A stretch of 64,000 bases of DNA, taken from Bifidobacterium scardovii JCM 12489 = DSM 13734 (GTDB lineage Bacteria; Actinomycetota; Actinomycetes; Actinomycetales; Bifidobacteriaceae). The translations under genes and the position numbers were made by a program. The notes below the pieces were generated by a model that saw only the letters and a list, made by a program, of their open reading frames with translations, did no database searches and was not told the DNA's origin. This document shows, in pieces, positions 1 through 64,000 of this stretch. Where the stretch lies: the NCBI RefSeq assembly GCF_001042635.1, contig NZ_AP012331.1:2728001-2792000 (forward strand), in the 5' to 3' direction. Each line of letters starts with the position of its first letter. Positions within the stretch are counted from its first letter, which is position 1.

Positions 1-473
1 GCGAAGCAGATGAGCACCACCGCCTTGCGGGCCGTCTCGTCGAGGGGCAGCAGCGCCGCAGTGGTCACGTAGTTGCCGGCCGACATCATGATGGAGTTGC
101 CCACGTCGAACATGATCGCCGGCAGCGCCGCGGCCGGGCCGATGAAGGTCTGCAGAATCGGCAGCGTGAAATTGCCGACGTTGAACCCCGAACCGTTGAG
201 CATGAGGAAGGCGCGCCGCGCCACCGGCATGCGGCGGGAGACCACGAACATCGTGACCAGCGGGATCGTCGCGCAGACCAGCCCGAACAGGGAGATCCAC
301 AGCAGGCCGAGATCGTGGCGACCGGTCGCGAACGATGTGATGATGGCCGCCGGCAGCGTGACGTACAGAACCATCTTCTGCAGCACCTTGTAGTTGTCGG
401 CCCCGAACAGGCCGACGCGCTTGAGCGCGTATCCCAGCAGGATGATGGCCAGGATCTTTGCCACGGCAACCAT
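1..473 (-). CDS. AEC-family (auxin efflux carrier type) transporter, N-terminal part
   Basis: The protein begins MVAVAKILAIILLGYALKRV and continues with a second hydrophobic segment (KMVLYVTLPAAIITSFATG). This is the N-terminal pattern of AEC permeases: one helix, then a helix rich in P-A-A. Such carriers are 10-TM inner-membrane exporters or uniporters of organic anions such as malate. About 157 codons are visible and the C-terminus lies outside the window. The start at 473 is preceded on the minus strand by a GAGGGGGAG ribosome-binding site. The family call is good; the substrate cannot be told. Confidence 0.8.
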   Translation of the reverse strand, partial: MVAVAKILAIILLGYALKRVGLFGADNYKVLQKMVLYVTLPAAIITSFATGRHDLGLLWISLFGLVCATIPLVTMFVVSRRMPVARRAFLMLNGSGFNVGNFTLPILQTFIGPAAALPAIMFDVGNSIMMSAGNYVTTAALLPLDETARKAVVLICF

Positions 474-641
474 GCGAAACTCCCCCTCGTTGATATCCGA
501 TACGCCAGGATCGACGCATCCTGGACCGATACGCTCGGAACCGGCGCCGCCCGAACACCGATGCGCCCTGCCGCGAGGCCTTAGCGAGGCCGCCATAGGG
601 CCGCTCCGGCACCCAGGGCGAGCCCGATTGCGCGGCAATGT

Positions 642-749
642 CGAGTTGTCGGTGCGCGCATGCCGAGAATCAGCCCCGAATACGCCGTTGTAACGATATA
701 AAACCGCTATGCAACCGGTTCTGCTACTCGGCAAGGCGCCGACAACTCG
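642..749. repeat. Family C 108-bp inverted-repeat element, copy 1
   Basis: A 108-bp non-coding element bounded by CGAGTTGTCGGTGC and its inverse GGCGCCGACAACTCG. It carries the internal block TGCAACCGGTTCTGCTACTC. Two other copies of exactly the same length lie at 13918-14025 and 50190-50297. It sits in the gap between the AEC transporter start and the small ORF at 928. Confidence 0.8.
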
Positions 750-875
750 GCACTACCGCTCATGATCCGCACCGATGGCACGACGTCAATGCGAAACACG
801 GCACAAAACGCAGCACGAATACAGCACGGACGCAGTACACAACTCGGCGCACGGCACAACGCGGCACAAACGCAC

Positions 876-907
876 GGGGGCGGCTTCCCGCAAGGGAAAC
901 CGCCCCC
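876..907 (-). terminator. Strong hairpin downstream of the GH30 locus
   Basis: Inverted repeat with arms GGGGGCGGCTTCCC and GGGAAACCGCCCCC around a GCAA loop; there is one mismatch. It lies 3' of the small ORF and GH30 on the minus strand, so it is the likely end of that transcript. There is no clear U-tract. Confidence 0.6.
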
Positions 908-927
908 CGAATGCACGGACGAGCGAA

Positions 928-993
928 TCAGGCGGCGAGCCCGGCGAAGAGCACCGACCAGTCCAGATCCTCATCATGTTGTTCGACGCTCAT
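928..993 (-). CDS. 21-residue small ORF with a strong ribosome-binding site
   Basis: A 22-codon frame (stop included) starting MSVEQHDEDLDW and ending VLFAGLAA. It is preceded by GGAAAGGAG six bases before the ATG, as good a Shine-Dalgarno as any gene here. It lies 68 bp downstream of the GH30 stop and just before the hairpin at 876-907, so it is probably the last cistron of the GH30 transcript. The acidic N-terminal half and hydrophobic C-terminal half suggest an amphipathic or membrane-associated peptide. No family is recognised. It could also be a leftover 5' end of a lost gene. Confidence 0.45.
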   Translation of the reverse strand: MSVEQHDEDLDWSVLFAGLAA

Positions 994-1061
994 CACCGGC
1001 TCCTTTCCGCCATCACCGCGTTGCAGCGCGGTCGTTCGTCGTTATCGCGTCCGCCGTTCGA

Positions 1062-2621
1062 TCACTCGTCGTGGCCCCAGACGCGGACCTTGCCCGGAGC
1101 GACATCGCCGAGCAGGTGGGTCGGAGCCGGGTTGAGCTCGAACTTGCCGTCCTCGGGCACCTCGGACTTGTTGAGCTCGCCGTAGCCCTTGTGCACGGTG
1201 ACGGTGCCCCAAGCCGGAACGGTGACCTTCTGCCAGCGGTTGCCCTCGCCGTTGATGGTGAAGGCGGCCTCCAGCGGCTCGCCGGTCGGGTTGTAGACGT
1301 GGGCGGCCACGTCGCCGTTCGGGGCGAGGAAGGCCACGGAGCCCAGACCGCCGGACCAGCCGTCGGGGGTGTAGTTGGAGGAGCGCACGACCACGGAGCC
1401 GGGCTCGACGTCCTGGCCGAAGGCGCGCAGCATGAAGTACTCGAGGTTGCGGATCACTTCGCCGGTCTCGTGCTGGATGGTGACCACGCCACGGCGGCCG
1501 GTGGCGCCGACCTGGTTCGGAAGGCCGCGCTCGTCAAGGGCGAGGTTCCACAGGGCGATGAAGGACTCGCCGGTGCGGACCAGCCAGTTGCCGATGATGC
1601 CGGACATGATGTGGGCGGCGTCCTCGGGGGTCTCCTCGATCATGCAGCGGCGCTCGGTCATGCCGAACATCCAGTGGCTGTAGGAGCGGTTGGCGTTGAA
1701 GACGTTGGAGTACGGTCCTTCGTAGGTGTGGAAGGTCAGACCATCGACGGAGGCGGCCTCGTCCGGGGTGACGATGTCGCGCACCGGCCACTGCAGGTTG
1801 TGCATGGAGTCGTCGTTGATGAAGATGCGCATCTCCGGGTAGAACTCGTTCATGGCCGGACGCAGGAAGTTGTGGGCGAACTCGGCCTGCTGCTTGAGGG
1901 TCCACATCATGGCGGGCCACTTCGGCGCGTTGGACGGCTCGTTCTGCACGGTGACGCCCCAGATCGGGATGCCGAGCTTCTCCATCTCCTGCACGTACTT
2001 GACGAAGTAGCGGGCGTAGGTGCCCTCGAAGGAGTCGTGCATCGGGTCGAAGCCGTTGCCGGTCCACTCGTTGAAGCGCAGGTGGCCGCCCTGGCACAGG
2101 TGGCCGGTGTTCTTCATCCAGGCCGGAGCGCTCCACGGGGAGGCGATGATCTTGATGGACGGGTTGATCTTCAGGATCTCGAGCAGCACCGGGATGATGT
2201 ACTTGAAGTCCTTGGTGGCGTCCGGAGCGCCCGGCTCGCCCTCACCGAGGGAGAACTTGGAGAGCACGTTGTCGTGCTCGCCGAAGGGCAGGTCGTCGTA
2301 GGTGTAGTACGGCTGCGCGGCCGGCTCGCAGGAGCCCAGCGGGATGCGCAGGACGGAGAAGCCGCCCTTGTCCGGGTTGAAGGTGTCGTCGAGGAAGGCG
2401 TGGCGCTGCTCGGCGTTCATGGAACCCCAGATCAGGGACGCGGCGGCGTCGGTCAGAGCCGCGCCGGCGCCCAGCCACGGCTGCTTGCGGTCGGCAACGT
2501 CGACGATGATCTTGGCGGCGTCGCCCGGATCGGTAACGACTTCGGGGGCGGGGAGGGTCTCGCGGCGCTGCTTGAGATCGCCGGAGGTCACAGTCCAGAA
2601 TTCATTGCTGTACTTGCTCAT
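1062..2621 (-). CDS. GH30-family glycoside hydrolase, cytoplasmic
   Basis: A 519-residue protein without a signal peptide. It has the GH30 (beta/alpha)8 hallmarks: GAGAALTDAAASLIWG near residue 51, SPWSAPAWMKNTG at 161, the acid/base motif VQNEPSN with Glu228, and a candidate nucleophile in CMIEETPED (Glu329/330). A beta-sandwich follows from about residue 400. Family members hydrolyse beta-glucosides, beta-xylosides or beta-1,6-linked sugars with retention; the exact substrate cannot be read from sequence. Its cytoplasmic location implies that it acts on imported oligosaccharides. It is transcribed divergently from the DeoR/LacI chimeric regulator at 2910, which probably controls it. The start at 2621 is the first Met of the conserved N-terminus. 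Confidence 0.9.
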   Translation of the reverse strand: MSKYSNEFWTVTSGDLKQRRETLPAPEVVTDPGDAAKIIVDVADRKQPWLGAGAALTDAAASLIWGSMNAEQRHAFLDDTFNPDKGGFSVLRIPLGSCEPAAQPYYTYDDLPFGEHDNVLSKFSLGEGEPGAPDATKDFKYIIPVLLEILKINPSIKIIASPWSAPAWMKNTGHLCQGGHLRFNEWTGNGFDPMHDSFEGTYARYFVKYVQEMEKLGIPIWGVTVQNEPSNAPKWPAMMWTLKQQAEFAHNFLRPAMNEFYPEMRIFINDDSMHNLQWPVRDIVTPDEAASVDGLTFHTYEGPYSNVFNANRSYSHWMFGMTERRCMIEETPEDAAHIMSGIIGNWLVRTGESFIALWNLALDERGLPNQVGATGRRGVVTIQHETGEVIRNLEYFMLRAFGQDVEPGSVVVRSSNYTPDGWSGGLGSVAFLAPNGDVAAHVYNPTGEPLEAAFTINGEGNRWQKVTVPAWGTVTVHKGYGELNKSEVPEDGKFELNPAPTHLLGDVAPGKVRVWGHDE

Positions 2622-2909
2622 TATGGTCCTTCATTGTGGTGGCTCATCGGACCCGGTACGTCACCGTACCGTTTCCGTGTACAGCACACACTGTAGCACA
2701 TTCGATCAGTTTTAATCAAGTTTTATCATCAATGTTCAGCGTGTCGCGGCGGCAACATCCGGCAATTCTTGAATCAACCCCGCTTTTCCGCTATGATTCA
2801 ATACAGAAATGATCACTAATGTGCACGATTTCGTGTACGGCGGTTGTTGTGATCACCCTGATGATCATGACACTGATCACAAAATGATCACCAGCAGGAA
2901 AGCGGAATC
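2622..2909. promoter_or_regulatory. Divergent control region with a phased TGATCA cluster
   Basis: This gap separates GH30 (minus) from the regulator at 2910 (plus). Next to GH30 there is an inverted repeat GGTACG-TCAC-CGTACC (2655-2670), and TTGAATCA / TGATTCAA arms lie at 2769 and 2794. Next to the regulator, TGATCA occurs at 2810, 2850, 2862, 2874 and 2885; the last four are 11-12 bp apart and end 20 bp before the ATG. Several equally spaced boxes fit cooperative binding by a DeoR-type factor on one DNA face and suggest autoregulation. That role is inferred. Confidence 0.6.
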
Positions 2910-4166
2910 ATGACCGAGCATTCGAATCCCACAGCCTCCACATCCGCGGCGCAAACGCGCGCTACGGCACGGCGCACGGCGCCCGCGGCGCCGGCAGCCG
3001 GCGAGCGCAAGCGCGACTACCTGCCCGCCGAACGACAAGACATGATCCTGAGCCTGCTCACCCGCCAGAGCGTGGCCACGGTTCCCGAACTGGCGAAACT
3101 GCTCAACACCACCGAGATCACGGTCCGCCGCGATCTGACCGTGCTCAGCGACGCCGGCCTGCTCAAGCGTATCCGCGGCGGCGCCATGTCCGTCACCGAC
3201 GCCGACTCGCCGCTCTCCCCGATAACCCAGCAGCCCACCGCCGCGCTGTCGGAGCGGAGTCCCTCCGGCGCTATCACCGTCAAGCCGGTGCCCCATGGCC
3301 CGGAACTCGGTTCCGACCAGCCGGCGATCGGCGTCATGCTTCCCGAGCCGAGCTTTTTCTGGCCCGGGGTCATCGAGCACATGCGCACGATCGCCTCGAG
3401 GCTCGGGCTGCGCATCCTCACGCGCGAATCCACCTACGACGCCGACGTGCGCGAGGACGACATCCTCGAGGACCTGTCGTCCGACCCGACCGTGTGCGGC
3501 CTGATCGTGGCGCCGAATTCGCATCCTGAATGCGGCAAATACACATGGGACTGGATCTCGCGCTCCGAGACGCCGACCGTCGTCATCGAACGAGACCAGC
3601 CGATGCTGGGCTCGCGGTTCGTCGACTCCGTGCGCACCAACCACCCGTACGGCGTGCGCAAGGCCGCCGTGCACTTCCTTTCGCACGGCCACACCCGCAT
3701 CGGCACGGCGTTCAGCGACACCCCGACGTCGACCATGATCCAGGAAGGCTGGCATGAGATCGTCGACTCCACCGACGCGATCGACTGTCCCTTCGTCATC
3801 GACGGCATCCAGCCGTACGACACCAAGGGCGTCAACGGCATCGTCGACACGATCCTCGAATCCGGCGTCACCGCGATGCTCGTGCATTCCGACTACCTGG
3901 CGATCGCGATCGCGCAGACCCTGGAGCGCCGTGGCAAGCGCGTGCCCGACGACGTGTCGCTGATCTCGGTCGATGGATTCGCCACGCCGAGTTCACGCCC
4001 GCTCACCGTGCTGCGCTCGTCCGATCGCGATCTCGCCGAGGTCGCGATCCGCACGCTGCTCGACCGCATCCAGAACCCGGATGCCGCCACACGCCACGTG
4101 CTGGTCGACCCGACGCTCATCGACCGCGGTTCCGTCGTCGACATCCGGCAGCGCCCCGCGGCGTAG
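2910..4166 (+). CDS. Chimeric regulator: DeoR-type winged HTH with LacI/PBP-like sensor domain
   Basis: A 418-residue regulator. A low-complexity Thr/Ala-rich leader is followed by a DeoR/GlpR winged helix at about residues 38-92 (RQDMILSLLTRQ, TTEITVRRDLTVLSDAGLLK, RIRGGAM). The remainder, about residues 125-415, is a LacI-type periplasmic-binding fold (IGVMLPEPSFFWPGVIEHM, TAMLVHSDYLAIAIAQTLE, DVSLISVDGFATPSSRPLT) and not the sugar-phosphate-isomerase-like domain usual for DeoR proteins. It should therefore sense a free sugar. Divergent orientation to the GH30 gene and the TGATCA cluster upstream suggest it controls both genes. The start is supported by AGGAAAG seven to thirteen bases upstream. 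Confidence 0.88.
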   Translation: MTEHSNPTASTSAAQTRATARRTAPAAPAAGERKRDYLPAERQDMILSLLTRQSVATVPELAKLLNTTEITVRRDLTVLSDAGLLKRIRGGAMSVTDADSPLSPITQQPTAALSERSPSGAITVKPVPHGPELGSDQPAIGVMLPEPSFFWPGVIEHMRTIASRLGLRILTRESTYDADVREDDILEDLSSDPTVCGLIVAPNSHPECGKYTWDWISRSETPTVVIERDQPMLGSRFVDSVRTNHPYGVRKAAVHFLSHGHTRIGTAFSDTPTSTMIQEGWHEIVDSTDAIDCPFVIDGIQPYDTKGVNGIVDTILESGVTAMLVHSDYLAIAIAQTLERRGKRVPDDVSLISVDGFATPSSRPLTVLRSSDRDLAEVAIRTLLDRIQNPDAATRHVLVDPTLIDRGSVVDIRQRPAA

Positions 4167-5021
4167 GTCTGGCCGAACCTGACCTGACCGCTCTCAACGG
4201 GAGACCATCGGCATAACCGACCTCGGGAGAGGCGGCACCACGGTATGCGCGCCGCTCCTCGCCCGGTGTTCCCAGCACTCCCGGCGCCGTCCGTTCGGCA
4301 GGAAAGCCGGGAGCCCACGACGCGGCGACACGCATGAAGACGGCGGCATCATGCGGATGCGCGACGGAATGATGGATAACGTCAACTTTCGCCTATACTG
4401 GACATCGTTCGCATGATTGGTGGCAGCAATCATGCCGCACGTCACAAAGAACGACGCGCCCCGACCGCAGCCGGTTTCGCGGAGGACGGCGGTATCCGAA
4501 AGCATTCCCAGGCCGGAGTGCGCGGATACGCCCATCCGATCGGAGCGCACGGTTCGGCGCGCTGCGCGGGCTCCTCACCTTCCCGTCTGCAACGCCGAAG
4601 CCGGATACCATGCGCAACCGCGCGGAAGGCAAGGTGATACGACCGTGCGCGTCGCGCACGCGGAAAACCCGTGTGATCGTAGTGGTGGTTGGGGCCGCCG
4701 CGCTTGGAACGGTGTTTGGCCGCGTACGGCGCCATGAGTGGCATCATCAGGCTTTTGCATTCGGAGGCACGTCGGATATCCCGGACATGCCCTCGTTCAT
4801 TACATCGGTGCCGCGCGCGATCAGGCAGGTCGACGCGCGGCCCATCCCTTCCCCGCATCAAGCCGGCGACCGGCTCCGCGCATGATCGAGCGGTCGGTTC
4901 CCCCGCCGGGCGGGTGGCTTTCCGTGATACGGCGATCAGCGTTTTGTGTACGAATTCTGGTTCTTCCATGGGGCATGTGGGACAATTGGCGGAAAGTATC
5001 AGCCGCCATCAAGGAGGGCGC
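4167..5021. other. 855-bp gap without a convincing gene
   Basis: No well-supported gene was found between the regulator and the DUF805 gene. A promoter-like TATACT lies near 4390, and short open frames with weak start signals are present. The most plausible of these (4610-4885) is listed separately at low confidence. The 3' edge carries the AAGGAGGG ribosome-binding site of the gene at 5022. Confidence 0.5.
4610..4885 (+). CDS. Possible small single-pass membrane protein (doubtful)
   Basis: A 91-codon frame with a basic N-terminus, one hydrophobic stretch ([16 protein letters not shown], residues 24-39) and a polar C-terminal half. This topology is protein-like, but the ribosome-binding site is poor (GAAGCCGG) and no family is recognised. 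It may be a chance frame in GC-rich DNA or a decayed gene. Confidence 0.2.
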
Positions 5022-6536
5022 ATGTCCGATCCGAATCCGTTCAATCCTCAGGGAGAGGCTCAGCAGCCCAGTGAATCCGCTCAGCCGGCCACACCGCCGG
5101 CCGGCCAGCCCGACACGCCGGCGACGCCGGCCGGCATGGGATACGGCAATGGCGCGAACGCCGCCGGGGGCACCGCGCATGCGGCTGTGCCCCCGGCCGT
5201 CGATCAGGCCGGCGATCAGGCCTCCGGCACGGAGGGCGATACGGCAGGCACTTTCCCCGATACGGGAGCGGCGCAGAGCGCTCCGGCCGTGCCGCAGTAT
5301 GCACCGGCCCCCGAATACGGCGCCTACATCCAGCCGCCGGCGGATGCGCCTGCCGGCGCCACGGCCAACGGCACGGCGCAGCCCACGCCGCAATACGGCC
5401 AGACGTATGCTCCGGGCTACGGTCAAGGGGCACAGCCTCAGCCCGGTCAGGATGTTCCGCAGTACGGGCAGGCCGATCAGCCCGCCGCCACGCCGCAGTA
5501 TGGGCAGCAGCAGTCCGCGCCGTATCAGCCGCAGGCTCCGTACGGGCAGCCGTCATATGGCGCGCCGTACGATGGGCAGCCCCAATACGGGCAAGGCCAA
5601 TACGGGCAGACGGATCCCCAGCCGCAGTACGGGCAGCCCGGCCCGCAGCAGTACGGGCAGAACCCCTACGATCAGCCGCAGCCCGGCCAGCCGACGTATG
5701 GACAGAACCCCTACGCGCAGCCGTACGGCACGCCACTGCCGCAGGGCATGCCGCAGTACGCCGGCGCCGGATACCCCTACGGCGAGCCCGCAGCGAATAT
5801 GCCGTGGTACGGCATCAACCTCGCCGCGGCGACCAAGCGCTTCTTCGCCAAGTACACGGTGTTCACCGGGCGAGCCTCGCGCGGCGAGTTCTGGTGGCCG
5901 GTGCTCATGTACACCTTGGTCTCCGTCGCGTTGGGCATCGTGAGCGTGCCGTTCCCCAGTACCGTCGGCACCGTGATCGGATATGTCTGGCTGCTCATCT
6001 GCCTTGTCCCGTTCATCTCGGTCGGCGTCCGGCGGCTGCACGACACAAACCGGTCGGGTTGGCTGATCCTGCTGCCGCTTGTTCCGTGGGCGCTCAACGA
6101 GATCATCAACTGGGTGTGGATTCGCCCAGTCTCGGACGATATCGTGTCCATGTGGGCCCAGCTCAGCTCGACCGCCGATTCGGAAGCCGTATACGCGGCA
6201 CTTGAGCACATGATATCGATGATCGCCACGCCAGTGATGATATCGACAGTATGCTCGCTGGTATACCTGATCTCCGGCATCGCGCTCATGGTCACACGGT
6301 CCAAGCCGGAAGGCGCCCGCTTCGACGTCGGGACGTATGGCCAGCCCGGCCAATACGGCCAGCCCGGCCAGTACAACCAGTCCAACCAGTATGGTCAGCC
6401 CAACCAATCCGATCAGTACGGTCAGGCCGGTTCCACGGATCAGGCTGGGCAGTCCAACCAGTATGGACAGTCCGGCCAATACGGTCAGGCCGATCAGCCC
6501 GCCGACCACAGCGATCAGGCCGGCCAGCGCGTCTGA
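5022..6536 (+). CDS. Pro/Gln/Tyr-rich DUF805 membrane protein
   Basis: A 504-residue protein. Residues 1-255 are disordered and rich in Pro, Gln and Ala, with many PQYGQ/QYGQP repeats. Residues 260-430 form a DUF805 membrane domain ([36 protein letters not shown]) with about four TM helices. The tail returns to GQYGQPNQ repeats. DUF805 proteins are common membrane proteins of unknown function; long PYGQ-type tails flanking the membrane part are frequent in actinobacteria. The start at 5022 is chosen over upstream in-frame starts because AAGGAGGG lies at 5011-5018. A terminator follows at 6607. Confidence 0.85.
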
Positions 6537-6606
6537 GTATGTCCGGGATTCGTCGGCAACCGTGCCACCGGCACCGCTGCGAAATCCCGGATCCCGCGCT
6601 GAACAT

Positions 6607-6648
6607 GAAGGGCGCCGCCAACGGTCTCTGACCGGGGCGGCGCCCTTC
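6607..6648 (+). terminator. Terminator hairpin of the DUF805 gene
   Basis: Arms GAAGGGCGCCGCC and GGCGGCGCCCTTC flank a 16-base loop, followed by GAATATGTTCTTTG. It is placed 70 bp after the DUF805 stop codon. Confidence 0.75.
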
Positions 6649-6660
6649 GAATATGTTCTT

Positions 6661-6729
6661 TGTAATTCCGGCTCCCCTCTTGGAGGCTGAGCCGGAATTA
6701 CTCAACGAATTAACAACGCGGAGTGCTAG
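6661..6729. repeat. Family A element, truncated copy abutting a stop codon
   Basis: Contains the family A core hairpin (GGCTCCCCTC ... GAGCC) and one terminal inverted repeat reading outward as AACGAATTAACAACGCGGAGTGCTAG. The terminal CTAG overlaps the stop codon of the minus-strand gene at 6726. The other terminus is missing. Confidence 0.7.
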
Positions 6730-7679
6730 AGCTCTACCGTTTCCTTGCCGGGGTCGTCCTTGATGTGCGCGAACTTGGCGGCCAAGGCCTCCTTGTTCTT
6801 GCGCTCGTCCTCCTCCTTGGCAAGGCGCTTGGCCTCGTCAGGGTCCCACGTCACATCGTCGTAGTGCTTCTGCCATTCGGCTGCCGCCAGCGGCGCGATC
6901 ACCGTGACCGTGGCTTCCAGCGTATCCTCGGCGGCCGCGCGCGCCCGCAGCAGATCGTAATATTCGCCGTCCTTCAGACAGATGCGCGGCACCGCCAAGC
7001 GCTCGCGCAGCTCGTTGACGAACAGCAGCACCGGCAGCATCGCCACCGCCTCGGCGCCAGCCTTCCCGGAGCCGTCCAACGCCTCATCGATAGCGGAAAA
7101 CAGCCCGTCGCACGCCGCAAGGGCGCCGGCAAACCTGTCGGCCAACTCCGCGACGGCCTCGGCCGACGGTTCGTCATCCCCCTCAACGGCGGCACCGGCA
7201 TCCGGTTCGCCGGCGTCCCCGGTCGCCGCGCCTTCACGGGCCGCCAACGCGTCGACCGATCCCAGCGCATCCGTCACCGCCGCGACGACGCCGTCGTTCC
7301 ATCCCGCCCCGAGCTGATCGGCCACGTCGAACAGCACGCGCGCATCGCCGTCGTCCCGATAGCCGGCCATCATGTCGTACGCGTCGTTCGCGGCGAGCAG
7401 CGCGTCCACGATCGCCTGCGGGCGCCCGGGAATCTCGTCCGCGCCCTCATACACGAATTCGGCGTCCGGCACGGTCACGTCCTCGCCGGTCACCACGCGC
7501 GCGATCATGCGCGTGAGGCGCACCTGCAGGTTCTCCGCGTATTTCGCGTCGTTGTCCATCTGCTTGGCATCGGTCAGCGGCCACAGCGCGATCAGCCTGG
7601 CCCCCGTGCGTGCGGCCTCGCGCACGGCGGGCATCGCCGCGACCCGTGCTATCGCGTCATCGTCAACACGAACGGTCAT
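6726..7679 (-). CDS. Hypothetical protein, acidic, alpha-helical
   Basis: A 317-residue soluble protein with no signal peptide or TM segment. It is Ala/Asp/Glu-rich, with an acidic linker around residues 155-170 and a charged C-terminal helix (EAKRLAKEEDERKNKEALAA). No family was recognised. Two Met codons are adjacent; the second (7679) is chosen because it lies five bases from AAAGGAG, against two for the first. Its TAG stop lies inside the terminal CTAG of the family A repeat, so the original C-terminus may have been altered by insertion. The head-to-tail histidine phosphatase gene ends 38 bp upstream. Confidence 0.75.
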   Translation of the reverse strand: MTVRVDDDAIARVAAMPAVREAARTGARLIALWPLTDAKQMDNDAKYAENLQVRLTRMIARVVTGEDVTVPDAEFVYEGADEIPGRPQAIVDALLAANDAYDMMAGYRDDGDARVLFDVADQLGAGWNDGVVAAVTDALGSVDALAAREGAATGDAGEPDAGAAVEGDDEPSAEAVAELADRFAGALAACDGLFSAIDEALDGSGKAGAEAVAMLPVLLFVNELRERLAVPRICLKDGEYYDLLRARAAAEDTLEATVTVIAPLAAAEWQKHYDDVTWDPDEAKRLAKEEDERKNKEALAAKFAHIKDDPGKETVEL

Positions 7680-7717
7680 CATCGCTCCTTTGCTCGTATA
7701 ACCCTTATATTCTGACG

Positions 7718-8377
7718 CTATTCAACATCGGCCGCGGGGTCGACATACGTGATTGACATCACATTGCGCGTCGCGCAGTCGTAGGTGATGGAGGTGACGG
7801 AGGCGAGCGCCGTGTGCCGCATGAACATCCAATGCTCGGGGTGTCCGGTCTCCAGCAGGTGCCGGTATGACCAGATCGGCGATTCGTGGCTGACGACCAC
7901 GATCTGCTCGCCGGGGTGCTCGCCGACCTTCTCCTGCGCGAACGCCCCCATGCGCTCGGCGATGTGCCGGTACGACTCGCCCCAGCTCGGCGTCCACAGA
8001 TTGCGCACGAGCTTCCAGTTGCCGTTCTTCCACAGCGCGCCCTCGCCGTGGCCGATCCGCTTGCCGCGGAACTCGTTGGCCGCCTCGATCACGCGCTCGT
8101 CGGTAACCAGCTCGAGCGGCGTCTCGCCTCGGTCCGCGCGCACCGCGTTGAGCGCGTCGAGGATCGCCCCGGCCGTTTCGCGCGTGCGCTCGAGCGGGGA
8201 CGAGTACACGGCGCTGATCGTGTTCGTCTGCGGATTGGACGCCAGATACCGGCCGGCCGCCTGCGCCATGCGCATGCCCCGGTCGGACAGATGGAATCCG
8301 GGCAGCCGCTCGTACAGCAGATGATCGGGGTTGTACACTTTGCCGTGACGGACGAAATGAATGGTGGTTGCCGGCAT
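7718..8377 (-). CDS. Histidine phosphatase superfamily (phosphoglycerate mutase-like) protein
   Basis: A 219-residue protein with the family signature HFVRHGKVYNPDHL (RHG at residues 10-12, catalytic His11), the second arginine in SSPLERTRETA, and the distal catalytic His in VVVSHESPIW. Members range from cofactor-dependent mutases to broad phosphatases; this size and the single domain fit a phosphatase such as a phosphosugar or nucleotide phosphatase. The start at 8377 has AAGGAGGG upstream, and longer in-frame extensions read into the intergenic repeat. It may be cotranscribed with the hypothetical gene downstream. Confidence 0.88.
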   Translation of the reverse strand: MPATTIHFVRHGKVYNPDHLLYERLPGFHLSDRGMRMAQAAGRYLASNPQTNTISAVYSSPLERTRETAGAILDALNAVRADRGETPLELVTDERVIEAANEFRGKRIGHGEGALWKNGNWKLVRNLWTPSWGESYRHIAERMGAFAQEKVGEHPGEQIVVVSHESPIWSYRHLLETGHPEHWMFMRHTALASVTSITYDCATRNVMSITYVDPAADVE

Positions 8378-8851
8378 TCGGCCGCCCTCCTTAGGTTGGT
8401 CTTCGGTTGGTCGGGGCGCTCCCCCGTCGTTCGCCGACCGACTGGCGAATGGGCCGTGCCGGTCTTCATCAATTATTACCCGCGTATCTTCCAATCTACC
8501 GCGTGTCGCGCCTCGCGAAGTTATTAGAGTAGCCATGACTGAAAAGTGAACAGCAACGCATGCATTCGCACGGCTGACCCAAGGCACGGCAACATGACGC
8601 ATTGACCGGCATGGGGATGGGAAAGTCGTTTTTCTTCCAGCTACCACTTGGTAATCAACAGGGTCCGATGAGTCATCATGCATGCGCGGGTACAGGCGCC
8701 CCGCCGCGCCGCACGCCACCCGATGCAACCGACGCAACCGACGCAACCGACCATAAACCAACAAACCAACGAACCAACGACCATGACCGCCGATCGCGAC
8801 GCAAAACGATCGTCGGCCGCATATCCAACCGTGAGCAGAAAGGAGCGGCAT
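8378..8851. other. Divergent intergenic region with a 9-bp minisatellite
   Basis: This region separates the histidine phosphatase from the MFS gene. It holds a perfect dyad TACCACTTGGTA (8641-8652). At about 8720-8790 a short tandem array repeats CGACGCAAC (three copies), followed by degenerate AACCAACGA-type units. No gene is seen. The array lies about 60-130 bp before the MFS start and could affect its leader. Confidence 0.6.
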
Positions 8852-10333
8852 ATGGCACACCAGACCAGCCGTCCGGCGCAATCGCCGGCGCCCCGGCCGA
8901 CGCAATCGCCGGCGCGGCAGGCAGTGGACGCGATCAAGGGCATCAACCACAAACTCTTCGGCGGGTACGCGGAATTGCTGCGTATACCCCACACCGCGCG
9001 ATTCTCCATCGGCGCGGTGATCGCCTGCATGCCGTTCCCGATGGTCGGCATGACGATCACGATCGCCGTGCAGCACTACTACGGCAACTACTCGCTGGCC
9101 GGCGCCCTGACCGCCGTGCAGGCGATCGCCCTGGCCATCGTCTCGCCGCTGCTTGGCCGGCTCGTCGACACCTTCGGCCAGCGCCAGGTGTCGATCCCGA
9201 CGATCATCGTATGGACCATCGCCGCGTTCTCGCTGGTGACGTGCATCACCGCGCGCGTGCCGTCGTGGATCCTGTTCTGCATCGTGCCGTTCATGGCGGC
9301 GATCCCGCCGTGGGGCGCGATGAGCCGTTCGCGCTGGACCACCATGTTCAAGGGCGACCGCGAGCGCACCAACCGCGCCTTCTCACTCTCCAGCGTGTTC
9401 GACGAGTGCATGTGGGTCGTCGGCAACCCGCTCGCCTCGACGCTCGCCGTGATCTCCGGCGTGCTCGCGTTCTCGTTCACCGGCATGTGCGTGATCGTCG
9501 GCGCGCTGATGTTCCTCACCGAACTGACGACCGAGCCGCCGTCGCAGACCGTGCTGGCCGAGCGCGCCGGCATGACCCGCAAGGAGTACCGTGAGCACGA
9601 GGCCGCCAAGGCGCTGGTGCTGCAGGCCGAGGCCGCGGCCGACCACGCGCGCTGCAAGGCCCAGCATGAGGGCGCCTCGCCCGAGCAGGTCCAGGCGGCG
9701 GTCGACCGGGCCATCGCCGACGTGCGTTCCGGCAAGAAGGAGTCGATCTGGGGTGCCGGCATGCTGGCCGTGTACGTGACCTGGTTCTCGCTGGGCGCGT
9801 TCCAGTCCGCCACCGGCATCTCGATCATCGCGTTCGCCACCGAGCAGAACATGAAGCAGTACACGGGCTTCGTGTTCGCCTGCTTCTCGTTCAGCTCGCT
9901 GGTCGGTGCGCTCGTCTACGGCGCGAAGAACTGGATGATCCCGCTGTGGAAGCGCTTCTACTTCTGCCTGGCAGTGGTGAACATCGGCATCGGGTCGTTC
10001 CTGTTCGCGAACCACCTGTGGGTCATCATGCTGATCTATCTGCTGATCGGCGTGTGCCAGGCCCCGACGTGGATCAACGGCAACCAGCTGATGCTGCACC
10101 TTGTGCCGCCGACGCGCTTCACCGAGGGCGTGGCGTGGATGGGCGCGATGAACTCGATCGGGTCATCCGCCGGCTCGGCGATCGCCGGCGTGTTCATCGA
10201 CCGCATGGGGTCGCACGGCGGTTTCATGGTCGTGACCGTGCTGGCGCTCGCTTCGCTGGTGATCGCCTTCATCGGCTTCCCGCAGATCAAGTCCAGCACC
10301 GAAACGCCGGAGCTCACCGCGATCAACGTGTAA
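8852..10333 (+). CDS. MFS transporter, probably sugar
   Basis: A 493-residue integral membrane protein. Successive hydrophobic helices (FSIGAVIACMPFPMVGM, ALTAVQAIALAIVSPLLGRL, a DTFGQRQ loop after TM3) match the major facilitator fold. A hydrophilic central loop of about 60 residues (VLQAEAAADHARCKAQ ... SGKKES) splits the two six-helix halves. Substrate is unknown; proximity to a LacI regulator and GH43/GH42 genes suggests a sugar. The start at 8852 follows AAAGGAG. The stop codon falls inside a three-fold 11-bp direct repeat, and a hairpin terminator follows. Confidence 0.85.
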   Translation: MAHQTSRPAQSPAPRPTQSPARQAVDAIKGINHKLFGGYAELLRIPHTARFSIGAVIACMPFPMVGMTITIAVQHYYGNYSLAGALTAVQAIALAIVSPLLGRLVDTFGQRQVSIPTIIVWTIAAFSLVTCITARVPSWILFCIVPFMAAIPPWGAMSRSRWTTMFKGDRERTNRAFSLSSVFDECMWVVGNPLASTLAVISGVLAFSFTGMCVIVGALMFLTELTTEPPSQTVLAERAGMTRKEYREHEAAKALVLQAEAAADHARCKAQHEGASPEQVQAAVDRAIADVRSGKKESIWGAGMLAVYVTWFSLGAFQSATGISIIAFATEQNMKQYTGFVFACFSFSSLVGALVYGAKNWMIPLWKRFYFCLAVVNIGIGSFLFANHLWVIMLIYLLIGVCQAPTWINGNQLMLHLVPPTRFTEGVAWMGAMNSIGSSAGSAIAGVFIDRMGSHGGFMVVTVLALASLVIAFIGFPQIKSSTETPELTAINV

Positions 10334-10354
10334 TCAACGTGTAATCAACGTGTG
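10322..10354. repeat. Three tandem 11-bp units spanning the MFS stop codon
   Basis: ATCAACGTGTA occurs twice in tandem, followed by ATCAACGTGTG. The MFS stop TAA (10331-10333) ends the first unit. This probably arose by slippage. Confidence 0.8.
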
Positions 10355-10360
10355 AGAAAG

Positions 10361-10385
10361 GTCCGCCGGCAGTTCACCGGCGGAC
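10361..10385 (+). terminator. Hairpin after the MFS gene
   Basis: GTCCGCCGG and CCGGCGGAC arms with a short loop, 28 bp past the MFS stop. There is no U-tract, so the terminator role is likely but not certain. Confidence 0.55.
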
Positions 10386-10521
10386 TCACGGATAAAAGAA
10401 CGAGTACACGGATGCCATGCGCGGGTCGGATCCCGGTCCGGCGCGGTCTGCGAGCCCCGCCGGCGCGCGCCGGATCAAGGCCCGAGCCGCCGGGCCTCCG
10501 CTACCGGCCGGAACCCGATCC

Positions 10522-11553
10522 TTACCGGCGCACGCTGGACCCGCGGACCTCGAACGCGTAATCGGCGACCACACGCCGCGGCTCGCCGTCGTACACGCCG
10601 TCGATGCGGTCCAGCAGCAGCCGCACCGCCTTGTCCGCCAGATCCTCCATGTCGATGCGCACGGTGGAGATCGACGGCACGGTGTATTCGCCCAGCGAAA
10701 TGCCGTCGAAACCGACGATCCTCACATCGTCGGGCACGCGGATGCCCCGGTCGGCGAATCCGCGGATGGCGCCGAACGCCAATGAATCCGAGGCGCAGAA
10801 CAGCCCGTCGAAGGGCATGCCCATATCCGCCAGACGATGCGCGATCTCCCGGCCCGGTTCGACCAGCCACTCGCCGGGGAAGCACTGCTGCTCGGAGAGG
10901 GACCTGCCGGCGGACTCCAGCGCCTCGCGCATGCCTTCGAAGCGCTCCACATGCGTGTCCGCGCGGTCGCCCCGCACATCGGCCGCCAGATATTCCAATC
11001 CGACCGCCGCGATGGCATGGCACCCCTGTTCCAGCAGATGCGTCACCGCCGCCTTCGCGCCCTCGCGGCTGGGCGTCATCACCGTGTCCAGCACCGGCTC
11101 CGGCGTGCAGTCATCCAGCAGCACGGTCGGCCGGTTCATGCTCAGGCGCTTGATCTCCGAGGCGTCGATGCCCGTGGCGTTGAGGATGATGCCGTCGCAG
11201 ATCTGGTTCGAGATGTTGCCGACGGCCTCCTTGACGCTGCTGGTGTTCAATCCGGTCTGCAGCACCAGCGCCTGGTATCCATGGCGTTCGATCACCGTCA
11301 CGGCGGTCGCCGCGAACTTGGAATAGTAGTACGGGATGTCCAGCTCGTGCACCGCCACTTCGATGATCCGCGACTTGCCATACCGCAGGCTGCGGGCGGA
11401 CATGTTCGTCGAGTAGCCCAGCGCCTTCGCCGCCTTCATGACCTTGTCCATCGTGGCCGGAGAGACGTACTGGCCCCCACGCAGCGCATACGACACCGTC
11501 GCCGGAGACACCCCCGCCTTCTTCGCGACATCCTTCAACGTCACAACCATCAT
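10522..11553 (-). CDS. LacI-family transcriptional regulator
   Basis: A 343-residue repressor. The N-terminal HTH at residues 5-50 (LKDVAKKAGVSPATVSYALR) is followed by the hinge and a periplasmic-binding-like effector domain (FCASDSLAFGAIRGFADRGI, DDVRIVGFDGISLGEY, STVRIDMEDLADKAVRLLLD). It is divergent to the GH43 gene at 11791; the 22-bp perfect palindrome at 11713-11734 between them is its likely operator. A tandem MM start leaves the first residue ambiguous by one codon. The effector is probably a product of the adjacent glycosidases (inference). Confidence 0.92.
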   Translation of the reverse strand: MMVVTLKDVAKKAGVSPATVSYALRGGQYVSPATMDKVMKAAKALGYSTNMSARSLRYGKSRIIEVAVHELDIPYYYSKFAATAVTVIERHGYQALVLQTGLNTSSVKEAVGNISNQICDGIILNATGIDASEIKRLSMNRPTVLLDDCTPEPVLDTVMTPSREGAKAAVTHLLEQGCHAIAAVGLEYLAADVRGDRADTHVERFEGMREALESAGRSLSEQQCFPGEWLVEPGREIAHRLADMGMPFDGLFCASDSLAFGAIRGFADRGIRVPDDVRIVGFDGISLGEYTVPSISTVRIDMEDLADKAVRLLLDRIDGVYDGEPRRVVADYAFEVRGSSVRR

Positions 11554-11712
11554 TCACCTACCTGCATCCCGGCTCCGCAATGGAGGCGATCATCGACCGC
11601 CTTCCAACGCTATCGCATCCCGAGCCCGCTTCGCAAACCGGGGGCCCTGCCGCAGCGGCGACACCGCAACGCAAACCGCAGAAGCGCTCCCGCCTTGCTT
11701 TATCGATATCGC

Positions 11713-11734
11713 AACGATATGATATCATATCGTT
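11713..11734. promoter_or_regulatory. 22-bp perfect palindrome, candidate LacI operator
   Basis: Arms AACGATATGAT and ATCATATCGTT meet without a spacer. It lies 57 bp before the GH43 GTG start, in the divergent gap with the LacI gene. Smaller dyads TATCGATA and CGATATCG (11701-11711) abut it. LacI operators often have a central CG; this one has GATATC at its centre, so the regulator assignment is tentative. Confidence 0.6.
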
Positions 11735-11790
11735 ACGAACAGCGTGGAAGCTGCGAAGACGCATGGACATTCCCACACGAAAGGATTCCC

Positions 11791-13464
11791 GTGAACGGCA
11801 CCGCCCCCATCATCAACCCCGTGTTGCACGGATTTCACCCCGACCCCTCATGGATGTGGCATGACGGCAAGGCGTGGCTGGTCACCTCGTCGTTCGGCCT
11901 GGTGCCGGGGCTGCCCATATACACCTCGGCGGATCTGGCGCATTGGGACTACGCCGGCGCCGCCATCGACGCCACAGTCGCGGACAGGCTGTTTCTCGGA
12001 TACATCGCTTCGGACGAGCGAGGCGTCTTCGCGCCGAGCATCCGCGCGCTGGGCAGCGCGATCGTCATCGTCAGCACCGTGGTCAGCATCGACTCGCGGC
12101 GAGCCCTCGCCGACGGCGCCGACCCCGACGCCATCGCCGCCATGGAACGGGCCAACGGCAATTTCGCCCTCGTCTCCCACGACGGGGGCGCCACCTGGGA
12201 CGGCCCGTACTGGGTCGACGGCGCCACCGGCAACGACCCCGACCTGTTCATTGACGAGGACGGCACGGCATGGTGGGTCGGCAGCCACCAGTCCGCCAAT
12301 CCCCGATGGCCGTATCAGTCGGACATCTACATGCGCCGGCTGGATCTCGATCGCTGGACGTTGAACGGCCCGGAGCATGTCCTGTGGCACGGAGCGATGG
12401 AAGGCGCGACGTGGGCCGAGTCGCCGCATATCGTACGCAAGGACGGCTGGTACTACCTGTTCGCCGCCGAAGCCGGCACCGAACGGCGCCACGCCCAGTC
12501 CGCGGCACGGTCGAAGTCGCCGATCGGGCCGTACCAAGGCGACCCCTGCAACCCGATTCTCACGCACCGGCATCTCGGCGGGCGCTATCCGGTGCAGAAC
12601 ATCGGCCACTGCGACGTGCTGCGCGACGACGACGGCCAGTGGTGGGGCGTCTGCCTTGGCTCCCGTGTCATCGACGGATACAGTTTCATGGGGCGCGAAC
12701 CGTTCGTGTTCCCCGTGACCTGGGAGGACGACTGGCCGGTGCTCGCGCCCGGCGACGGGCTGGTGCCGCGCATCGTCGCGACCGACGGCAACCGGGCGTC
12801 CGCCGGTCGCACCGGAGAACACGCCGGAACAGCCGACGGTGCCGGCTCCGATGCCGCCATCGACCCGGGCGATACGCCGGATGCCGCAGCACACGACGAT
12901 TCATCCGCCGACCGCCCCGCATCGTGGCGCAGCATGGCCATCGGCGCCGATCACACTCTGCACACTCCCCTGCAGCCCGATTGGTCATGGGCCAAGGTCA
13001 CCGAAACGGATTTCTCCGTATTCGCCCTTCCCGAATCGACCGGAGAAATCCGCATCCAGCAGAATCAGGGCGTCTACGCCGCACTGCGCTTCGACGCCGA
13101 CACCAGAACCGCGGAGGGCGTCATCCGCAACGGCGGCGACCGGTCGATCCTCTGGCGCCGGCCCATCGAGGATGGCAAGGCCTATACGATCCGGCTCAAC
13201 GGCACACGCCTCGAGTTCCGAGATGAGCCAGCCTCCGCCGGAGCAGCAGACGCGCAGCCAACGACCACGGCCGAATCGCCGCTGCGCGTACGCATCGGCG
13301 ATGCGCCCCATGCCGGAATCGCCGCCGGCGGATACCCCCTGCACCGCGTCAACCCGTGCGATCCGCCATCAAGCCGATTGATCGCGCAGTGCGACGCCGC
13401 GTTCCTCAGCACCGAACGGGCCGGCGGGTATCTGGGCTGCCTGGCCGGGATTCGCCCGCGCTGA
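11791..13464 (+). CDS. GH43-family glycoside hydrolase (beta-xylosidase/arabinofuranosidase type)
   Basis: A 557-residue cytoplasmic enzyme. The five-blade propeller shows the GH43 catalytic set: Asp18 in GFHPDPSWM, an Asp in GNDPDLFIDEDG (149/151) and the acid Glu210 in WAESPHIVRKDGWYY. A C-terminal beta-sandwich from about residue 390 resembles those of GH43 xylosidases. Between them (about 335-385) is an Ala/Asp/Gly-rich insert that looks unstructured. The start is GTG at 11791, preceded by AAAGGA; no ATG fits the conserved N-terminus. Family members release xylose or arabinose from imported oligosaccharides. A hairpin terminator follows at 13514. Confidence 0.88.
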   Translation: MNGTAPIINPVLHGFHPDPSWMWHDGKAWLVTSSFGLVPGLPIYTSADLAHWDYAGAAIDATVADRLFLGYIASDERGVFAPSIRALGSAIVIVSTVVSIDSRRALADGADPDAIAAMERANGNFALVSHDGGATWDGPYWVDGATGNDPDLFIDEDGTAWWVGSHQSANPRWPYQSDIYMRRLDLDRWTLNGPEHVLWHGAMEGATWAESPHIVRKDGWYYLFAAEAGTERRHAQSAARSKSPIGPYQGDPCNPILTHRHLGGRYPVQNIGHCDVLRDDDGQWWGVCLGSRVIDGYSFMGREPFVFPVTWEDDWPVLAPGDGLVPRIVATDGNRASAGRTGEHAGTADGAGSDAAIDPGDTPDAAAHDDSSADRPASWRSMAIGADHTLHTPLQPDWSWAKVTETDFSVFALPESTGEIRIQQNQGVYAALRFDADTRTAEGVIRNGGDRSILWRRPIEDGKAYTIRLNGTRLEFRDEPASAGAADAQPTTTAESPLRVRIGDAPHAGIAAGGYPLHRVNPCDPPSSRLIAQCDAAFLSTERAGGYLGCLAGIRPR

Positions 13465-13513
13465 GCGCTCCGCCCACATCGAGCGTGGAGACGAAGCAAC
13501 GGACGATCGCCCC

Positions 13514-13555
13514 GGGCCCCGGAATGCGTGCTGCCGCGCACGCATTCCGGGGCCC
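13514..13555 (+). terminator. Long hairpin after the GH43 gene
   Basis: An 18-bp perfect stem (GGGCCCCGGAATGCGTGC with its inverse) and a six-base loop, 50 bp after the GH43 stop. Confidence 0.7.
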
Positions 13556-13576
13556 AGAACAACATCAGGCACCGGC

Positions 13577-13901
13577 CAGCATCCCGCGTCATTAATTCGT
13601 TAACAATGTCTGGCTCCCCTCTCTGAGGCTGAGCCGTGAAGCAAACGCCGGAGGCGTTTGCAGGCGAAGGCGAACGACAGCGAGCAGACAAGACTGCGGC
13701 CGTAAGGCCGTCCTTGATTGCGGACGAGCCGGCCGCGAAGCGGACTGAGGGGAGGACTACCACGAGCGCCTGAATCAAGCCATTCACATACGCCCCCAGT
13801 CGGGAACAATGCAGCGTCAAGCATTCGACCGCCCTCCGGCGCTACGCGCCACCTCCCGCCAGCGGGAGGATCAACCACTCAGCCATTTGCAAGACAGACC
13901 G
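13577..13901. repeat. Composite element: family A left end joined to family B right end
   Basis: The left part (CATCCCGCGTCATTAATTCG onward, about 200 bp) closely matches the inverted right half of the family A copy at 47863-48136. That match includes the block GAAGCAAACGCCGGAGGCG and the GCGGCCGTAAGGCCGTCC dyad. The right part (from about 13825) matches the right end of family B at 39689-39962 (CACCTCCCGCCAGCGGGA, AACCACTCAGCCATTTGC). No ORF of note. Confidence 0.75.
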
Positions 13902-13917
13902 CTTGGATACGAAGGTT

Positions 13918-14025
13918 CGAGTTGTCGGTGCATGGCCAAGTAGTGGAACCGATTGCAACGTGCATATTCATCGTTTTCCACGGCCAAATTGGCACTTATC
14001 TCAGCACCCACGCACCGACAACTCG
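13918..14025. repeat. Family C 108-bp inverted-repeat element, copy 2
   Basis: Bounded by CGAGTTGTCGGTGC and GCACCGACAACTCG. In inverse orientation it carries the conserved block GTTGCAATCGGTTCCACTAC shared with the copies at 642 and 50190. It lies 16 bp beyond the composite A/B element. Confidence 0.85.
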
Positions 14026-14175
14026 AATCTTTGCTACATTGCGCCCCGACCCATGCCATATCGGGCGGCGCACCACGCCTTCGCCGTGCCATACGCAGCA
14101 CATCACGAACAGCGTATAGGCGCAACGCATCTCGCACAGCGCGTTACGGAACACCGTACTATACGGCGCACCGCG

Positions 14176-15201
14176 TCATACGCGGCGTGCAAGCAATGCA
14201 TACTGGGCTGCGTTCAGCGCCACCACCGAGCCGTGCTTGGCTCCGACCGGCAAACGATATTCGCTCTGCGGCAGCGGCCGGAACCCGTGCTCGCGCGCCA
14301 GACCATCGGATATCAGCGCGATATACCCCCGCTTTGCCCCGGTGTACTCGTCGATCAGCAGCACGACGCGGCCATCGGGCAGCATATAGGCGTCCGGCCC
14401 CTCATATCCTCCGCGCAACGCCTCCAACAACCGCTGCGGTATCGTCCGCCACGGCCCGAACACCCCGTCTTCCGACACCTGCTGCAGCACTCCCAATGCG
14501 GCCTCGTCCTTGAGGAACCGCATGCAAAGGCCACGGTCCAACGGAATGTAGCAGGGGTCGATCACCTTGACCGCATCGCCGTCGAGCAGGAACGGGGCAT
14601 CAAACGAACGGAAATCGGCGGTCCAGCACGCCCAGAGCCGCTGGCTCCCGTACCGGTCGGACGGCGTGGCGCTCGACCAGTACAGCAGGTAGCGCCGCGT
14701 ATCCTCATCGAAGAGGGCGCGTGGCGCCCACACGTTGCCGGCCCCGATGCCGGCCGCCACATCGGGCAGCCATGCATCGACGACGCGCATCGCGCCATCC
14801 AGACGCCATACGCAGATCGCCGTGCTGCCCCTGCTGGTCATGCTCGGCCAGTCTATGGTCCCGTCCGCGGCCCGGTACCGCATCGACCACATATCCAGAT
14901 CCGTGCCGAGCAGCATGAACCCATCCCCATCGGCGTCACGGCACAGGAACGGGTCGCGCACCGCACGGTCGCCGCCCGCGGACACCGCAATCGGCCGACC
15001 CTGGTCAGAATCCCTCCAATGCAGCCCGTCACGGCTGATCGCCGCGTACACCTGCTGCCGGTCCTCGCCGGAACCGCTCCCGCTGTAGCCACCCCCTCCG
15101 GAGCCGCTCCCACCGGAGGCCTTCCCGCCACGGAAGAAGCAATATACGTACCCGCCGATCAGATGCGGCGGCACCGCGGCGAATTCACTGTGCCATCTCA
15201 T
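14176..15201 (-). CDS. Five-bladed propeller glycoside hydrolase, GH43-like
   Basis: A 341-residue protein without a signal peptide. Propeller strands and acidic motifs (RDPFLCRDADGDGFMLLGTD, DPCYIPLDRGLCMRFLKDE, YEGPDAYMLPDGRVVLLID) resemble GH43 and related GH32/GH68-clan folds. The YEGPDAY segment matches the EGP motif carrying the general acid. An unusual Gly/Ser-rich insert at residues 27-45 follows the first strand. It is the last gene of the GH42-ABC cluster on the minus strand, 272 bp after the second permease. The start at 15201 is backed by AAAGGAG. An alpha-arabinosidase role is plausible but unproven. Confidence 0.75.
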   Translation of the reverse strand: MRWHSEFAAVPPHLIGGYVYCFFRGGKASGGSGSGGGGYSGSGSGEDRQQVYAAISRDGLHWRDSDQGRPIAVSAGGDRAVRDPFLCRDADGDGFMLLGTDLDMWSMRYRAADGTIDWPSMTSRGSTAICVWRLDGAMRVVDAWLPDVAAGIGAGNVWAPRALFDEDTRRYLLYWSSATPSDRYGSQRLWACWTADFRSFDAPFLLDGDAVKVIDPCYIPLDRGLCMRFLKDEAALGVLQQVSEDGVFGPWRTIPQRLLEALRGGYEGPDAYMLPDGRVVLLIDEYTGAKRGYIALISDGLAREHGFRPLPQSEYRLPVGAKHGSVVALNAAQYALLARRV

Positions 15202-15473
15202 CCGGCACTCCTTTCGACACATATCTCGGCACCCATTGCCGGCCCCGGTGCCCGTCGCCGAGAAGGTGCGCAACCGAGGAAACGCCAATCACCGGCCCCG
15301 CGGAACCGGCGCCGCGCACACGAAGCAGCCCTCCACGCGCGGCGACCACCGATCCCGAGAAAACCGACGCCGCACGGAGGCGCAAGTCTCCCCCGCATCG
15401 CGCCGAAGCCCAACAAAAAGCGGGCTCCGCGCCACATCAGCGCGAAACCCGCAGTCATTGCCATTCGCGCCGT

Positions 15474-16379
15474 TCAGCCCTTCACCGAGCCGGCGACCAG
15501 ACCAGAGACGATCCACTTCTGGCAGAGCACGAAAAAGATGAAGATCGGCACTAGCGCGATCACCGTGGTCGCCATGAAGCTCGGCCAGTCCGTGGTGAAC
15601 TGCCCGACCGCATTGTAGACCTGCAGGATCACGGTCTTCAGCTCGGCCGAGGAGATGAACACGTTCGGCGTCATGAAGTCGTTCCATGTGCCCATCGTCT
15701 GGAACACGACCACCGTTGTCAGGATCGGCCGGATCAGCGGCAGCACGATGGACCAGTAGATGCGCCACGGGCTCGCGCCGTCGATGCGCGCCGCCTCGAT
15801 GAGCTCGAACGGCAGCGTGCGCATATAGCCGACGATCAGGTAGTAGCAGAACACCGCGCCGCCGAGATACATCACGACCAGGCCCTCCAGCGTGTTGACC
15901 AGCCCGGCCGAGGCCTCCATGCGGTACAGCGGGATCAGCGTGGCCTGCCCCGGGATCACGAACGCGACCATCAGCAGCACGCCCACGAACGAGGTGAAGA
16001 ACGACCGCCGCAGGATCATGCCGTAGGCGGCGAGCGAGCCGATCAGCACCTGGAACGCCACGCCGGCGACCGTCACGATGATGGTGTTCGCGAAGCTGCG
16101 CACCATCGTCCCCTCGCTGAACGCCGTGGTGTAGTTGTCGAACACCCACTGTCGCGGCAATCCGAGCGGATTGACGGCCATCTCGGTGGTGGTCTTGAAG
16201 CTGTTGATCACGATGTACCACAGCGGGATCGCGCACACCAGCGCCAGCGCGAGCACCACGACGGAACGCAGCGCCGAGCGCGCCGCCTCCCGCTGACTGA
16301 GCGTCATGCCCTTGCGGCCGCCGCGCCCGAGGCACTCCCGGCGCGCGGCATACGGAATGTTCAATGCGGAATCAGTCAT
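15474..16379 (-). CDS. Sugar ABC transporter permease, MalG/CUT1 type
   Basis: A 301-residue permease with six TM helices. The C-terminal half holds the EAA loop (ELIEAARIDGASPWRIYWSI) that docks on the ATPase. It belongs to the CUT1 family importing oligosaccharides. Its ATG overlaps the TAA of the upstream permease by one base (TAATG), indicating translational coupling. No ATPase gene is present in the cluster, as is usual where a shared MsiK-like ATPase serves several importers. Confidence 0.92.
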   Translation of the reverse strand: MTDSALNIPYAARRECLGRGGRKGMTLSQREAARSALRSVVVLALALVCAIPLWYIVINSFKTTTEMAVNPLGLPRQWVFDNYTTAFSEGTMVRSFANTIIVTVAGVAFQVLIGSLAAYGMILRRSFFTSFVGVLLMVAFVIPGQATLIPLYRMEASAGLVNTLEGLVVMYLGGAVFCYYLIVGYMRTLPFELIEAARIDGASPWRIYWSIVLPLIRPILTTVVVFQTMGTWNDFMTPNVFISSAELKTVILQVYNAVGQFTTDWPSFMATTVIALVPIFIFFVLCQKWIVSGLVAGSVKG

Positions 16380-17359
16380 TATGCGAACCTCTTGGAAATC
16401 AGGGACGTGACGCCCATCTGGATGAAGACGACCACGGCCGTGACCGCCGTGAACATGACGGCCAGCGCCGATCCGACGCCGTACTGGCCCTGCGAGATGC
16501 CCTGCACGATGATCGACTGCGTCACGGTGTTCGTGGAGAACCCCGGGCCGCCCTTGGTCATGGTGAACGGCAGATCGTAGACCTTCAGACCGCCCGACAG
16601 CAGCAGGAACGTGGACACGCCGACGCCCGGCACCAGCTGCGGCAGGGTGATGTGGAAGAACTGCTGGCGCGAGTTGGCGCCGTCGACCGCGGCCTGCTCG
16701 TACAGATCGCTTGGTATGGACTGCAGATACGCCAGATACAGCGTGGCGTGCCAGCCGACCTGCGCCCACACCGCGATGAAGATCACGCAGAAGCGGGCCA
16801 TGCCGGTGCTGGCGATCCACGGCTGCGCCGGGATGCCGACATACGACAGGATCGTGTTGGCCAAGCCGGTGTCGGTCGGCGAGAAGATGTACTTCCAGAT
16901 CATGCCCATGATGGCCAGCGACGGCACCGAGAAAAAGAAGAACAGCGATCGCGCGAAATTGCGCCCGAAAAACTTCTTGTTCAGCGTCACCGCCAGCGGG
17001 ATGGCCAGCACGGTGATGGCCACGGTGGTGCCCACGGTGTAGATCACCGTGAAACCGAGCCCCTGCAGGATGGAGGGGTCCGAAAACACCTTGGCGTAGT
17101 TCTTCAGGCCGACGAAGTGCAGGTCCAGATTGTAGCCGTTGAAATCCGTCAGCGAGTAGTACACGGTCTGCCCTAGCGGAATCGCGTACAGCACGATGAA
17201 CACGGCGATGATCGGCAGCAGGAACCGAAACGACGTGAAGTCGGCCAGCAGCCCCGGGCTGCGCGAGAAGATGCCGGATCTTCTTCGCGCCTCGATGGCG
17301 CCGGCCATCCTTGCCCGTTTCCCCGCCAGGGAAACCGTTACGGTGGATTGCATACTCAT
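16379..17359 (-). CDS. Sugar ABC transporter permease, MalF/CUT1 type
   Basis: A 326-residue permease with six TM helices after a cytoplasmic N-terminus of about 40 residues (RRRSGIFSRSPGLLAD). It has the EAA motif (YEQAAVDGANSRQQFFHITL) and the conserved ending FTMTKGGPGFSTNTV. It forms the membrane channel with the MalG-type protein encoded immediately downstream. The start Met-Ser-Met at 17359 is preceded by AAGGAGCA. Confidence 0.92.
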   Translation of the reverse strand: MSMQSTVTVSLAGKRARMAGAIEARRRSGIFSRSPGLLADFTSFRFLLPIIAVFIVLYAIPLGQTVYYSLTDFNGYNLDLHFVGLKNYAKVFSDPSILQGLGFTVIYTVGTTVAITVLAIPLAVTLNKKFFGRNFARSLFFFFSVPSLAIMGMIWKYIFSPTDTGLANTILSYVGIPAQPWIASTGMARFCVIFIAVWAQVGWHATLYLAYLQSIPSDLYEQAAVDGANSRQQFFHITLPQLVPGVGVSTFLLLSGGLKVYDLPFTMTKGGPGFSTNTVTQSIIVQGISQGQYGVGSALAVMFTAVTAVVVFIQMGVTSLISKRFA

Positions 17360-17499
17360 GTGCCTTGCTCCTTAACTGCACCTGCGTCTTGTTGGTCTCG
17401 CCGCCCCACCCGCGTCATCGGCCCGGCCGCGCGAGACGAACCGCGCGGGTTTGGATATGCGGGCTTAGCCGTACGGGCGTGGCCGTATGGGCCCCGACC

Positions 17500-17525
17500 G
17501 TGCGGGCCCGGCGACGGGCCCGCAC
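17500..17525 (-). terminator. Hairpin between the binding-protein and permease genes
   Basis: GTGCGGGCCCG and CGGGCCCGCAC around a GCGA tetraloop, in the 248-bp gap. A hairpin here commonly stabilises the binding-protein mRNA or attenuates permease expression, giving excess binding protein. That role is inferred. Confidence 0.55.
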
Positions 17526-17607
17526 ACCGCCATCGGCTGCACTTGCGCGGATGGCCGGAATCCTGAGGATTCGCCTTCGTCCAGCTCAGCTCCCCATTCA
17601 GCTCAGC

Positions 17608-18867
17608 TCAACTCAGCGAGGCGAGCTTGGCATCCATGTTCTTGCCGACATCCTCGACGGAGATCTGGCCCTGGATGAGCTGCTGCAGCAGCGAGACGAG
17701 CTGCGGGCCGAACACGTCGGATCCCTTGGTGAACTGGTTGACGGCCAGATACAGATTGCCCTTCTGGATGCCGTTCTTGTAGATGTCGTCGAACGCCGGA
17801 TCGACCTTGGCTGTGTAGTTCTTGGTATTGACGATGTCGCCCTTCTGCTCGTTGTCGATCTTGAGCGCGGTCTTGCTGGTCAGGAAGGTCAGCAGCTTCT
17901 TCGCGGCCTCCAGCTTCTTGCCCGTGAGCTTGGAGTAGATGGTGTAGCCGCCGTTCTCCGAGCCGATGCCCATGCGCTGGCCGTTCTTGTATGCGGGGAA
18001 CAGGCTCATGCCGAAGTTGATGCCGGAATCCTTCAGCGTCGGCACCGCCCAGCTGCCCGACAGCATCATCGCCAGTTGGCCGTTGTAGAACTGCGTCTCG
18101 ATGTCCTGGCCGGACATGCCCACGGTGTCCTTGGTCACCAGGCCCTCGGAATACTGCTTGTACCACTCGGAGATCACCGGGGTGAGCTCCTTTTCGAAGG
18201 TGCTCGAGCCGTCGAACACCTTGCGCAGCCCCTCCTTGTCGCCGGTGATGGAGTACTTGCTGCCCAGCAGCGCCTCAAGCGACATCGTGCTGTCCGACAT
18301 GGCCTCGAGGAACGGCGTGATACCGGCGTCCTTGAGCTTCTTCGACACCTCGAGGAACTCGTCCCAGGTCTGCGGCGGCTCGCTGACCCCGACCTTGGCG
18401 AGCAGATCCTTGTTGTACGCCAGCCCCTGCGCCCACGACGCGACCGAGACGCCGTAGACCTTGCCGTTGCGGCTCAGGAATGCCTTGTTGGCGTCGGCCA
18501 GATTGTCGATGAACGGCTCGTCGCTCAGGTCCATCGCATAGCCGTTGGCCACCAGCTGGTTGATGTTCTCCGACGTGATGACGAACACGTCGGGGGCCTG
18601 ATTGCCGACCAGGCGGGTCTGCAGCGTGGAGATGTACTCGCTGGTGGTCGGCGTCGAGGTGAAGTCCAGCGCGATGTCCGGATTCTCCTTCTCGAACTCC
18701 TTCACCACCGGGTCCATCAGCGTCGCGTTCTCGTTGGTGTACCAGCTCAGCTTGACCTTGCCGTCCGAGGTGGTCTCGCTGCCGCTGCCGCACGCCGCCA
18801 GGGGCAGCATCGTCGCGACCGCCGCGAATGCGGCAACCATCCTCACCGTGTGCTTCGTTACTCTCAT
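17608..18867 (-). CDS. Sugar ABC transporter solute-binding lipoprotein
   Basis: A 419-residue exported protein. The type II signal peptide ends in the lipobox LAAC with Cys26 acylated. The mature part is a CUT1 periplasmic-binding fold (DFTSTPTTSEYISTLQTRLV, NGQLAMMLSGSWAVPTLKD). It delivers sugar to the two permeases encoded downstream. The start at 18867 follows GGAAAGGA. It is a paralogue of the orphan lipoprotein at 55192-56439: both share the core organisation and the same C-terminus, KNMDAKLASLS. Confidence 0.93.
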   Translation of the reverse strand: MRVTKHTVRMVAAFAAVATMLPLAACGSGSETTSDGKVKLSWYTNENATLMDPVVKEFEKENPDIALDFTSTPTTSEYISTLQTRLVGNQAPDVFVITSENINQLVANGYAMDLSDEPFIDNLADANKAFLSRNGKVYGVSVASWAQGLAYNKDLLAKVGVSEPPQTWDEFLEVSKKLKDAGITPFLEAMSDSTMSLEALLGSKYSITGDKEGLRKVFDGSSTFEKELTPVISEWYKQYSEGLVTKDTVGMSGQDIETQFYNGQLAMMLSGSWAVPTLKDSGINFGMSLFPAYKNGQRMGIGSENGGYTIYSKLTGKKLEAAKKLLTFLTSKTALKIDNEQKGDIVNTKNYTAKVDPAFDDIYKNGIQKGNLYLAVNQFTKGSDVFGPQLVSLLQQLIQGQISVEDVGKNMDAKLASLS

Positions 18868-18967
18868 TGCTGTTCCTTTCCTGTGAACACATCGTTGTGG
18901 TGTTGTGGATTGTGGTGTTGTGGATTGTGACGTCTTGGATTGCGTGGCGTCTTGGTTGGATCCGGGT

Positions 18968-18995
18968 GCCATCGCGCGGGGACGCCCGCGATGGC
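18968..18995 (-). terminator. Hairpin between GH42 and the binding-protein gene
   Basis: GCCATCGCG and CGCGATGGC arms with a 10-base loop, just after the GH42 stop. Upstream of the lipoprotein start a 15-bp unit (TGTGGTGTTGTGGAT) is repeated twice (about 18894-18923). Confidence 0.5.
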
Positions 18996-19011
18996 GCCGG
19001 AGGCGCGATGA

Positions 19012-21132
19012 TCAGGCGGATTCGCCGCAGGCGGCACCCCCTTGCTTGAGAATCATGACATCGAAGGGATGCAGGGTGAGCGGTTCGCCGGCTCGGACGC
19101 GCCGCTGGGTGATGAGTTCCGTGGCATCGGCGGGGCAGGCGACATTCACGTCATCCGTCCTGCCGGAGATCAGGAAGGTGTATGAGTCGCCGTTCGGCGA
19201 GACCCGCGTGGTGGATTCCACATCCCGGGGCAGGATGCGCCGTTCCAGTTCCAGTCCGTCCGTGGCCGCATCGACCAGCATCGCCATCAACCCGGCGCCC
19301 GGCTTGGTGGCCACGTAGTAGCAGGAGCCCTCGCCGAAACGATGTTCGGTCAGCGCCGGCATGCCGGCATAGAACGAGTCGCCGCCGTATGCGCCCAGCA
19401 CGCGCACGTCGGGATCGGCGTGGATGATGTCGCACAGCGTACGTCCGGTCAGGCCGTCCGCCTTGCGGCAAGCCTCCCGCGCGGAGGCCGGGAGCATCGC
19501 CTCGTCGACGATGACGGGGATCGTGCCGTACGGCTCGGCCAGCACGTCCAGCTCCTCCGACCATATGCCCGTCAGATCGCGGAACGGCACGGGAGCTTCG
19601 CCCAGATACAGCCGATCCGGAGGTTCCGCCAATCCGCTCATGACGGTGACCACCAGCCGCCCTCCGGCCCGCACGTATGCCCGGAAACGGTCCGCTGTCT
19701 GCTGCGAAACGATGTACAAATACGGGGCGACCACCAGATCGTAGCCGGCCAGATCGTCCGACGGGGTGATGACGTCGACCGACAGGCCCGCCTGCCGCAG
19801 GCCCGCGTAGTATTCGCGGACCGCATCGTAGTAGTCGTTGATATGGGCATGGCCGTCGGCGTCGTTCATGGCCCACCGCGACTCCCAGTCGAACATGACG
19901 GCGACACGGGAGCGGATCCGCGTTCCCAGGATCTCCCGGCCGATGCGCTGCAGTTCCTCGCCCAGCGCGCGGACCTCGCGGAACGTCCGCGGTCGGTCGC
20001 TTTCGTCCAACCCGACGACCGCTCCGTGGAACTGCTCGCATCCGCCGCGGCTGCGCTTGAGCTGGAAGAACTGCACGGTGTCGGCGCCATGCGCCAGCGC
20101 CTGGTAGCTCTGGCGGCGCATCTGCCCGGACAGTTGCACCGGGTTGAACCAGCACTGCTTGGCGGGTGACTGCTCCATGAGCATGAACGGCTGGCCATGC
20201 TTGAGACCGCGCATCATCGCATGCCAGAAGCTGGTGTCGTCGAGCGAATCCTGCAGGCCGACGTAGCAGTCCCAGGACACGACGTCGAGATCGTCGGCCC
20301 ACTTCGCGTAGTCGTATCGCGCGGCGCGGCCGAAGAAATTCGTCGTGACCGGCGTGGACGGGTCGTGGCGCCGGATGGCGTTCTTTTCCATGACGAATTC
20401 CGAAAGCTGGGATTCGCCGAAGAACCGCGCGTAGTCGAGGAACGCCGCGGGCAGCACGGACAGGTTCTCGTCGAAGGCGTCCCCCAGCCGGTTCGGCGGT
20501 ACGATCTGATCGAACGAAGCGAAGGTATGGCTCCAGAACGCACTGGTCCACGCCTCGTTGAGGGCCTCGACCGTTCCATAGCGGTTCTTCAGCCAGACGC
20601 GGAACGCCGCGGCGCAGTTCGGGCAGTAGCAGAGGTTCTCGTATTCGTTCGATACATGCCACGCGACGATGGACCGGCGCCGGCCGTAACGTTCGGCCAG
20701 CCGATCCACAAGGCGCTCGGCGAAACCGCGGAACACCGGGCTGTTCGGGCACGCGTTGTGGCGCTTGCCGTAGGACTGGCGGCGGCCTTCGAAATCGACG
20801 CGATTGACCTCCTCGAACCGCTCGGACAGCCACGCCGGCAACGCGGCGGTGGCGGTCGCCAGTTCGATGGCCATGCCGTGGCGCTCGGCGCAGTCGATGA
20901 CCCGGTCGAGGTGCCCGAAGTCGTACGCATCCTCGGACGGCTGCAGGCCAACCCATCCGAAGACGTTGAGCGTCAGCTCGTTGATGCCGGCCTCGGCGAA
21001 CAGATCCATGTCGCCGTCCCACGTCGATTCCGGCCATTGCTCGTAGTTGTAGTCGCCGCCGAACAGCATCGCCCCGTCGGCCGATACCGTCACGCCGGAC
21101 CAGTCTTCCTCGCGATTTGCCCTCTGGTTCAT
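19012..21132 (-). CDS. GH42 beta-galactosidase
   Basis: A 706-residue cytoplasmic enzyme of GH42 type. Domain A has the acid/base in WHVSNEYENLCYC (Glu163) and the nucleophile in FMLMEQSPAKQCW (Glu320). The Cys-rich stretch CYCPNCAAAF probably contributes to the family zinc site. Trimerisation and C-terminal domains follow. GH42 enzymes of gut actinobacteria act on galacto-oligosaccharides from plant galactan or arabinogalactan and rarely on lactose. The start is ambiguous between two adjacent ATGs; 21132 gives five-base spacing to GGAGG. It is the first gene of the operon running through the ABC importer to 14176, under the palindromic operators at 21191. Confidence 0.93.
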   Translation of the reverse strand: MNQRANREEDWSGVTVSADGAMLFGGDYNYEQWPESTWDGDMDLFAEAGINELTLNVFGWVGLQPSEDAYDFGHLDRVIDCAERHGMAIELATATAALPAWLSERFEEVNRVDFEGRRQSYGKRHNACPNSPVFRGFAERLVDRLAERYGRRRSIVAWHVSNEYENLCYCPNCAAAFRVWLKNRYGTVEALNEAWTSAFWSHTFASFDQIVPPNRLGDAFDENLSVLPAAFLDYARFFGESQLSEFVMEKNAIRRHDPSTPVTTNFFGRAARYDYAKWADDLDVVSWDCYVGLQDSLDDTSFWHAMMRGLKHGQPFMLMEQSPAKQCWFNPVQLSGQMRRQSYQALAHGADTVQFFQLKRSRGGCEQFHGAVVGLDESDRPRTFREVRALGEELQRIGREILGTRIRSRVAVMFDWESRWAMNDADGHAHINDYYDAVREYYAGLRQAGLSVDVITPSDDLAGYDLVVAPYLYIVSQQTADRFRAYVRAGGRLVVTVMSGLAEPPDRLYLGEAPVPFRDLTGIWSEELDVLAEPYGTIPVIVDEAMLPASAREACRKADGLTGRTLCDIIHADPDVRVLGAYGGDSFYAGMPALTEHRFGEGSCYYVATKPGAGLMAMLVDAATDGLELERRILPRDVESTTRVSPNGDSYTFLISGRTDDVNVACPADATELITQRRVRAGEPLTLHPFDVMILKQGGAACGESA

Positions 21133-21190
21133 CATGCCTCCATATAGCGCCGCCGACCGTCTCACTTCGTTGTCCGATCGAGGTTCTCTC

Positions 21191-21227
21191 TGATTCATAA
21201 CGTTATGAATCATTACGTTATGAATCA
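21191..21227 (-). promoter_or_regulatory. Twin LacI-type operators upstream of GH42
   Basis: A 22-bp perfect palindrome (arms TGATTCATAAC / GTTATGAATCA, central CG at 21201-21202) is followed by an overlapping imperfect copy (CATTACGTTATGAATCAT) with its CG 15 bp further on. The layout is typical of LacI-family binding. It lies about 60 bp upstream of the GH42 start. Confidence 0.75.
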
Positions 21228-21411
21228 TACGACAGAACGGAAGTCTTGTCAAAATGGAGGTGTCATTGTTGTGAGATCGGGCATGCCGCAGGCACCGCGA
21301 ACGGTGCTCTGGAGCACCAGGGGAAGAGTCAGGCGCGGATTGCGTTTTTGCCCGGCAAGGGTGGGAGCTCGCCGTCATATCGACGCGCAGGCGCCGATAT
21401 GACACCATCGG

Positions 21412-21507
21412 CTAGTATCCCACGCCGTTAATTCGTTGAGTAATTCTGGCTCAGCCTCAGCGAGGGGAGCCAGACATTGTTAACGAATTGATGACGCAGG
21501 ATACTAG
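21412..21507. repeat. Family A element, shortest complete copy (96 bp)
   Basis: Both termini are present: CTAGTATCCCACGCCGTTAA on the left and TTGATGACGCAGGATACTAG on the right, imperfect inverted repeats of about 40 bp each. Only the core GCCTCAGCGAGGGGAGCC lies between. No coding capacity: a MITE-like element. Confidence 0.85.
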
Positions 21508-21744
21508 GGGCGATGATTGACCATACAGGTCGATACAGGAGAGCGGCACAGGGACCGAGACAGGGATAATACAAGGGACAATACAGGCAGGCCAACCCAC
21601 ACACGCACTGGGATCAATGAACTGCCGGCGCCGATGACGCGCCACCACATGCCGGCGCATCTTCCGCCTCGGGATCAGGATCGGCCCCATACACAGGAAA
21701 GCCTACGCGCCGGCAGAGCATCGCATCGGCTTTCTCCAATAACA

Positions 21745-21812
21745 ACGGCCATATTGCACGGAAGCCGGCGTAAACAAGCTTGTTTACGCCGGCTTCCGTG
21801 CAATATGGCCGT
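21745..21812. repeat. 68-bp perfect palindrome
   Basis: Two 34-base arms are exact inverses with no spacer; the centre is AACAAG|CTTGTT at 21778/21779. The arm begins ACGGCCATATTGCACGGAAG. It lies 65 bp beyond the GtrA stop codon on the minus strand. As RNA it would form a very long hairpin, so it could end the GtrA transcript, but its perfection and length exceed normal terminators. Confidence 0.9.
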
Positions 21813-21877
21813 CACAGCGAATCGATCACGGCATTCGCGCACCACGATCAACCACTACGCCACGATCGGGCTTTGGC

Positions 21878-22438
21878 CTATTTCGGCCAGCCCTTGGGTG
21901 TGTGTTCCAGCGACCAGACGCCCAGCTTGTGCGAGAAGCTGTTCTGCCACTTGGCTTCCAGCTGTTCCGGAGTCAGCCGGTTCTCGGCCGTTTTGAGCCG
22001 GTTCATCGCATTGGTGTGCGTATCGTCGAGCAGCCATTTGCGGATCAGGAAGTTCCAGACCATCACCACGGCGGTGGCGATCAGCTTGCCAACGTTCGTG
22101 CGCAGCAGGTATTCGGCGTGCTGCGACACATAGGCGTCATGGTTCATGCCGTAGGTGGAGATCCAGATGATCGCGTCGTTCATGAGCAGGCCGACCACCG
22201 CCCCGGCCACGAAGATGACGATCTCCATCCAACGGGCCATGTCTTCGCGATGCTTGAACACGAACTTCATGCTCGCCAGATAGTTGAAGATCAGGGAGAT
22301 GATGAAGGAGATGGTGGCGGCGGCCACATTGTGCATGTGGAACAGCCCGACCAGGAGGTTGAGGATACCCCAGTCGATGACAAAGGCAATCACACCGACG
22401 ATGCCGAATTTCATAAGCTGCGCAATCAGTTTCTTCAC
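21878..22438 (-). CDS. GtrA-family membrane protein
   Basis: A 186-residue protein with four TM helices (MKFGIVGVIAFVIDWGILNL, AATISFIISLIFNYLASM, IVIFVAGAVVGLLMNDAIIW, LIATAVVMVWNFLIRKWL) and a charged C-terminal tail. GtrA proteins are thought to flip or help transfer lipid-linked sugars for cell-surface glycosylation. The conserved N-terminus points to the GTG at 22438 (VKKLIAQLMKFG), although the ribosome-binding site is weak; the ATG at LMKFG is an alternative. It is followed downstream by the 68-bp palindrome. Confidence 0.82.
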   Translation of the reverse strand: MKKLIAQLMKFGIVGVIAFVIDWGILNLLVGLFHMHNVAAATISFIISLIFNYLASMKFVFKHREDMARWMEIVIFVAGAVVGLLMNDAIIWISTYGMNHDAYVSQHAEYLLRTNVGKLIATAVVMVWNFLIRKWLLDDTHTNAMNRLKTAENRLTPEQLEAKWQNSFSHKLGVWSLEHTPKGWPK

Positions 22439-22699
22439 GGAAACCCATTTAACACTGCATGGTTGACCCACGGGGCGGTATGACGCCGATTTGCACCGTT
22501 CCCTTGCACGCCGCGCCGGGCGTTGGGATACCGGGGAGCGCGCAGCACCTTTGCATTTTTGGGATGGTGAGGGGCGGCGGGAAAAGCGGAAAAGAGCGAG
22601 AAGCAGCAAGAAGCGGCAAGAATGATTGTGAGAATGATTACCTCCTCGTCCCCTCACCGAGGCATTCCGCTTAGCCCATACCAGATGCGCCGCACTGAA

Positions 22700-23335
22700 C
22701 TCACATCAGCGGGGTATATCTTCTACCCTGCAGAAGCAACAACCTGCTCAGAGGCACGTCAACGGGGCAACACAACGATCTTGCAGAAGTAATACCCCCG
22801 CAAAACCAAGAAACCGAAACGAATCCTCCACCCCATAGCACGAATGCCACGCTCAGCACCACCTCAGTGCGGCAAAGCAACCACCCTGCAGAAGCAATAC
22901 CCCGCCGAGCTACGCAAGCGAAACGAATCCCCTACCCCGCAGAAGACATGCCCCACCCAGCAACACCTCAGCAAAGCCCGACCACTACCCCGTAGTACAA
23001 CCGACCCGCTCAGCAGCATAGCGAGGCAGAACCACTACTCTGCGGAAGCAATGCCCCGCTGAACCTAATAGCCGAAAAGAATCCCCTACCCCGTAGAAGG
23101 CATGCCCCGCATAGCAACGGCCCCGCGAAGCCCGCCTATTACTCCGTAGTACAAGCGACCCCGCTCAAGCGTGTCAACGACCCGAAACAACGAGCCTGTC
23201 GAAGGAATACTCCGCTCAGAAGCAGCTCAGCGAGGCAAAACCACTACTCCGTAGAAGCAATACCCCGGCAAAACCACAAAACCGAAGCGAATCCTCTACC
23301 CCATAGCACGAAAGCCCCGCTCAGCACCACCCGCC
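22700..23335. repeat. Degenerate array of about 12 units, 52-bp period
   Basis: A core of the type CTACYCCGTAGAAGCAATACC recurs with its GTAGAAG-like part at 22729, 22782, 22835, 22887, 22938, 22991, 23041, 23092, 23145, 23197, 23250 and 23303. The steps are 50-53 bp. Many cores contain the dyad CTAC-NNN-GTAG. Units 3 and 12 are embedded in near-identical 60-bp segments (from 22801 and 23270). The period is not a multiple of three and the units vary too much for CRISPR, so this is non-coding repeat DNA of unknown function. It fills the space between the GtrA start and the stop of the gene at 23340. Confidence 0.85.
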
Positions 23336-23339
23336 GCCG

Positions 23340-24677
23340 CTACCGCTTCAACAGATAGTCGAGCTGCTCCATGACCAGCGGATGCGGCGGACGCTTGGTC
23401 CCGGCCGAATCCACGATCAGAGGCCGCAACGTCTCCTGCACGAACGGAATCGCCTGGTCGAACGCCACGCCGCCGGGCAAGGTCATAGGAGACACGATGG
23501 CCGCCGTACCGTCCTTGGACGGGTTCAGCAGCACGACCGGCCGCACCTGCAGCATCGGGAATTCCTCGGCAAGCGCGGAAGCGACATCCCCCGGTTCGGC
23601 GAGATCGCGGTAGATCCGCTCCGCCTTGTCCTGTCCACGCCGCTTGAGCACCAGCGAGTCCACCTCCTGAGCTCCGGCCGGCTCGCCCGTGAACAGATGA
23701 TCCGCATCGGCCTGGTACCCATGGGTGTCGAACACCCATAGCACGCCGTCCAGCAGCAGCACGCCGTCCGCGGTGACGTTCGGCATGCCGGGCACCGGCA
23801 GCGACCACCACGAATAGCCGCGATTCAGGACATTGCCGTGCACCAGCAGCCGCGCCAAGGTCTTGTCGGACGGGACGCCACGGACATGATCATTGTGTTC
23901 CAGCATCGTCTGCGTCAGGGAGAAAAGGTCGTACTCGCCCGGATCGATCGACTCGCGCCACGGCACGATCTCGGAATACCGATTCCCGTTATCGCCGGAT
24001 GCGTCATATCCAGACACGTATTCCGACGGATTCACCGGGCCGGCGCCCGTCGCGTTCGCGGTCTGTGGCAGCGGATTGTCATAATCCGACCCGACCGGAC
24101 TGTCGCAGTCGGCACCCTCCGCGGTACGCATCGAAGAACCGTCGGATCGCACCGTCACCGGACCGTCGAAGACGATCGGCTTGGAGGCCGGTTCGGGTTT
24201 CGGCGCCGTGGAGCGATCGAGGGGAACGCTCGTATCAGCGGGACGATTCCCGGCAGGCGCACTTTTCCCAACACCTACGCCACTTGCACCGAAAGCGCCC
24301 GGCTCCTGCGCGCCGCCACGCGCGCCGCGCTGCCCGTCCCGACGCCCACCAGCGTTATCACCGGCATATGCGCCGGCTGAGGCACCATTCTGCGAGCCAT
24401 ACGGCATGCGCGCAGCGCCGCTCGCGGCACCGCTCGGCGCCCCACTCGCCGCACCGGACTCGTCATCCGGCGTCCACGGCATCCCCGACGTGCCATCGGC
24501 ACCGTTCCGTGCTTTGTTCCGCACATTGCCATTCGCGCTCTTGGGCGCCTTCGCCGGCGCCGACTTGGCCACGAACACGCCGATCGCAACGGCGATGATG
24601 AACGCCAGCAATCCGTTGAAGTTCAACATCCCCAGCACTACTTCGGCGATGATGAACGCAATGATTCCCCGAACCAT
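23340..24677 (-). CDS. Membrane-anchored protein with long disordered linker, last gene of the SPFH operon
   Basis: A 445-residue protein. Two closely spaced hydrophobic helices at residues 3-37 (GIIAFIIAEVVLGML, LLAFIIAVAIGVFVA) are followed by a low-complexity Gly/Ala/Ser/Pro linker of about 180 residues. The C-terminal globular domain runs from about 245 to 445 (YDLFSLTQTMLEHNDHVRG, GVLLLDGVLWVFDTHGYQ, VVLLNPSKDG). The C-terminal part faintly recalls a nuclease-related NERD-type fold, but I cannot confirm catalytic residues. It follows the zinc-ribbon gene by 53 bp and is followed by the 52-bp array. Confidence 0.7.
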   Translation of the reverse strand: MVRGIIAFIIAEVVLGMLNFNGLLAFIIAVAIGVFVAKSAPAKAPKSANGNVRNKARNGADGTSGMPWTPDDESGAASGAPSGAASGAARMPYGSQNGASAGAYAGDNAGGRRDGQRGARGGAQEPGAFGASGVGVGKSAPAGNRPADTSVPLDRSTAPKPEPASKPIVFDGPVTVRSDGSSMRTAEGADCDSPVGSDYDNPLPQTANATGAGPVNPSEYVSGYDASGDNGNRYSEIVPWRESIDPGEYDLFSLTQTMLEHNDHVRGVPSDKTLARLLVHGNVLNRGYSWWSLPVPGMPNVTADGVLLLDGVLWVFDTHGYQADADHLFTGEPAGAQEVDSLVLKRRGQDKAERIYRDLAEPGDVASALAEEFPMLQVRPVVLLNPSKDGTAAIVSPMTLPGGVAFDQAIPFVQETLRPLIVDSAGTKRPPHPLVMEQLDYLLKR

Positions 24678-24730
24678 ATGATCCCTATCTCTCCATGCCT
24701 ATCGGCTCCACCCAGACCACGCTCGTGGCA

Positions 24731-25297
24731 TCACACCATCCGATGGCAGTACGGGCATTCGACCAAGCCTTCAGCCGGAGTCCACAGCCAAAAATGGTCA
24801 TTCGGGCACTGCCGATTGACATACGACAGTTCCTTGACGACCCGCAACAGGGTCTCCTTGGTGGCCTGATCGGCCTGCCCGTCGACCAGCGACTGCAGAT
24901 ACCGCGGCGAGGAGCAGTACACATAACGGCGCCAGCGCCTCAGACGCGTGACGAAATTGATGATCGTCACGATCATAGGCACGACCATAATTATCAGGAA
25001 CATGACGAGATAACAGACCGCCGCGAACTTGGCAATGGACGCCTGATCCGCAGCGGATATCCGAGCACTGTCGCCCACGCTCAGTGCCTTGGTGAACCCG
25101 GTTCTAAACGAGGTGAGGAAGAGAAACCGGTAGAATCCCCAGAACGCCGCGACAAACAGCGCCACATACAGCACCGAACCGACGCCGTAGATGATCATCA
25201 GCCGCTTGTCGCGCGCATGCGCCCGCTGTTGCACCGTATCGACCGGGCGCACCGCGAAATCGGTGGCCTTGGACTTCTTGCCCGTATTCCGCGCCAT
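24731..25297 (-). CDS. Small two-TM membrane protein with C-terminal Cys pairs
   Basis: A 188-residue protein starting MARNTGKKSKA. It has two TM helices (LMIIYGVGSVLYVALFVAAF near 42-61 and LVMFLIIMVVPMIVTIINFV near 105-125). A cytoplasmic tail has Cys residues in VNRQCPND and VECPYCHRMV, a possible short zinc ribbon. The ATG overlaps the upstream TGA (TGATG), so translation is coupled. RBS AAGGAGG. The zinc-ribbon membrane topology resembles YdjG/YdjH-type partners of SPFH proteins. Confidence 0.75.
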   Translation of the reverse strand: MARNTGKKSKATDFAVRPVDTVQQRAHARDKRLMIIYGVGSVLYVALFVAAFWGFYRFLFLTSFRTGFTKALSVGDSARISAADQASIAKFAAVCYLVMFLIIMVVPMIVTIINFVTRLRRWRRYVYCSSPRYLQSLVDGQADQATKETLLRVVKELSYVNRQCPNDHFWLWTPAEGLVECPYCHRMV

Positions 25298-26232
25298 CAG
25301 CGGCCTCCTTCCCGTTTCGGCTGGGATTGCGCATAGGTCACGCCGTTTGCATTGCTCACGGCGTTCCAACTTGCTCCCAGTTTGTCAGCTACGATATCGT
25401 TGGCGACCAGCTGGCCGCCGCACCCCAGGCACCGGCGAGACCGACCGGCGAAGCCGATGCTTTGCTTGCCGCAATGCGGGCACAGGAACTTGACGATCGT
25501 GCTGTCGCCCCACAGCGCGCGACCATCCATCGCGTGCACCTGCCGAGGGCGTGGACCGGCGGCGGCATTCGCCGGAGTCGTGACCGGAGCGCTTGCCGTC
25601 GCCACCGCAACCTTGGGAGCAGGGGCCGCGGACGGCTGCGACGATCCCGCAATATCGTCCGGTGCGATGCCGTGCGCGATACTGCCGTTCTCCACATATA
25701 GGTCGGCAGTCATCGAAACCGGGTTCAAACACGAAGCACATATCACGGCATGCCCCATCGGCAGGACGCACATATTTCCGCAAGCCGGGCAACGCAGCTG
25801 TTTGATGCCCGTCGAAGTGATCCCCGAAGCGGCGCGCCAATCCACTGAATGTTGCGTTTCCATGTCGATATGCCGCTGCACGCGCGCGTTCGTGCTCAGG
25901 CGCAGCTCATACAGCTGCTTCGATTGGTTCCACTCGTCGCGGACCGCGTATACCAGCGCCGCGGCTCCACCGACCGCCACAGCCAAGGAAAAGGCCAATG
26001 AGCCGAAGGAGGTCTGAGACGACGGTACTGCACTCAGCCCGCCCAGTCCGGTGGACAGGAAGAATATGCCGATAAGTGGCTGCAGGAAATACATCGCTTT
26101 GTTCCGGTTGCCCGCCAAGCGACCAAGACCCTTGATCAGCAGCCACACCAAGCCGAGCGGCACGCCGATCAACAGAGCAAGGAAGGCCAGCACCAACACC
26201 AGCATGACCAAAAGATTAAGCAGCTCCATCAT
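25297..26232 (-). CDS. Two/three-TM protein with two zinc-ribbon motifs
   Basis: A 311-residue membrane protein. N-terminal helices at about 5-32 and 48-64, and another near 77-94, precede a cytoplasmic part with two treble-clef/zinc-ribbon candidates: CPACGN...CASCLN near 147-170 and CPHCGK...CLGCGG near 254-276. An Ala/Pro-rich linker joins them. Start ATGA overlaps the upstream gene by four bases. No enzyme function is evident; the motifs suggest protein-protein docking or metal-stabilised assembly. Confidence 0.75.
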   Translation of the reverse strand: MMELLNLLVMLVLVLAFLALLIGVPLGLVWLLIKGLGRLAGNRNKAMYFLQPLIGIFFLSTGLGGLSAVPSSQTSFGSLAFSLAVAVGGAAALVYAVRDEWNQSKQLYELRLSTNARVQRHIDMETQHSVDWRAASGITSTGIKQLRCPACGNMCVLPMGHAVICASCLNPVSMTADLYVENGSIAHGIAPDDIAGSSQPSAAPAPKVAVATASAPVTTPANAAAGPRPRQVHAMDGRALWGDSTIVKFLCPHCGKQSIGFAGRSRRCLGCGGQLVANDIVADKLGASWNAVSNANGVTYAQSQPKREGGR

Positions 26233-26750
26233 TGACCGCCGTTTCCGCGCTGCGGCGACGTGCCGCCCGGCGCTGCACCACCTGACGAAGCCGCATTGAC
26301 GTAGCTGGTCTGGTCCGTGTGGCTGGTGTGGACGCCGTGGAAGCCATAGGTCTCGTTCAGGCGCGCACCGGTGCGTTGCATCGTCGGATCGTAGCCCATC
26401 TCGGTCGCGATGCGACCGGATGCCTGGCTGAAGGTCCGCGAATTATAGGTATCGAAGACGTCCTGCGACATCGTCATCGTGACGATCGCGCCCAGCACCG
26501 TGGCCAGCATGAGGACGGCAAGGGGAAGGAGCGCAGGGCGGATCACCGACATGACGAGACGTAGATCCCCCAGCATCTTCTGGGTCTGGGGATCAGCCAT
26601 CTCCTGGGCCATGCCCGGCTGCCGGGACAACCAGTCCATGCCGAACAATACGGCCAAGAACAGCGCCGTCGCGGTCATGCTGAGAATCGTGACGATCCAT
26701 ATGCACGACATCACACGGACGAACAGGCGCTTGGCGAACAGCGCCTTCAT
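26229..26750 (-). CDS. Small membrane protein, two TM helices
   Basis: A 173-residue protein with TM segments near 17-37 (CIWIVTILSMTATALFLAVL) and 71-93 (PALLPLAVLMLATVLGAIVT). A polar Gly/Ser-rich tail ends GGTSPQRGNGGQ. No family recognised. It overlaps its neighbours at both ends (TGATG with the gene upstream, ATGA with the gene downstream), so it is a dedicated member of the operon. Confidence 0.7.
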   Translation of the reverse strand: MKALFAKRLFVRVMSCIWIVTILSMTATALFLAVLFGMDWLSRQPGMAQEMADPQTQKMLGDLRLVMSVIRPALLPLAVLMLATVLGAIVTMTMSQDVFDTYNSRTFSQASGRIATEMGYDPTMQRTGARLNETYGFHGVHTSHTDQTSYVNAASSGGAAPGGTSPQRGNGGQ

Positions 26751-27163
26751 CAGAAGCCGCCCTGCTTCGGCACGAAGCGGTTGGCGGATTCCTGCTCCAG
26801 CCGCGCGTTCGCCTCATCGTTCTTCTGCTCCGAGAGCGAGGTCAGCAGTGCGACGGCGGCGAGCGCCAGGAACAGCAGCAGCGCGACGATCACGGTCAGG
26901 CGCCACAGTCCGGTGTTGGAGACGAAGGTGAGCACGATCTGGATCACGTAGTTCACGCCCAGCGCGGCGAAGATCGGCACGCGCGTGGTGTAGTCGCTCG
27001 GCGGCTTGACCAGCATCGGCACCAGGAACAGCAGGCCGCTGAGCGTGAGCGTCGTGAACGCGATCCAGAACGCGAGCGTGTTCGTGTGCGGGATCAGCAG
27101 CATGATGATATCAATGACCACCGTGGCCAGCACGGCGAAAATGGCAGGTTGCTTGTTCTTCAT
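26750..27163 (-). CDS. Small membrane protein, four TM helices
   Basis: A 137-residue protein with four hydrophobic segments (AIFAVLATVVIDIIMLLIPH, FWIAFTTLTLSGLLFLVPML, ALGVNYVIQIVLTFVSNT, LTVIVALLLFLALAAVALL) and a short charged C-terminus. No family recognised. RBS AAGGAA before the ATG at 27163. It lies between the SPFH gene and the other membrane partners, in the same transcript. Confidence 0.72.
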   Translation of the reverse strand: MKNKQPAIFAVLATVVIDIIMLLIPHTNTLAFWIAFTTLTLSGLLFLVPMLVKPPSDYTTRVPIFAALGVNYVIQIVLTFVSNTGLWRLTVIVALLLFLALAAVALLTSLSEQKNDEANARLEQESANRFVPKQGGF

Positions 27164-27271
27164 AATGATTCCTTCTTGATAGTGCTTCTCTCGGGGTGGC
27201 GCGATCGACCGACTCACCTACCGGTTCGACCGACGCATCGGCGCCCGACCGCTCATCTCACCGACCACTCA

Positions 27272-28939
27272 TCACAGGCGGGAGAGGATCTCCTGCTGCT
27301 TGGCGGTGAACTGCTCGTCGGTGATCAGCCCCAGATCGTGCAGCTGCTTGAGCTTGCCGAGCGACTCGACCGGATCGGCCGCAGGGGCCGCAGGGGCCGA
27401 CTGAGCGGCGGAAGCCGAGGAAGCCGAAGCCGCATCCGGGGACGGCAGCGGCACCGTAAGCCGCTCGGCGGGATCCAAGGTCGTATTCGGAGATGCCAGA
27501 GGCACCGTAGGCCGCTGATCCGCGCCCGACTGTCCGGCGGCACCAGCCTGTTCCGTGCCGGAACCCTGCTGAGCCGCACCCTGCTGCGCAAGATATGCCT
27601 GAATCGCGGCCTGCACCTGATCGGGATCCAGTTGCTGCCCGCCATGCGCGGCCACGAACTGGGCGGCCGCCTGAGCCAGCGACTCCTGATCCGTGCCGGT
27701 CGGGGCAGCGACGGCCGCATCAGCGGGGGCTGAAGCCTCCGAAGCCGCCGGGGCCGGCGTCTCGGCTCCGTCAGGAGCCGCGCCCGAGCCAGTCGGAGCC
27801 GCTTCTGCCGGCTGACCGGTCGGCGCGGCACCGGCATTCGGCCCGGAGATCGGCGGCGTCACCAGCGACGCGAAGTCGGGGGTACCGGTGGAGGCGAGCG
27901 CCGCCCCCAGACCGTTGACGATCGCGCCACCGGCATGCAGACCCACGCCAAGGCCGATCGCGCCGTTCATCAGGTCGGACCCGGTGCCGGTGTTTTCGGC
28001 GGCGGCCTGCAGCACGTCCATCGTGCGCGCCTGCTGATACGTGTACCCGCGCTGCTGCTGGTCGTAGGCGGCGGCGTCGGTGTGCGCCATGGCGCCTTGG
28101 GCGTCGAGCTGATCGTCGTACAGCTTGGATTCCGCGGTCGCGGCCCGTTCCTCGACCCTGTTCGCAAGCTTGCTGTACGTAAGATACGCGGCACTGCTCT
28201 TGTCTATGGAAATGGCATCGAGCGTGAAATCCAGCAGCTTCAGCCCGTAGCGTTCCTCAAACTCCTTGAACACGCCGTTGACTTCAAGCTGCTTGGCGAT
28301 GACGTCGCCGATCTGCGCGGTGCTGGCGTCGATCTGGTTGATGGGGATGTTGAGCTTGATGAACGCCTGAGCGATCATCGTGCGGATGACGCTATTGGCC
28401 CGTTGGCTGATCAGGCGGGACACATCCTTGCGCGTGACCACATCATGCCCGGAGACGAACTGTTCGAAGAACGCCTCCACCCGCTGCATGTTGCGCTCGA
28501 CGACCTGCGGGTCATCGCTTTTCTCGTAATCCAGCGTTACGGAATAGCGGCCATGGGCGCCGGCGGGGAGGGACAGGCCGCCGGAACGCGCGCTGACCGT
28601 TCCCGGCACGGGGATCTGGATCGGATCGGCGGTGCCCCATTGGATGCCGATCTGGTCCGGCTTGTTGATGAAGTACAGTATGGCGGAGTACGGGTCCACG
28701 CCGCCGGTGAACATCTTGGTCACGCCGGTCAGGAACGGTGTGCTTTGGCCGGCGACCTCATGGCGCCCTTCCCGGTACATCTCCGCCACGCGGCCGGACT
28801 TGATGAAAATCGCCAGCTGGTGTGGCATCACCTCGAGCTTGGTGCCCGGCTTCAGTGTAGTGTTCGGCTCCTTCCACGCCAGAATATTGGTGGTGTCGCC
28901 GCCGGAGTAGCGCACGACGTCAATGAGATGCAACGGCAT
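27272..28939 (-). CDS. SPFH-domain protein with C-terminal SHOCT motif (YdjI-like)
   Basis: A 555-residue protein starting MPLHLIDVVRYSGGD. Residues 1-270 match the YdjI-type SPFH/band-7 family (ILAWKEPNTTLKPGTKLEV, ILYFINKPDQIGIQWGT, VSGHDVVTRKDVSRLISQRA). A Gln/Ala-rich linker and a long Pro/Ala region follow. The last 30 residues form a SHOCT motif (LGKLKQLHDLGLITDEQF). SPFH proteins scaffold membrane microdomains; YdjI-type ones lack a TM and are recruited by membrane partners. The RBS AAGGGGGA sets the start at 28939. It is the first gene of the six-gene operon. Confidence 0.85.
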   Translation of the reverse strand: MPLHLIDVVRYSGGDTTNILAWKEPNTTLKPGTKLEVMPHQLAIFIKSGRVAEMYREGRHEVAGQSTPFLTGVTKMFTGGVDPYSAILYFINKPDQIGIQWGTADPIQIPVPGTVSARSGGLSLPAGAHGRYSVTLDYEKSDDPQVVERNMQRVEAFFEQFVSGHDVVTRKDVSRLISQRANSVIRTMIAQAFIKLNIPINQIDASTAQIGDVIAKQLEVNGVFKEFEERYGLKLLDFTLDAISIDKSSAAYLTYSKLANRVEERAATAESKLYDDQLDAQGAMAHTDAAAYDQQQRGYTYQQARTMDVLQAAAENTGTGSDLMNGAIGLGVGLHAGGAIVNGLGAALASTGTPDFASLVTPPISGPNAGAAPTGQPAEAAPTGSGAAPDGAETPAPAASEASAPADAAVAAPTGTDQESLAQAAAQFVAAHGGQQLDPDQVQAAIQAYLAQQGAAQQGSGTEQAGAAGQSGADQRPTVPLASPNTTLDPAERLTVPLPSPDAASASSASAAQSAPAAPAADPVESLGKLKQLHDLGLITDEQFTAKQQEILSRL

Positions 28940-29174
28940 GTTGTGTCCCCCTTGATTACCCTTGATACCTTCTCCGTTAGGCAATAGTGTACGACGTGTA
29001 TATCAACGGGGGTATCACGTTTCGCAATATGAGTCGCCGCGTTGCCGTGACGGCGGCTCGGGGGGCACCGGGAGCGCTGCCGGGTATCACCTCGGATATT
29101 GCCTGCGCGAAAGTGCCGAGCGAGATTAGGATGGTGGTGTAGCCCAATTGGCATCATCCAATCAAGGAGGAATC

Positions 29175-29522
29175 ATGCCCGTCATTCACACCCATGTTTC
29201 GGTCAAGACCACGCCCGAGCAGCGCGAGGCGCTGAAGGCCGCGTACGGCAAGGCGATCACCGCGGTTCCCGGCAAGTCCGAAGGCTGGCTGATGTGCCCG
29301 TTCGAGGACAACATGCCGATCTACTTCGGCGGCGACGACAGCGCCCCCGCCGCATACGTCGAGGTGAACGTGTTCGGCCGCTCCGTGCCCGGCTCGGCTT
29401 GGGAAAAGCTGACCAAGTCGATCATGGCCGCGCTCAGCAGCGAACTCGGCATCCCCGAGGACCGCACGTACATCCGCTACACCGCCACCACCGACTGGGG
29501 CTGGAACGGCGGCAACTTCTAG
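29175..29522 (+). CDS. Tautomerase/MIF-superfamily protein
   Basis: A 115-residue protein with Pro2 (MPVIHTHVSV), the catalytic base of the tautomerase superfamily. The MIF-like length and the pattern IYFGGDDSAPAAYVEVNVFG and IRYTATTDWGWNGGNF fit phenylpyruvate-tautomerase-like members. It probably forms a trimer in the cytoplasm. The natural substrate is unknown; keto-enol tautomerisation of aromatic 2-oxo acids is the family activity. RBS AAGGAGG just upstream. Confidence 0.85.
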   Translation: MPVIHTHVSVKTTPEQREALKAAYGKAITAVPGKSEGWLMCPFEDNMPIYFGGDDSAPAAYVEVNVFGRSVPGSAWEKLTKSIMAALSSELGIPEDRTYIRYTATTDWGWNGGNF

Positions 29523-29533
29523 TCCCCCGAGCA

Positions 29534-29560
29534 CTGGCTCTCCTCTCCGAGGGGAGCCAG
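29534..29560. terminator. Hairpin between convergent genes
   Basis: CTGGCTCTCCTC with AGGGGAGCCAG (one mismatch). The sequence equals the core hairpin of family A repeats, here acting alone between the tautomerase and the glycosidase at 29584. Confidence 0.55.
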
Positions 29561-29583
29561 ATATGGCATCGTCCATTTCGTGC

Positions 29584-31594
29584 TCAGCGCCGCACGCGCA
29601 GCGTGACCGACTCGTCCGGCTGCAGCGTGAACGTGTAGGTTCGTCCGTAGACGAAGCCTTGCGCATCCGCCACTCGTGGATCGCTTGGCGTGTCCTTGGT
29701 TTCGGCCGGATCAGTCGGATTATAGGCGTGTTCGACGGAGACCCGACAGGCGCCAGGATCGGCCGGCGCGCCATTGCCCGCGTCGAACCGGTAGGCGATA
29801 TCGGCGGGGCGCGTCGAGGGATTGCGCATCATCGCCAGCCCATCCGTGCCATCGAATGCGGAGAACCCGTACGGGCTGCCCAGATCCTCGCCGTTGGTGC
29901 GGCTGTCGAGCCGGATCGCCCGGTTCGGCGACCCGCCGAACATCACCGCATGGCGCAGGATATGGTGATTATCCTCCGCCCACCGCAGCGCTTCAGCCAG
30001 GATCCGCCACTTGGCCTCGCTCATGAGGCTTGCGGACAGGTACAGCTCCCAGAACGCGGTGCCGCGGCTGGCCTGCGTGATCAGATAGTTCCTGAACTGC
30101 GCCTCGTCAGCCGTATCGGCGGTGATGCCGGTGCCGTGCTTGCCGTAAATCGGGTCGTGGTTGTACAGGTGCTCCAGCGGGAACTGGAACTCGTGCCTTC
30201 TGATGAAGTCGTAGTATGCGGCATCCCGGTACGTAAGCTGCCGATCCATCTTGCTGGGGCTCGCCCCCGCATCGGCCTGATCGTAGCCGCATTGCAGCCA
30301 TACCGAATTCGCCCATTGCAGCAGCCACGGGCTGGGATTGAGGTAGCAGGTCAGGGAGATCCACAGGTCGATGCCCAGATCGGCCGCATCGGCGCGGGCC
30401 TCGCGCATCACGCCGATCCACGCCTCCCACAGATCGGTCACATGGTACATGTGGTGGAATCCGCCGGTCATATGGCGGTTCGCATAACCGGGCACGCCGT
30501 CGGCCGCCGGGAACGCGGCGTACTGCTCCTCGTCGGCGAAACCGTCCCACTTCCAGTAATTGATCCGGTAGTCGTGCTGCCAACGCCGCACCATATCCGA
30601 GAATTGTGCGGCGTACGTGCGGTCGGCGACGTCGACGGAGCCGCCAGCGCAGGATCCCTTGCCGCTGGCGGTCAGGATGTTCGCGAGGTTCCCGTAGAAA
30701 TCGTAGCCGCCGCGCGGTCCGATCCATGCGCCGAAATGGCTGCCGAGCCGGCTCGCCAAGGCGCTGGCCGGCCCGAACCCCTGCGGGAACTTGGAGTTGA
30801 ACGACCAGAATCCGGACGTGTTGCGGCCGGTGCCGGAACAGGCCTCGTCCACGGAAACATCGGTGTCGTTGTAGTTGTTCCACCCGTCGTCCGCCACATA
30901 GCTGTCAAGCGGCCTTTCGCCGGCCTTGCGCAGATGGTCGGCGACGGCTTGGAACGAGGCGAGGATATTCCTGTCGTCGATCGTCATCATGTTGTCAAGC
31001 CAGGAGTTGTATTGGATCCGGAACCTGGTCGGCGTGGCGATGTCGGCGATGTAGCGCAGGAAATCGGCGCGGATGACGGCGTTGTCGCGGCTGCGCGCCG
31101 CGCCGAGCACGGTCGGCCATGATGACGTGCTCGCGTATCGTGTAGTCGACCCCGCGGAACCGGTATGGCAGGAACGGGAAGACGACTTCCTTGCCGTGGC
31201 GGCCGCCATCCGGATGCGACAGCACGGCGGATTGTCCGCTGCCGCCCGACCGGAGGAGCGCGCGCACATCACCCGCCGGGCATACGACGTCGCGAACCGA
31301 CGGCGCACCAGCCAATATCAGGTCGTCGGATGAGAACCCACGCCGTTCACCGGCCACAGGACCCTCCACGCCGTCCGCGTGCTCCGTTGCCGTCCGCGTC
31401 GCCATGACGGCGAATTCAACGCTGTTGGCGGACGGGACGAATGCGGTACCGGCGCGCCGGTTGACGATCCGCGCCGTGGACAGCCGCCCGTCGTCCATCG
31501 AAAACTCGCGGGCCACCGCCGCATTGCCGATCGTCAATGCGTCGCCGCATTCCACCGTAACGTTATATGCATTATTGGATGGAAGATCACCCAT
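29584..31594 (-). pseudogene. Frameshifted clan GH-D-like glycosidase (alpha-galactosidase-like)
   Basis: Two reading frames together make one protein of about 670 residues. The N-terminal beta-rich part (from MGDLPSNNAYNVTVECGD at 31594 to FRGVDYTIREHVIMADRA) is in one frame. The rest, from about SRDNAVIRADFLRYIADI onward, is in another; the shift falls near 31095-31125 in a GC-rich run. The catalytic part has NSWLDNMM, SYVADDGWNNYND and the nucleophile-type motif INYWKWDGF, as in GH36/GH27/GH31-like enzymes. No signal peptide is seen. It is either a recent pseudogene or a sequence error; the exact family is uncertain. Confidence 0.7.
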
Positions 31595-31784
31595 GGCTCC
31601 ACCAATACCACAATTCGCGGGGGAACACGCTTTTATGGCCATAGTGGGTATGGCGTGCAGCGCGGCTGACGCTACGCCGGCGTCCACCACCAGTTTTATT
31701 ACATAGATAGTTAATCGATTCCTACACTCATGCCGTGTTCACGGGTTTTCGCGGACACCATGCAACGAGCAGAGGGAATCAAGC

Positions 31785-33215
31785 ATGTACAGACATCATG
31801 GCGCAGCGTTGGCCGCGGCGCTCTCGGCGGTTATGCTGTTGGCGGGCTGCGGAACCAGCGGAACCAACGCCGGCGCGGGCAACTCGGGCAAAGACATCAT
31901 TTCGGTATACGGCAGCGAGCCGGCGCATCCGTTGTTCCCGGGCAACACCACCGAATCGGGCGGCGGATGGGTGGTCGACGAGCTGTTCGCCGGCCTGGTG
32001 ACGTACGAGGACGGCAAGCTGCAGGAGAACGGCGTCGACCCCAAGGCGACGCTGTCGGGGCTCAAGGCCGTCGACGACAAGACCATCGACGTGCGCATGA
32101 GCCAGCCGGACTCCGCCTTCCCTGTCAAGATGGGCAGCCACGCATTCATGCCGCTGCCCGAGTCGGCGTTCAAGGATCCGAAGACTTTCGGCGAGCACCC
32201 GGTCGGCAACGGCCCCTATAAGTTCGAGTCCTGGACCCATAACAGCAGCATCGTCATGACGAAGAACCCCGATTACCACGGCAACCGGGTCCCGAAGAAC
32301 GACGGGCTGACCTTCAAGATCTACACGTCCCCGGAATCGGCGTTCGCCGATCTCAAGAGCGGCAATCTCGACTTCACATCCATGATTCCGGCGTCCTCGC
32401 GAGGCAGTTTCCTGACCGACAAGTCGATCAAGGCATACAACATGCCCGGCGGCGGCACCCTGACCATCGCCGTCCCCGAGAATCTCAAGCATTTCGGGCA
32501 GAACGAGGAAGGATCGCTGCGCAGGCAGGCGATCTCGATGGCCGTCGACCGCAATCTCATCGCCAAGAAGATCTTCAACGACACGGTGTCTCCGGCCGTG
32601 GACTTCCTGGCCAAGCCGATCAACGGGTATTCCACCGACATCAAAGGCAACGACGCGCTCAGCTTCAACGCCGCCAAGGCCAAGGAACTGTGGGCCAAGG
32701 CCAACGCCATCTCCCCGTGGAACGGCGATTTCAGGATCGCCTACAACGCCGACGGCGGGCACAAGGCATGGGTCGACGCGGTGAGCAACTCGATCAAGAA
32801 CACGCTGGGCATCTCCGCCCAAGGCTCGCCGATGGCCACGGCCTCCGAGTTCGCCTCGGATGTCGACGCCGGCAAGATGACCACCGCCTTCCGCTCCGGC
32901 TGGGGCCCCGATTACCCGTCGCCGGACAACTATCTTGTGCAGCTGTTCGCCTCCAGCTCCGCGGACGGCAAGGGCGCCAACATCGTCAACTACAAGAACC
33001 CGGCGTTCGACGCGCTGATGGACAAGGCGCTGTCGGCGTCGTCCTCGGATTCCGCCAACGACTACTACCACCAGGGCGAGGCGCTGCTCATGCAGGACCT
33101 GCCCCAGATTCCGCTGTGGAACGAGAACGGCACCTCGGCAAGCACCCTTGATGTTTCCGGTGTGAAATTCAATTACTCGGGCGGCCCGATCATGACTTCG
33201 ATCACCAAGAAGTAG
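31785..33215 (+). CDS. Oligopeptide-binding lipoprotein (OppA/DppA-like) with internal deletion
   Basis: A 476-residue exported lipoprotein: signal LSAVMLLAGC with the lipobox Cys at 22, then an SBP family 5 fold (GNGPYKFESW, LRRQAISMAVDRNLIAKKIF). Compared with its paralogues at 36378 and 62759 it lacks about 65-75 residues just after GLVTYEDGK. The whole ITPN...VKLKDGW...SSTKAWSY...FSNI segment is missing, yet the frame is kept (…EDGKLQENGVDPKATLSGL). It is therefore probably an altered or non-functional peptide binder. RBS AGAGGGA; no permease nearby. Confidence 0.85.
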   Translation: MYRHHGAALAAALSAVMLLAGCGTSGTNAGAGNSGKDIISVYGSEPAHPLFPGNTTESGGGWVVDELFAGLVTYEDGKLQENGVDPKATLSGLKAVDDKTIDVRMSQPDSAFPVKMGSHAFMPLPESAFKDPKTFGEHPVGNGPYKFESWTHNSSIVMTKNPDYHGNRVPKNDGLTFKIYTSPESAFADLKSGNLDFTSMIPASSRGSFLTDKSIKAYNMPGGGTLTIAVPENLKHFGQNEEGSLRRQAISMAVDRNLIAKKIFNDTVSPAVDFLAKPINGYSTDIKGNDALSFNAAKAKELWAKANAISPWNGDFRIAYNADGGHKAWVDAVSNSIKNTLGISAQGSPMATASEFASDVDAGKMTTAFRSGWGPDYPSPDNYLVQLFASSSADGKGANIVNYKNPAFDALMDKALSASSSDSANDYYHQGEALLMQDLPQIPLWNENGTSASTLDVSGVKFNYSGGPIMTSITKK

Positions 33216-33236
33216 ATCGCGTAGCGGCAATTCTGG

Positions 33237-33272
33237 CTGGGTATGGCCTTTGGCCATACCCAGTTTTTTTGT
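33237..33272 (+). terminator. Canonical rho-independent terminator
   Basis: Stem CTGGGTATGGCC / GGCCATACCCAG, loop TTT, followed by seven T residues, 22 bp after the lipoprotein stop. Confidence 0.95.
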
Positions 33273-33274
33273 TG

Positions 33275-33330
33275 CCAGTATCCCGCGTCGTGAGTTCGTG
33301 TACTATGCTCCCCTCCGCGAGGGGAGCTCC
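33275..33330. repeat. Family A element, left-end fragment
   Basis: CCAGTATCCCGCGTCGTGAG followed by the core CTCCCCTCCGCGAGGGGAGC. The right terminus is absent. It lies between two convergent genes. Confidence 0.6.
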
Positions 33331-33357
33331 GTCATTCGCTCAACCGGTGCACCACAC

Positions 33358-34443
33358 CTACCGCACCGAGCGGACGCCCTGCGCGTTCAGGGCCTCGAAT
33401 ACGGCGATCACCGCATCGTTGGCCTCCTTGCTGCCGATGGTGATGCGCAGACCCTCCCCCGGCGTCACACGCACGGAGATCTTCGCCTCGTCGAATGCCT
33501 GTGCGGCCTGAGCCGTCTGTTCGCGCAGCGGCACCCAGAAGAAATTACCCTCCGGCTCCGGAAGGAACCAGCCCATCGCGCGGATGGCATCGACCACCCG
33601 GCCACGCTCGGCCACTATGGCGCGCACGCGCTCGTCCAACTCGTCCTGCGCGTCCATGGACGCCACTGCGGCGACCTGCGCCATGTCGGTCACACTGAAC
33701 GGCAGACGCGCCTTCATCATCTCCGAGATGACGTCCTCGTGCGCGATGCAGTATCCGATGCGCAGTCCGGCCAATCCATACGCCTTGGAGAAGGTGTGCG
33801 CCACCGCGACGTTCGGGTGCGCGTCGAACAGGTCCATGGCCACGGAGGCGTCCGGATCGGTGTTGAACTGGAAATACGCCTCGTCGAACAGCACGATCAG
33901 GTCGTCCGGCACGCCCTCGATCAGGCGCTCGGCCTCCTCCTTGGAAACGCTGGTCGACGTCGGGTTGTTCGGGTTGTTGACGATCATCAGTCGCGTTCTG
34001 GGCGTCACCGCGGCGATCAGCGCATCGATGTCGTGGCGCAGATCCTTCGTCAGCGGCACTTCCACCGGCGTGGCGCCGGCGCACGCAGTCATCACCGGGT
34101 AGCCCTGGAACGACGGCCACGGGAACACCACCTCGTCGCCCGGCCCGGCGAGCGCCTCGATCAGCTGCTTGATGTTCTCGCCCGACCCGTTGCCCAGAAT
34201 CACGTTATCGGCGCCGACGCCGTACTTGTCGGCGATCCGTTCCACGATCCGCCAGCCGCGCATGTCGGAGTACCGATTCAGCGTGCCCAGCGTCTGCTCC
34301 TCGATGGCCTTGACGACGGACGGCAGCGGCCCGAACGGGTTCTCGTTGCTGGACAGTTTCAGCGACTGGCTCTGCGAGGGAGCCGGCTTGCCCTGCTTGT
34401 ACACCTTCATGCTGCCCAGATCAGCCCTGCGCCTGAATTCCAT
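33358..34443 (-). CDS. HisC-like PLP aminotransferase
   Basis: A 361-residue fold-type I aminotransferase: SSNENPFGP (31-39), NNPNNPTS (156-163), DEAY (Asp188) and the PLP lysine in HTFSKAYGLAGLRIGY (Lys220). The sequence is of the histidinol-phosphate/aromatic aminotransferase subgroup. There is no his operon here; the next gene upstream on the same strand is a ThDP enzyme, so a catabolic or side-route transamination of an amino acid is more likely than histidine synthesis. The start at 34443 is chosen over the Met two codons earlier because it lies seven bases from GGAAAGGGA. Confidence 0.85.
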   Translation of the reverse strand: MEFRRRADLGSMKVYKQGKPAPSQSQSLKLSSNENPFGPLPSVVKAIEEQTLGTLNRYSDMRGWRIVERIADKYGVGADNVILGNGSGENIKQLIEALAGPGDEVVFPWPSFQGYPVMTACAGATPVEVPLTKDLRHDIDALIAAVTPRTRLMIVNNPNNPTSTSVSKEEAERLIEGVPDDLIVLFDEAYFQFNTDPDASVAMDLFDAHPNVAVAHTFSKAYGLAGLRIGYCIAHEDVISEMMKARLPFSVTDMAQVAAVASMDAQDELDERVRAIVAERGRVVDAIRAMGWFLPEPEGNFFWVPLREQTAQAAQAFDEAKISVRVTPGEGLRITIGSKEANDAVIAVFEALNAQGVRSVR

Positions 34444-34598
34444 GATCATTCCCTTTCCGGTGCGGGGCAGCTCGACGCCCCGCGCACTATTGCTTCCGTT
34501 GTTGTTGGTATTCCGGTTATTCCCGTTCGGTTTCGCGCCGAACGGATTGATCGAACCGATCGCCATCGGCCGCCCGCGCGGACGGCGGCGACCCCCGA

Positions 34599-36221
34599 TC
34601 AGATGCCCTCGTGGATCAGCGCCCACGGCGACGGGAACTCGCCGACCCGGACCTCGATGAGCACCAGCTCGTGCGCGGCGGTCTCCTCGCGCATCACGGC
34701 CGCCAACTCGTCGGCCCCGGTCACCCGGCGCCCCTTGATGCCGTACGCTTCGGCGAGCGTCATGTAGTCCGGGTCCTTGAGGTCCGACGCGAAGAACCGG
34801 CCGCCGTACGTGTTCTTCTGGATGCGGTGCACATTGCCGAAATACCCGTCGTTGAACACGATGGCGATAAGCGGCAGTTCGTATTTCGCCATGGTCGACA
34901 GTTCCTGCATCGTCCATGCGAACCCGCCGTCGCCGCTGATCGACACCACGGTGCGGTCCATATCCGCCGCCTGGGCGCCCAGCGCGGTGGAGAACCCGTA
35001 TCCGAGCGTGCCCTCGTATCCCGGGTTGATGTAGGTTTCCGGAGCATACGCCGGGTAGCAGATGCCGGACACGTACCCGATCTGAGTGAGTTCCGTCACG
35101 TACACGGCATCATCGGGGATGTTGCCGCGGATCGCGTTCATGTACGCCAGTTGGGGTCTGACCGCCTCCAGCGAGTCCGCCACGAAATCGCGGGCGGCCT
35201 TGAACTCCTCGTCGCGTGCCGCCGGGCGGTATCCTTCCATCAGCGCGGTGAGCCGTTCGAGCGCGTATTTCGCGTCGCTGTGCACGGCGAGCGCCGGCTT
35301 GCGCGGCGCGCCGAGGTCGGCTTCATCGACGTTGATGCAGATGTACGGCGTGCCGGCCGTGTTCAAGGGCCCGCCGATACTGCCGAGGCACCGGCTGCCG
35401 ACCGACACGATCAGATCGGCGGATTCGCGCAGCTTGCGGAAGGCCAGCGGATCGAACGCGAGCGGATCGCGCGCGTCGATCGCGCCGCGCGCATCCTCGG
35501 TGACCACCACGGGGGCGTTCAGCAGATGCGCCAGATCGGTGAGCGCCTGGCTCGCGTGGGCGCCGCGCACGCCGGACCCGGCGTAGAGCAGCGGCCTCGC
35601 GCTGGCGGCGATCATATCGGCCGCGCGGCGCAGCGTATCCTCGGCCGGTTTGACGGCCTCCCCCGAAACATACGGGGCAATGGCAAGATCCGGCGGGATC
35701 GGCGCGGCCAGCACGTCCGGCGGAACCTCCAGCACCACTGGGCGCGGGCGACCCGAACGCAGCTGCCGGAACGCCTCCTCCACCAGCGAGGGGATCTGCT
35801 CGGCCGACGTGGCGCAGGCCGACCACTTGCTCAGATGGTGGATGATACCGCTCTGGTCGGGGATCTCGTGGAGCACTCCCTCGCCTTTGCCGATCTTGTC
35901 GGTGGCGATCTGCCCCGCGATGAGCAGCACGCGGGAATTCGTCGCGTACGCCGTGGCGAGCCCCGCGAGCGCGTTGAGCAGCCCCGGGCCCGGCACCACC
36001 ATGCCGACGCCCTCCTTGCCGGTGCTGCGCGCATAGCCGTCGGCCATATACGTCACGGCCTGCTCGTTGCGCGCGCAGATGAACCTGATGCGGTCGCGGC
36101 GGTAGTACAGCGCGTCGCATGCGGCGTCCAGCTGGATGCCCGGAATGCCGAACATCGTCGTCACGCCCTGCGCTATCAGTGCTTCCGCCAAGGCATCGCC
36201 ACCGGTGGTGAATCGCGTCAT
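34599..36221 (-). CDS. Thiamine-diphosphate-dependent decarboxylase/carboligase, acetolactate-synthase-like
   Basis: A 540-residue three-domain ThDP enzyme. The Pyr domain has the activating Glu53 in CARNEQAVTYMADGYAR (Asn replaces the usual His before it). The central domain includes DLIVSVGSRCLGSIGG. The PP domain has the GDGGFAWTMQELST...FNDGYFGN cofactor motif. It is about the size of acetolactate synthase large subunits but has no small subunit nearby. It could decarboxylate the 2-oxo acid made by the adjacent aminotransferase. ATG at 36221, eight bases after GGAG. Confidence 0.82.
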   Translation of the reverse strand: MTRFTTGGDALAEALIAQGVTTMFGIPGIQLDAACDALYYRRDRIRFICARNEQAVTYMADGYARSTGKEGVGMVVPGPGLLNALAGLATAYATNSRVLLIAGQIATDKIGKGEGVLHEIPDQSGIIHHLSKWSACATSAEQIPSLVEEAFRQLRSGRPRPVVLEVPPDVLAAPIPPDLAIAPYVSGEAVKPAEDTLRRAADMIAASARPLLYAGSGVRGAHASQALTDLAHLLNAPVVVTEDARGAIDARDPLAFDPLAFRKLRESADLIVSVGSRCLGSIGGPLNTAGTPYICINVDEADLGAPRKPALAVHSDAKYALERLTALMEGYRPAARDEEFKAARDFVADSLEAVRPQLAYMNAIRGNIPDDAVYVTELTQIGYVSGICYPAYAPETYINPGYEGTLGYGFSTALGAQAADMDRTVVSISGDGGFAWTMQELSTMAKYELPLIAIVFNDGYFGNVHRIQKNTYGGRFFASDLKDPDYMTLAEAYGIKGRRVTGADELAAVMREETAAHELVLIEVRVGEFPSPWALIHEGI

Positions 36222-36294
36222 TGCCAATACTCCAATCTGTTCAGTTCTATTCGGTTTTGCCGTTTGTTTGTTCGTTGTCGGTTGTCCGTATGCG

Positions 36295-36371
36295 CCCTGC
36301 GCGGCGGGATGAACCGCCGCGCAGGGGCGGGTGCGCCTGACGCGCGCGGCCGGGATTCGCCGGCCGCGCGC
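36295..36371 (-). terminator. Two consecutive GC-rich hairpins
   Basis: Stem 1 CCCTGCGCGGCGG/CCGCCGCGCAGGG (36295-36326) and stem 2 GCGCGCGGCCGG/CCGGCCGCGCGC (36342-36371). They lie immediately after the stop of the lipoprotein gene at 36378 and before the ThDP gene, so the two are probably separate transcripts. Confidence 0.65.
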
Positions 36372-36377
36372 CCCCGC

Positions 36378-38033
36378 TCACCGCTTGGTCAGATCCTCGT
36401 AGACCGGGCGGCCGTCGTAGGTGAAGCCGACGCCCTTGACCTGCGGCGTGGTCACCGCGGTGTCGTTCGCCATCCACAGCGGGATCGCCGGCAGATCCTG
36501 GAACAGGATCTCCTCGCTCTGCCGGTACAGCTCGTCGGCCTTGCCCGTATCCGGGGTCTCGTACGCCTGCTGGATCAGCGAGTCGAACTGCGGGTTGACG
36601 TAGTCGCCGTCGTTGCGGCCCTTGCCGAAGGCGTACTGGGAGTCGTACAGCTGGGCCAGGTAGTTCGCCGAGGACGGGTAGTCGGGAGCCCATCCGCCGC
36701 GGAACGCGCCGGTGAACTTGCGCTGGTCGCGCGCCTCGCCGAATTCGCTGGAGGTCGGCACCGGAGCGCCCTTCGCGTTGATGCCCAAGGCGTTCTTGAT
36801 GTTGTTGCAGACCGCGTCGACCCAATTCCGGTAGTTGCCGTCCGCATTGTAGGCGATGGTGAACTCGCCGCTCCACGGGGAGATCGCGTCGGCCTGGGCC
36901 CACAGCTTCCTGGCTTCGCCGGGGTTATACTGCAGCACCTCGTTGCCCTTGACGTTCTTGGAGTACGCGGACACCGACGGCGACAGGAAGTCGGTGGCGA
37001 CCGTGGCGGTGCCGTGGTAGATCTTCTCGGTGATGTTCTTGCGGTCGATCACCATGGAGATGGCCTTGCGGCGCAGATGGCCCTCCTCGTCATTGCCGAA
37101 GTGCTTCATACTCTGCGGAATGATCAGCGTGCTGATGTTGGAGCCGGTCTTGTTGTACGCCTTGATGCTCTTCACTTTCTCGAACGAGCCCATGGCCTCG
37201 TCCGGGATGCTCGACAGCAGGTCGAGGTTGCCGCCCTGCACGTCCGAATACGCCGCGGTGGTCTGGCTGTAGACCCTGAAATCGATGCCGTCGTTCTTCA
37301 CCTTGCGCACGCCCGTGTATTCCGGGTTCTTCACCAGCGTGATGCTCTGGTTGTGCTTCCACGATTCCAGCTTGTATGGCCCGTTGCCGACCGGCTTTTC
37401 GCCGAACGCCTTCGGGTCCTTGTAGAACGACTCCGGCAGCGGCATGAACGCGCAGAAGCTCAGCTCCGAGGGGAACACGGAATCCGGGGACGACATGTTG
37501 ATCACGAAGGTGCGGTCGTCCTTGACATCAAGGCCGGAAAGCTGGGCGTTCGGGTCGCCCTTCTCGTTCTGCAGATCGCCGTAGCCCTTGATGTTCGAGA
37601 AGAAGGACGCCGTGACCAAGCCGTTCGCCGCGTTCGCCGTGTAGCTCCACGCCTTGGTGGAGGACTCAGACGTCACCGGTGTGCCGTCCGAGAATTTCCA
37701 CCCGTCCTTGAGCTTCACGGTGTACTGCGTGGCGTCCGCGTTGGGGGTGATGGATTCGGCGACCTCGTTGACGGTCTTGTGGTCCGCACCGTTCGCCGAC
37801 ACCAGCCCGGAGAACAGCTCGAAGATGATCGGCATGCCGCCTGGCTCATAGGTGTCGCCCGGGATGAGCGGCTTCTGCGGCTCCGAACCGCTCACGCTGA
37901 TGACGTTGTCCTGCATCTCCTGGGCCTGCGCCGAACCGCAGGCCGCCGTGCCGGTCAGCATGGCGCATACCGCGATGGCGCCAGCCGCCGTTTTCAGCGC
38001 TTTGGCGATGTTTCCAAACCATATGCGACTCAT
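36378..38033 (-). CDS. Oligopeptide-binding lipoprotein (OppA/DppA-like)
   Basis: A 551-residue lipoprotein: a signal peptide with lipobox MLTGTAAC, then a full SBP family 5 fold (ITPNADATQYTVKLKDGWKF, GNGPYKLESWKHNQSITLV, LRRKAISMVIDRKNITEKIY). It binds peptides for an ABC importer, but no permease or ATPase gene is adjacent. It is the full-length paralogue that shows what the 31785 protein lacks. RBS GAGGAGAGGG; a CCCGAA-TCGC-TTCGGG dyad lies 70 bp upstream. Confidence 0.92.
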   Translation of the reverse strand: MSRIWFGNIAKALKTAAGAIAVCAMLTGTAACGSAQAQEMQDNVISVSGSEPQKPLIPGDTYEPGGMPIIFELFSGLVSANGADHKTVNEVAESITPNADATQYTVKLKDGWKFSDGTPVTSESSTKAWSYTANAANGLVTASFFSNIKGYGDLQNEKGDPNAQLSGLDVKDDRTFVINMSSPDSVFPSELSFCAFMPLPESFYKDPKAFGEKPVGNGPYKLESWKHNQSITLVKNPEYTGVRKVKNDGIDFRVYSQTTAAYSDVQGGNLDLLSSIPDEAMGSFEKVKSIKAYNKTGSNISTLIIPQSMKHFGNDEEGHLRRKAISMVIDRKNITEKIYHGTATVATDFLSPSVSAYSKNVKGNEVLQYNPGEARKLWAQADAISPWSGEFTIAYNADGNYRNWVDAVCNNIKNALGINAKGAPVPTSSEFGEARDQRKFTGAFRGGWAPDYPSSANYLAQLYDSQYAFGKGRNDGDYVNPQFDSLIQQAYETPDTGKADELYRQSEEILFQDLPAIPLWMANDTAVTTPQVKGVGFTYDGRPVYEDLTKR

Positions 38034-38101
38034 AATCCCTCTCCTCTGCTCATGCCGCCCGCGCACCTTGGCGGCGCCCTGACGGCCCGACGCGAATGCC
38101 G

Positions 38102-38117
38102 CCCGAATCGCTTCGGG
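38102..38117. promoter_or_regulatory. Dyad CCCGAA-TCGC-TTCGGG upstream of a peptide-binding gene
   Basis: It contains the 10-mer GAATCGCTTC, which recurs at 56512-56521, also about 70 bp before a binding-protein start. Candidate operator for a shared LacI-like regulator (inferred). Confidence 0.4.
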
Positions 38118-38303
38118 TTTCCTTCAGCGTTGACCGCCAACCTATGCGCGTCGTGTTTCTTTCCCCGCCATCGTGGATTGCGGGCGCATTTCCTCAAGGA
38201 AACCGGCGTGATGCGCCGTATTCTTCCCGTAACCGTCAGGAAATCACCGCGTGGGATAACGGGCGCGTACGTGGGCGCGGGCGCGCGATGAGCAAGGCGA
38301 GCC

Positions 38304-38474
38304 GGCATCCCGCATCATCAATTTGTTTACTCTGTCTGGCTCCCCTCTCTGAGGGGAGCTGTCGGCGAAGCCGACTGAGGGGAGATCACACGAATCGGCT
38401 TGATATCAGGCGTTCGCGGTATTCCTCCCCTCAGACCGCTTCTCGGCCGGCTCTCCTCGCCAAAGGGAGCCAGG
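38304..38474. repeat. Family A element, left end and interior, right end lost
   Basis: GCATCCCGCATCATCAATTT, the core CTGGCTCCCCTCTCTGAGGG, the sub-hairpin GTCGGCGAAGCCGAC, and a terminal GGGAGCCAGG without the outer repeat. It forms most of the region just upstream of the alcohol dehydrogenase start. Confidence 0.65.
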
Positions 38475-38500
38475 CACAGGCAAGGACAGGTGATCCCCTT

Positions 38501-39556
38501 ATGAAAACCGTCATATTCCGCGGCCCTTACGACGTCGCCGTCGAAGACCGGCCGATGCCGGAGATCACGCAGCCGACCGATGCGATCATCCGCATCGTCC
38601 GCAGCTGCGTCTGCGGGTCCGACCTGTGGTGCTACCGGGGGCTGTCCCCCTACACGGTGGGCGACGGTCTCGGGCACGAGTGCATCGGCATCGTCGAACA
38701 GGTCGGGCCGTCGGTTGCCTCCGTGCATGGAGGGGAACTGGTGATCTGCCCGTTCTCGTTCAGCTGCGGCGCATGCGCGAACTGCCGCAACGGCTTCGAA
38801 TCGAACTGCGGCGCAGGCGGCTGCTTCGGCGGCCCCGATGGATTGGCGGCCCAAGCCGAGTACCTCCGCGTGCCCTACGCCGATGGCACGCTGGTCACGG
38901 TCGCCGAATCGCCGACAAGGGAGCATTACCCGGACAAGCTGCTCGCCGCACTGACCACCCTGAGCGATGTGATGAGCACCGGGTTCCACGCGGCGGTCAG
39001 CGCCGGGGTCGGGCAAGGGGACACGGTCGTGGTCGTCGGCGACGGCGCCGTGGGATTGATGGGCGTGCTGGCGTGCGATATGCGGGGAGCCGCGCGCATC
39101 ATCGCGCTCAGCGGCCATGAGGACCGGCAGCGTCTGGCCGTATCGTTCGGCGCGACCGACATCGTGGCGTCCCGCGGGAGCAATGCCGTCCGCGACGTCA
39201 TGGCCCTGACCGACGGCGTCGGAGCCGACGCCGTGCTGGAATGCGTGGGATCCAAGCAGTCCACCGAAACAGCACTCGCCGTGGCCAGACCGGGATCGAC
39301 CGTCGGCCGCGTCGGGCTCCCCCACGGCGCGGAACTGACGGCCGCGAGCACGTTCTTCCGCAATGTCGGCGTGCGCGGCGGCATCGCGCCGGCGCACCGG
39401 TATGCCAAGGACCTGATCCCGGCGGTGATGTCCGGGCGGATCCACCCCGAGCGCGTCTTCACCGTGACCACCGGCCTCGCCAACGCGCCGGACGCCTACC
39501 GGATGATGGACCAGCGCACCACCGTCAAAGCGCTGCTCAAGGTCAGCGAGATCTAA
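38501..39556 (+). CDS. Zinc-dependent medium-chain alcohol dehydrogenase
   Basis: A 351-residue MDR enzyme. Catalytic-zinc residues are in VCGSDLW and GLGHECIGIV. The structural zinc loop is CGACANCRNGFESNC (C-x2-C-x2-C-x7-C). The NAD(P) Rossmann motif is VVVVGDGAVGLMG near residue 175. It oxidises or reduces an alcohol/aldehyde pair; the substrate is unknown. The start at 38501 follows AAGGACAGG. Its promoter region is largely made of a family A repeat. It may reduce an aldehyde produced by the ThDP enzyme (inference). Confidence 0.9.
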   Translation: MKTVIFRGPYDVAVEDRPMPEITQPTDAIIRIVRSCVCGSDLWCYRGLSPYTVGDGLGHECIGIVEQVGPSVASVHGGELVICPFSFSCGACANCRNGFESNCGAGGCFGGPDGLAAQAEYLRVPYADGTLVTVAESPTREHYPDKLLAALTTLSDVMSTGFHAAVSAGVGQGDTVVVVGDGAVGLMGVLACDMRGAARIIALSGHEDRQRLAVSFGATDIVASRGSNAVRDVMALTDGVGADAVLECVGSKQSTETALAVARPGSTVGRVGLPHGAELTAASTFFRNVGVRGGIAPAHRYAKDLIPAVMSGRIHPERVFTVTTGLANAPDAYRMMDQRTTVKALLKVSEI

Positions 39557-39625
39557 CAAGCGGTCTCACGCAGCATGCGCTCGGCGGCGAGCAGGTGCAG
39601 GTTGCTCTCCAGATCGGCTTTGCGC
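39554..39625 (-). pseudogene. C-terminal remnant of a lost gene
   Basis: A short minus-strand frame reads RRKADLESNLHLLAAERMLR then ETAC and a stop. The composition is protein-like (helical, Leu/Ala/Glu) but an in-frame stop lies just upstream. The parent family is not recognised. It is squeezed between the dehydrogenase stop and a family B element. Confidence 0.3.
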
Positions 39626-39688
39626 CGGGTCCCTCATCTCTGCCTACGAATCCCGTATTCCGTCACCCAACCACAATGTTGTCAGCGA

Positions 39689-39962
39689 CCTGTCTCGCAA
39701 ATAGTTGAGTGGTTCACGCCCCCGCTGGCGGGCCGAGCCGTGTAGCGGACGTCGGTGGCGTCCGTAGGCGAGGACACGACGACAGTCGCACAGAATATGC
39801 GGCCGAAGGCCGTCTCTGCTTGCAGGGCCCGGAGGGCTGTCGGCGAAGCCGACTGGGGGTGGCTGAAAATACCGCAATATCAAGCATTCGACCACCCTCC
39901 GGCGCTACGCGCCACCTCCCGCCAGCGGGAGATCAACCACTCAACTATTTGCGAGATAGACC
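39689..39962. repeat. Family B inverted-repeat element (about 274 bp)
   Basis: Termini GTCTCGCAAATAGTTGAGTG and its inverse CACTCAACTATTTGCGAGA, extended inward by GGTT and CCGCTGGCGG/CCGCCAGCGG. The interior has GCGGCCGAAGGCCGTC and GTCGGCGAAGCCGAC dyads, as in family A. No ORF. Another copy of its right end is at 13825-13901. Confidence 0.85.
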
Positions 39963-40080
39963 ACTGGATTAATGTTATTTAGATTAATGTTATTACGCCA
40001 ACATTAATTCGATATCCTGCGTTGCTGATTCGTTCGTCATGTTCGGCACCTCTCCACGGAAGAGCGCGGCCGCATAACAA

Positions 40081-40122
40081 ACGGCCCGGGTTCCCGCAAA
40101 ACCTTGCGGGGACCCGGGCCGT
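40081..40122 (-). terminator. Terminator of fhs
   Basis: A 19-bp stem (ACGGCCCGGGTTCCCGCAA with one mismatch) and AACC loop, 12 bp past the fhs stop, followed on the minus strand by TTTGTTATG. Confidence 0.85.
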
Positions 40123-40133
40123 CAACGCCGGTC

Positions 40134-41651
40134 TCACACGATCTTCGGCATCGGGGTGGTCAGCGAGGTGGTGAGGTTGACCTGCGCCAGTCCGGCGCCG
40201 GCGTGCACCTCGACCTTCTTCAGCGTCACGGTGCGCTCGTCCTGCGGGGCGCGGTCGTTGTCGGTCATGGTGGCCGGCGACTTGACCGCGACCAGCGCGA
40301 GATCATCGAGCGAGATCCCCGCTTCGGAGCACAGCGTGTTCGCCGCGCCGACCGAATCGAGGAAGCCGTCCTTAAACAGCACGCGATCGTTCGGCACGCC
40401 GTAGGCGTTCTCGGCGACCCACTTCACGTTTTCGATGAGCGGCATGCCCTTGTGGCTGTGCTGCGCGGGCGGCATCGAGCTGTTCGTCAGCACATCGACG
40501 AAGGCGTCGAGCTGCGAGGCCAGGCCGTCGCCGCCATCGCGGTACAGGTTGCCGATGATCGGCTCGCGGAATTCCAGGCGCTCCGCGGTCTCGCGCAGCT
40601 CGGGAATCTGATCGTCCTCGCCGTCCCACAGGTTGACCAGCGGGAACGCCGGGATGTCGAGCTTTTCGAGGCGGTCGACGTGGAACGGGTAGCGCCACGC
40701 GAGGTCGGGATCGTCGCGCCACGTCGAGGCGCGGGTCACGACGATCGCGGCGGATGGCCACTGCGCGCCGTACTCGCGGCAGGCGATGTCGAGCCACTTC
40801 TGCGCGCCGGCATCGGTGCCGTAGCCGGCCTCGACGATGACCACGTCGTGCAGCGCGCACGCCATCTCCACGGAGACCAGCGTCGGGATGCCGATCGACA
40901 CGTTGGCGAACGGGCCGCCGTGCACGTACACGGGCGAGCCGTTGACCGTCTCGGTCAGGGCCGGCTTGACCGCATCGGCCAGCATGTCGGTGATGCGCCA
41001 CAGGTCGACGAATTCGCCGAAGGTGACGGGCTTGCCGTCCTTGGTGCCGGCGATCATCTTCGCCACACGGTCGCCGATCTCGTCCATCGAGCGCGACAGC
41101 ACCACGATCTGCATGAGCTCGCAGGTCGGGGTGAGCACCACACGCTCGGCGACGTTGTTCTTGCCGGCGTCCACGGTGATCGAACGCAGCGAGCGCGACG
41201 GCACCTCGGAGACGCGCGGCACGAGGATCGTGTCGATGCGGCCCTCGTCGATCGCCTTCTCGGCGAAGGAGACGAGCAGGTTCTGCGCCGCGGCGATCGC
41301 GGCCATCTCGCCGCACAGACCCCAGTCGATGAGCTCGGGGTGGGTCAGCGAGGCCTTGCCGCCGCCCGACGCGCCGCCCTTGGAACCGGCCGCGGTGATA
41401 CCCATGCTCGGCTGGCGCAGCACGGCGGTCGCGTCGATGCCACGGGCGCGCAGCGCGTCGATCAGGGCGATGGTCGTGGTGGTCTTGCCTTCGCCACGGC
41501 TCGCCTTGAGCGGCGTATCGGCGGTGACAAGCACGATCTTGCCGTGCTTGCGCGGCGCATCCGGATTCGCCTTCAAATACTCCATGAAGCCGAAGGCGTC
41601 GATTTTCTGAACCAGACCGTACTGGCTGGTGAAGTCTGCGATAGTGGTCAC
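40134..41651 (-). CDS. fhs: Formate-tetrahydrofolate ligase
   Basis: A 505-residue enzyme making 10-formyl-THF from formate, THF and ATP in the cytoplasm. It shows the ATP-binding motif SRGEGKTTTTIALIDALRA (around residues 50-68), the stretch RQPSMGITAAGSKGGASGGG and the conserved region SLRSITVDAGKNNVAERVVL. At 505 residues it is shorter than typical 550-560-residue forms. It feeds one-carbon units to purine and formyl-methionine synthesis and can use formate from pyruvate formate-lyase. Start is GTG at 41651 with GGAAAGGAATCC before it. Terminator at 40081. Confidence 0.92.
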   Translation of the reverse strand: MTTIADFTSQYGLVQKIDAFGFMEYLKANPDAPRKHGKIVLVTADTPLKASRGEGKTTTTIALIDALRARGIDATAVLRQPSMGITAAGSKGGASGGGKASLTHPELIDWGLCGEMAAIAAAQNLLVSFAEKAIDEGRIDTILVPRVSEVPSRSLRSITVDAGKNNVAERVVLTPTCELMQIVVLSRSMDEIGDRVAKMIAGTKDGKPVTFGEFVDLWRITDMLADAVKPALTETVNGSPVYVHGGPFANVSIGIPTLVSVEMACALHDVVIVEAGYGTDAGAQKWLDIACREYGAQWPSAAIVVTRASTWRDDPDLAWRYPFHVDRLEKLDIPAFPLVNLWDGEDDQIPELRETAERLEFREPIIGNLYRDGGDGLASQLDAFVDVLTNSSMPPAQHSHKGMPLIENVKWVAENAYGVPNDRVLFKDGFLDSVGAANTLCSEAGISLDDLALVAVKSPATMTDNDRAPQDERTVTLKKVEVHAGAGLAQVNLTTSLTTPMPKIV

Positions 41652-41831
41652 TGCGGATTCCTTTCCTTGGATGATCGGTGAAACAGGTGGTCGGTGAAAC
41701 GAAACGGGTGGTCGATACCGCCGAGGGGCTGCGGGGACCGTTCTAGTGTGCCACACCGGGCATTCATCGCGTAATCCCGGCTCCTCCGTGGGGAAAACCG
41801 GGATCACGCGGCGAATATGCGGGGCGAACCA

Positions 41832-43505
41832 CTAGAAGTCGGACATATGGAAGCCGTTCTTCATCTTCATGCTCGTGGTGTAAAGCACCGCATCGAGCAG
41901 ATCGTCGGTTTCCTTCTTGAGCGCGTCGGCCATCCGCTGGTTGGCGGCGGTCAGCGCCTCGCGCACGCCGGCATTGCGGGTCGCGGCGATGATGCCGTCC
42001 GGATCGCCCATCGGCTGCACGTCGGCATCGTCGTCCTCGTCGTCCAGACCGAAGATATCGCCCCGCGCACCGGCATCGGCGTCCGCAGCGTCGCCGGCCG
42101 GCGCGGCCTCGACGGTCTCGTCATCGTCGATGTTCCACACGCCGTCGATGCCGGCGACCAGCGCGTCGGTGTCGGCCACGAAACGGTGTCCCATCGCGCC
42201 GGTCTTCTGCTGGTAGCGCTCGACGGCGTTCGAGGTGTCAGCGAACGCGGCGTCGCACAGGGCCGCGATCACGCGGTTCTCCCAGTAGAAGTTCTCGGTG
42301 GTCACGCGCGTGGTGGTGTCCTCGAGATACGCGGGCGTCTCGTTGACGTTCGAGTAGAACGGCACCAGCGTGTTGAACGGGTTGGAGCCGTAGGCGATCC
42401 ATTGGATCGCGCGGTACGCCTGCGGGCGGTACGGGCGGATCTGCATCACGGAGAGCTGGCTCTGGCGGTTGATGCCGATCGGGCGGTACAGGTGGCGGGT
42501 ATGCTCGTCGCCGAGCTTGCCGTACGGGTCGTAGGGCGTGCCCTGATAGTGGCTGGACAGCACGTACTTGATGTCCTCGATCGTCACCTTGCGCTCGGGC
42601 TGGCGGGCCCACGGGATGTCGTTGCTCTCCGGCCTGTGATCGGCGTCGGGACCGTCCCACACCTCGTCGTACGGGTTCAGGAAGCGCTGCATCACCCACG
42701 CGCGCGGCGTGTTGTAGACGTGGTCGGAGTCGGAGTGGGATCCGAAGGCGTCTCGCGGGTTGAACGGCGTGGTCGTCTCCACGGACAGGTCGAGATGGTT
42801 CTCCTCGATGAACTCGCCCAGATCGGCGGAGCACATGTGGTTCACCTGGTCGCCCAGCACGTCCTCCAGGTCGAACTCGTCGATGCCCAACTGGTTCGGC
42901 ATCGTCACGTATGCCTCGTCGGGCACGCGCTTGGCGATCCAGTGGTGGCCGCCGACGGTCTCCATCCACCAGATCTCGTTGGAATCCGAGAACGCGGTGC
43001 CGTTCATCTCGTACGTGCCGAACTCCCCGAGCAGCGCGCCGAGGCGGGCCACGCCCTCGCGGGCGGTGCGCGCGTACGGCAGCACCAGCGTGACGAAGTC
43101 CTCCTCGCCGATGCCGCCAGGCACCTCGGGCACGTAGCCCTCCTCGCCCTCGCGGCCCTTGGCCGGCTGGAACTCCACGAACGGATCGGCGCCGAGCACG
43201 CGCTCGTTGGTCGTCAGCGTTTCGGTGGCGCTCATCGCCACATTCGCCTCGTTGACGCCGGCCTCGCCCCAGATGCCCTCCTTGGGATCCGCGTTGGGCA
43301 CCGCGGTGTACTGCAGCGGCTCCTCCGGCAGATCGACCTCGACGTGGCTCAGCACGCTGCGGTAGTGCCGCGGCTGGTCCTCGGGCTTGACGACGATGAA
43401 ACGCTTCGGGTTGAACTCGCCGTTCGCGCTATCCTCGTTGCGGGCGATGATGGTGGAGCCGTCGTAGCTTGCGTCCTTGCCGATCAGAATCGTGGTGCAG
43501 GCCAT
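41832..43505 (-). CDS. C69-family dipeptidase (PepD-like)
   Basis: A 557-residue Ntn-hydrolase. The mature catalytic residue is Cys3 (MACTTILIGKDASYDGSTII) after removal of Met-Ala. Further family motifs are ARNEDS, GINRQSQLSVMQIRPYRP and WIAYGSNPFNTLVPFYSN. It cleaves a wide range of dipeptides in the cytoplasm. An acidic stretch near 490 (GLDDEDDDADVQ) is probably a loop. RBS AAGGAAG. It is a separate unit from the PEBP gene behind it. Confidence 0.93.
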   Translation of the reverse strand: MACTTILIGKDASYDGSTIIARNEDSANGEFNPKRFIVVKPEDQPRHYRSVLSHVEVDLPEEPLQYTAVPNADPKEGIWGEAGVNEANVAMSATETLTTNERVLGADPFVEFQPAKGREGEEGYVPEVPGGIGEEDFVTLVLPYARTAREGVARLGALLGEFGTYEMNGTAFSDSNEIWWMETVGGHHWIAKRVPDEAYVTMPNQLGIDEFDLEDVLGDQVNHMCSADLGEFIEENHLDLSVETTTPFNPRDAFGSHSDSDHVYNTPRAWVMQRFLNPYDEVWDGPDADHRPESNDIPWARQPERKVTIEDIKYVLSSHYQGTPYDPYGKLGDEHTRHLYRPIGINRQSQLSVMQIRPYRPQAYRAIQWIAYGSNPFNTLVPFYSNVNETPAYLEDTTTRVTTENFYWENRVIAALCDAAFADTSNAVERYQQKTGAMGHRFVADTDALVAGIDGVWNIDDDETVEAAPAGDAADADAGARGDIFGLDDEDDDADVQPMGDPDGIIAATRNAGVREALTAANQRMADALKKETDDLLDAVLYTTSMKMKNGFHMSDF

Positions 43506-43590
43506 GGTGATGTTACTTCCTTTCTCTGCTGCTGTATGCGGTGCTCCATGACGCCGGCCTCACTCCCCCGAGCGAGACCGGCGCGGCGCG

Positions 43591-44145
43591 TCACGCTTTT
43601 CCGGTTACGAAGATACCGCCTTGGTCGGGCGTTTCGCCGCAATTTCTCACGGCGTGCAGCAATTCGTTGAGCCAGAATCCCTGATTGAGGCCCGGCAGCG
43701 GCTTGGTGGTGCCCCATACGTGCAGGTAGTACTCGTGGTCCTTGTCCGGCGGCTGCGGGCCGTTGTAGCGCATGATGACCGCCGGGTCGGTGCCGCGCCC
43801 CACGAACTTGGAGGCCGAGGAGTTGCGTCCCTGCACGGTTTCGGGGATCATCGCCGGCAGGGTGCGGGAGAAGTCCGGCGGGATGGCCAGCGCGTGCGAA
43901 TCGTTGAAGTCGTACATCAGCGCGTCGACGGGCAGATTGGCCACGGACCAGTGGATCCATTCGAAGCCGCACACGGGGATGGAGTCGGGATCGACGAACT
44001 CCCAGTGCAGGTAGCGCACCGCGGGGTCGAGATCGTCGATGTAGAACGGGAAGGAGACGATGGGCGTGCCGTCAATGCGGTTCTCGGGCGGCGCTGCCTT
44101 GGCGAACGCATCGGGCACAACGGTGAAATCAGCTGTAATTCTCAT
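43591..44145 (-). CDS. PEBP/YbhB-YbcL family protein
   Basis: A 184-residue cytoplasmic protein of the phosphatidylethanolamine-binding superfamily: LHWEFVDPDS, FEWIHWSVANLPVD and YNGPQPPDKDHEYYLHVWGT (the P-P-D/H-Y-x-h-h motif of the ligand site). The bacterial function is poorly defined; suggested roles include kinase inhibition. No strong SD (GGCAT) precedes the ATG at 44145. The pair of long hairpins at 44309-44417 lies upstream, between it and ptsI. Confidence 0.88.
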   Translation of the reverse strand: MRITADFTVVPDAFAKAAPPENRIDGTPIVSFPFYIDDLDPAVRYLHWEFVDPDSIPVCGFEWIHWSVANLPVDALMYDFNDSHALAIPPDFSRTLPAMIPETVQGRNSSASKFVGRGTDPAVIMRYNGPQPPDKDHEYYLHVWGTTKPLPGLNQGFWLNELLHAVRNCGETPDQGGIFVTGKA

Positions 44146-44308
44146 ATGCCCAGTATCGCGCATCGCACTGACTAGGGGCGCGGTGCCGGGCCGGCGGTGT
44201 CGCGCCCGGCGGGCGGACCGGCGAAGACCGGGTGTCGGGGCAGCTCCCGGTTTCCTCCCGATCGCCGACCGGCTCCTCGGACATTCTCTACGCGCATTGC
44301 CCTCCGAA

Positions 44309-44417
44309 CGTAGAGAGGGGTTGGTTAACAAGCGTTAACCAACCCCTCTCTACGCCGGAAGCCCGTTTTGCGTAGAGGGAGGTTGGTTAACTCGCGTTAA
44401 CCAACCTCCCTCTACGC
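44309..44417. repeat. Twin long hairpins, sequence variants of each other
   Basis: Hairpin 1 (44309-44354): a 21-bp perfect stem beginning CGTAGAGAGGGGTTGG with AAGC loop. Hairpin 2 (44370-44417): a 22-bp perfect stem beginning GCGTAGAGGGAGGTTGG with TCGC loop. The two differ in the middle of the stem, and both arms carry the matching change. Both end in GTTAAC next to the loop. They lie 36 bp after the ptsI stop and may terminate it, but no U-tract follows. Confidence 0.9.
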
Positions 44418-44453
44418 ACCGCACCGGGGAAACCGCCGAAACCTTGCCCGGCC

Positions 44454-46103
44454 TTACTCGGCGGGGTTGTAGAAGTCGCCGTTGAGGGCCTTGGCGGCCT
44501 TCTCCCGGGTCTCCTCCAGCGTCCAGTTGGCGAGTTCGGCGCGCACGTCGTCAAGGGCGACCGGGGTCATCGACAGCGAGTTGACACCGATGCCGGCGAG
44601 CACGACGGCCAAATCCGGGTCGGCCGCGGCCTCGCCGCACACGCCGACCGGCATGCCGTGGGCGTTGCCCGCGTCGGCGATCAGCTTGATCGCGCGCAGC
44701 ACGGCCGGGTGCCATGCGGTCTGGTAGTTGGCGACCGAACCGAGCGTGCGGTCGGCGGCCAGCGTGTACTGGGTCAGGTCGTTGGTGCCGATCGACACGA
44801 AGTCGGCGACCTCGGCCACCTTGTCGGCCATGAGGGCGATGGACGGCACCTCGGCCATCACGCCGACCTTCTTCAGGCCGAAGGACTTGCCGAGCTTGAC
44901 GAAGTAGGCGGCCTCGTGCTCGTCGGCGACCATCGGGGCCATGACCCACAGGTCGGCCTCGGTCTGGGCATCGGCGGCGGCGAGCGCCTTGAGCTGGCCC
45001 TCCAGCACGCTCATGTGCGCCTTCAGGGTGCGCAGGCCGCGCAGGCCGAGGGCCGGATTCGGTTCGTCCTCGGGGGTCAGGAACGGCAGCGGCTTGTCCG
45101 CGCCGGCGTCCAGCATGCGGATCACGACCTTCTTGCCGGGGAAGCGCGAGAGCAGCTCGGCGTAGGCCTTGGTCTGCTCCTCGACGCTCGGCGGCTCGGA
45201 GTTGCCGATGAAGAGGAATTCGGAGCGGAACAGGCCGACGCCTTCGGCGCCGTATTCGAGGGCCGGGTCGGCGTCGGCGGGCTTGCCGACGTTCGCGAGC
45301 AGCGGAATATGGGTGCCGTCCTTGAGCGAGCCGGGCTTGCCGCGCAGCTCCTTGGCCTTGGCGGCGTGCGCCTTGGCGGCCTCGGCCGCGGCGATCTCGT
45401 CGGCGCTCGGATCGGCGATGACGACGCCCTTGGCCGCGTCGACCACCACGTCGGTGCCGTTGGCCAGCCCCTCGGCTTCGGCGGCGGAGACGACCGCGAC
45501 GATGCCGCGGGCGCGGGCCAGGATCGCGGTGTGCGAGGTCGGACCGCCCTGCGAGGTGACGATGGCGAGGGTGCGCTCGAGGTCCAGGCCGGCGGTGTCG
45601 GCGGGAGACAGATCCTCGGCCACGAGCACGAACGGGGTGTCGGACACCGGCACGCCTGGAGCGGGCACGCCCATGAGGTCGGCGATCACGCGCTGACCGA
45701 CGTCGTGCAGGTCGGCGGCGCGCTCGGCCTGATAGCCGCCGATCGCCTTGAACATCTCCTCGACGGCGCCAAAGCCCTCCAGCACGGCGCGTTCGGCGGT
45801 CTTGCCCTGGTTGATGAGGCCCTTGATGCTCTCGGCGAGCGAAGGGTCGGAGGCGAACATGGCGATGGCCTGCAGGATCGGGGCGGCCTGCTTGGCACCC
45901 TCGTCGCCATTGGCGGCCTCTTCGGCGCGGCGGTTGAGATCGGCGTTCACCACGTCCAGCGACTTGACGACACGCTCGATTTCGGATTCGGCGGACACGG
46001 CTTCGGCGCGGGGCGCGTCGGACGGCTCCTCCAGCGGCGGCGCCATGCGAATGACCGGGCCGAACGCCACGCCACGACCGATGCCAACACCCTTGATTTC
46101 CAT
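44454..46103 (-). CDS. ptsI: PTS enzyme I (phosphoenolpyruvate-protein phosphotransferase)
   Basis: A 549-residue enzyme that moves phosphate from PEP to HPr in the cytoplasm. The phospho-His lies in SQGGPTSHTAILA (His191). The HPr-binding helices are at about 25-145. The C-terminal PEP barrel includes FRSEFLFIGNSEPPS, DAGADKPLPF and the Cys in VGVCGEAAADPD. Divergent to ptsH; the two genes share a 247-bp control region. Length is slightly below the 570 typical of E. coli. Confidence 0.95.
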   Translation of the reverse strand: MEIKGVGIGRGVAFGPVIRMAPPLEEPSDAPRAEAVSAESEIERVVKSLDVVNADLNRRAEEAANGDEGAKQAAPILQAIAMFASDPSLAESIKGLINQGKTAERAVLEGFGAVEEMFKAIGGYQAERAADLHDVGQRVIADLMGVPAPGVPVSDTPFVLVAEDLSPADTAGLDLERTLAIVTSQGGPTSHTAILARARGIVAVVSAAEAEGLANGTDVVVDAAKGVVIADPSADEIAAAEAAKAHAAKAKELRGKPGSLKDGTHIPLLANVGKPADADPALEYGAEGVGLFRSEFLFIGNSEPPSVEEQTKAYAELLSRFPGKKVVIRMLDAGADKPLPFLTPEDEPNPALGLRGLRTLKAHMSVLEGQLKALAAADAQTEADLWVMAPMVADEHEAAYFVKLGKSFGLKKVGVMAEVPSIALMADKVAEVADFVSIGTNDLTQYTLAADRTLGSVANYQTAWHPAVLRAIKLIADAGNAHGMPVGVCGEAAADPDLAVVLAGIGVNSLSMTPVALDDVRAELANWTLEETREKAAKALNGDFYNPAE

Positions 46104-46251
46104 GTGATCTCCTTATGTTGCGGCTGCCCGCCTGATGGTGCCGGACAGCCCGCCAGCGGACCGTCCGTTCTCAATGACCCACCTACTTCATCGCCGGTAA
46201 ATCATTTTCTGTTTGAAGCTAGTATACACGAAAGAAAGCGCAACGCAACAC

Positions 46252-46293
46252 CAGTAAACGTTTTCTGAAAAGTCGTCAGCTTCGTGTTATACT
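46252..46293. promoter_or_regulatory. LacI-type operator and ptsH promoter
   Basis: The dyad CAGTAAACGTTTTCTG (46252-46267, central CG, 14 of 16 bases symmetric) overlaps the -35 region. An extended -10, TGTTATACT, ends at 46293, 57 bp before the ptsH ATG. On the other strand TATACT (46226-46221) could serve ptsI. The regulator at 46811 is the natural candidate to bind here. Confidence 0.6.
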
Positions 46294-46350
46294 CGGTGAC
46301 GTAAGCGGTCGTGAATCAGACCACATCACTGACGCAAAGGAGTGTCCCCT

Positions 46351-46611
46351 ATGGTTACCCGCACCACCACCATCAACGATCCCGTCGGCATCCACGCCCG
46401 CCCGGCCGCGCAGTTCGCGCAGGCCGTCGCCGCCTCCGGCTGCACGGTCACCATCGCCAAGCAGGGCGGCAACCCGGTCCCCGCCGGCTCGATCCTGTCC
46501 ATCATGGGCCTGGGCATCAAGCAGGGCGACACCGTCGAGCTGACCATCGAGGGCGACAACGCCGAGACCGTGGCCGACTCCCTGATCGCCACCCTCACCG
46601 CGGCCGAGTAA
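46351..46611 (+). CDS. ptsH: PTS phosphocarrier protein HPr
   Basis: An 86-residue HPr. The active-site His15 is in DPVGIHARPAAQFAQ. The region around residues 46-54 (GSILSIMGLGI) corresponds to the regulatory-serine loop. It accepts phosphate from enzyme I and passes it to EIIA domains. ATG at 46351 nine bases after AAAGGAG. Followed by a terminator and then a LacI regulator in the same direction. Confidence 0.96.
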   Translation: MVTRTTTINDPVGIHARPAAQFAQAVAASGCTVTIAKQGGNPVPAGSILSIMGLGIKQGDTVELTIEGDNAETVADSLIATLTAAE

Positions 46612-46641
46612 GCACCGCGCCTTCCGCTTTCTTATCCTGTG

Positions 46642-46680
46642 ACGGCCGCCCGCAGTATCCGGGCGGCCGTATTCTGTTTT
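46642..46680 (+). terminator. Terminator after ptsH
   Basis: Stem ACGGCCGCCCG / CGGGCGGCCGT with a 7-base loop, followed by ATTCTGTTTT. Confidence 0.85.
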
Positions 46681-46810
46681 CAGGGGCAGGTTCAGGGGGC
46701 AAATCGAGCACCCACACCCCGATACGCCCCGAAGCGCCCCGACACACCTCGACACCCGAGACGACGACGGCCGAGACGACGGCCCCGGCACGAGCAACGA
46801 AGGAGACAGC

Positions 46811-47866
46811 ATGCCAGCCAAACCCATGGCGACGCCAGCGGCGGGGACATCGTCCGCCTCCATCACGAACGTCGCCGCCCTGGCCAACGTCTCCACGGCG
46901 ACCGTGTCGCGTGTGCTGTCCGGCAAGCGCGCCAAGGACGACGACATCGCGCGCCGCGTGCGCGCCGCCGCATCCGCGCTCAACTATTCGGTCAACTATG
47001 CGGCCAGCGCCCTGCGCAGCGACGTGACCAACACCATCGGCCTGATCATCCCCTCGGCCACCGAATCGCTCAGCGCCCAGCTGCTCGACGAGCTCGAACA
47101 GCTCGTCGACGTGGAATCGCAGCAGCTGCTGCTCGGCATCGGGCGCGATCAGGCCACGCAGACCGAACGCATGGAGTCGCTGATGGCCCGCAACGTCGAC
47201 GGGCTGATCATCATCGCCGCCTCCGGGGCCGATCTGGCCGCCCCTCTCGAACGCTTCGCGCAGCAGACGCCGATCGTGCAGGTCGGCGGGCGGCAGCGCT
47301 CGTTCCGCACCTCGATGGTGAGCATCGACGAAAACGCCGCGATGGAGATGACCGTGCGGCATCTGGTGTCGTCCGGCGTGCGGTCGGTCGCCTATCTCGC
47401 CGGCAAGGAGGTGTCGTTCGAGTCGGCGGAGCTGTTCGCGATGTTCCACACGCAGATGCGGTCGTATTCGCTGGCCACCGCCAACGACTGGAACCAGTTC
47501 GGCGAACGCACCGTGCAGCGCGGGTTCCATTGCGCGATGCGGCTGTTCGGCTATGGCCGCGAGGAGATCACCGACGATTTCCGGGCCCGGCCCGACGCGC
47601 TGATCTGCTGCGACGACACCGTGGCGTTCGGCGCGATGATCGCGCTCGACACGATCGGCCTGCGCATCCCGCAGGACGTGAGGATCGTCGGCTACGGCGA
47701 TTCGCCGCTGGCCGCGACGACGATGCCGCAGCTAACCTCGCTGCGCCCGCCGGTCGGCCAGATCGCCGCCGAGGCGCGGCGCCTGATCGCGGCCGGGCCG
47801 GCATCCCCCGCCCACATCACGCTGCCGCCGCAGCTCGTCGTCCGCGGCTCGACCACCGTCGGCTAG
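46811..47866 (+). CDS. LacI-family transcriptional regulator next to ptsH
   Basis: A 351-residue regulator. The HTH at about 18-65 (SITNVAALANVSTATVSRVL) and hinge (NYAASALRSDVTNTIGLIIP) are followed by the effector domain (VDGLIIIAASGADLAAPLE, FGAMIALDTIGLRIPQDVR). Its location behind ptsH and the AAACGTTT dyad between ptsH and ptsI suggest control of the general PTS genes. The TAG stop is inside the terminal CTAG of the family A element that follows. RBS AAGGAGAC. Confidence 0.9.
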   Translation: MPAKPMATPAAGTSSASITNVAALANVSTATVSRVLSGKRAKDDDIARRVRAAASALNYSVNYAASALRSDVTNTIGLIIPSATESLSAQLLDELEQLVDVESQQLLLGIGRDQATQTERMESLMARNVDGLIIIAASGADLAAPLERFAQQTPIVQVGGRQRSFRTSMVSIDENAAMEMTVRHLVSSGVRSVAYLAGKEVSFESAELFAMFHTQMRSYSLATANDWNQFGERTVQRGFHCAMRLFGYGREEITDDFRARPDALICCDDTVAFGAMIALDTIGLRIPQDVRIVGYGDSPLAATTMPQLTSLRPPVGQIAAEARRLIAAGPASPAHITLPPQLVVRGSTTVG

Positions 47867-48136
47867 TATCCCGCGCCGTTAATTCGTTTAGTAATTCCAG
47901 CCCCCTCGCTGAGGGGAGCACACGCATACCGGCTGGATCTAGGCGTTCTCGGAAATCCTCCACTCAGGCCGCTGCACGGCCAGCTCGACCGCAATCAAGG
48001 ACGGCCTTACGGCCGCAGTCTTATCCGCTCACTGTCGTTCGCCTTCGCCTACAAACGCCTCCGGCGTTTGCTTCACGGCGCAGCCTCAGAGAGGGGAGCC
48101 AGACATTGCTGACGAATTAATGACGCAGGATACTAG
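47863..48136. repeat. Family A element, full-length copy (274 bp)
   Basis: Bounded by CTAGTATCCCGCGCCGTTAA and TTAATGACGCAGGATACTAG. The interior includes the GGACGGCCTTACGGCCGCAG block and CAAACGCCTCCGGCGTTTG (perfect dyad arms CAAACGCC/GGCGTTTG). No significant ORF and no transposase. The left CTAG supplies the stop codon of the LacI gene; the right end lies 18 bp before the holB stop. Confidence 0.88.
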
Positions 48137-48154
48137 CTTCTCGGCCGGGAGTCG

Positions 48155-49333
48155 TCAGCCGGGGATCAGCGCGCAGAACAGCGCTTCGAAGACGAGCAGC
48201 GGATTGCCGTTGCCGGCGAGGCGCTTGCGTGCGATGGCGACATCGTCCAGCCGCCGCACGGTGTCCGACCGGCTCAGCCGCACCGACAACTCGGTGATGG
48301 CCGTGCGGTTTTCCAAATTGATCAGGCCGACCGCGTCCTCGGCGTTGTTCTGCAGCACCGCCACGTCGCGGTAGACGCTGGAGACGGAGTTCAGCGCGCG
48401 GTCGAGCACGTCGCGGCTGCGGCGGGTCGCCTGCCGCTTGAGCTCGTCCTTCTTGGCGATCTGATTGTAGGCGCCGCGCAGTTTCGGCGGGATGCGGTCA
48501 TGCTCCCCCAGGCCGTTGATGCGGCGGAACTCGTCCTCGGAGGCCTTCGCCTGCTGTTCCACGTCGCTTTCGGCCTGCGCCTTGGCGTTGTCGATGAGGT
48601 CGCCGGCGAGGATCACCGCGTCGGAGGCGCGTCCCAACCCCAGCACGCCGACCACGAGATCGTCACGGTCGGACATGACCTTCTCGTCGGTGGCGTACAG
48701 GCGGGCCACGCCGATATGCCCCTCGGCGAGGCGTGCGGCACGGGCCGCCACATGCTCGCTGAACCGTTTGTCCTCGGGCAGCGTTGGGTTCACGGTGCTT
48801 GTCAGGAACGCGGCAACGGCCTGGTTGGAGGGCACGGCGAGGTTCACGATCCGCGTGCGCGAGCGGATCGTGGGCAGCACGTCCTGCGCGCTGGGCGCGC
48901 ACAACAGCCAGATCGTGTGCTCGCTCGGCTCCTCGATCTCCTTGAGCAGCACGTTCGTGGTGCGCTCGAGCATGCGGTCCACGTCCTCGATGATGATGAC
49001 GCGCCACGGCGCGGTGCTGGGCATCTGCTCGCTGATGCCGATCAGCTCGCGCACCTCGTCGATGCTGATGGTCACCTTGTTCGTGGCGAGGACGGTCACA
49101 TCAGGGTGAGTGCCGGCAAGGATCTGCTGGCGGGCCTTGTCGGGCTCGTCGGCCAGGCCATGGTCCGGGGTGTCGAGCGCCGCCGCGAACGCACGGGCGA
49201 CGTTCGAGCGCCCCGATCCGGGAGGCCCGCAGATCAGCCATGACTGGGCGATGGCCTTCGGGTCGCCCGCGACGATCGCCTTCAGCTGCTCCACGACCGC
49301 CTGCTGGCCGACAATCGCATCCCATACGCTCAT
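48155..49333 (-). CDS. holB: DNA polymerase III subunit delta'
   Basis: A 392-residue clamp-loader subunit. The AAA+ P-loop is [20 protein letters not shown] (32-51), the Walker B-like stretch [20 protein letters not shown], the sensor region [20 protein letters not shown]. It loads the beta clamp together with DnaX and HolA. The ATG overlaps the tmk stop by four bases (ATGA), a common holB-tmk coupling. The 3' end lies close to a family A element. Confidence 0.9.
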
Positions 49334-50058
49334 CGGGCACCACCCTGGCCGCCGTCCACGCCGGCTTTGCCGGCCGGCGCCGTCGCGTCTGCGGCCTGCG
49401 GCAGCACGCCATCGATGTCGTGCAGAATGCTCGCCCACACCGATTCGATCGGCCGGGCGGCATCGATCACGCAAAAACGGCCCGGCTCCGCCGCGGCCAA
49501 GTCGAGGAAGGCCTGGCGGGTGCGCGTCTGGAACCCGTCGCCGGCCGATTCCATGCGGTCGGCGCTGTGCCGCAACCGGGCGTGGGAGGCGGACGGATCC
49601 ATGTCAAGCAGGTAGGTGCGGTCGGGCAGCAGCCGGTCGGTCGCCCACAGGCTCAGGTTCCGGATGTCGGCGGCTGTCAGCTCCCTGCCACCCGACTGAT
49701 AGGCGAGCGACGAATCGAGGTAGCGGTCGGTGATGACCACCGCACCGCGGTCAAGCGCCGGGCGAATCACCTCGGCCACATGCTGTGCACGATCGGCGGC
49801 GAACAGCAGCGCCTCGGCGCGCGGGGCGATATCGGCGGCCGAGTTTCCGGCATCTGCGGAAGTGCCGGCAACGGCGGAGCCGGCGGCGACGCCGTGCAGC
49901 AACATGCGCCGGATCGCCTTGCCCAGCGCGGTGCCGCCGGGCTCGCGGGTCACGACCACTTCATAACCCCGCGAAGCCAAGTAATCGCGCAGTTTCTCGA
50001 CCTGCGTGGTCTTGCCAACGCCGTCGACGCCCTCAAACGAAACAAACAGTCCGGTCAT
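49330..50058 (-). CDS. tmk: Thymidylate kinase
   Basis: A 242-residue kinase making dTDP from dTMP. P-loop [12 protein letters not shown] (8-19), the DR motif in [19 protein letters not shown], and TREPGGT. It is about 30 residues longer than usual because of an Ala/Ser/Gly-rich insert after RRMLLHG ([20 protein letters not shown]) and a Gly-rich tail. The start at 50058 (MTGLF) has AAGGTGGAGG before it; a Met nine codons upstream is possible. Coupled to holB. Confidence 0.93.
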
Positions 50059-50189
50059 GCCCTCCACCTTAACGGCATCCGCCAACAGGGCGGCCGCCCT
50101 GCCGGCGAGATGCAGCGCGAGCTCGCGGTGTCGGCCCGGCCTCCGCCGTTCAATGCCTGAGGTTCATCTGCCGCAATGCGGCGTACCCT

Positions 50190-50297
50190 CGAGTTGTCGG
50201 TGCGTCGGTCTCAAGACCAGCCATGATATAACCATTTATCAGGACGAATCGCCGCGTTGCAACCGGTTCCACTACTCACCCACGCACCGACAACTCG
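50190..50297. repeat. Family C 108-bp inverted-repeat element, copy 3
   Basis: Termini CGAGTTGTCGGTGC and GCACCGACAACTCG; internal GTTGCAACCGGTTCCACTAC. Same length as the copies at 642 and 13918. Confidence 0.88.
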
Positions 50298-50454
50298 CAT
50301 CTTCGCATCATCCGCGACTCAATGCACGCCGTATCGGGGCACGTTGCCCAGTCAAGTCTCGCCCGAAGAGCAATCCCAGGACGCCCACCAAGCAAAAATA
50401 TCCATCTACAGACGGAAACGAGTCTCCGAGCGATCAAGCAAACCGACCCCAAGC

Positions 50455-50637
50455 CTGGCTCCCCTCCCTGAGGGGAGCTGGCCGCGAAGCGGACTGAGGG
50501 GAGCACACCGCAAGCGCCCAATCCGCAATCAAGAACGGCCTCGCAGCCACGGCCTTGTCCACTCACTGCCGTCCGCCTTCGTCTACAAGCGCCTCCGGCG
50601 GTTGCTTCACGGCTGAGCCGTGAAGCAACCGCCGGAG
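50455..50637. repeat. Family A interior without terminal repeats, ending in a perfect 21-bp stem-loop
   Basis: It starts with the core CTGGCTCCCCTCCCTGAGGG and GCCGCGAAGCGG. It ends in a stem-loop (50593-50637) with arms CTCCGGCGGTTGCTTCACGGC and the exact inverse around TGA, next to AAAAAA. The stem-loop lies 21 bp after the topA stop and may serve as its terminator. The outer CTAG ends are missing. Confidence 0.7.
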
Positions 50638-50658
50638 AAAAAAGATACAGGCCCACAC

Positions 50659-53634
50659 CTACTCGGCGGTCTTCTTGGCGGCCGTCTTGCGCGTGGTGGT
50701 CTTCTTCGCCGTGGAAGACTTCGACGCCGAGGTCTTGGACGGCGTCTTCGCGGAAGTCGACTTCGCGGCCTTCGTGGTCTTCTTCGCCGTGGCGGCGGTC
50801 TTGCGGCCGCGGCGCTTGGCCGGGCCGGCCGCGCGCTTCTCCGCAAGCAGGCGGAAGGCCTCCGCGGGCTCGATCGTCTCGGGCGCATACTGCTTGGGCA
50901 GCGTCCGGTTGGTCTCGCCATCGGTGATGTACGCGCCGTAGAACCCGTCCTTGATGGTCACCGGCTTGCCGTTCTCCGGGTCCGGCCCGAGCTCGCGCAG
51001 CGGCGGCTTGGCGGCGCCGCGTCCGCGGCCGCGGCCGTACTTCGGCTGGGCGAACAGCTCCTTGGCCTTGTCGATGTCGACGGTGAAGATCTCGTCCTCC
51101 GACCCGAGCGACCGCGTCTCGGTCTTGCCGTCGGCGGCGGTCTTGGTCAGGTACGGGCCATACCGGCCGTTGTTCGCCTCGACCTTGGCTTCGCTTACTT
51201 CGCCGGTGTCGGCGTTCGTCTCCTCATACGATCCGACGAGGCGCGGCAGGCTGAGCAGGCGCAGCGCGTCGTCCAGCGTCAGCGACTCGGGGCTCATCGT
51301 CTTGAACAGCGAGGCCATCTTGGGCTTCGGCGCGGCGGCCTTCTTCGAGCCGCGCTTGGCCGTGGAAGCTCCCGAGGAACCTCCCGCCGCACCGGCATCG
51401 GCATCGTCTCCCGAAACCGCCGGGACCAGCGCCACATACGGACCGAACCGGCCGTTGCGCACTTCGACGGTGCCGCCGCTGACCGGATCGACGCCGAGCT
51501 CGCGCGGACCGCCCGAATGGTTGTCGATCAGGTCGCGGCCGACCTCGACGGTCAGCTCGTCCGGGGCCAAGGTGTCGGGCAGGGACGCGCGCTTCGGGTT
51601 GCCTTCCGCGTCCAGATGCTCCATGTCCTCCAGATACGGGCCATACCGGCCGACGCGCACATGCAGCCCGTCGCCGATGTCGATCGTGTTGATCGCGCGC
51701 GCATCGATCTCGCCGAGCTGCGCGACCTTCTGCTGCAGGCCGGCATGCGCCTCGTCGGAGGACTGCGCCGCGCCGGTGCCGGACCCGAAGTAGAAGCGGG
51801 TCAGCCATTCCCGGCCGGTCTCCTTGCCGTGCGCGATCTGGTCGAGGCCGTTTTCCATGTCGGCGGTGAACTCGTAGTCGACGTACTTGGGGAACTTGGT
51901 CTCCAGCAGCTTGATCACGGAGAAGGCCAGCCACGAGGGGATCAGCGCGCGGCCGCGCTCGTACACGTAGCCACGGTCGATGATCGTCGAGATGATGCTC
52001 GCATAGGTCGACGGGCGGCCGATCTCCTTGGCCTCCAGCGTCTTGACCAGCGACGCCTCGGTGTAGCGCGCCGGGGGCTGCGTCTCGTGCCCGTCGGCGG
52101 AGACGTTGGAGGCCTCGACCCGCTGCCCCGTGCTCATCGGCGGCAGCGAGGCGTTCTCCTCGCTGTTCTTCGCGCCCTTGCCCGCACCTTCATCGGAGCC
52201 CTTGCCCGCGGCCGCGCCGCCGGCAACCGCCGTCTCGGCGGGCCGGGCGGCCGTACGCCGCCCCTCGCCGGTGGCCTTCATGAAGCCGGGGAACTCGATG
52301 ACCGTGCCGGAGGCCTGGAAGATCGCCTCGCCGCGCTCCCCCACGGGCGCCGACAGGCGCACGGTCGCGGTGGAGCCGGTGGCGTCGGACATCTGCGAGG
52401 CGAGCGTGCGCTGCCAGATCAGCGTGTACAGCTTGAGCTGGTCCGGCGGCACCTTGGCCGCCAGTTCGGCCGGGTCGCGGAAGCGCGCGCCGGCCGGGCG
52501 GATGCACTCGTGGGCCTCCTGCGCGCCGGCGGTCTTCGTCGCGTACTGCTTGGGCGCGTCGGACAGGAACGCCTTGCCGAAGTGATATTCGACGGCGCCG
52601 CGCGCGGCCGCGATCGCCTCCTGCGACAGCGTGACCGAGTCGGTACGCATATACGTGATGTAACCGTTCTCGTACAGCCCCTGCGCGGCGCGCATGGTCT
52701 GGCGGGAACTCATCGACAGCCGGTTGCCGGCGGTCTGCTGCAGCGTCGACGTGGTGAACGGCGGCAGCGGGCGGCGGCGGTACGGCTTCGATTCCATGGA
52801 GACCACGGTGAACGGCGCGTCGCCGAGCACCTCGGCGATCGCATTCGCCGACGACTCGTCCAGCTGGCAGACATTGTCCGCGAAACCGGCCGGCGTCAGC
52901 TTGCCGTCGGCGCCGAAGTCCTTGGATACCGCGAGACGCTTGCCGCCCAGCGATACCATGCGCGCGTCGAATTCGGCCCGCTGGCCTTCCGCATCGGGCG
53001 CGGCGAGCGTGGCAGTCACATCCCAGTAGGAGGCGCGCACGAAGGCCATGCGCTCGCGCTCGCGCTCGACGATCAGACGGGTCGCCACCGACTGCACGCG
53101 GCCGGCCGACAGGCCCGGGCCGACCTTGCGCCACAGCACCGGCGACAGCTCGTAGCCGTAGAGACGGTCGAGGATGCGGCGCGTCTCCTGCGCGTCGACC
53201 ATGTCTCCGTCGACATCGCGCGTGTTGCCCAGCGACGCCTTGATCGCCTCGGGCGTGATCTCGTGGAACACCATGCGCTTGACCGGAACCTTCGGCTTGA
53301 GCGTCTGCACGAGGTGCCACGCGATGGCCTCTCCCTCGCGATCCTCATCAGTGGCGAGGTACAGCTCGTCGGCGCCCTTCAGCGCGGATTTGAGTTCGGA
53401 GACGGTGCGCTTCTTGTCGCCGTCGACGATGTAGTAGGGCTTGAACCCGTCCTCGACGTCCACGCCGAACTTGCCGAACTTGGCCTTGTCCGCGGCCGGC
53501 ACCTGGCTGGGCTGGGCCAGATCGCGGATGTGACCGACCGATGCCATGACGGTGTACCCATCTCCGAGATACCCGCCGATCTTCTTGGCCTTGGTGGGAG
53601 ACTCCACGATGACGAGCTTGCTGCCGGTTGCCAT
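50659..53634 (-). CDS. topA: DNA topoisomerase I
   Basis: A 991-residue type IA topoisomerase relaxing negative supercoils. Toprim domain at the N-terminus (KLVIVESPTKAKKIGGYLG, acidic triad in LATDEDREGEAIAWH near 94-108). Catalytic Tyr328 in YITYMRTDSVTLSQ. C-terminal repeats NGRFGPYVALV, NGRYGPYLTK and DGFYGAYITD (about 720-930) replace the zinc fingers of E. coli. A Lys/Thr/Ala-rich tail (KKTTKAAKSTSAKT) ends it, as in other actinobacteria. RBS AAGGAG. Confidence 0.96.
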   Translation of the reverse strand: MATGSKLVIVESPTKAKKIGGYLGDGYTVMASVGHIRDLAQPSQVPAADKAKFGKFGVDVEDGFKPYYIVDGDKKRTVSELKSALKGADELYLATDEDREGEAIAWHLVQTLKPKVPVKRMVFHEITPEAIKASLGNTRDVDGDMVDAQETRRILDRLYGYELSPVLWRKVGPGLSAGRVQSVATRLIVERERERMAFVRASYWDVTATLAAPDAEGQRAEFDARMVSLGGKRLAVSKDFGADGKLTPAGFADNVCQLDESSANAIAEVLGDAPFTVVSMESKPYRRRPLPPFTTSTLQQTAGNRLSMSSRQTMRAAQGLYENGYITYMRTDSVTLSQEAIAAARGAVEYHFGKAFLSDAPKQYATKTAGAQEAHECIRPAGARFRDPAELAAKVPPDQLKLYTLIWQRTLASQMSDATGSTATVRLSAPVGERGEAIFQASGTVIEFPGFMKATGEGRRTAARPAETAVAGGAAAGKGSDEGAGKGAKNSEENASLPPMSTGQRVEASNVSADGHETQPPARYTEASLVKTLEAKEIGRPSTYASIISTIIDRGYVYERGRALIPSWLAFSVIKLLETKFPKYVDYEFTADMENGLDQIAHGKETGREWLTRFYFGSGTGAAQSSDEAHAGLQQKVAQLGEIDARAINTIDIGDGLHVRVGRYGPYLEDMEHLDAEGNPKRASLPDTLAPDELTVEVGRDLIDNHSGGPRELGVDPVSGGTVEVRNGRFGPYVALVPAVSGDDADAGAAGGSSGASTAKRGSKKAAAPKPKMASLFKTMSPESLTLDDALRLLSLPRLVGSYEETNADTGEVSEAKVEANNGRYGPYLTKTAADGKTETRSLGSEDEIFTVDIDKAKELFAQPKYGRGRGRGAAKPPLRELGPDPENGKPVTIKDGFYGAYITDGETNRTLPKQYAPETIEPAEAFRLLAEKRAAGPAKRRGRKTAATAKKTTKAAKSTSAKTPSKTSASKSSTAKKTTTRKTAAKKTAE

Positions 53635-53724
53635 GACTGCTCCTTCGAAAGTTGCCTACGGAACGTCATATTACCCATGAAGTGCGGCCAAACTGCAAAA
53701 TACCGTGTGGCGCTGCCCGTGGTG

Positions 53725-54936
53725 TTACCGTCTTGGCGGCGCCGGAGGGGCGCCGATCAGGCCGATCCGGCTCAACGGCGAGGCGGTCAGCTGGCGCATC
53801 GCGAGAGCCAGCCCGCCGACCAGCAGCGCGACCCCGGCCACGCCGACGACCGTGGACAGGTGAGATCCGCTCTGCGACCACTGCGCGCTCAGCTCCAGTC
53901 CGGGTTCGATCTGCCAGATGACGTACGCCGCGTAGGCGCAGGCCAGCAGCCCCGCGGTGATCATCACCGAGCCGACGATCTGCACGCTCATCGACGAGAC
54001 GCGCCGGCCCGGGTCGTCCATGCCGGAGGTGCGCGTGCAGGCCAGCGCCAGCAGCGCGATGCCGCCGACGAGCAGGATCGCCATGACCACGTCGGTCGGC
54101 CGATGCCAGCCTCCGGCGATCACCGACAGGCCGATCACCAGCATGTACGCGGCCGCGATCAGCGCGCACACGGCGCGCCAGACGCGCGGTACGACGATCA
54201 GCAGTATCGTCACGGCGGTCGCCGCGAGAATCATGTGGCCGGAGGGCGCGGAATTCGCGTGCGGGGTGTCGGTGTTGATCAGGAACGGACGCGGCAGCGT
54301 GTCCTTCAGCCGCGACGCCGCATAGCAGAGCGCCACGATCGCCGCGCTTTGGCCGATCAGCCACCAGCGTCTGCGCACGATCATCACCACCAGCGCGATC
54401 ACGCCGATCAGCAGCGACAGGATGACCGTCATGTTGAGCGGTATCGGCAGGACCGTATGGCTGTTCTGCCGGACGAAGGGATCGAGCATGGAGGCGAGCC
54501 ACTCGGGCAGCGCGTCCTGGAAGCCCGTCACCACGATCTCGTCATAGGATTGGCCGGTTTCGGTGCGCACGCCCAGCCACCACACGCCGGCGGCGAGCGC
54601 CAGCAGCAGCGTGCCGAACACCACGCACAGCACGCGGGAGGACACGCGGGGGCGCACGGTCAGCGGGTCCAGCTTGGCCAAGCCCCGTTCGAGGCCGGCG
54701 TCGACGCCGGAGCCGGCGCCCGCCATCGCGCCGAAGGCCGGAGCAGCCGACGGCCGTGCTTCGCCCGTAGCCGGGGCCATGGGAGTGAAGACGGGCGGCA
54801 GGGGAGCCGGAGCGGCGGCGCCGGTTCCCCTGCCGGCGCCCGCACCCGTGTCGATACCGGCACCGGCACCGGCAAGCATGTTCGCCGGCCCCCTCGGATC
54901 CCGTATGGTCGGTTTCTGTTCGTCAGTCATATGCAT
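53725..54936 (-). CDS. PAP2-family membrane phosphatase
   Basis: A 403-residue integral membrane protein. A Pro/Ala/Gly-rich cytoplasmic leader of about 100 residues precedes the TM helices. The PAP2 catalytic motifs are KDTLPRPFLI, the APSGHMILA motif and GGWHRPTDVV. It dephosphorylates lipid phosphates such as undecaprenyl or phosphatidyl phosphates at the membrane. Two Met codons (54936, 54930) are possible; neither has a good SD. An upstream start would run into the 4.5S RNA gene, so it is excluded. Confidence 0.85.
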   Translation of the reverse strand: MHMTDEQKPTIRDPRGPANMLAGAGAGIDTGAGAGRGTGAAAPAPLPPVFTPMAPATGEARPSAAPAFGAMAGAGSGVDAGLERGLAKLDPLTVRPRVSSRVLCVVFGTLLLALAAGVWWLGVRTETGQSYDEIVVTGFQDALPEWLASMLDPFVRQNSHTVLPIPLNMTVILSLLIGVIALVVMIVRRRWWLIGQSAAIVALCYAASRLKDTLPRPFLINTDTPHANSAPSGHMILAATAVTILLIVVPRVWRAVCALIAAAYMLVIGLSVIAGGWHRPTDVVMAILLVGGIALLALACTRTSGMDDPGRRVSSMSVQIVGSVMITAGLLACAYAAYVIWQIEPGLELSAQWSQSGSHLSTVVGVAGVALLVGGLALAMRQLTASPLSRIGLIGAPPAPPRR

Positions 54937-54974
54937 GATTCTACGGCGCCGGCCGGCGACTGCCCCGAACAGCC

Positions 54975-55076
54975 GAAAAAGCAAAGAAAAACCTCCACGC
55001 ACCCGTCAGAGGCCACTTACCCTTGCTGCATTCCTGCCCTGGGGGAGTTGGGTGACATAGCGCCGCGTGGAGGCTC
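54975..55076 (-). ncRNA. ffs: Signal recognition particle RNA (bacterial 4.5S), with terminator
   Basis: The minus strand reads GCCTCCACGCGGCGCTATGT, then a segment containing the conserved SRP apical loop GGGCAGGAATGCAGCAAGGG, and closes with GGGTGCGTGGAGGT, which pairs with the 5' end. TTTTTCTTTGCTTTTT follows as terminator. The RNA body spans about 54989-55076. It works with Ffh in targeting membrane proteins. Confidence 0.97.
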
Positions 55077-55191
55077 ATATCAGTGTACATCATGCCCGGA
55101 CACCGGTGCGTCGCGCGCGGCGCACCGGTGAGTCGGCACCGTCGAATCAGCGGACCGGCGATTCAGTGGACCGGCGGTTCGGTACCGGCGG

Positions 55192-56439
55192 TCAGGACAG
55201 GGACGCGAGCTTGGCGTCCATGTTCTTCGCGGCCTGGCGGGGCGTGATGGCGCCCTGCACGACCTGCTGCGCCTGGGCCTTGGCCTCCTGCTGCAGCACG
55301 TCGGGGCTCTTGGTCCAGTAGTTCATGGACAGGTAGTACTTGCTCTTGCGCAGGCCGTTGTTGTAGACGTCCTCGTACTCCGGAATCACCTTCGAGGAGA
55401 AGTTGGTCGCGGTGATGGCGTCGCCGTTGTCGCTCTGCACCTGCAGGGAGTCCTCGCTGATGTAGAAGTTGAGGAACTTCTTGGCGGCGTCGAGCTTCTT
55501 GTCGCTGATCTTGGAGTAGATCGCCAGACCCGGGGACGGGGAGCCGGCGCCATAGACCTCGCCGCCGTCCAGCGCGGGGACGGGGGCGATGCCGAAGTTG
55601 AGGTTGGACGACTTCAGATCCTTGAAGTCCCACGGACCGGTGGTCATCGTGGCGAGTTCGCCGTTGAGGAACTGCGTCTTCACCGCGTTGCCGTCGATGC
55701 CGACCGCGTCGCGCGTGACCAGATCCTCATCCCACAGGCGGTACCACTGCTCCAGCTCCGGGGTCCACTCCTTCTCGAAAGTGCTCTTGCCCTCGAAGAT
55801 GGCCTTCTCGGCCTCGGCGTCGCCCGCCAGGTCGTACTTGGCGCCCAGGAAGGCCTGGAAGATCTTCGGCACGTCGTCCACCGGCTCCAGGTACGGGGTG
55901 ATGCCGGCGTCCTTGAGCTTCTTGAGCAGTGCCAGGAAGTCGTCCCAGTTCTCGGGGATGGAGTCGGCGCCGACCTTGGCCAGCAGGTCCTTGTTGTAGA
56001 CGATGCCGCTCTCCCACGAGGAGACCGAGATGCCGTAGGTCTTGCCGTCCTTGGTCAGATACTCCTTGTTGGCCTCGGACAGGTTCTTCACGGCCGGCTC
56101 GTTCGTCAGGTCCAGCGCATTGTCATTGTCGATGATGTTGCTCTTGTTCTCCGTGCAGATGAAGAACAGGTCCGGGGCCTGATTGCCCACGATACGGGTC
56201 TGCAGCGTCTGCACGTATTCGCCGACCGGCGGCGAGTAGTTGAAGTCGATCGTGATGTCCGGGTTCTTTTCCTCGAACTTGTCGATGATCGGCTTCATGT
56301 ACTGCTCGTTGCTCCACGACAGGAACGTGAGCTTGGTCTTGCCGCTATCGGCCCCGCCGCCACACGCAGCAAGGGGCACGACCATCGCGGCCGCCGCGGC
56401 GGCTGCGAAAGCGACCTTCATCGTTTTTCCGATATGCAT
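55192..56439 (-). CDS. Orphan sugar-binding ABC lipoprotein
   Basis: A 415-residue exported protein: lipobox VVPLAAC with Cys26, then a CUT1 solute-binding fold (WSNEQYMKPIIDKFEEKNPD, FNYSPPVGEYVQTLQTRIV, GPWDFKDLKSSNLNFGIAPV). It is a close paralogue of the 17608-18867 protein and shares its C-terminus KNMDAKLASLS. No permease genes are near; it may use the importer at 15474-17359 or one elsewhere. RBS GAGGGAG. A LacI-like dyad lies 71 bp upstream. Confidence 0.92.
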   Translation of the reverse strand: MHIGKTMKVAFAAAAAAAMVVPLAACGGGADSGKTKLTFLSWSNEQYMKPIIDKFEEKNPDITIDFNYSPPVGEYVQTLQTRIVGNQAPDLFFICTENKSNIIDNDNALDLTNEPAVKNLSEANKEYLTKDGKTYGISVSSWESGIVYNKDLLAKVGADSIPENWDDFLALLKKLKDAGITPYLEPVDDVPKIFQAFLGAKYDLAGDAEAEKAIFEGKSTFEKEWTPELEQWYRLWDEDLVTRDAVGIDGNAVKTQFLNGELATMTTGPWDFKDLKSSNLNFGIAPVPALDGGEVYGAGSPSPGLAIYSKISDKKLDAAKKFLNFYISEDSLQVQSDNGDAITATNFSSKVIPEYEDVYNNGLRKSKYYLSMNYWTKSPDVLQQEAKAQAQQVVQGAITPRQAAKNMDAKLASLS

Positions 56440-56509
56440 CACGGTATCTCCCTCGATATTGCGATATTGACGCATCGATTGCGTGGCCCCCATTGACCAC
56501 ATAACAGAA

Positions 56510-56523
56510 TTGAATCGCTTCAA
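56510..56523. promoter_or_regulatory. LacI-like dyad TTGAATCGCTTCAA
   Basis: 12 of 14 bases are symmetric around a central CG. The inner GAATCGCTTC is identical to that in the dyad at 38102-38117. Candidate operator of the orphan sugar-binding lipoprotein gene. Confidence 0.5.
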
Positions 56524-56796
56524 CTCTCGTTTATCGTTATACTCCATAACGGCGAAACTGTCAACTCGGCGATGCCGACCGACCGTGTTTGCCGCCCTGA
56601 CGGAGCCCATGCCGCCGCCATGCACAGGACGCAACGCACACCGTGTGGCCGACCATGTTGTCGACCATGTTGTCGACCATAAACGATGCTTTGCGCGTAC
56701 AAAGCGCGAATGTCGGTTGTATCCGACAGCAACCGAATGTAAGGATTCGACGGAGAAGGACCGGTTTTCTCAGGGGGGCCGATTACGGTTGGGCAC

Positions 56797-59247
56797 ATGG
56801 TTTCACAGTCACGCAGCGCCTCAGCACGCGCATCACGCTCCGCACGCGGCACATCCGGCACCCGTCGTTCCGCCGGGGGGAACGCCCGCTCGGCGCGCAC
56901 CGACGCGACCCGCAAACCGGCGGCACGGCACAACGGCGGCGGTTCGCACCGCTCCTACGGCTCCAAGGGGCCGAAGCCGAAAGGCCGCAAGAAGCACCTG
57001 ATCCTCAAATGGTTCCTCGGCATCGTCGCCGTGTGCATCGCGGCCGGGGTCGGCGCGTTCGCCTACCTGTACATCACCACCGAGGTACCGCAGCCCGAGA
57101 AATTCGCGCTCGCCGAGAAGACGACCGTGTACTACGCGGACGGCACCACGACGCTCGGATCGTTCGCCGAGCAGAACCGCGAGATCATCGAGTGCAAGAA
57201 TCTGCCCGACTATGTGGGCAAGGCGATCGTGGCCTCCGAGGACCGCACGTTCTACACGAACAGGGGCATCGATCTCAAGGGCATCGCCCGCGCGCTCGTC
57301 AACAACATCACCAAGGGCACGCGCCAGGGCGGGTCGACCATCACCCAGCAGTACGCGGAACGCTACTATCTGGGCGAAACGACCAGCTACACCGGCAAGC
57401 TCCGCGAGGCCATCCTCGCGGTGAAGATCGCGCAGCAGCAGGATAAGAGCGAAGTGCTGTGCAACTACATGAACACGATCTACCTGGGCCGCGGGTCGTA
57501 CGGCATCCAGGCCGCCGCGCAGGCGTATTTCGGCAAGGACGCCAAGGACCTGAGCCTGGCCGAGGCCGCGACCATCGCCGGCATCATCCCCGCCCCCTCC
57601 ACCTGGGACCCGGCGCAGAACCCCGACATGGCGACGCAGCGCATGCAGCGCGTGCTGCGCATCATGAAGGAGGACGGGTACATCACCGCCGACGAGCAGG
57701 CGCAGGCCAAAACGCTGCCCGCCACCGTCGAATACACGCAGAACAACGTGTACAGCGGACCGAACGGCTATCTGCTCACCACCGTGGAGAACGAGCTGAT
57801 CAACTCGGGCACCTTCACCAAGGACGACCTCGAGACCGGCGGATACAAGATCATCACCACGATCGACAAGACCATGCAGGACGAGATGCAGACCGTCGGC
57901 GACACGCGCCCGGACGGCATGCCCGAGAGCATCCAGGTCGGCGGCATCGCCCTCGACCCGCGCGACGGCACCGTCAAGGCCATATACGGCGGTTCGGATT
58001 ACCTGACGCACCAGCTCAACAACGCCACGCAGGCCCAGTTCCAGCCGGGCTCCACGATGAAGCCGTTCGCGCTGCTCGGCGCGGCCCAGGAGGGCGTGAA
58101 CTTCAACACGATGTTCAACGGCAACTCCGGCCATCATTTCAACGGCATCAGCGAGGTCGTGAACAACGCGCTGAACAACAACTGGGGCAACATCAACCTG
58201 TACCAGGCCACCGCGAACTCGGTGAACACCGTGTTCATGAACGTCAACGAGCATCTGACGCCGCAACGCACGGCCGCCATCGCCCACGAGGCCGGCATCA
58301 CGAGCGACATCGACGCGGATTCGCCGTACAACGTGCTCGGCATCAACGCGAGCACCGTGTGGGATCTGGCGCAGGGCCACGCGACGATCGCGGCCAACGG
58401 CGTCAAGAACACGCTGCACATCGTCGCCACGGTCAACGACGGCAAGGGCAACGAGGTGTACAAGACCGCCATCAAGAACGAGAAGGTGTTCGACGCGAAC
58501 GACTGCGCGCTGGTGCAAAAGGCGATGCAGGGCACCACGACGAACGGCACCGCGGCGGGCACCGCGGCGGCGCTCAGCCGTGCGGTGGCCGGCAAGTCGG
58601 GTACCGCCAACGACCAGACCGCAGCCTCGTTCGTCGGCTACGTGCCGCAGCTGCTCAACGTGTGGGCGATCTGGAACCCGGGCGACGACGGCAGCTCGCA
58701 GGTCGTGCCCGAATTCGCCGGATACGGCATCTCGTCCACCGGCTACCCGGCCCACCTGTTCACCGAATTCATGAGCCAGGCCCTGTCCGGCCAGGAGGTC
58801 ATCGACTTCCCGACCGCCACCGACAACGGCAAGATCGGCGGATCCGACGGCACATGGGGCCTCGGCTCGGCGTACACCAAGCAGCAGGAGGCCCAGAAGA
58901 AAGCGGAAGAGGACGCCAAGAAGCAGGCCGAGGAAGACGCCAAGAAGCAGGCCGACGAGGATGCGCAGAAGAAGGCGCAGCAGGACGAGGAGACGCAGTT
59001 CCAGCAGCAGTGCGCCGCCAACGCCCAATACAGCCCGCAATGCCCCGGCTACAAGGATCCCGCCGCGACCGACACCGGCAACGACAGCGGGGCCGGAGAC
59101 GGCACCGGGACCGGCGGAAACTCCGGTGATTCCGGCAGCACCGGCGGCACCGGCGGCACCGGCTCCGACAGCGGTTCAGACGGCTCAAACAACTCCACCA
59201 CCACGCCCGACACCGCCAACTCCACCACCACCCAAAACCAGCAATAA
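56797..59247 (+). CDS. Class A penicillin-binding protein (transglycosylase/transpeptidase)
   Basis: An 816-residue bifunctional peptidoglycan synthase. A basic Ser/Arg/Gly-rich cytoplasmic leader (1-66) precedes one TM (68-92). The GT51 domain has the catalytic Glu148 in VASEDRTFYTNRGID and GGSTITQQYAERYYLG. The transpeptidase has S419-TMK in QPGSTMKPF, the SVN motif in TANSVNTVF and K600-SGT. The tail has an AEEDAKKQ-type coiled coil and a Thr/Ser/Gly-rich end. The start ATG at 56797 has only a distant AGGGGGG; no better in-frame start was found. Confidence 0.94.
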   Translation: MVSQSRSASARASRSARGTSGTRRSAGGNARSARTDATRKPAARHNGGGSHRSYGSKGPKPKGRKKHLILKWFLGIVAVCIAAGVGAFAYLYITTEVPQPEKFALAEKTTVYYADGTTTLGSFAEQNREIIECKNLPDYVGKAIVASEDRTFYTNRGIDLKGIARALVNNITKGTRQGGSTITQQYAERYYLGETTSYTGKLREAILAVKIAQQQDKSEVLCNYMNTIYLGRGSYGIQAAAQAYFGKDAKDLSLAEAATIAGIIPAPSTWDPAQNPDMATQRMQRVLRIMKEDGYITADEQAQAKTLPATVEYTQNNVYSGPNGYLLTTVENELINSGTFTKDDLETGGYKIITTIDKTMQDEMQTVGDTRPDGMPESIQVGGIALDPRDGTVKAIYGGSDYLTHQLNNATQAQFQPGSTMKPFALLGAAQEGVNFNTMFNGNSGHHFNGISEVVNNALNNNWGNINLYQATANSVNTVFMNVNEHLTPQRTAAIAHEAGITSDIDADSPYNVLGINASTVWDLAQGHATIAANGVKNTLHIVATVNDGKGNEVYKTAIKNEKVFDANDCALVQKAMQGTTTNGTAAGTAAALSRAVAGKSGTANDQTAASFVGYVPQLLNVWAIWNPGDDGSSQVVPEFAGYGISSTGYPAHLFTEFMSQALSGQEVIDFPTATDNGKIGGSDGTWGLGSAYTKQQEAQKKAEEDAKKQAEEDAKKQADEDAQKKAQQDEETQFQQQCAANAQYSPQCPGYKDPAATDTGNDSGAGDGTGTGGNSGDSGSTGGTGGTGSDSGSDGSNNSTTTPDTANSTTTQNQQ

Positions 59248-59255
59248 GCAAAACA

Positions 59256-59316
59256 TCGGGCTCCCCTCCCTGAGGGGAGCTGTCGGCGCAGCCGACTGAG
59301 GGGAGCAAAACCGCAA
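59256..59316. repeat. Family A core fragment
   Basis: GGGCTCCCCTCCCTGAGGGG followed by GTCGGCGCAGCCGAC; no terminal CTAG repeats. It lies just after the PBP stop and could act as its terminator. Confidence 0.55.
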
Positions 59317-59393
59317 CGCGCAAGCGGATTCCTAAGGCTGTGCCGAATGGGGGTGGTCAGAACCGAGCAAGGTCGAACCAGCCGCCCCACTCG

Positions 59394-59948
59394 TCACTCG
59401 TCGTTACGGGACTCGTCGTTCAGCGCGACGTCGAGCTCGCTGCGGCGGCACAGCGTGCCGAGACTGATCATCGTCTCCACATGCCGCAGACCGGGGATCG
59501 ACCACACCCGTTCCAGCAGCAGCCATTGAAGCTGCTTATGGTCGCGGACCACGAACCGCGCCATCATGTCGTAGCTGCCGGTGAGGAGCAGCAATTCGGT
59601 CAACAGCGGGATCTCGCGCAGGGCCGTAACGATCCTTGCGGGGTTGGCGTCCTGTTCGATGCTCATCGGCATCACCACCAGAATCGGGTATCCCAACGCG
59701 GAATGATTCGTGACGATCCCCTTGTGCTCGATGACATGCATGCGCTGCATGCGCTGCATGCGCTCGGCGACGGTCGGTGCCGAAACGCCCAACTGCGAGG
59801 CGAGGGAACGCTGTGACCGCGAGGAATCCTCATTGAGGAGCATAAGCAGCCGGCGGTCGACGTCATCCAAGCTCACCGGTGGATAATCGACCTCCAACAG
59901 GCCGTGAATATCCAGCGCGGACGACCCGTCGCCCTTATGCTCCGTCAT
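59394..59948 (-). CDS. Lrp/AsnC-family transcriptional regulator
   Basis: A 184-residue regulator. An extended N-terminus of about 26 residues precedes the HTH (LDDVDRRLLMLLNEDSSRSQ, LASQLGVSAPTVAERMQRMQ). The RAM effector domain (VTALREIPLLTELLLLTGSY, ETMISLGTLCRRSEL) binds amino acids. The recognition-helix end is encoded by a 9-bp repeat (CGCTGCATG, three copies) giving MQRMQRM. It precedes the M20 and M24 peptidase genes in transcription order only by position (it is downstream of them), so it probably ends or flanks that peptide-use cluster. Confidence 0.9.
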   Translation of the reverse strand: MTEHKGDGSSALDIHGLLEVDYPPVSLDDVDRRLLMLLNEDSSRSQRSLASQLGVSAPTVAERMQRMQRMHVIEHKGIVTNHSALGYPILVVMPMSIEQDANPARIVTALREIPLLTELLLLTGSYDMMARFVVRDHKQLQWLLLERVWSIPGLRHVETMISLGTLCRRSELDVALNDESRNDE

Positions 59949-59957
59949 GACAACCCC

Positions 59958-61316
59958 TTAGTCGGCGTGATCGCCGAAGCCGTGCGCCTCCAATTCCCGA
60001 AGCAGCGTCAACGTGAAATTGACGTGGGTAAGATAATCATCCAGCGCACCGTGTTCGTTGTACCCATGCATATTACCATCAGGGCGCAGCGTGCCCGTTG
60101 GCGAGGCGATGGGAGCGCCGAGATATTTGAGAAATATGGCGCCCGGACCGGCTCCCGTCATGATGTCGTAGATCACCGGCTCCTTGCCGTATGCCTGCGC
60201 GGCCGCATCCGACACCGACTGCCCGAAGCAGGAGTCCGGCGAAGAATAGGCCGGCTCGATGACATCGACCTTCTCAACGGTCGCATCGAGGTTCTGATCG
60301 GCCACATACCGACGGATCAGCTCGAAACAGCGCTCGGGATCCATGCCGGGAACCAAGCTGAACCGCACGCGGGCCGAACAGGACGGAGGAATGCTGCGCA
60401 CGCTGCTCGAATCGAGATCGAAGGAGGCCAGGCTCATGCCCGGCTCGAAAATGAACCGGCGCTGCAGTTCGGCCTCGTTGTCGATCGGGTTGGGGTTGAC
60501 CGTATCGTTGAGCCGCAGCGAATCGCCCGGCACACCGATCCTGCGCAGCCGGAGCATCGCCTGAGGCGAGGCCTTCACCGCAAGCTCGCGCATGCCAGGC
60601 ACCGCCACCAGCCCGTCAGGCGTGGTCAGGCTCGCCACGATCTTCATGACCTCCAGCGGCGCCGAGCGCGCCACCGTACCATAGGAGGGATGGATGCCGT
60701 CCTTGAGCGCATGGACGGCGATGCGCACGCTCAACGAGCCCCGGCACCCGAATCCGATGGACGGGCTGCCGTCCTCCTCGCGCAGGTAGCTTTCCCACAG
60801 GCAGGCGTCGGACCGGAACAAATCGGCGTGTTCCCTGAGCACGTCGCCCAGACCCGGAGAGCCGATTTCCTCGCACGCCTCCGCGAAATAGATGACCGTA
60901 TACGGCAGCTTGCCGCCGTGCTCCTCCTTCCACAGGCGGAAGGAGTCGAGCCGACCGGCCACATCGGCCTTGTCGTCGCAGGCGCCGCGCGCATACATGA
61001 CGCCGTCGTGCACCTGTGATTCGTATGGCGGGTAGGTCCATTGGCCCAGATCGCCGGCGTGCTGCACGTCATAGTGGTTGTACAGCATCAGGGTCCTGTC
61101 CGACACGCCGCGTTCGATGCCGTAGACCACCGGGCCGTACTCGGGAACCGGCACCGTGCCGACTTCGCCGAACAGCGGGCGCAACTGCCCCTCCAGCCAT
61201 TCGGCGGCCTTGCCGATTTCCGGCAGGTTGTCCGCCGTGGACGCAAACCGGCAGAGGGTGCGCCACCGCTCGATGATCGCGTCGCGCTGTTCAAGGATGC
61301 GGGGATCCATGCTCAT
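59958..61316 (-). CDS. M20-family metallopeptidase (dipeptidase/carboxypeptidase)
   Basis: A 452-residue di-zinc hydrolase. Metal and catalytic residues are visible in LMLYNHYDVQHA (His, Asp), YARGACDDKADV, FAEACEEIGSPG (base Glu and ligand Glu), and the distal His in DGNMHGYNEHG. The lid/dimerisation domain lies in the middle. It belongs to the CNDP/PepV-like group acting on dipeptides. It ends nine bases before the Lrp gene and is preceded by the M24 peptidase, 96 bp upstream on the same strand. Confidence 0.92.
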   Translation of the reverse strand: MSMDPRILEQRDAIIERWRTLCRFASTADNLPEIGKAAEWLEGQLRPLFGEVGTVPVPEYGPVVYGIERGVSDRTLMLYNHYDVQHAGDLGQWTYPPYESQVHDGVMYARGACDDKADVAGRLDSFRLWKEEHGGKLPYTVIYFAEACEEIGSPGLGDVLREHADLFRSDACLWESYLREEDGSPSIGFGCRGSLSVRIAVHALKDGIHPSYGTVARSAPLEVMKIVASLTTPDGLVAVPGMRELAVKASPQAMLRLRRIGVPGDSLRLNDTVNPNPIDNEAELQRRFIFEPGMSLASFDLDSSSVRSIPPSCSARVRFSLVPGMDPERCFELIRRYVADQNLDATVEKVDVIEPAYSSPDSCFGQSVSDAAAQAYGKEPVIYDIMTGAGPGAIFLKYLGAPIASPTGTLRPDGNMHGYNEHGALDDYLTHVNFTLTLLRELEAHGFGDHAD

Positions 61317-61411
61317 ATGCAGATCCTGCCTTTCATGTGTCGAGGGTCGTCATCCATCGGGGCCGGCCGCCGTGGTCGCCGCGGGTGACACGGCGACCGG
61401 CCCGGGCTCCG

Positions 61412-62566
61412 TCAGCGCTGCAGCGGCGCCGGCTCCATGCCATACGGATAGTCGGCCAGCAGCTTGCCGCCATCCTTGGTCACCAGTACCAGGCTCTCCA
61501 GCCGCACGCCGCCGAAGCCCTGGCGGTAGCAGCCCGGCTCGATGGCGATTACATCGCCCTCAACCAGCTCGCCCGGCGTCTGGTTCAGCGACGGCGGTTC
61601 ATGCACCTCCAGTCCGACGCCGTGGCCCAGCGAGTGGAAGTACCCTTCGATCAGGGACTCCCCCGGCTTTTTGGTGAGCTGCGTGGGCTGGCCCGCCTCG
61701 ATCATCGGTTCGCATGAGATGCGGTGCAGCTCGGCCGTGGCCAGACCCGGTCGGATCGCGGCCAAGGTCCGGTCGTAGGATTCCTTGACCAGCTTGTAGT
61801 AGAACTTGAGCTCGTCGTTGATCTCGCCCTTGACGAAGGTGCGGGTCATGTCGGTGGTGCATCCGCGCTGCAGATCGCGCGGGTCGATGTCGACGGTGAC
61901 CGGCTCGCCCTCGAGCACCTGGCCGGAACCGGCGCAGTGCCCGATGCAGGTCTGCGGGCCATGCGCCACGATCGTGCCGCCGTCGTCGCAGCCGTGGCGC
62001 AGATAGGCCAGACGCACCAGATACTGCAGATGCTCGCAGGTGAGCGGCTCGCCATCGAGCATCAGTCCGCCGTCTTCGGCGACATCGGCGCGATACAGGG
62101 CGTCCGACACGTACGCGGTCGCCTCCTCGGCGGCCTTCTGCGCACGCATGATGCTTTCCAGCTCCGAATCGGTCTTGCAGCGGTGCGCGTCGGAGAAAAA
62201 TTTCTCGTCGACGGTGAGCTTCAGCCCCTTGGCGCGCAGGAAATCCGCCGCCTGGGTCGGGAACGTCGGCGGGATCAGCGCCTTCGTCACGCCGGTGCGC
62301 TTCAGCGCCTCGGCGTAGCAGTCCAACTCGGCCGTGGTCTCGTCCGGCTCGCTTGCCTTGAACTCATCGAAGCCCAGGCTTTCCAACGGCATGACGGTGA
62401 CGCCGGGCACTTCGCGCATGCGGGCGCTCTCCAAGGTGCTGCATGCCACATAGTCGTCACCCGCCTCGGTGTGGATATACATGAACGGATCATGCACGTC
62501 ATGGGGGATCAGATGGTGCATATCCGCCGCAGCCGTGCTCGCATAGATGATGAATGCCGATGTCAT
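61412..62566 (-). CDS. M24-family Xaa-Pro aminopeptidase/dipeptidase
   Basis: A 384-residue pita-bread enzyme. All five metal ligands can be placed: Asp in VTVDIDPRDL, Asp in CTTDMTRTF, His in HSLGHGVGLEVHE, Glu in VIAIEPGCY and Glu in VRLESLVLV. The N-terminal creatinase-like domain covers about 1-130. It removes N-terminal residues before Pro in the cytoplasm. AAGGAG precedes ATG 62566. The gene is divergent to the peptide-binding lipoprotein at 62759, consistent with import followed by hydrolysis. Confidence 0.93.
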   Translation of the reverse strand: MTSAFIIYASTAAADMHHLIPHDVHDPFMYIHTEAGDDYVACSTLESARMREVPGVTVMPLESLGFDEFKASEPDETTAELDCYAEALKRTGVTKALIPPTFPTQAADFLRAKGLKLTVDEKFFSDAHRCKTDSELESIMRAQKAAEEATAYVSDALYRADVAEDGGLMLDGEPLTCEHLQYLVRLAYLRHGCDDGGTIVAHGPQTCIGHCAGSGQVLEGEPVTVDIDPRDLQRGCTTDMTRTFVKGEINDELKFYYKLVKESYDRTLAAIRPGLATAELHRISCEPMIEAGQPTQLTKKPGESLIEGYFHSLGHGVGLEVHEPPSLNQTPGELVEGDVIAIEPGCYRQGFGGVRLESLVLVTKDGGKLLADYPYGMEPAPLQR

Positions 62567-62758
62567 CAGGACTCCTTCCGTGGGCCGGTATGGACTCACA
62601 TATCAAAATGCAAGTTTTAATCATACTATCTCTTACAAATATGACACTATCAGTGTATTAGTATTTCATTTGAGTAACAATACCTGATCATCAGTTAACA
62701 AATGAATATCTTTTCCGGCTATTGTTGATGCATGTCCACAGAAGAGAAAGGACGGGAC
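62567..62758. promoter_or_regulatory. AT-rich divergent promoter region
   Basis: It lies between the M24 peptidase and the peptide-binding gene. It is markedly AT-richer than the surroundings (TTTTAATCATACTATCTCTT, then many TATT/TTAA runs). Probable promoters in both directions; possible Lrp binding (inferred from AT-richness). Confidence 0.5.
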
Positions 62759-64000
62759 ATGAACAGGTTCAGTAAAGTGGCCAAAACGGCGGCGATGATC
62801 GCCGCGCTCACGCTGTCAATGTCCGGATGCGGCGCATCCTCCAACGGCTCCGGCAGCAAGTCCTCGCAGGATTCCTACGACAAAACCGCAATCATCACCA
62901 CCAACGGCTCCGAACCGTTGAATCCCCTGACCCCGGTGCAGTCCGTCGAATCGGGCGGCGCCAAGGTCGCCACCCAGCTGTTCGCCGGACTGGTGACCTA
63001 CAGCAGCGACGGCAAGCCCGTGCTCGACGCCGCCGAATCGATCACGCCGAACGACGACAGCGCCGAATGGACCGTCAAGCTCAAGAGCGGCTGGACCTTC
63101 ACCAACGGCGAGAAGATGACCTCCGATTCCTTCATCGATTCGTGGAACTACGCGGCGAAGCTGAGCAACGGCCTGCAGGCGGCCTCCTATTTCAGCAACA
63201 TCCAAGGCTATTCCGATTCCAAGGATTCCGATCTGACCGGCGTGAAGAAGGTGGACGATCTCACGTTCACCGTGGCGCTCAACAAGCCGGAATCCGACTT
63301 TCTGATGCGTCTCGGCTACGTCGCCTTCGCACCGATGCCGTCCGTCGCCTTCGACGACATGAAGGCCTACGGCGAGCACCCGATCGGCAACGGCCCGTAC
63401 AAGATGGCCAGCGACAGCGCATGGCACCACGACCAGAAGATCGAACTGGTCGCCAACCCTGATTACAAGGGCATCCGGCAGCCGAAGAACGGCGGCATCA
63501 CGTTCAACCTGTACACCTCGCTCAACTCCGCCTACGCGGATGTGCAGTCGGACAACCTCGACATCCTCGACACCCTCCCCGACTCGGCGATCAAGAGCGC
63601 GGACACCGCCTTCAAGGGCCGCAACGTCAACCAGGCGGCGGCCATCTTCCAGTCCATCAGCATCCCGTACTACCTGGAGCACTGGAGCGGAGAGGAAGGC
63701 ACGCTGCGCCGGCAGGCCATCTCCTACGCCATCAACCGCGACACCATCGTCCAGAAGATCTTCAACGGCACGCGCACCCCGGCGACCGACTTCTCGTCTC
63801 CCGTGGTGGACGGGTACAGCAAGTCGCTCGAAGGCAGCGACGTGCTGAGCTACAACGCCGACAAAGCCAAGGAACTCTGGGCACAGGCCAACGCGATCTC
63901 GGACTACGGCGACAACACCTTCTACATCGCCTACAACGCCGACGGCTCGCACAAGGCCTGGGTCGACGCGGTCTGCAATTCGATCAAGAACACGCTGGGC
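62759..64000 (+). CDS. Oligopeptide-binding lipoprotein (OppA/DppA-like), 3' end outside
   Basis: 414 codons are visible. Signal peptide MNRFSKVAKTAAMIAALTLS and lipobox MSGC with Cys24. SBP family 5 motifs follow: ITPNDDSAEWTVKLKSGWTF, IGNGPYKMASDSAWHHDQ, LRRQAISYAINRDTIVQKIF. It is a paralogue of the proteins at 31785 and 36378. RBS GAAAGGACGGG. The divergent M24 peptidase and the M20 peptidase suggest a joint role in using proline-containing or short peptides. The C-terminus and any permease genes lie beyond the window. Confidence 0.92.
   Translation, partial: MNRFSKVAKTAAMIAALTLSMSGCGASSNGSGSKSSQDSYDKTAIITTNGSEPLNPLTPVQSVESGGAKVATQLFAGLVTYSSDGKPVLDAAESITPNDDSAEWTVKLKSGWTFTNGEKMTSDSFIDSWNYAAKLSNGLQAASYFSNIQGYSDSKDSDLTGVKKVDDLTFTVALNKPESDFLMRLGYVAFAPMPSVAFDDMKAYGEHPIGNGPYKMASDSAWHHDQKIELVANPDYKGIRQPKNGGITFNLYTSLNSAYADVQSDNLDILDTLPDSAIKSADTAFKGRNVNQAAAIFQSISIPYYLEHWSGEEGTLRRQAISYAINRDTIVQKIFNGTRTPATDFSSPVVDGYSKSLEGSDVLSYNADKAKELWAQANAISDYGDNTFYIAYNADGSHKAWVDAVCNSIKNTLG

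Follow-up and report, generated by a model that had tools for sequence, protein, structure and literature searches.

A degenerate 52-bp noncoding satellite family with replication-polar arrays in Bifidobacterium scardovii

Introduction

Between two minus-strand genes of the Bifidobacterium scardovii JCM 12489T chromosome (3,158,347 bp; PMC4392160) lies a gap in which related sequence returns at steps close to 52 bp while its letters vary, and the question is what such an array is and what would keep its spacing constant. The gap is part of the window, which here means the whole 64,000-nucleotide stretch of DNA that was analyzed (contig positions 2,728,001 to 2,792,000). On one side, a gtrA-like gene (PF04138 by Pfam; 21878..22447, minus strand) turns its 5′ end toward the array, which is upstream of it; on the other, the stop codon of a gene for a 445-aa protein with no Pfam match (23340..24677, minus strand) abuts the array. 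Among 112 genomes of the genus, this protein was detected in its own only, and the named genome collection gave no match either. Because no match to this neighbor was detected, the window locus could not be followed across species, and other loci were compared instead.

The earlier note on this DNA knew of no described bifidobacterial element of this sort. Searches of an open-access library, which misses most subscription papers, likewise listed none, but the kind of element has been described in other bacteria (PMC8161180). In the accessible part of that paper, Subirana and Messeguer (2021) report noncoding 52-nt satellites of constant length, variable sequence, and enigmatic function, in which short sequences and their reverse are often found within one unit. 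The repeats are stated there to be restricted to Firmicutes and to lack sequence conservation, and protein polymerization on the DNA, or small RNAs, is suggested as an explanation (PMC8161180, accessible part). The accessible main text has no mention of orientation, the leading strand, the origin of replication, or "palindrom," and the accessible part of a 2019 survey by the same authors (PMC6749651) does not name Bifidobacterium.

Results

A degenerate array of 12 units in the window

The array spans positions 22705..23332 of the window, has no assigned strand, and consists of 12 units of 50 to 53 bp; its plus strand is C/A-rich (GC skew, −0.315; AT skew, +0.469) and is the lagging-sense strand. 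The 12 cores named in the earlier note do carry related sequence, at steps of 53, 53, 52, 51, 53, 50, 51, 53, 52, 53, and 53 bp, all but one of the 11 (10/11) being within 1 bp of 52. A position-weight chain trained on the window units recovered the same 12 on the plus strand, beginning with unit 1 (22720..22772), which has the core CTACCCTGCAG, and continuing with units 2 (22773..22824), 3 (22825..22877), 4 (22878..22928), 5 (22929..22981), 6 (22982..23031), 7 (23032..23082), 8 (23083..23135), 9 (23136..23187), 10 (23188..23240), and 11 (23241..23292) to unit 12 (23293..23332), which is shortened close to the next gene's stop codon. The chain added a weak 13th unit (score, 4.0) at 22668..22719, also on the plus strand, that contains TCAGCGGGGTA.

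The period of approximately 52 bp was borne out by autocorrelation of positions 22700 to 23335 against a background of 300 dinucleotide shuffles, with peaks at lags 105 (z = 7.3), 53 (z = 6.9), 259 (z = 6.9), 154 (z = 6.2), and 209 (z = 5.3). The smeared autocorrelation over the same positions reached a z of 6.5 at lag 51, compared to a shuffle maximum of 4.25. The array also has a higher-order period of 104 to 105 bp, which the earlier note missed; Tandem Repeats Finder by itself detected only 1.8 copies of 104 bp. As had been proposed, the array is probably noncoding. The open reading frames of at least 60 aa that touch it are one of 72 aa (22844-23062, plus strand) and one at 23296-23811 (minus strand) that falls mostly within the next gene, and the longest stop-free stretch within the array, 113 codons, is on the T-poor plus strand.

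Segments of the array are copies of one another (22727-22863 and 23195-23331 with 80% identity; 22857-23007 and 23011-23161 with 75%), so part of its regularity comes from later copying. These duplications favor the main rival to phased protein binding, namely, turnover of a selfish or neutral satellite, in which in-register slippage and unequal exchange would make the constant length a by-product of copying and the strand bias would reflect leading/lagging mutation. We regard this as a tentative but quite possible account; it is opposed by the mean identity of neighboring units, which at 47% (187 pairs) is unlike that of fresh satellite copies. A CRISPR array was rejected on the same figure, its repeats being expected to be near-identical, and the CRISPR reported for this strain is at 2,307,006-2,308,804 (PMC4392160), outside the window array.

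Two alternating dyads

The CTAC-NNN-GTAG dyad by which the array had been described is present but weaker than claimed, being perfect in 3 of the 12 units (unit 6 at 22985, unit 8 at 23086, and unit 11 at 23244), with 29 of 48 dyad positions paired. A second dyad, CGCCCCGC ... AGCGRRGCA, lies half a period away and had been missed. Of 14 registers tested, one brings its arms into complementarity (0.389 Watson-Crick, compared to 0.17 to 0.31 in the 13 others), and two dyads therefore alternate at intervals of ∼26 bp. On the C/A-rich strand, the unit consensus is roughly CTA-N-CC-NN-TAG-AAG-NNN-CRCCCCGC ... CTCAGCGRRGCA-NANC. Column conservation is uneven among 66 units picked by profile, with 10 columns at 90% or above and others near random. 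The part that recurs in other species is CCCCGC with AGCGRRGCAAAACC, and the second dyad differs in its letters there (by eye, CCAG-TNA-CTGG in locus L039 and a CTCG type in L036 and L040).

Extragenic palindromes of the BIME/REP type are intergenic, alternate, and lie mostly 3′ of genes. The arrays are likewise intergenic, with alternating palindromes and a location mostly 3′ of genes, but they differ in their strict 52-bp phase. The GTAG/CTAC ends next to a GC palindrome in B. scardovii would suit GTAG-tagged REP elements mobilized by a RAYT (an IS200-type Y1 transposase). However, no Y1_Tnp domain (PF01797) was detected in the B. scardovii genome at an E value of 0.001, whereas 5 of 14 control genomes were positive, and the dyad letters vary by species, the REP-type tag being GTAG-like in B. 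scardovii and spelled otherwise in other species. Mobilization of this kind is hardly credible.

Individual palindromes were also observed. At about L062:1908-1967 (genome G005), an in-array unit is a near-perfect palindrome with ∼23-bp arms in which CCACGC/GCGTGG replaces CCCCGC/GCGGGG. In B. scardovii (G000), GCGTGGTCTC...GAGACCACGC forms a 68-bp perfect palindrome around the unit center GCCCCGCTGAG/CTCAGCGGGGC at about L028:2329-2396 (72.83-72.90 kb), 3′ of a glycogen-phosphorylase-like gene; a T-run comes after it, and it looks like a terminator that has the array motif in common. A perfect palindrome of ∼50 bp with the same center, CTAT/ATAG ends, and no T-run is located at about L027:2075-2130 (3083.57-3083.63 kb), between genes called convergent. 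Such single perfect palindromes with the array center resemble terminators and may be the seed of array growth. A second repeated element, CTAGTATCCTGCGTCG...TGGCTCCCCTCTTGGAGG, ends three B. scardovii arrays (L010, L012, and L014, at about 2557.9, 2204.7, and 930.6 kb, respectively).

RNA structure

A structured 3′ RNA, one of the roles that had been proposed, is not supported in general. The C-rich strand has no consensus fold, RNAalifold found no pair in the 66 units, and arm pairing in the main register was at a z of −0.3 relative to shuffled arms. A scan of all column pairs in these units had its top scores (z of about 4) out of register, and these may reflect relatedness. Rfam gave no match to the array; the sole gathering-level match in the window is a bacterial small SRP RNA at 54983-55079 (minus strand).

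The arrays could nevertheless be transcribed clusters of 3′ hairpins, acting as repeated terminators or mRNA-stabilizing stem-loops in the manner of REP/BIME elements, and some pairing signals are consistent with this. In register, pairing at core positions 7-11 occurs in 28 of 66 units (18.4 expected from shuffles) and at positions 61-65 in 34 of 66 (24.9 expected; z = 2.8 for each). When arm pairing within units was compared to that between units in 11 genomes (Watson-Crick pairs), it was higher in G010 (z = 3.4), G024 (z = 2.1), and, weakly, B. scardovii itself (0.489 versus 0.478, z = 2.0; with G-U pairs on the leading strand, z = 2.9), and G005 was at a z of 1.8. There was no gain in G047 (z = 1.0) or in G003, G068, G015, and G028 (z ≤ 0.5), G021 was at −1.5, and G032 showed a loss (z = −3.5). 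Next to one gene common to G024 and G015, the last unit showed by eye a single apparent compensatory change, from A-T to G-C, and perfect palindromes with the array center do occur singly (L028, with its T-run, and L027). Transcription of the B. coagulans 52-nt repeats (PMC8625621, accessible part) also fits hairpin clusters; the missing consensus fold, the main-register result, and the genomes with no gain or a loss count against them, and overall, we consider them unlikely. In 5 of 6 arrays, folding was better than that of shuffles for the G-rich strand (z = −3.8 to −5.7) and the C-rich strand (z = −2.2 to −3.5) alike, as expected from the palindromic layout.

A dispersed family in the B. 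scardovii genome

Weak BLAST matches pointed to other intergenic arrays with the same grammar. By pattern scan, profile, and sequence-only model, the B. scardovii genome holds at least about 18 arrays, near 73, 93, 136, 204, 324, 429, 484, 676, 720, 794, 844, 929, 931, 1100, 2204, 2558, 2709, and 2751 kb, as well as the single palindrome at 3084 kb. The pattern scan yielded 30 hits, corresponding to 26 sites (4 counted on both strands), compared to 6 with the reversed pattern; the hits at 1165.8, 1535.8, and 1832.6 kb were taken as chance, and the first of these gave no profile hit. The profile detects phased units in the loci examined. The sequence-only model, built from the 66 units, gave at least 172 genome matches at an E value of 10 or better, with 150 of 1,285 candidates scored. 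Several array families of one length but different sequences are present within this genome. The window array belongs, in degenerate form, to this dispersed family of 52-bp noncoding satellites. Its location upstream of gtrA would fit a local regulator array that serves this gene only, but arrays are dispersed, with at least about 18 at other genes, which makes such a regulator very improbable.

Spacing is kept while letters change

The proposal that phase is under constraint gained support, because spacing is preserved across loci and species while the letters vary. A total of 45 loci (20 genomes) were searched, of which 7 had a single hit and 38 (16 genomes) gave steps. Of 223 steps, 209 deviated from a multiple of 52 by at most 1 bp and 215 by at most 2 bp, a count that leaves out one step of more than 230 bp, hits weaker than an E value of 3, and minority-strand hits and that may miss badly shifted units, although units were detected by profile and not forced into phase. 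Phase was held within 1 bp in 116 of the 122 neighboring pairs with less than 50% identity. The family has a unit step of 51 to 53 bp with a dimer of 104 to 105 bp; 52 and 104 bp correspond to 5 and 10 helical turns at 10.4 bp per turn.

In the relatives compared, a set that left out G061-labeled pairs, array letters diverge beyond those of the neighboring genes, and the steps within each array are 51 to 53 bp or about 104 bp. Between G032 and G021, the neighboring gene has 94.1% nucleotide identity; for the array region, which takes in a little conserved flank, a 434-column alignment gives 56.9% and contains 5 indel events. Among G024, G074, and G015, the genes are 81.5 to 85.3% identical, compared to 63 to 70% for the array regions, with 6 to 8 indel events and 61 to 106 gap columns per pair. 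The gene and array identities are 85.4% versus 60.3% for L061/L063, 88.6% versus 80.6% for L037/L063, and 100% versus 98.3% for L046/L047, where one unit only is compared. Selfish satellite turnover is favored by the strong divergence of an orthologous array, whose best matches fall in shifted registers, and by the B. coagulans strain comparison, in which arrays are conserved in part only and array length is seldom conserved (PMC8161180, accessible part).

Orientation and chromosomal position

The polar motif A-GCGRRGC-A marks the lagging strand of the arrays. In the window, it occurs on the plus strand at 23229..23241 (G000:C1:2751229-2751241) as AGCGAGGCAAAAC, the form common to other species. 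Exact copies of AGCGRRGCA in 18 B. scardovii loci are split 43 to 4 between the lagging and leading strands and, once the palindromic GG form is set aside, 31 to 1, a polarity that speaks against selfish satellite turnover. Each of the 17 loci with a clear strand has its C-rich strand in the lagging sense, this strand being minus between 0 and 1.58 Mb and plus beyond. The weakest of these calls are 119 versus 89 (L066) and 68 versus 45 (L028), and the locus at 3083.6 kb, which has no clear strand (35 versus 34), is outside the 17. The orientation rule was set on 6 arrays by similarity to the window array, and 10 later loci (L020, L021, L023, L024, L026, and L065-L069) serve as tests. A DnaA domain is located at 514-1011 in the B. 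scardovii genome, the only one in which dnaA was located; for G015, G020, G028, and G061, the contig start was assumed to be near the origin. In G015, a single-contig genome, 24 of the 26 copies of AGCGRRGCAAAAC have the expected orientation, and the reversed control gave 0.

Flanking genes explain this polarity poorly. According to a rough ORF caller, 18 of the 19 B. scardovii places are 3′ of at least one gene, which suits 3′ hairpin clusters; the exception, at 928.6 kb, is an array between divergent genes. The array at 676 kb follows replication against both of its called neighbors, which are on the opposite strand, and these two arrays count against the hairpin clusters. Genes were called convergent at 7 of 18 loci (one via a doubtful ORF).

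On the lagging strand, the arrays have a GC skew of −0.242 and an AT skew of +0.299, compared to −0.117 and +0.069 in other noncoding DNA at the loci and to an estimated replication part at 4-fold sites of about −0.07 and +0.20; an earlier control confined to the window had a weaker background skew. The control skews have the sign of the arrays, so mutation bias may account for part of the array skew. The same-sign skew of the other noncoding DNA is in keeping with a selfish satellite, whereas the excess of the arrays over the noncoding and 4-fold controls is not. The strand bias may be partly or even purely mutational; the arrays exceed both controls in strength.

None of the 19 B. scardovii loci is farther from the origin than 0.70 of the half-chromosome (P = 0.001; KS, 0.017), a limit that, like that for G015, was chosen after the data were seen. 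In G015, 10 loci are within 0.50 of the half-chromosome (P = 0.001; KS, 0.008), with the omission of a single isolated motif (885 kb; unexpected strand), inclusion of which would give an estimated P for the maximum of ∼0.07. The terminus third of the B. scardovii chromosome has no array among the matches listed.

Spread beyond the species

Under strict filters, and with 46 candidates scored per genome, at least 20 of 112 genomes of the genus, B. scardovii included, match at an E value of 0.001. A looser pattern matched 8 of 394 genomes of the class, of which only B. scardovii was array-like by eye, the other 7 matches being judged chance or short-period repeats. A scan of the named genomes for two copies of AGCGRRGCAAA at 50 to 54 bp found 65 stretches, compared to ∼2 expected (an estimate for even base composition); some of those with a period of 51 or 54 bp may be coding, and many are without a clear period. 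Bifidobacterium species (reuteri, colobi, cebidarum, and miconis) account for 10 of the 65. Regular motif arrays were also found in Natronobacillus, Neobacillus, Cytobacillus, Sporosarcina, Cohnella, a Lachnospiraceae MAG, and Bacteroides ihuae; that is, the motif recurs at steps of about 52 bp in some Bacillota and Bacteroidota. The reversed-motif control gave 0 in 10 of 10 genomes, all picked for having matched. The occurrence of one unit length in unrelated phyla is a further point against a selfish satellite. The array of Cohnella mopanensis (L098:300-1100) has a 51-bp period and inverts its orientation midway.

Discussion

Judged by their sequence, the Bifidobacterium arrays match the 52-nt satellite kind and extend its range past Firmicutes. 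Like the Bacillus/Firmicutes satellites in the accessible part of PMC8161180, they are noncoding and have a unit of 51 to 53 nt, a length that is not a multiple of three, with several sequence families per genome; CGCCCCGC and AGCGRRGCA correspond to the short shared sequence and its reverse. Unlike those satellites, the arrays of Bifidobacterium, a member of the Actinomycetota, are far more degenerate, replication-polar, and origin-side. In addition, A-GCGRRGC-A is common to Bifidobacterium and some Bacillota and Bacteroidota arrays, and this recurring motif, on the same sequence evidence, qualifies the published claim that 52-nt repeats lack sequence conservation (PMC8161180, accessible part).

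The reading that we favor, with a probability of roughly 0.4, is that the arrays are phased protein-binding arrays of oriented sites, linked to replication or the nucleoid, in which spacing, a few letters, and direction would be selected. Each unit would present one oriented site to a putative DNA-binding protein, which would assemble along one face of the helix, with a unit every 5 turns (52 bp) and a dimer every 10 (104 bp). With one oriented site per unit on one face, the spacing and a few letters would be under selection and the remainder would be free. The orientation and position of the arrays suggest a role tied to the replication fork or the origin-side nucleoid. Counted against phased binding are the divergence of the arrays beyond that of their neighbors, which a functionless satellite could also show, and the inversion of the Cohnella motif within L098.

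A broader proposal, which we consider doubtful, is a replication-oriented system that spans phyla: with A-GCGRRGC-A as the marks of a 52-bp ruler, a putative DNA-binding factor or fork-linked process might act in Bifidobacterium, Bacillota, and Bacteroidota alike, and phased origin-side arrays of rapidly changing sequence might organize the nucleoid or affect the fork. The GCGRRGC inside the polar motif recalls the d(GCGAAGC) DNA mini-hairpin (PMC4686876, accessible part). The GCGAAGC and GCGGAGC forms, which fit a stable GNA loop, make up 17 of the 43 lagging-strand copies in B. scardovii, but the GCGAGGC and GCGGGGC forms, the other 26, do not fit the loop of d(GCGAAGC), and the link to the mini-hairpin is therefore only a lead.

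The accessible part of the 2021 paper (PMC8161180) does not mention three starting points for work on these satellites: their replication polarity, the lack of detected arrays toward the terminus, and a motif that recurs. Degenerate 52-nt satellites are present in another phylum, nearly invisible to a repeat finder, and in them spacing outlives sequence. If G015 is B. breve, as we presume, this species may carry such arrays, and their function would be testable there.
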